Below, in pieces: positions 1-9,730 of a stretch of DNA of 9,730 nt. This stretch comes from Deltaproteobacteria bacterium (GTDB lineage: Bacteria > JAUYMQ01). The position numbers and the translations under genes are program-made. The DNA lies in the NCBI GenBank assembly GCA_030698575.1, contig JAUYMQ010000241.1, forward strand, positions 1 to 9,730, written 5' to 3'. Below the pieces are notes generated by a model. The model ran no database searches, was not told the DNA's origin, and saw nothing but the letters and a program-made list of their open reading frames with translations. The stretch's first letter is position 1, and every line of letters begins with the position of its first letter.

Positions 1-1
1 C

Positions 2-799
2 GTCGCCGCAAAGGCGCGGGAGCGGTTTCCCGGCATCCACGTGATCGAGAACGAAACGAACCGGGGCTACGCGGGAGGTAACAACGTAGGGCTGCTACAC
101 GCGCTCGGACTCGGCGTTGATTACGTGCTCGTGCTCAACAACGATGCGATCGTCGAGCCCGACGCCATCGACGAGCTGGTGCAGCTTGCCGAGAGCGATC
201 CGGAGGTCGGTGCCGTCGGCGCGCGCGTGATGCAGTACGAGGCGCGCGACCGAATGTACGGGGCCGTGGGAACGCTCATCTATATGCCCCAACTCATCCG
301 GCTCGAGGGGCTGCACGCGGACGATCTCGATCCGTTCAGCTCCCCGCGCGACGGCGACTTCATTCCGGGCTGCAGCATCCTCTTCAGGGCCGCGGTGCTT
401 CGACACGTGGGGTTGTTCGACGAGCGATTCTTCGCCTATCACGAGGACGTCGACTGGTGCAGCCGCGCCTGGGAGGCGGGATGGCGCTGCAGCTACCTTC
501 CCTCCTCAGTCGTGCAGCATCGCGGCGCGATCTACTACGGAACCTCACCCGTGGCCGATTACCGCTACTACTTCTACGGGCGCAACGCCGTGCTTTACGC
601 CCGCAAGCACGCCAGGCCCGCGCAGATGGCGAAGCTTCTGGCCACCTCGGGGGCCTACCTCGCGGCCTCCGCAGTCAGGCGCATGATCCGCGGGGAGCCG
701 CCCCGGCTCGTGCTTCGCACCGCGGGACTCATTGCCAGGGGGATGGCCGACGGCTGGCGGGGCGAGAAGCTTCGGCTGGCCGAGATCGGACTCGTCTGA
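2..799 (+). CDS. Family 2 glycosyltransferase, rhamnosyltransferase-like (5' end outside the window)
   Basis: Probably transfers a sugar from a nucleotide-sugar donor to a lipid-linked glycan at the cytoplasmic face of the inner membrane. The frame is open from the left edge, and residues before the GTG at 41 already fit the GT2 fold, so that GTG is internal and the true start is upstream. About 50 N-terminal residues, including the first nucleotide-binding strand, are missing; 265 residues are visible. Seen: NRGYAGGNN (codons from about 59), the DXD-equivalent LNNDA (about 134-148), FIPGCSILFR before the acceptor region, and FAYHEDVDW (about 431-457) with the catalytic Glu-Asp pair, followed by VVQHRG. 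A basic, partly amphipathic tail of about 80 residues follows, as in WbbL/RfbF-type rhamnosyltransferases. It resembles the GT2 at 1617-2642 and is probably a diverged paralogue. Its TGA shares one base with the next ATG (TGATG). Donor sugar and linkage cannot be read from the sequence. Confidence 0.9.
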   Translation, partial: VAAKARERFPGIHVIENETNRGYAGGNNVGLLHALGLGVDYVLVLNNDAIVEPDAIDELVQLAESDPEVGAVGARVMQYEARDRMYGAVGTLIYMPQLIRLEGLHADDLDPFSSPRDGDFIPGCSILFRAAVLRHVGLFDERFFAYHEDVDWCSRAWEAGWRCSYLPSSVVQHRGAIYYGTSPVADYRYYFYGRNAVLYARKHARPAQMAKLLATSGAYLAASAVRRMIRGEPPRLVLRTAGLIARGMADGWRGEKLRLAEIGLV

Positions 800-1617
800 T
801 GCCGCACAAGTTCTTCCTGGTGGCCAAGCCAGGCGCTCACTATCACCTGGGCGAGTACTGGCGCGACGAGGAGATGGAGGCCCACGTAGCGCTCTGCGAG
901 CACGAGACGACGCTGGCGCTCTACCTCGATCTGCTCCCCCGCGACGCTCCCATCCTCGACGCGGGGTGCGGCGCGGGGCGGTGGGTGATCTACCTGCGAC
1001 GACGAGGCTACGACGTGTCCGGTATGGACCGGAGCCCGGAGGGACTTGCGCGGGCGCGGGCTTTCGATCCTGGAGCAAGGCTCGTCGCCGGAGACGTGGC
1101 GGCGAAGCCCTTCCCCTCGGCGTCCTTCGGCGCGGTCCTCTCTTCGGGAGTGGTCGAACATTTTGAGGAGGGCCCCGCCCAGGCCCTCGCGGAGGCGGCC
1201 CGGGTCCTGCGCCCAGGCGGGCTCCTGCTCGTGGCGGTTCCCTACAACAGCCCGCTCCGGCGCTTCTTCTACCACCCCCTCATGGCGCTCATCCGGCGGA
1301 TGACGACTGCCGGCGGCGTCCAATGGGAATTCGCCGAGTACCGGTTCACGGCGGCGGAGATGCGCCGGATCCTCGAGCGGGCGGGATTCGCATGGGAGGG
1401 CGCGCATCCGGACGACTACAATCCGCCCAAGGCAAAGGGGATCTGGGTCGATTATAATCAGCTACTCGGCAGGCCCGGGCGGATGTGGGAGCTGAACGCG
1501 GCGGGGCGAGTTCTGCAGCGGGTCCTGAACGCGCTCTCCCCGTGGCTCTCCTGCGCGGGTGTCCTGTGCGTGGCGAGGAAGGCCGACCCCAGTTCCCCCC
1601 ACCCGGTCCGCGATTGA
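799..1617 (+). CDS. Class I SAM-dependent methyltransferase (Methyltransf_11-like)
   Basis: A 272-residue cytoplasmic methyltransferase with a Rossmann-fold SAM site. Seen: motif I ILDAGCGAG at residues 52-60, an acidic ribose-binding Asp77 in GMDRS at the end of strand 2, Asp99 in VAGDV beside the adenine pocket, VVEHF at 119-123, and RVLRPGG at 135-141, followed by VAVPYN. A C-terminal segment of about 120 residues, rich in Arg and aromatic residues, probably shapes the acceptor site. The frame is open further upstream, but the ATG at 799 is chosen because it overlaps the preceding stop (TGATG) and because the upstream translation is out-of-frame glycosyltransferase. No strong Shine-Dalgarno precedes it, so translation probably depends on coupling. 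Lying between two GT2 genes, it plausibly O-methylates a sugar or caps a glycan; that is inference. Quinone or other small-molecule methylation cannot be excluded by fold alone. Confidence 0.9.
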   Translation: MPHKFFLVAKPGAHYHLGEYWRDEEMEAHVALCEHETTLALYLDLLPRDAPILDAGCGAGRWVIYLRRRGYDVSGMDRSPEGLARARAFDPGARLVAGDVAAKPFPSASFGAVLSSGVVEHFEEGPAQALAEAARVLRPGGLLLVAVPYNSPLRRFFYHPLMALIRRMTTAGGVQWEFAEYRFTAAEMRRILERAGFAWEGAHPDDYNPPKAKGIWVDYNQLLGRPGRMWELNAAGRVLQRVLNALSPWLSCAGVLCVARKADPSSPHPVRD

Positions 1618-2642
1618 TGCGAACGCCTCTGCCTCTCGTCTCCGTGATCATACCGACCTGGAACCGGCGGGATCTGCTGGGCGAGTGCCTCCGCGGGCTC
1701 AAGGGCCAGACCTACGAGCGCTTCGAGGTGATCGTCGTGGACAACGGCTCGAGCGACGGCTCGCTGGACGAGGCGCGCGCAATCTGGGGCGAGCAGGGGC
1801 TCTACCTGCGGAACGATCGGAACCTGGGCTACGCGCGCGCGGTCAATCAGGGGTTCGAGGCCTCCGGCAGCGATTACGTGGCCACCCTCAACAACGACGC
1901 GGTTCCCGAGCCGGGTTGGCTGGCGGCGCTCGTCGAGGCGGCGGAGGCAAGTCCAGAGGTGGGGATGGTGGCCTCGAAGATTGTGGATCATGACGATCCC
2001 CACGTCATCGACGGCACGGGGCTTCTGATCTATCCCGACGGCTCCAGCCGCGCGCGGGGGAGGCTCGAGCGAGACGAGGGGCAGTACGACGATGTCACCG
2101 AAGCCCTGCTCCCCTCCGGCGCGGCCGCGCTCTACCGGCGCCGGATGCTTCAGGAAATCGGCCACCATGACGAAAACTTCTTCGCTTATTGTGAAGACAC
2201 CGATCTCGGTCTTCGCGGGCGCCTTGCGGGGTGGAAGTGCGCCTTTGCGCCAAAGGCCGTCGTGAGGCATCGCTACTCCGCTTCGACCGGAGGATACTCG
2301 GAAAGCAAAGCCTTCCTGGTCGAGCGGAACCGCCTCTGGGTGGCGGTCAAGAATTTTCCGGTGGGGCGGCTGCTGCTGACGCCCTTCTACACGCTCGACC
2401 GTTACGCGTTCCAGGCCTGGGCAGCGCTTTCCGGCCGTGGCGCCGCGGGGCGCTTCGCGCGCGAGAACTCGTCCGGGCGCCTGATGGTGCTGCTTCTGCG
2501 CGCGCAGTGGGCGGGCCTCCGGGGCCTGCCGCGGGCGCTTCGGGCGCGCCGCCAAGTTCGCGTTGCGGTGCCGCCCGAGGAGATCGCGCGATGGTTCCGG
2601 GAGTTCGGCATCGAGGCGCGGGAGCTGGCGTTCAAGGAATGA
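1617..2642 (+). CDS. Family 2 glycosyltransferase, rhamnosyltransferase-like
   Basis: A complete 341-residue GT-A fold enzyme, probably adding a deoxyhexose or similar sugar to a lipid-linked glycan on the cytoplasmic side. Seen: VSVIIPTWNR near residues 8-17, VVDNGSSDGS at 40-49 for nucleotide binding, NLGYARAVNQG at 69-79, the metal-binding DXD-equivalent NND at 92-94, LLPSGAAALYRR before the acceptor helix, FAYCEDTDL at 189-197 with the catalytic pair Glu193-Asp194, and VVRHRYS with His218. A basic tail of about 100 residues with amphipathic segments probably sits on the membrane. The ATG at 1617 overlaps the methyltransferase stop (TGATG) and is followed directly by the first strand of the fold; the frame is open further upstream, but that translation is not glycosyltransferase-like. 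The same motif order as in the partial gene at the left edge suggests duplication and divergence, with the two perhaps adding successive residues. Sugar specificity is unknown. Confidence 0.93.
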   Translation: MRTPLPLVSVIIPTWNRRDLLGECLRGLKGQTYERFEVIVVDNGSSDGSLDEARAIWGEQGLYLRNDRNLGYARAVNQGFEASGSDYVATLNNDAVPEPGWLAALVEAAEASPEVGMVASKIVDHDDPHVIDGTGLLIYPDGSSRARGRLERDEGQYDDVTEALLPSGAAALYRRRMLQEIGHHDENFFAYCEDTDLGLRGRLAGWKCAFAPKAVVRHRYSASTGGYSESKAFLVERNRLWVAVKNFPVGRLLLTPFYTLDRYAFQAWAALSGRGAAGRFARENSSGRLMVLLLRAQWAGLRGLPRALRARRQVRVAVPPEEIARWFREFGIEARELAFKE

Positions 2643-2674
2643 ACCCATCGGACAATCTGGAGAGCCGCTCATGA
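2639..2674 (+). CDS. Possible 11-codon translational-coupling mini-ORF
   Basis: The ATG at 2639 overlaps the TGA of the upstream GT2 (ATGA at 2639-2642). The 11-residue frame (MNPSDNLESRS) ends at a TGA overlapping the ATG of the next gene (ATGA at 2671-2674). It exactly fills the 28-base gap between the two cistrons. The GGAGAG that serves the next gene lies inside it. Its own start has only AAGGA immediately upstream with no usable spacing, so translation would depend on reinitiation. The peptide itself is unlikely to have a function. The double overlap may be chance, but a similar arrangement recurs at 3787-3894. Confidence 0.3.
   Translation: MNPSDNLESRS
2659..2664 (+). promoter_or_regulatory. 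Ribosome binding site for the DPMS-like GT2
   Basis: GGAGAG lies 6 bases before the ATG at 2671 (core GGAG spaced 8). It decides this start over the in-frame ATG at 2683, which has no comparable site. Confidence 0.6.
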
Positions 2675-3432
2675 ATCGCGCCATGACGAGCAGGGCCGAG
2701 GGGCTGGTCGTCGTTCCCGCGTTCAACGAGGCGGCGACGGTCGGCCGGGTGATCGATGAAGTGCGCCGCCACGCGCCCTCGGCGGACATTCTCGTCGTGG
2801 ACGACTGTTCGGCGGACGGCACGCGCGCCGCGGCGCTGAAGGCCGGCGCGCTCATTCTCACGCATGCCATCAACCTGGGCGACGGCGCCGCGCGGCAAAC
2901 GGGCTTCCGATATGCACGTTCGAAGAGATACCGCTGGGTGGTGACCGTCGATGGCGACGGGCAGCACGATCCGCGCTCGATTGCCGACATCGTCGGCGTC
3001 CTCGAGCGGGGCGAGGCCGATGTCGTCATCGGTTCGCGATTCATGCCGGGCGCCTCGGGTCAGACGTACCGCGCCCCCCTGGATCGGCGGCTCGGAATGA
3101 TGTTCTTCTCTCACGTCGCCTCGGCGCTCATCCGCCAGCGGGTCCACGACACAACCTCCGGCTACCGCGGCATGAGCGAACGCGCCATCGCGCTATTCTC
3201 CACGAACTGGTTCCCGCAGACCTTCCCCGACGCTGATCTGATCGTCATTACCCATCGTGCCGGGCTGCGGATCGCGGAGATTCCCGCGCACTTCCGCGAG
3301 GACGAATCGGGCCGCTCGATCCATTCGGGAATCACGCCGGTGTACTACGTCTTCAAGATGTGCCTGTCGCTTTTCGTTACGATGCTCCGCCGCGCGCCCC
3401 GGTGGGAGGAGGTAGAGCCCCATGGATCCTAG
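2671..3432 (+). CDS. Polyprenyl-phosphate glycosyltransferase, dolichyl-phosphate mannose synthase-like (GT2)
   Basis: Probably transfers a hexose from a nucleotide sugar to polyprenyl phosphate, giving the lipid-linked monosaccharide donor used by GT-C enzymes outside the membrane. The protein has 253 residues. Seen: VVVPAFNEA at 13-21, VVDDCSADGT at 42-51, NLGDGAARQTG at 68-78, the metal-binding DGDGQHDP at 94-101, GSRF at 121-124, DTTSGYR at 160-166 (acceptor-side motif of the family), and FREDESGRS at 208-216. It has no clear C-terminal membrane anchor, only a hydrophobic stretch near 223-238, so it resembles the DPM1-type soluble or peripheral enzymes. The start is supported by GGAGAG; upstream in-frame residues do not look like GT2. 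Its 3' end overlaps the DUF2304 gene by 11 bases, and DUF2304 is a frequent neighbour of such enzymes, probably as a membrane partner. Mannose is the usual sugar of the family, but glucose or others are possible. Confidence 0.92.
   Translation: MNRAMTSRAEGLVVVPAFNEAATVGRVIDEVRRHAPSADILVVDDCSADGTRAAALKAGALILTHAINLGDGAARQTGFRYARSKRYRWVVTVDGDGQHDPRSIADIVGVLERGEADVVIGSRFMPGASGQTYRAPLDRRLGMMFFSHVASALIRQRVHDTTSGYRGMSERAIALFSTNWFPQTFPDADLIVITHRAGLRIAEIPAHFREDESGRSIHSGITPVYYVFKMCLSLFVTMLRRAPRWEEVEPHGS
3405..3412 (+). promoter_or_regulatory. Strong ribosome binding site for the DUF2304 gene
   Basis: GGAGGAGG lies 9 bases before the ATG at 3422, inside the end of the preceding gene. It is the best Shine-Dalgarno match in the plus-strand block and supports a start that overlaps the upstream gene by 11 bases. 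Confidence 0.75.
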
Positions 3433-3790
3433 GCTTCGCGCGTTTTCGATACTCATCGCCGCGCTCATCGCGGTGTACGTTGTGAACGCCGTCCGTTCCC
3501 GGAGGCTCCGCGAGGAGTATTCCTTCCTCTGGCTGCTGATCGCGGGAGCGCTGCTCGCCATCACCCTCTGGGACGCGCCGCTCGAGATCCTCACGCAGGC
3601 CCTGGGGGGCGTGCTTCCGGCCAACATCCTATTTTTCGCCGGACTGGTCTTCCTGGTCGTGGTGAGCCTTTTCTACTCCATCCGGATCAGCGAGTTGAAC
3701 AACCAGGTTAAAGTGCTGGCGCAAGAACTGGCCCTGCTGCGCCTCGTCGTCGAACGGCATCACGGCCCCGGAGAGGGGCCCGCCGCGTGA
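3422..3790 (+). CDS. DUF2304 family small membrane protein
   Basis: A 122-residue inner-membrane protein matching the DUF2304 pattern. TM1 spans about 7-24, followed by a basic turn RSRRLR (25-30) and the family-like EEYSFLWLL (31-39) leading into TM2 (about 34-51). TM3 spans about 67-87. A charged, probably coiled-coil segment follows (about 88-113, ISELNNQVKVLAQELALLR), ending in a short Gly/Pro tail. Family members are typically encoded beside polyprenyl-phosphate GT2 genes. As the preceding GT2 lacks its own membrane anchor, this protein may recruit or stabilise it at the membrane. That role is inferred from context; no catalytic residues are evident. The start is fixed by GGAGGAGG and an 11-base overlap with the GT2. 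Its TGA overlaps a GTG that opens a 35-codon frame (GTGA at 3787-3790). Confidence 0.85.
   Translation: MDPRLRAFSILIAALIAVYVVNAVRSRRLREEYSFLWLLIAGALLAITLWDAPLEILTQALGGVLPANILFFAGLVFLVVVSLFYSIRISELNNQVKVLAQELALLRLVVERHHGPGEGPAA
3770..3778 (+). promoter_or_regulatory. Ribosome binding site for the 35-codon ORF
   Basis: GGAGAGGGG lies 8 bases before the GTG at 3787, within the last codons of the DUF2304 gene. Good strength and spacing support real initiation at this GTG. The Gly/Pro-rich tail encoded here could also produce such a run by chance. Confidence 0.5.
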
Positions 3791-3894
3791 GGTTACCCGT
3801 GATCTCTGCGCTTTGCATTGGCGCGACCGCAGCCTCCGCGGCGTCGCGGCCGGAAATTATCCCGGTCGTGCCTTCACAAGGGCGGCCTGAATGA
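3787..3894 (+). CDS. Hypothetical 35-residue small protein with signal-peptide-like N-terminus
   Basis: Not recognised as a family. Reading from the GTG at 3787 gives 35 residues starting MRLPVISALCIGATAASA. That is a basic N-region (Arg2), a hydrophobic core at about 5-15, and an AxA cleavage motif (Ala16-Ser17-Ala18), leaving a mature peptide of about 17 residues rich in Pro and Val (ASRPEIIPVVPSQGRPE). It could instead stay membrane-inserted. The GTG overlaps the DUF2304 stop (GTGA) and its TGA overlaps the ATG of the membrane glycosyltransferase gene (ATGA at 3891-3894). A GGAGAGGGG ribosome site lies 8 bases upstream. Codon 3 is TTA, rare in DNA this GC-rich. It may be a small accessory subunit, a coupling leader for the large gene, or the eroded start of a longer secreted protein. 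A GTG at 3799 is a weaker alternative start. Confidence 0.45.
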   Translation: MRLPVISALCIGATAASAASRPEIIPVVPSQGRPE

Positions 3895-6800
3895 CCGGCC
3901 GGAACGCCCAGGGCCTCCTCGTCGCACTAGCCTTCACCGCGGCCGCGCTCCTCTTCTGGCAGTTCCGGGTCATAGCACCGGCCACGGAGCCGGAAGGCTT
4001 CTTCCAGACGGATTTCTACAGCCTGCTCTACCCGATGTACCACTACGGGTACGGCGAGATGCTCGCCGGCCGCGTCCCCCTCTGGAATCCCTACACGCTC
4101 GCCGGCCTTCCCTTCCTCGCCACGCTCTACACGGGGATTCTCTATCCCGGAAACTTCCTTTTCCTTCTTCTCCCCACCGCTCTCGCGATGGGGATGACGG
4201 CCGCCCTCCACTCGTTCCTCACGACGTGGTTCATGTATCTGCTCGGGCGCGAGTGGGGATGGTCGCGAATCGCCGCGGGCGTTGCCGCGCTGGCCTGGGC
4301 TTATTCACATAACTCGGTGTGGTTCTACGGGCCCCTGTGCTTCATTGCGAGCGCAGCATGGCTGCCGTTGATGCTTCTCGGGGTCCATCGAGCTACGGAA
4401 GCAGGGCGCGGGCGGAGCGGCTCGGCGCTCCTCGCCTTCGCCGGCGCCATGTCGCTGCTCGCCGGCGGCTTCCAGATCTTCGTCTACGGCGTCTACGCGC
4501 TTGCGGCCTTCGCCCTCCTTCGCCTCGCCGGAACCCTGCGGAGCAACGGGCGGGGCGCGGCTCTGAGGGCGGCGGCTTGGCTGCTTCTGGGCTCCCTCAC
4601 TGCGGCCGCTTTCGCCGCGCCCCAGATCCTCCCCACCGCCGAGCTTTCCCGCCTGACGGAGCGGAGCATCCGGGGGCTGCCGTTCGAATGGGTGGGCAAC
4701 CCCATGCAACCCGAGAGCCCCCTTTCGGATGAGCAGGCGACCGGTCTAACCGTCGTGGCGCCGACGGCGCAGGTCAAGTCGCTCTTCGCACGAGCCGTCA
4801 CCGCGCTCGCCGATCTGCGCACGCTCACCCCCCGGCGCATACCGGCCCTCTACTTTGGGATCCTTCCGCCCCTCCTCGCCGTCGCCGCCTTCTTCGGCGC
4901 GCGATGGCGCGCGGCGCTTGCGGTGTCCGCCGGCGGCCTCCTTGCCCTGCTGCTCTCGATGGGCCCTCACTTTCCCCTGTACCGTGTCTACTACGCTCTC
5001 CCCACCGGAGACTGGTTCCGGAACGCCAACCGTTTCGTGCTGCTCAGCTCGCTCGCCCTCGCGGCTCTCGTCGGAATGGGCTTCGCGAGCCTCGAAGCCT
5101 CTCCTGCCGGGCGCCGCCGGGGCCTCCGCGCAGCGCTCGTCGCCGCCATCCTCAGCATCCTTGTACTCTGGTTAGCGGGAGTTCCGGCCCGGCCGTTCCT
5201 TTGGAGCAGCGGTACGGCCGCCCTTGGCCTTCTGCTCGCGGCCGTCGCAACCGCTCGCCATCCCCGTCTCCGCAGAGCTGCAGGTCTCGGGATCCTGCTC
5301 TTCGTCTTCACAGAGTTCTGGTTGGCCTACGCAAACCCCCACTATCACCCCCAGAAGAATCCGCAGGTATTCGACGAGCACGGCGTCATGACCGCCTACC
5401 TGCGGGATAACCTGGGGAACGACCGGATTGTGATCGTGGACAACCCCTGGGGGAGCTGGGGCATTCAGCCCAAATACGGGCTGCTCCACAGGCTTCACAC
5501 GCTGAACGATTACGAGCCGCTGGTGCCGCTGAGATACAAGTTCGCCTTTTCGCTCCTCGAGAACGCGCCGTCTGACAACGTCGCTCCCTTCGACGCCAGA
5601 CTCCGACTCGACCCTGCGCGGAGCAACAAGACCGTCCTCGACATGCTCGCCGTGCGTTTCGTCGTGGTGGATCGCGACCTCTACCCGGCCTGGGACGCCG
5701 GTGCCGCCACCTTCGGTCTTCGGCGCATTTCCCTCCCCGACCGCCAGGTAAGCCTCTATGTAAACGCCTCCGCTCGCCCCCGCGCCGCCCTCATACCGCG
5801 CGCGGTGGCCGCCGCTTCGGAACGGGAAGCTACCTCGACCATTCGCGACCCTGCCTTCGATCCCGAAAAGATCGTCGTGATTGAACCCGGCGGGCCCGAA
5901 CCACCCGGTACAGCGGCGGCTGCGCCTCTGCTGTCCATCCCGCGCTGGCGGCAGGAGGCCCCCTTGACTGGCCTTCCTATGGGTGGCGAAGTCCGCTTCC
6001 TTCGTGATGACGCCGATCAAATCGAGATCGAAGCGCGCGTCCCGCCCGGCGCTCCCGCCTGGCTCGTCCTCATGGATCTCCCCTACCCCGGTTGGCGCGC
6101 CACGGTGGACGGCAACCCCGCGGCGATCCGGCCCGCAAATCTCGTGGGACGGGCGGTCGCGGTTCCGCCGGGAATTCATCGGGTGGTCTTCAGCTACGCG
6201 TCCCGCCCATTCCGGATCGGATGCTGGCTGTTCCTCGCAGCGGCCATCTCCTGGCTCGGGGTGGCGCTCTGGAACGGCACCAGCAGCGAGGGCGAGCGGC
6301 TGAAGCAGGCCGCGCGACGTCTCATCCCCTGGGCCGTCGCGGCCGCGATCCTCTGGGCGCTCTTCGCCCGCACCGGCTTCGCCGGTGTGAAGGACGCGGC
6401 GCGCGAGGCGAACTTGCTCTTGCTGTTCGGTGCAACGGTGCTCTGCACCCTTCCCATGTACGTGCTCGACGTGCTGTCGCTATCGCGCGTCATCGGCTGG
6501 TTCAACCGCCCGGTCGCCTTCATGGATCTCGCGCGCGTGAAGGCCGCCGCCTATCTGATCACCCTCGTAAACTACAACGTGGGCAGTGGCGGCATCGCCT
6601 TCTGGCTGAAGCGGCGGCACGGCGTCCCCTTTCTCGAAGCGATGGCCTCGATCCTCTTCATCAACGTCGTCGACGTGATGGTGCTGGTAGGTCTGCTGGC
6701 GATCACGCTGCCGGCGCTCGATGCCCCGGTGAACCGGGCCGTGGGCGGCGTAGTCGGCGCGGCGGTCGTGGTGTTTGCGGGACATTTCATCTACTGGCGG

Positions 6801-7235
6801 GCGGGATTCGACTTCCTCTTTCTCGGGAGGCTCCGGCGCTGGCCGATCTTCAAGAGCTTCAGCATGGCGGGGGCGGGTCATTACCTGAAACTCGCGGCCA
6901 TTCGCCTCCCCTTCGATCTCCTCTTCATTCTGAACTTCTGGATTGCGCTCATCGCATTCGACGTGAAGGCCCCCCTGGGCGTCACGCTCGCCTACGTGCC
7001 GATTATCCTCTTCGTCTCGGTCGTACCGATCACCGTGGCCGGCCTCGGTACGGTCCAGGCCGTGACGCTCTATCTGTTCCGGGATTACGGATCGGAAGCG
7101 ACGCTGCTCGCTTTCAGTCTCATGCTCACCGTCGCGCTGAGCGCCGTTCGCGCGCTCCTCGGGCTGCCCGTCTTCAGGAAGGTGTCGGTCGAGAGCTTCT
7201 CGGGCGGGAACGTAACGCAGCCAGACCGCGGGTAA
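3891..7235 (+). CDS. YfhO-type GT-C membrane protein fused to an LPG-synthase-type (flippase-like) membrane domain
   Basis: A 1114-residue multi-pass inner-membrane protein in two parts. Residues 1 to about 795 look like the YfhO family (GT-C fold, polyprenyl-phosphate-sugar dependent). TM1 spans about 10-28, followed by a first outer loop with Asp41 and PLWNPYTLAG at 63-72, many TM helices, a WFRNANRF motif at 375-382, and a periplasmic region from about 485 that ends in a beta-rich part with PGWRATVDG (733-741) before one more TM. A short basic linker (about 796-808, with ERLKQAARR) leads to the second part, about 808-1095, resembling the LPG_synthase_TM/UPF0104 family: NYNVGSGGIAFWLKRRHG near 894-911 and VPITVAGLGT at 1045-1054. 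No soluble lysyl-transferase domain follows, so lipid aminoacylation is unlikely. Inferred role: sugar transfer from a lipid-phosphate donor on the outer face, with the second domain helping flip or hold the lipid donor. The ATG overlaps the preceding small ORF's stop and has AAGGG 8 bases upstream. It closes the plus-strand block. Confidence 0.88.
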   Translation: MTGRNAQGLLVALAFTAAALLFWQFRVIAPATEPEGFFQTDFYSLLYPMYHYGYGEMLAGRVPLWNPYTLAGLPFLATLYTGILYPGNFLFLLLPTALAMGMTAALHSFLTTWFMYLLGREWGWSRIAAGVAALAWAYSHNSVWFYGPLCFIASAAWLPLMLLGVHRATEAGRGRSGSALLAFAGAMSLLAGGFQIFVYGVYALAAFALLRLAGTLRSNGRGAALRAAAWLLLGSLTAAAFAAPQILPTAELSRLTERSIRGLPFEWVGNPMQPESPLSDEQATGLTVVAPTAQVKSLFARAVTALADLRTLTPRRIPALYFGILPPLLAVAAFFGARWRAALAVSAGGLLALLLSMGPHFPLYRVYYALPTGDWFRNANRFVLLSSLALAALVGMGFASLEASPAGRRRGLRAALVAAILSILVLWLAGVPARPFLWSSGTAALGLLLAAVATARHPRLRRAAGLGILLFVFTEFWLAYANPHYHPQKNPQVFDEHGVMTAYLRDNLGNDRIVIVDNPWGSWGIQPKYGLLHRLHTLNDYEPLVPLRYKFAFSLLENAPSDNVAPFDARLRLDPARSNKTVLDMLAVRFVVVDRDLYPAWDAGAATFGLRRISLPDRQVSLYVNASARPRAALIPRAVAAASEREATSTIRDPAFDPEKIVVIEPGGPEPPGTAAAAPLLSIPRWRQEAPLTGLPMGGEVRFLRDDADQIEIEARVPPGAPAWLVLMDLPYPGWRATVDGNPAAIRPANLVGRAVAVPPGIHRVVFSYASRPFRIGCWLFLAAAISWLGVALWNGTSSEGERLKQAARRLIPWAVAAAILWALFARTGFAGVKDAAREANLLLLFGATVLCTLPMYVLDVLSLSRVIGWFNRPVAFMDLARVKAAAYLITLVNYNVGSGGIAFWLKRRHGVPFLEAMASILFINVVDVMVLVGLLAITLPALDAPVNRAVGGVVGAAVVVFAGHFIYWRAGFDFLFLGRLRRWPIFKSFSMAGAGHYLKLAAIRLPFDLLFILNFWIALIAFDVKAPLGVTLAYVPIILFVSVVPITVAGLGTVQAVTLYLFRDYGSEATLLAFSLMLTVALSAVRALLGLPVFRKVSVESFSGGNVTQPDRG

Positions 7236-7246
7236 ATCGAGGGCGA

Positions 7247-7294
7247 CGAGCAGTAAAAGGTCACTCGACGTAGCCGAGGGATCGCAACTGCTCG
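7247..7294. repeat. Inverted repeat at the convergent gene ends
   Basis: CGAGCAGT (7247-7254) is matched by its perfect complement ACTGCTCG (7287-7294) across a 32-base loop. The loop holds a smaller CTCG/CGAG pair (7264-7267 and 7275-7278). It lies just after the plus-strand stop (TAA, 7233-7235) and covers the last codons of the minus-strand gene. It could form a hairpin in both converging transcripts. No T-run follows on either strand, so it is not a classical intrinsic terminator, and arms this short could occur by chance. The 25-base gap 7236-7260 holds nothing else recognisable. Confidence 0.3.
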
Positions 7295-8673
7295 AGTGTC
7301 TTCGGTTGGACTCCCTCCGGCGCCGCCCGTCGGGCCGGTGGCTTCAGGCCCGCCCGCGCGTCGTCGAGGAGGGAAAGCATCTCCCTCTCGAGCCGCCCGT
7401 CGGCCAGGTTGCGCAGCTCGCCCGGGTCCTCGTCCAGCCGGTAGAGTTCCACCTCCCCCCGATCGGATTGGATGATCTTCCAGGGCCAGCGGATGGCCGC
7501 CCTGAGATCGCGATCGAAGCGCGGCCCGAAAAGCTTGATGAAGAGGTTGTCGCGGTACGACTCGGCCAGAATCACCCGGAGGGCGCCCACGGGCATGCCG
7601 TCGACGCCCTCCGGGAGAGTCAGGCCCGTCTCGGCGGAGACGAGGGGCAAAAGATCGACCACGGAAATCAACGACGAGTCGCTCTCGCCGGCGCGCCTTC
7701 CTCCTGGATAGCGAATGATGAGCGGAACGTGGATCACCTCGCTGTAGAGCCACCGGCCGTGCTCCATCATCCCGTGCTCGCCGAAGCTCTCGCCGTGATC
7801 CGCCACGACGATGACGAGCGCGCCGTCGTAGCGCCCGAGCAAGCGCAAGGCCGCGAGAAGGCGACCAAACTGGGAATCCATAAAACGGATCTCGCCGTCA
7901 TAGCGGTCGATGAGGGGTCCAAGGGGGATAGCGGGAGCGGGTCCGCCCGCGCGTCCGGGCGCCGCCGGCTCGAGGGGAACTCTGGCTAGCGGCAGATCGT
8001 CGTAGCCGGGCGGCGGCTCGTAGGGGCCGTGAGGATCGAAATAGTTGACGAGCATATGGACGGGCTGCTCGCGCGGGACTTCCCGAAGCCAGGAGACGGC
8101 CCGATCAGTCAGCTCGTCGGCTGGGCGGCCCCCGATCGTCCGGATCTCCGCGTCCTTCAGATCGTACCCCTGCAGCACGCCAAAGACCGGTTCGAGAAAG
8201 GGGCCGCCCACGAACGCCGCCGTCCGGTAGCCGGCCTCCCCGAGCAACTCTGCCATCGTCAGCTGGTCCGATCCCAGCCGGTTGACCGTCATCTGCCGGA
8301 ACATCTCACCTTCCAGGGCCTCACCGAGGTTCGCGTCGGGTCGATCGACGTCGAAGTGCGCCCCGTGGCTCGTGGGGTACTTTCCGGTGACGATCGAAGC
8401 GTGGGCGGGAAGGGTCCAGGAAGCCGTGCTGTGGGCGCGGGTGAAGAGGGTCGCATCCGCCGCGAATCGATCGATGGAAGGGGTGATGTTGCGGGTGTAG
8501 CCGTAGGCGCCGATGTGGTCGGCCCTGGTCGTGTCGAGCGTGATGAGTATCACGTCCGGACGAGGGCGATCCCCGGCGCCGCATCCCGACGCCGCGATAC
8601 AGGCCAGGAGCGCCGTCAAGAACAGGCGATGCCAGCGCCCCATTCCCTTCCCCGGCACGTCCCTGCGGCCCAT
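7261..8673 (-). CDS. Sulfatase-family (alkaline phosphatase superfamily) lipoprotein
   Basis: A 470-residue exported hydrolase or transferase, probably lipid-anchored in the cell envelope. The N-terminus has basic residues, a hydrophobic core LFLTALLACIAA (17-28) and a lipobox-like ASGC with Cys31. The sulfatase fold shows in LITLDTTRADHIGAYGY (43-59; metal ligand Asp47), WTLPAHASIVTGKYP (86-100), the FDPHGPYEPP loop with His215, ADHGESFGEHG with Asp292 and His293, EHG at 304-306, and HVPLIIRYPG (315-324). The position normally holding the formylglycine Cys/Ser in CxPSR is Thr87 (TLPAH), with His91 for the Arg. A classical sulfatase is therefore doubtful; a Thr-based phosphatase or phospho-group transferase is as likely. 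It ends in LRSLGYVE, a tail often seen in this family. The ATG at 8673 is chosen for GAGGAGG 5 bases before it; the ATG at 8643, with a more usual 20-residue signal, is an alternative. Ten bases follow the upstream GT-C gene, so the two form an operon. Confidence 0.88.
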   Translation of the reverse strand: MGRRDVPGKGMGRWHRLFLTALLACIAASGCGAGDRPRPDVILITLDTTRADHIGAYGYTRNITPSIDRFAADATLFTRAHSTASWTLPAHASIVTGKYPTSHGAHFDVDRPDANLGEALEGEMFRQMTVNRLGSDQLTMAELLGEAGYRTAAFVGGPFLEPVFGVLQGYDLKDAEIRTIGGRPADELTDRAVSWLREVPREQPVHMLVNYFDPHGPYEPPPGYDDLPLARVPLEPAAPGRAGGPAPAIPLGPLIDRYDGEIRFMDSQFGRLLAALRLLGRYDGALVIVVADHGESFGEHGMMEHGRWLYSEVIHVPLIIRYPGGRRAGESDSSLISVVDLLPLVSAETGLTLPEGVDGMPVGALRVILAESYRDNLFIKLFGPRFDRDLRAAIRWPWKIIQSDRGEVELYRLDEDPGELRNLADGRLEREMLSLLDDARAGLKPPARRAAPEGVQPKTLEQLRSLGYVE

Positions 8674-8678
8674 GCACG

Positions 8679-8685
8679 CCTCCTC
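8679..8685 (-). promoter_or_regulatory. Ribosome binding site of the sulfatase-family gene
   Basis: On the minus strand GAGGAGG is followed by 5 bases and the ATG at 8673. It overlaps the TGA of the upstream GT-C gene (TGAGGAGG), so the two genes are probably translationally coupled. It favours this ATG over the inner one at 8643, and over in-frame starts as far up as 8766 that would overlap the upstream gene by over 80 bases. Confidence 0.7.
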
Positions 8686-9730
8686 AGCCCCGCCTCGCCC
8701 AGGGTCCGGGCGGCGCGTTGCCGGCGCCATCCGGATCGAGGATCGGCTCGGCGAAGACCAGGACACCGTAGAGCAAGATCGGAAGAATCTGCAAGAAAGT
8801 TCGATTCACCACCGTGCCGTTGACCAGCCAGAGATAAGCGCCTCCCACCCCGTAGAGATAGGCGAAGGTCGCGAGCAACGCCCCGCCGTAGAGCGCCAGC
8901 GGGAGATCCTCCCCGCGTCCGGCGCGCAAGGCCAGCAGCGGAAAGGCCATCGCGACGAGTGTGCCCGCCAGCATCCAGTTGTTGAACCCCCAGAAAAAGT
9001 GATCGACGAGCGGCCCGGCGATCTCGCCCATGCGGTTGCCCGGAACGAGATTCCCCCAGACGGCCGCAAGGACCGGCGGTCCCTCGGTACCGTAGCGGGC
9101 CTCGAGCAGGAAGATCGCGGCCAGGCCCAGGGCAGCGGCTAAAGTTGCAACGCCCGCTATCGCGGCGGGCCTCACGAGACCCCGGCGGACGGCCACCGCG
9201 GCGCCCATGCAGAACAGCGCGATCGGAAGATAAGTCACACCCTCGAGCTTGATCGCGGGGAGGCAGAGCGAGAAGACGATTGCGAGCCGCAGGTCGTTCG
9301 CTCCTCCCTCGCGCGCGTACCGGTGCAGGAAGATCCCCGCCGCAGTGAGATAGAGGGCCATCGGAAGATCTGCGTACCCGGCGAGCGCGGCATGGGTCAG
9401 AAAGAGCGGGAAGGCCGACAGCAGGTAGACGCCCACGAGCGACAGCGATCGCGACACGAGCCGGCGAAGACCCGCGTGAAAGAGAAGCAACATCGCTGCG
9501 TAGTAGTTCCACTGGGCCAGGCTTACCGCATACTCGTTCCAGCGGCCGTGAAGCATCTCGAACCAGGCAAGGACGAGCCCGGGCGCCGGAGGGTAGCCCT
9601 GCGGCAGCGCGAAACCCGCGCGGCTCCCGTCGAAGTACATCGTTTTTGCCAGAACGAGCGACACCCGGAACGCGTCCGCGCCCCGGATGAGCTCCGACAA
9701 ATTCATCACGAGGACGTAGACGAGCTTCGA
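8684..9730 (-). CDS. GT-C family membrane glycosyltransferase, PMT/ArnT-like (N-terminus outside the window)
   Basis: A multi-pass inner-membrane protein, probably moving a sugar from a polyprenyl-phosphate donor to a glycan or protein on the outer face. The frame is open to the right edge and 348 residues are visible. The ATG at 9709 has no Shine-Dalgarno and lies within the expected loop after TM1, so the real start is beyond the window. Seen, numbered from the edge: a loop with GADAF and AKTMYFDG (17-35), GYPPAPGLVLAWFE (45-58) matching the tyrosine-proline segment of GT-C/PMT enzymes, THAALAGYADLPMALYLT (112-129), AIKLEGVTYLP (159-169) with the Lys-x-Glu usual after a mid-protein helix, and about eight hydrophobic segments ending near 327. 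It ends in a short polar Pro/Gly tail. The missing N-terminus should carry the catalytic acidic residue. It is co-transcribed with the sulfatase-family lipoprotein. Family assignment rests on overall pattern; substrate is unknown. Confidence 0.8.
   Translation of the reverse strand, partial: SKLVYVLVMNLSELIRGADAFRVSLVLAKTMYFDGSRAGFALPQGYPPAPGLVLAWFEMLHGRWNEYAVSLAQWNYYAAMLLLFHAGLRRLVSRSLSLVGVYLLSAFPLFLTHAALAGYADLPMALYLTAAGIFLHRYAREGGANDLRLAIVFSLCLPAIKLEGVTYLPIALFCMGAAVAVRRGLVRPAAIAGVATLAAALGLAAIFLLEARYGTEGPPVLAAVWGNLVPGNRMGEIAGPLVDHFFWGFNNWMLAGTLVAMAFPLLALRAGRGEDLPLALYGGALLATFAYLYGVGGAYLWLVNGTVVNRTFLQILPILLYGVLVFAEPILDPDGAGNAPPGPWARRG

Follow-up and report, generated by a model that had tools for sequence, protein, structure and literature searches.

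A YfhO-type GT-C enzyme fused in frame to an MprF-type flippase-like domain, next to a polyprenyl-phosphate-type GT2 and a DUF2304 gene

Gene content of the locus

The window analyzed here is a stretch of 9,730 nucleotides that makes up a whole contig of a 4.13 Mb metagenome-assembled genome (653 contigs, 91.6% complete, 4.6% contaminated). The features under discussion are collected in Table 1. The fusion gene opens with an ATG and, as the first-pass annotation had claimed, runs to its end with zero internal stops, and the genes placed directly upstream of it in that annotation, a polyprenyl-phosphate GT2 and a DUF2304 gene, both score over the cut-offs of their Pfam families.

Table 1. Features of the locus, in order of position in the window
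Feature	Position	Strand	Evidence
Second GT2 (rhamnosyltransferase-like), same glycan locus	1614..2642	+	PF00535, 113.6 bits
Polyprenyl-phosphate-type GT2 (PpgS/GacI-like)	2671..3432	+	PF00535, 95.7 bits; PpgS model; PDB match
DUF2304, GacJ-type small membrane activator	3422..3790	+	PF10066, 79.7 bits
Fusion gene, YfhO-type GT-C part and MprF-type flippase-like part	3891..7235	+	Open frame of 1114 codons; two Pfam families over cut-offs
YfhO-type GT-C part, residues 1-800	3891..6290	+	PF09586; end-to-end alignment with stand-alone YfhO proteins; candidate catalytic Asp41, PLWNP, PGWRATVDG
Short basic linker, no ATG; GAGGG-N7-CTG at 6288-6302	6288..6320	+	Sequence and start scan
LPG_synthase_TM / MprF flippase Subdomain 1-type part, residues 806-1114	6306..7232	+	PF03706; model; MprF fold

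The DUF2304 gene begins within the GT2 gene, sharing 3422-3432 with it, is preceded by a strong GGAGG-type sequence, and is the only copy in the genome. A GT2 gene followed directly by a DUF2304 gene, as seen here, is the arrangement of a GacI/GacJ-type pair. The fusion gene lies on the same strand and begins about 100 bases beyond DUF2304. The best NCBIfam model for the GT2 at 2671-3432 is PpgS (NF058614), at 111.1 bits against an equivalog cut-off of 370; this match suggests an enzyme related to PpgS and does not assign its sugar. Its best PDB match is dolichol-phosphate mannose synthase. The DUF2304 family characterizes GacJ-like proteins (PMC8327497). These small membrane proteins bind the GacI-type synthase and activate it (PMC10821137), and for this reason we place the DUF2304 protein in the donor-making step. 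A role for it as the flippase was considered and dropped, as the literature makes the DUF2304 protein an activator of the GT2.

Two complete halves and their junction

A Pfam search of the full fusion protein returned PF09586 (YfhO; 35.3 bits, gathering score 28.5) and PF03706 (LPG_synthase_TM; 51.5 bits over residues 813-1091, gathering score 33.4) above the curated cut-offs and no further family. When the halves were searched separately, the two families expected from the first-pass annotation were recovered with slightly higher scores, PF09586 at 36.6 bits for residues 1-800 and PF03706 at 57.1 bits for residues 806-1114. The PF03706 match spans profile positions 4-302 of 302 both in the whole protein and in the C-terminal half alone.

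Pfam coverage of the N-terminal half is patchy, consisting of two stretches, the better of which places residues 730-778 on profile positions 783-832 of 835. The completeness claimed for this half is borne out by full-length stand-alone YfhO proteins, which align across residues 1-800 with 25-32% identity. The C-terminal PGWRATVDG region is present as described, and a PLWNP motif is also kept. Asp41, within QTDF in the first outer loop, corresponds to the acidic residue expected in a GT-C enzyme and is invariant in the closest four proteins. No PDB chain matched this half in a sequence search. Judged from these alignments, residues 1-800 are a complete YfhO-type GT-C enzyme with Asp41 as the candidate catalytic residue. 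YfhO enzymes act on the outer side of the membrane, on C55-P-sugars that have already been flipped (PMC7389260, PMC8035078).

The C-terminal half is likewise complete: stand-alone PF03706 proteins start at the linker and align with it from N terminus to C terminus. The TIGR00374 flippase-like model scores 13.4 bits against a cut-off of 43.2, which points to a divergent branch relative to that model. The genome also encodes a more typical PF03706 protein. Sequence search of the PDB matched no chain to the C-terminal half, and MprF was found by fold comparison only. The predicted structure (mean pLDDT 93.3) aligns with six MprF entries at Z 20.8-22.5 (rmsd 3.6-4.2, 284-294 residues aligned), with the next entry at Z 5.5, so that the resemblance is to MprF and not merely to generic membrane proteins. 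The matched range in MprF entry 7duw is 24-345, that is, Subdomain 1, which has been defined as Leu24-Arg325 and contains the inner lipid cavity (PMC8131360). The model thus gives the C-terminal half the fold of the MprF flippase Subdomain 1, which makes it a putative flippase. A conserved loop, PITVAGLGTVQA, lies at residues 1046-1057. Gln1056 in this loop falls where, by motif only, MprF has Glu280; the loop has glutamine at this place in 21 of 23 relatives. Residues 799-1114 lack YRxxY, the LysPG-binding motif.

The basic linker proposed at about residues 796-808 exists, but its position is better given as about 802-810 (ERLKQAARR). Stand-alone YfhO proteins of other genomes end in a short basic tail at this position, and the in-frame junction coincides exactly with where both stand-alone protein types naturally end or begin. 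GC content, GC3, and codon usage show no notable change across it (codon-usage distance 0.21 vs a shuffled mean of 0.182, s.d. 0.019). A start scan found no ATG in the linker; the start-like codons nearby are a GTG at 6261, with no Shine-Dalgarno-like motif, and a CTG at 6300, an unusual start that has GAGGG upstream at a spacing of 7. The latter combination may be the relic of the start site of a formerly separate gene, or it may be due to chance.

These observations bear on the possibility that assembly or sequencing created the fusion as an artifact, from two neighboring genes that lost the stop between them. The frame is known from one contig of a metagenome-assembled genome in 653 contigs, the relatives of both halves are separate genes, and the GAGGG-N7-CTG could be an old start site. 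Such an artifact would, however, require a lost stop, plus a lost ATG if the start was standard; composition is also continuous, and the joint is in frame and precisely where both proteins naturally end. We consider this explanation very improbable. As far as sequence can tell, the fusion is real and coherent, and it is a single case.

Distribution and origin of the fusion

The recurrence of the fusion was surveyed, as the first-pass annotation had proposed. The C-terminal half was searched against 386 genomes from a wide range of groups, against two largely identical draws from a single phylum (395 and 365 genomes), and against 366 genomes of another phylum. The whole protein was searched against nine chosen relatives, and all sets together comprise about 1,150 distinct genomes. 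Apart from the window's own, no instance of this domain in a frame of >700 residues was found among them. The fusion is therefore not recurrent in this sample; its closest relatives are separate genes in other lineages. Because a single-sequence query misses distant PF03706 domains, this rarity holds for the present branch of the family, and the window's genome is the sole one of its phylum in the searched collection. A scan of an 84,980-species collection with the conserved loop, built on a 4-sequence alignment, recovered 24 relatives with frames of 313-591 residues where readable. The plasmids and viral contigs searched contained no relatives. A literature search, mostly without subscription journals, found no description of a YfhO-MprF or YfhO-UPF0104 fusion.

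The two nearest relatives of the flippase-like half, located in a 'Deltaproteobacteria' genome (JAJCZJ010000089.1; L109/L172) and in G388 (L171), are stand-alone genes with 49% identity to the fused domain. In a maximum-likelihood tree, the window's domain groups with these two with 100/99 support, and the other members are stand-alone proteins. Because the tree nests the window's domain among stand-alone proteins, the simplest account is that the fusion arose in the lineage of the window; it looks lineage-specific and derived.

Both relatives share a gene order of a divergent GT2, the PF03706 gene, a HEAT-repeat gene, a GT4, a PPM-type GT2, and a GT-C-like membrane protein, the last so labeled by sequence inspection, with no Pfam match. 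Between the two genomes, the PPM-type GT2 is 86% identical and the GT-C-like protein 63% identical over the part present. This neighborhood amounts to the functional kit of the window in unfused form and without YfhO. That the closest relatives of the flippase-like half are adjacent to neither YfhO nor DUF2304 counts against the explanation that we favor below.

A putative make, flip, and transfer module

The first-pass annotation read the locus as a complete make, flip, and transfer module. This remains the best reading, and it fits both the GacI/GacJ/GacK/GacL scheme (PMC8035078, PMC10821137) and the neighborhoods of the relatives; the activities themselves are taken from family and fold. 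On balance, we think it somewhat probable that the locus is a transmembrane glycosylation module whose flipping and transfer steps reside on one polypeptide. In such a module, the GT2 at 2671-3432, activated by DUF2304, would load one sugar onto polyprenyl phosphate in the inner leaflet, in parallel with GacI/GacJ, WpsA/WpsB, and PpgS/Rv3632, as its family suggests. The MprF-type domain, by analogy of fold, would take the lipid-linked sugar into its inner-leaflet cavity and move the head group outward. The YfhO-type part would then use its outer active site, with Asp41 as the candidate residue, to attach the sugar to a glycan of the cell surface. The fused domain would stand in for GacK or GtcA. 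Counting against this reading are the single instance of the fusion, the absence from the protein of the Subdomain 2 that the outer cavity of MprF requires, and the fact that glycolipid flipping is itself only a prediction for the stand-alone PF03706 proteins HexF and GpgF; under overexpression, the product was still made without HexF.

A more specific form of this proposal is that the MprF-type domain hands the polyprenyl-phosphate sugar directly to the GT-C site of the same chain. The outer cavity of MprF is built with Subdomain 2, and the GT-C part would have to replace that subdomain in the outer cavity. We regard such a single-chain handover as possible but tentative.

The fusion could also be real and its C-terminal domain move another lipid, such as a glycosyl-diacylglycerol, some other phospholipid, or spent polyprenyl phosphate that is returning inward. 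The predicted substrates of PF03706 proteins are indeed varied, including LysPG (MprF), an aminohexosyl glycolipid (HexF), and GlcN-PG (GpgF), and carrier recycling would likewise favor fusion to an enzyme that releases the carrier. The neighboring genes, judged by family, make a polyprenyl-phosphate sugar and not a phospholipid, the LysPG-binding YRxxY is missing, and a Pfam search of the window for a phospholipid-modifying gene found none; we therefore hold a different lipid substrate to be unlikely. It is less probable, in our judgment, that the domain is no flippase at all and serves as a lipid-binding or docking module, either collecting or orienting the donor lipid or tethering the GT-C enzyme to partners. 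Subdomain 1 is the only portion of the MprF flippase that is present (PMC8131360), Gln1056 by motif takes the place of Glu280, and HexF proved dispensable, its product still being formed after its loss. Against a docking role, Subdomain 1 has the inner lipid cavity and is the essential part for flipping in SaMprF, the E280Q substitution in RtMprF increased activity and did not abolish it, and the stand-alone relatives lack any enzyme that would need anchoring.

The proposed module combines features of several described systems. In the GacI-GacJ-GacK-GacL system of Streptococcus pyogenes and the lactococcal WpsA/WpsB system, a GT2 with a DUF2304/GacJ-type activator is likewise coupled to outer GT-C transfer (PMC8035078, PMC10821137). 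GacI/GacJ synthesize GlcNAc-P-C55 on the inside, and after flipping by GacK its sugar is transferred by GacL on the outside (PMC10821137). GacK, however, is a separate Wzx-type flippase and GacL a PMT-2-type GT-C, whereas the window has an MprF-type domain fused to a YfhO-type GT-C. Fusions of the synthase subunits GacJ and GacI exist (PMC10821137), so the joining of neighboring pathway parts is not strange per se. The CsbB-GtcA-YfhO systems of Bacillus subtilis, Staphylococcus aureus, and Listeria resemble the module proposed for the window in that a YfhO-type GT-C transfers a C55-P-sugar outside (PMC8035078, PMC7389260), but their proposed flippase is a separate GtrA-family protein (PMC7389260) and they have no DUF2304. 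PpgS, whose curated model comes closest to the GT2 of the window, belongs to the PpgS-Rv3632-Rv3779 pathway of arabinogalactan modification in Mycobacterium and Corynebacterium, which is completed by a small helper protein and an outer transferase and whose flippase is stated to be unidentified (PMC9671496). Unlike in the window, no fusion has been described for this pathway.

Fusion of a domain of this fold to a lipid-pathway enzyme is shared with MprF, the LysPG synthase/flippase, but the partner in MprF is a cytoplasmic aminoacyl transferase and that in the window an outer sugar transferase. Membership of the window's protein in MprF was rejected: the synthase domain, Subdomain 2, and YRxxY are missing, and the protein ends at residue 1114, after Subdomain 1. 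AglD of Haloferax also carries a PF03706 domain at the C terminus of a glycosyltransferase (PMC5898192), which in that case is a cytoplasmic GT2 and not an outer GT-C enzyme. Archaeal UPF0104/PF03706 genes neighbor GT-C, GT2, and AglD-type genes (PMC5898192). By this comparison, the enzyme fused in the window, unlike those of MprF and AglD, would be the expected outer consumer of the lipid.

The flippases for single sugars on polyprenyl phosphate are unsettled in several pathways, that of PpgS included (PMC9671496). That a transfer enzyme is fused to a domain of MprF type, with a PpgS-like GT2 and a member of the activator family as neighbors, is genomic evidence of a functional link, and the fusion thus suggests which protein may move the sugar-carrying lipid across the membrane. 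By the same token, stand-alone PF03706 genes become flippase candidates where they lie close to genes for PPM-type GT2 and GT-C proteins. Should the single-chain handover be correct, this PF03706 branch would represent the missing flippases of those GacI/PpgS-type pathways that lack a known one. The second GT2 of the window, at 1614-2642, has 34% identity to a neighbor at L172, and a related GT2 adjoins the stand-alone flippase-like gene in two other genomes.

Gene order shared by two stand-alone relatives

The loci of the two nearest stand-alone PF03706 relatives, L171 (1-6250) and L172 (6996-14633), keep the same order in two genomes: GT2, PF03706, HEAT-repeat gene, GT4, polyprenyl-phosphate-type GT2, and GT-C-like protein. 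This conserved order could possibly represent a glycosylation cluster that has so far gone unrecognised. A tandem of three YfhO genes was observed at locus L173 (4811-12191), with a polyprenyl-phosphate-type GT2 separating the second from the third.

Fusion linker and downstream genes

As judged from sequence, the linker motif resembles an internal start site, either a former or an alternative one. The membrane protein appears GT-C-like by eye, and its search against Pfam and NCBIfam gave no matches. The sulfatase-family gene is convergent with the fusion gene. At other loci, too, sulfatase genes adjoin either YfhO (L176) or the PF03706 gene (both L172 and L115).

Features at and downstream of the fusion linker (window coordinates)
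Feature	Position	Strand	Remarks
GAGGG-N7-CTG	6288-6302		at fusion linker
Sulfatase-family gene	7261-8673	-	PF00884; lipoprotein-like signal
Membrane protein	8684-9730	-	runs off contig end
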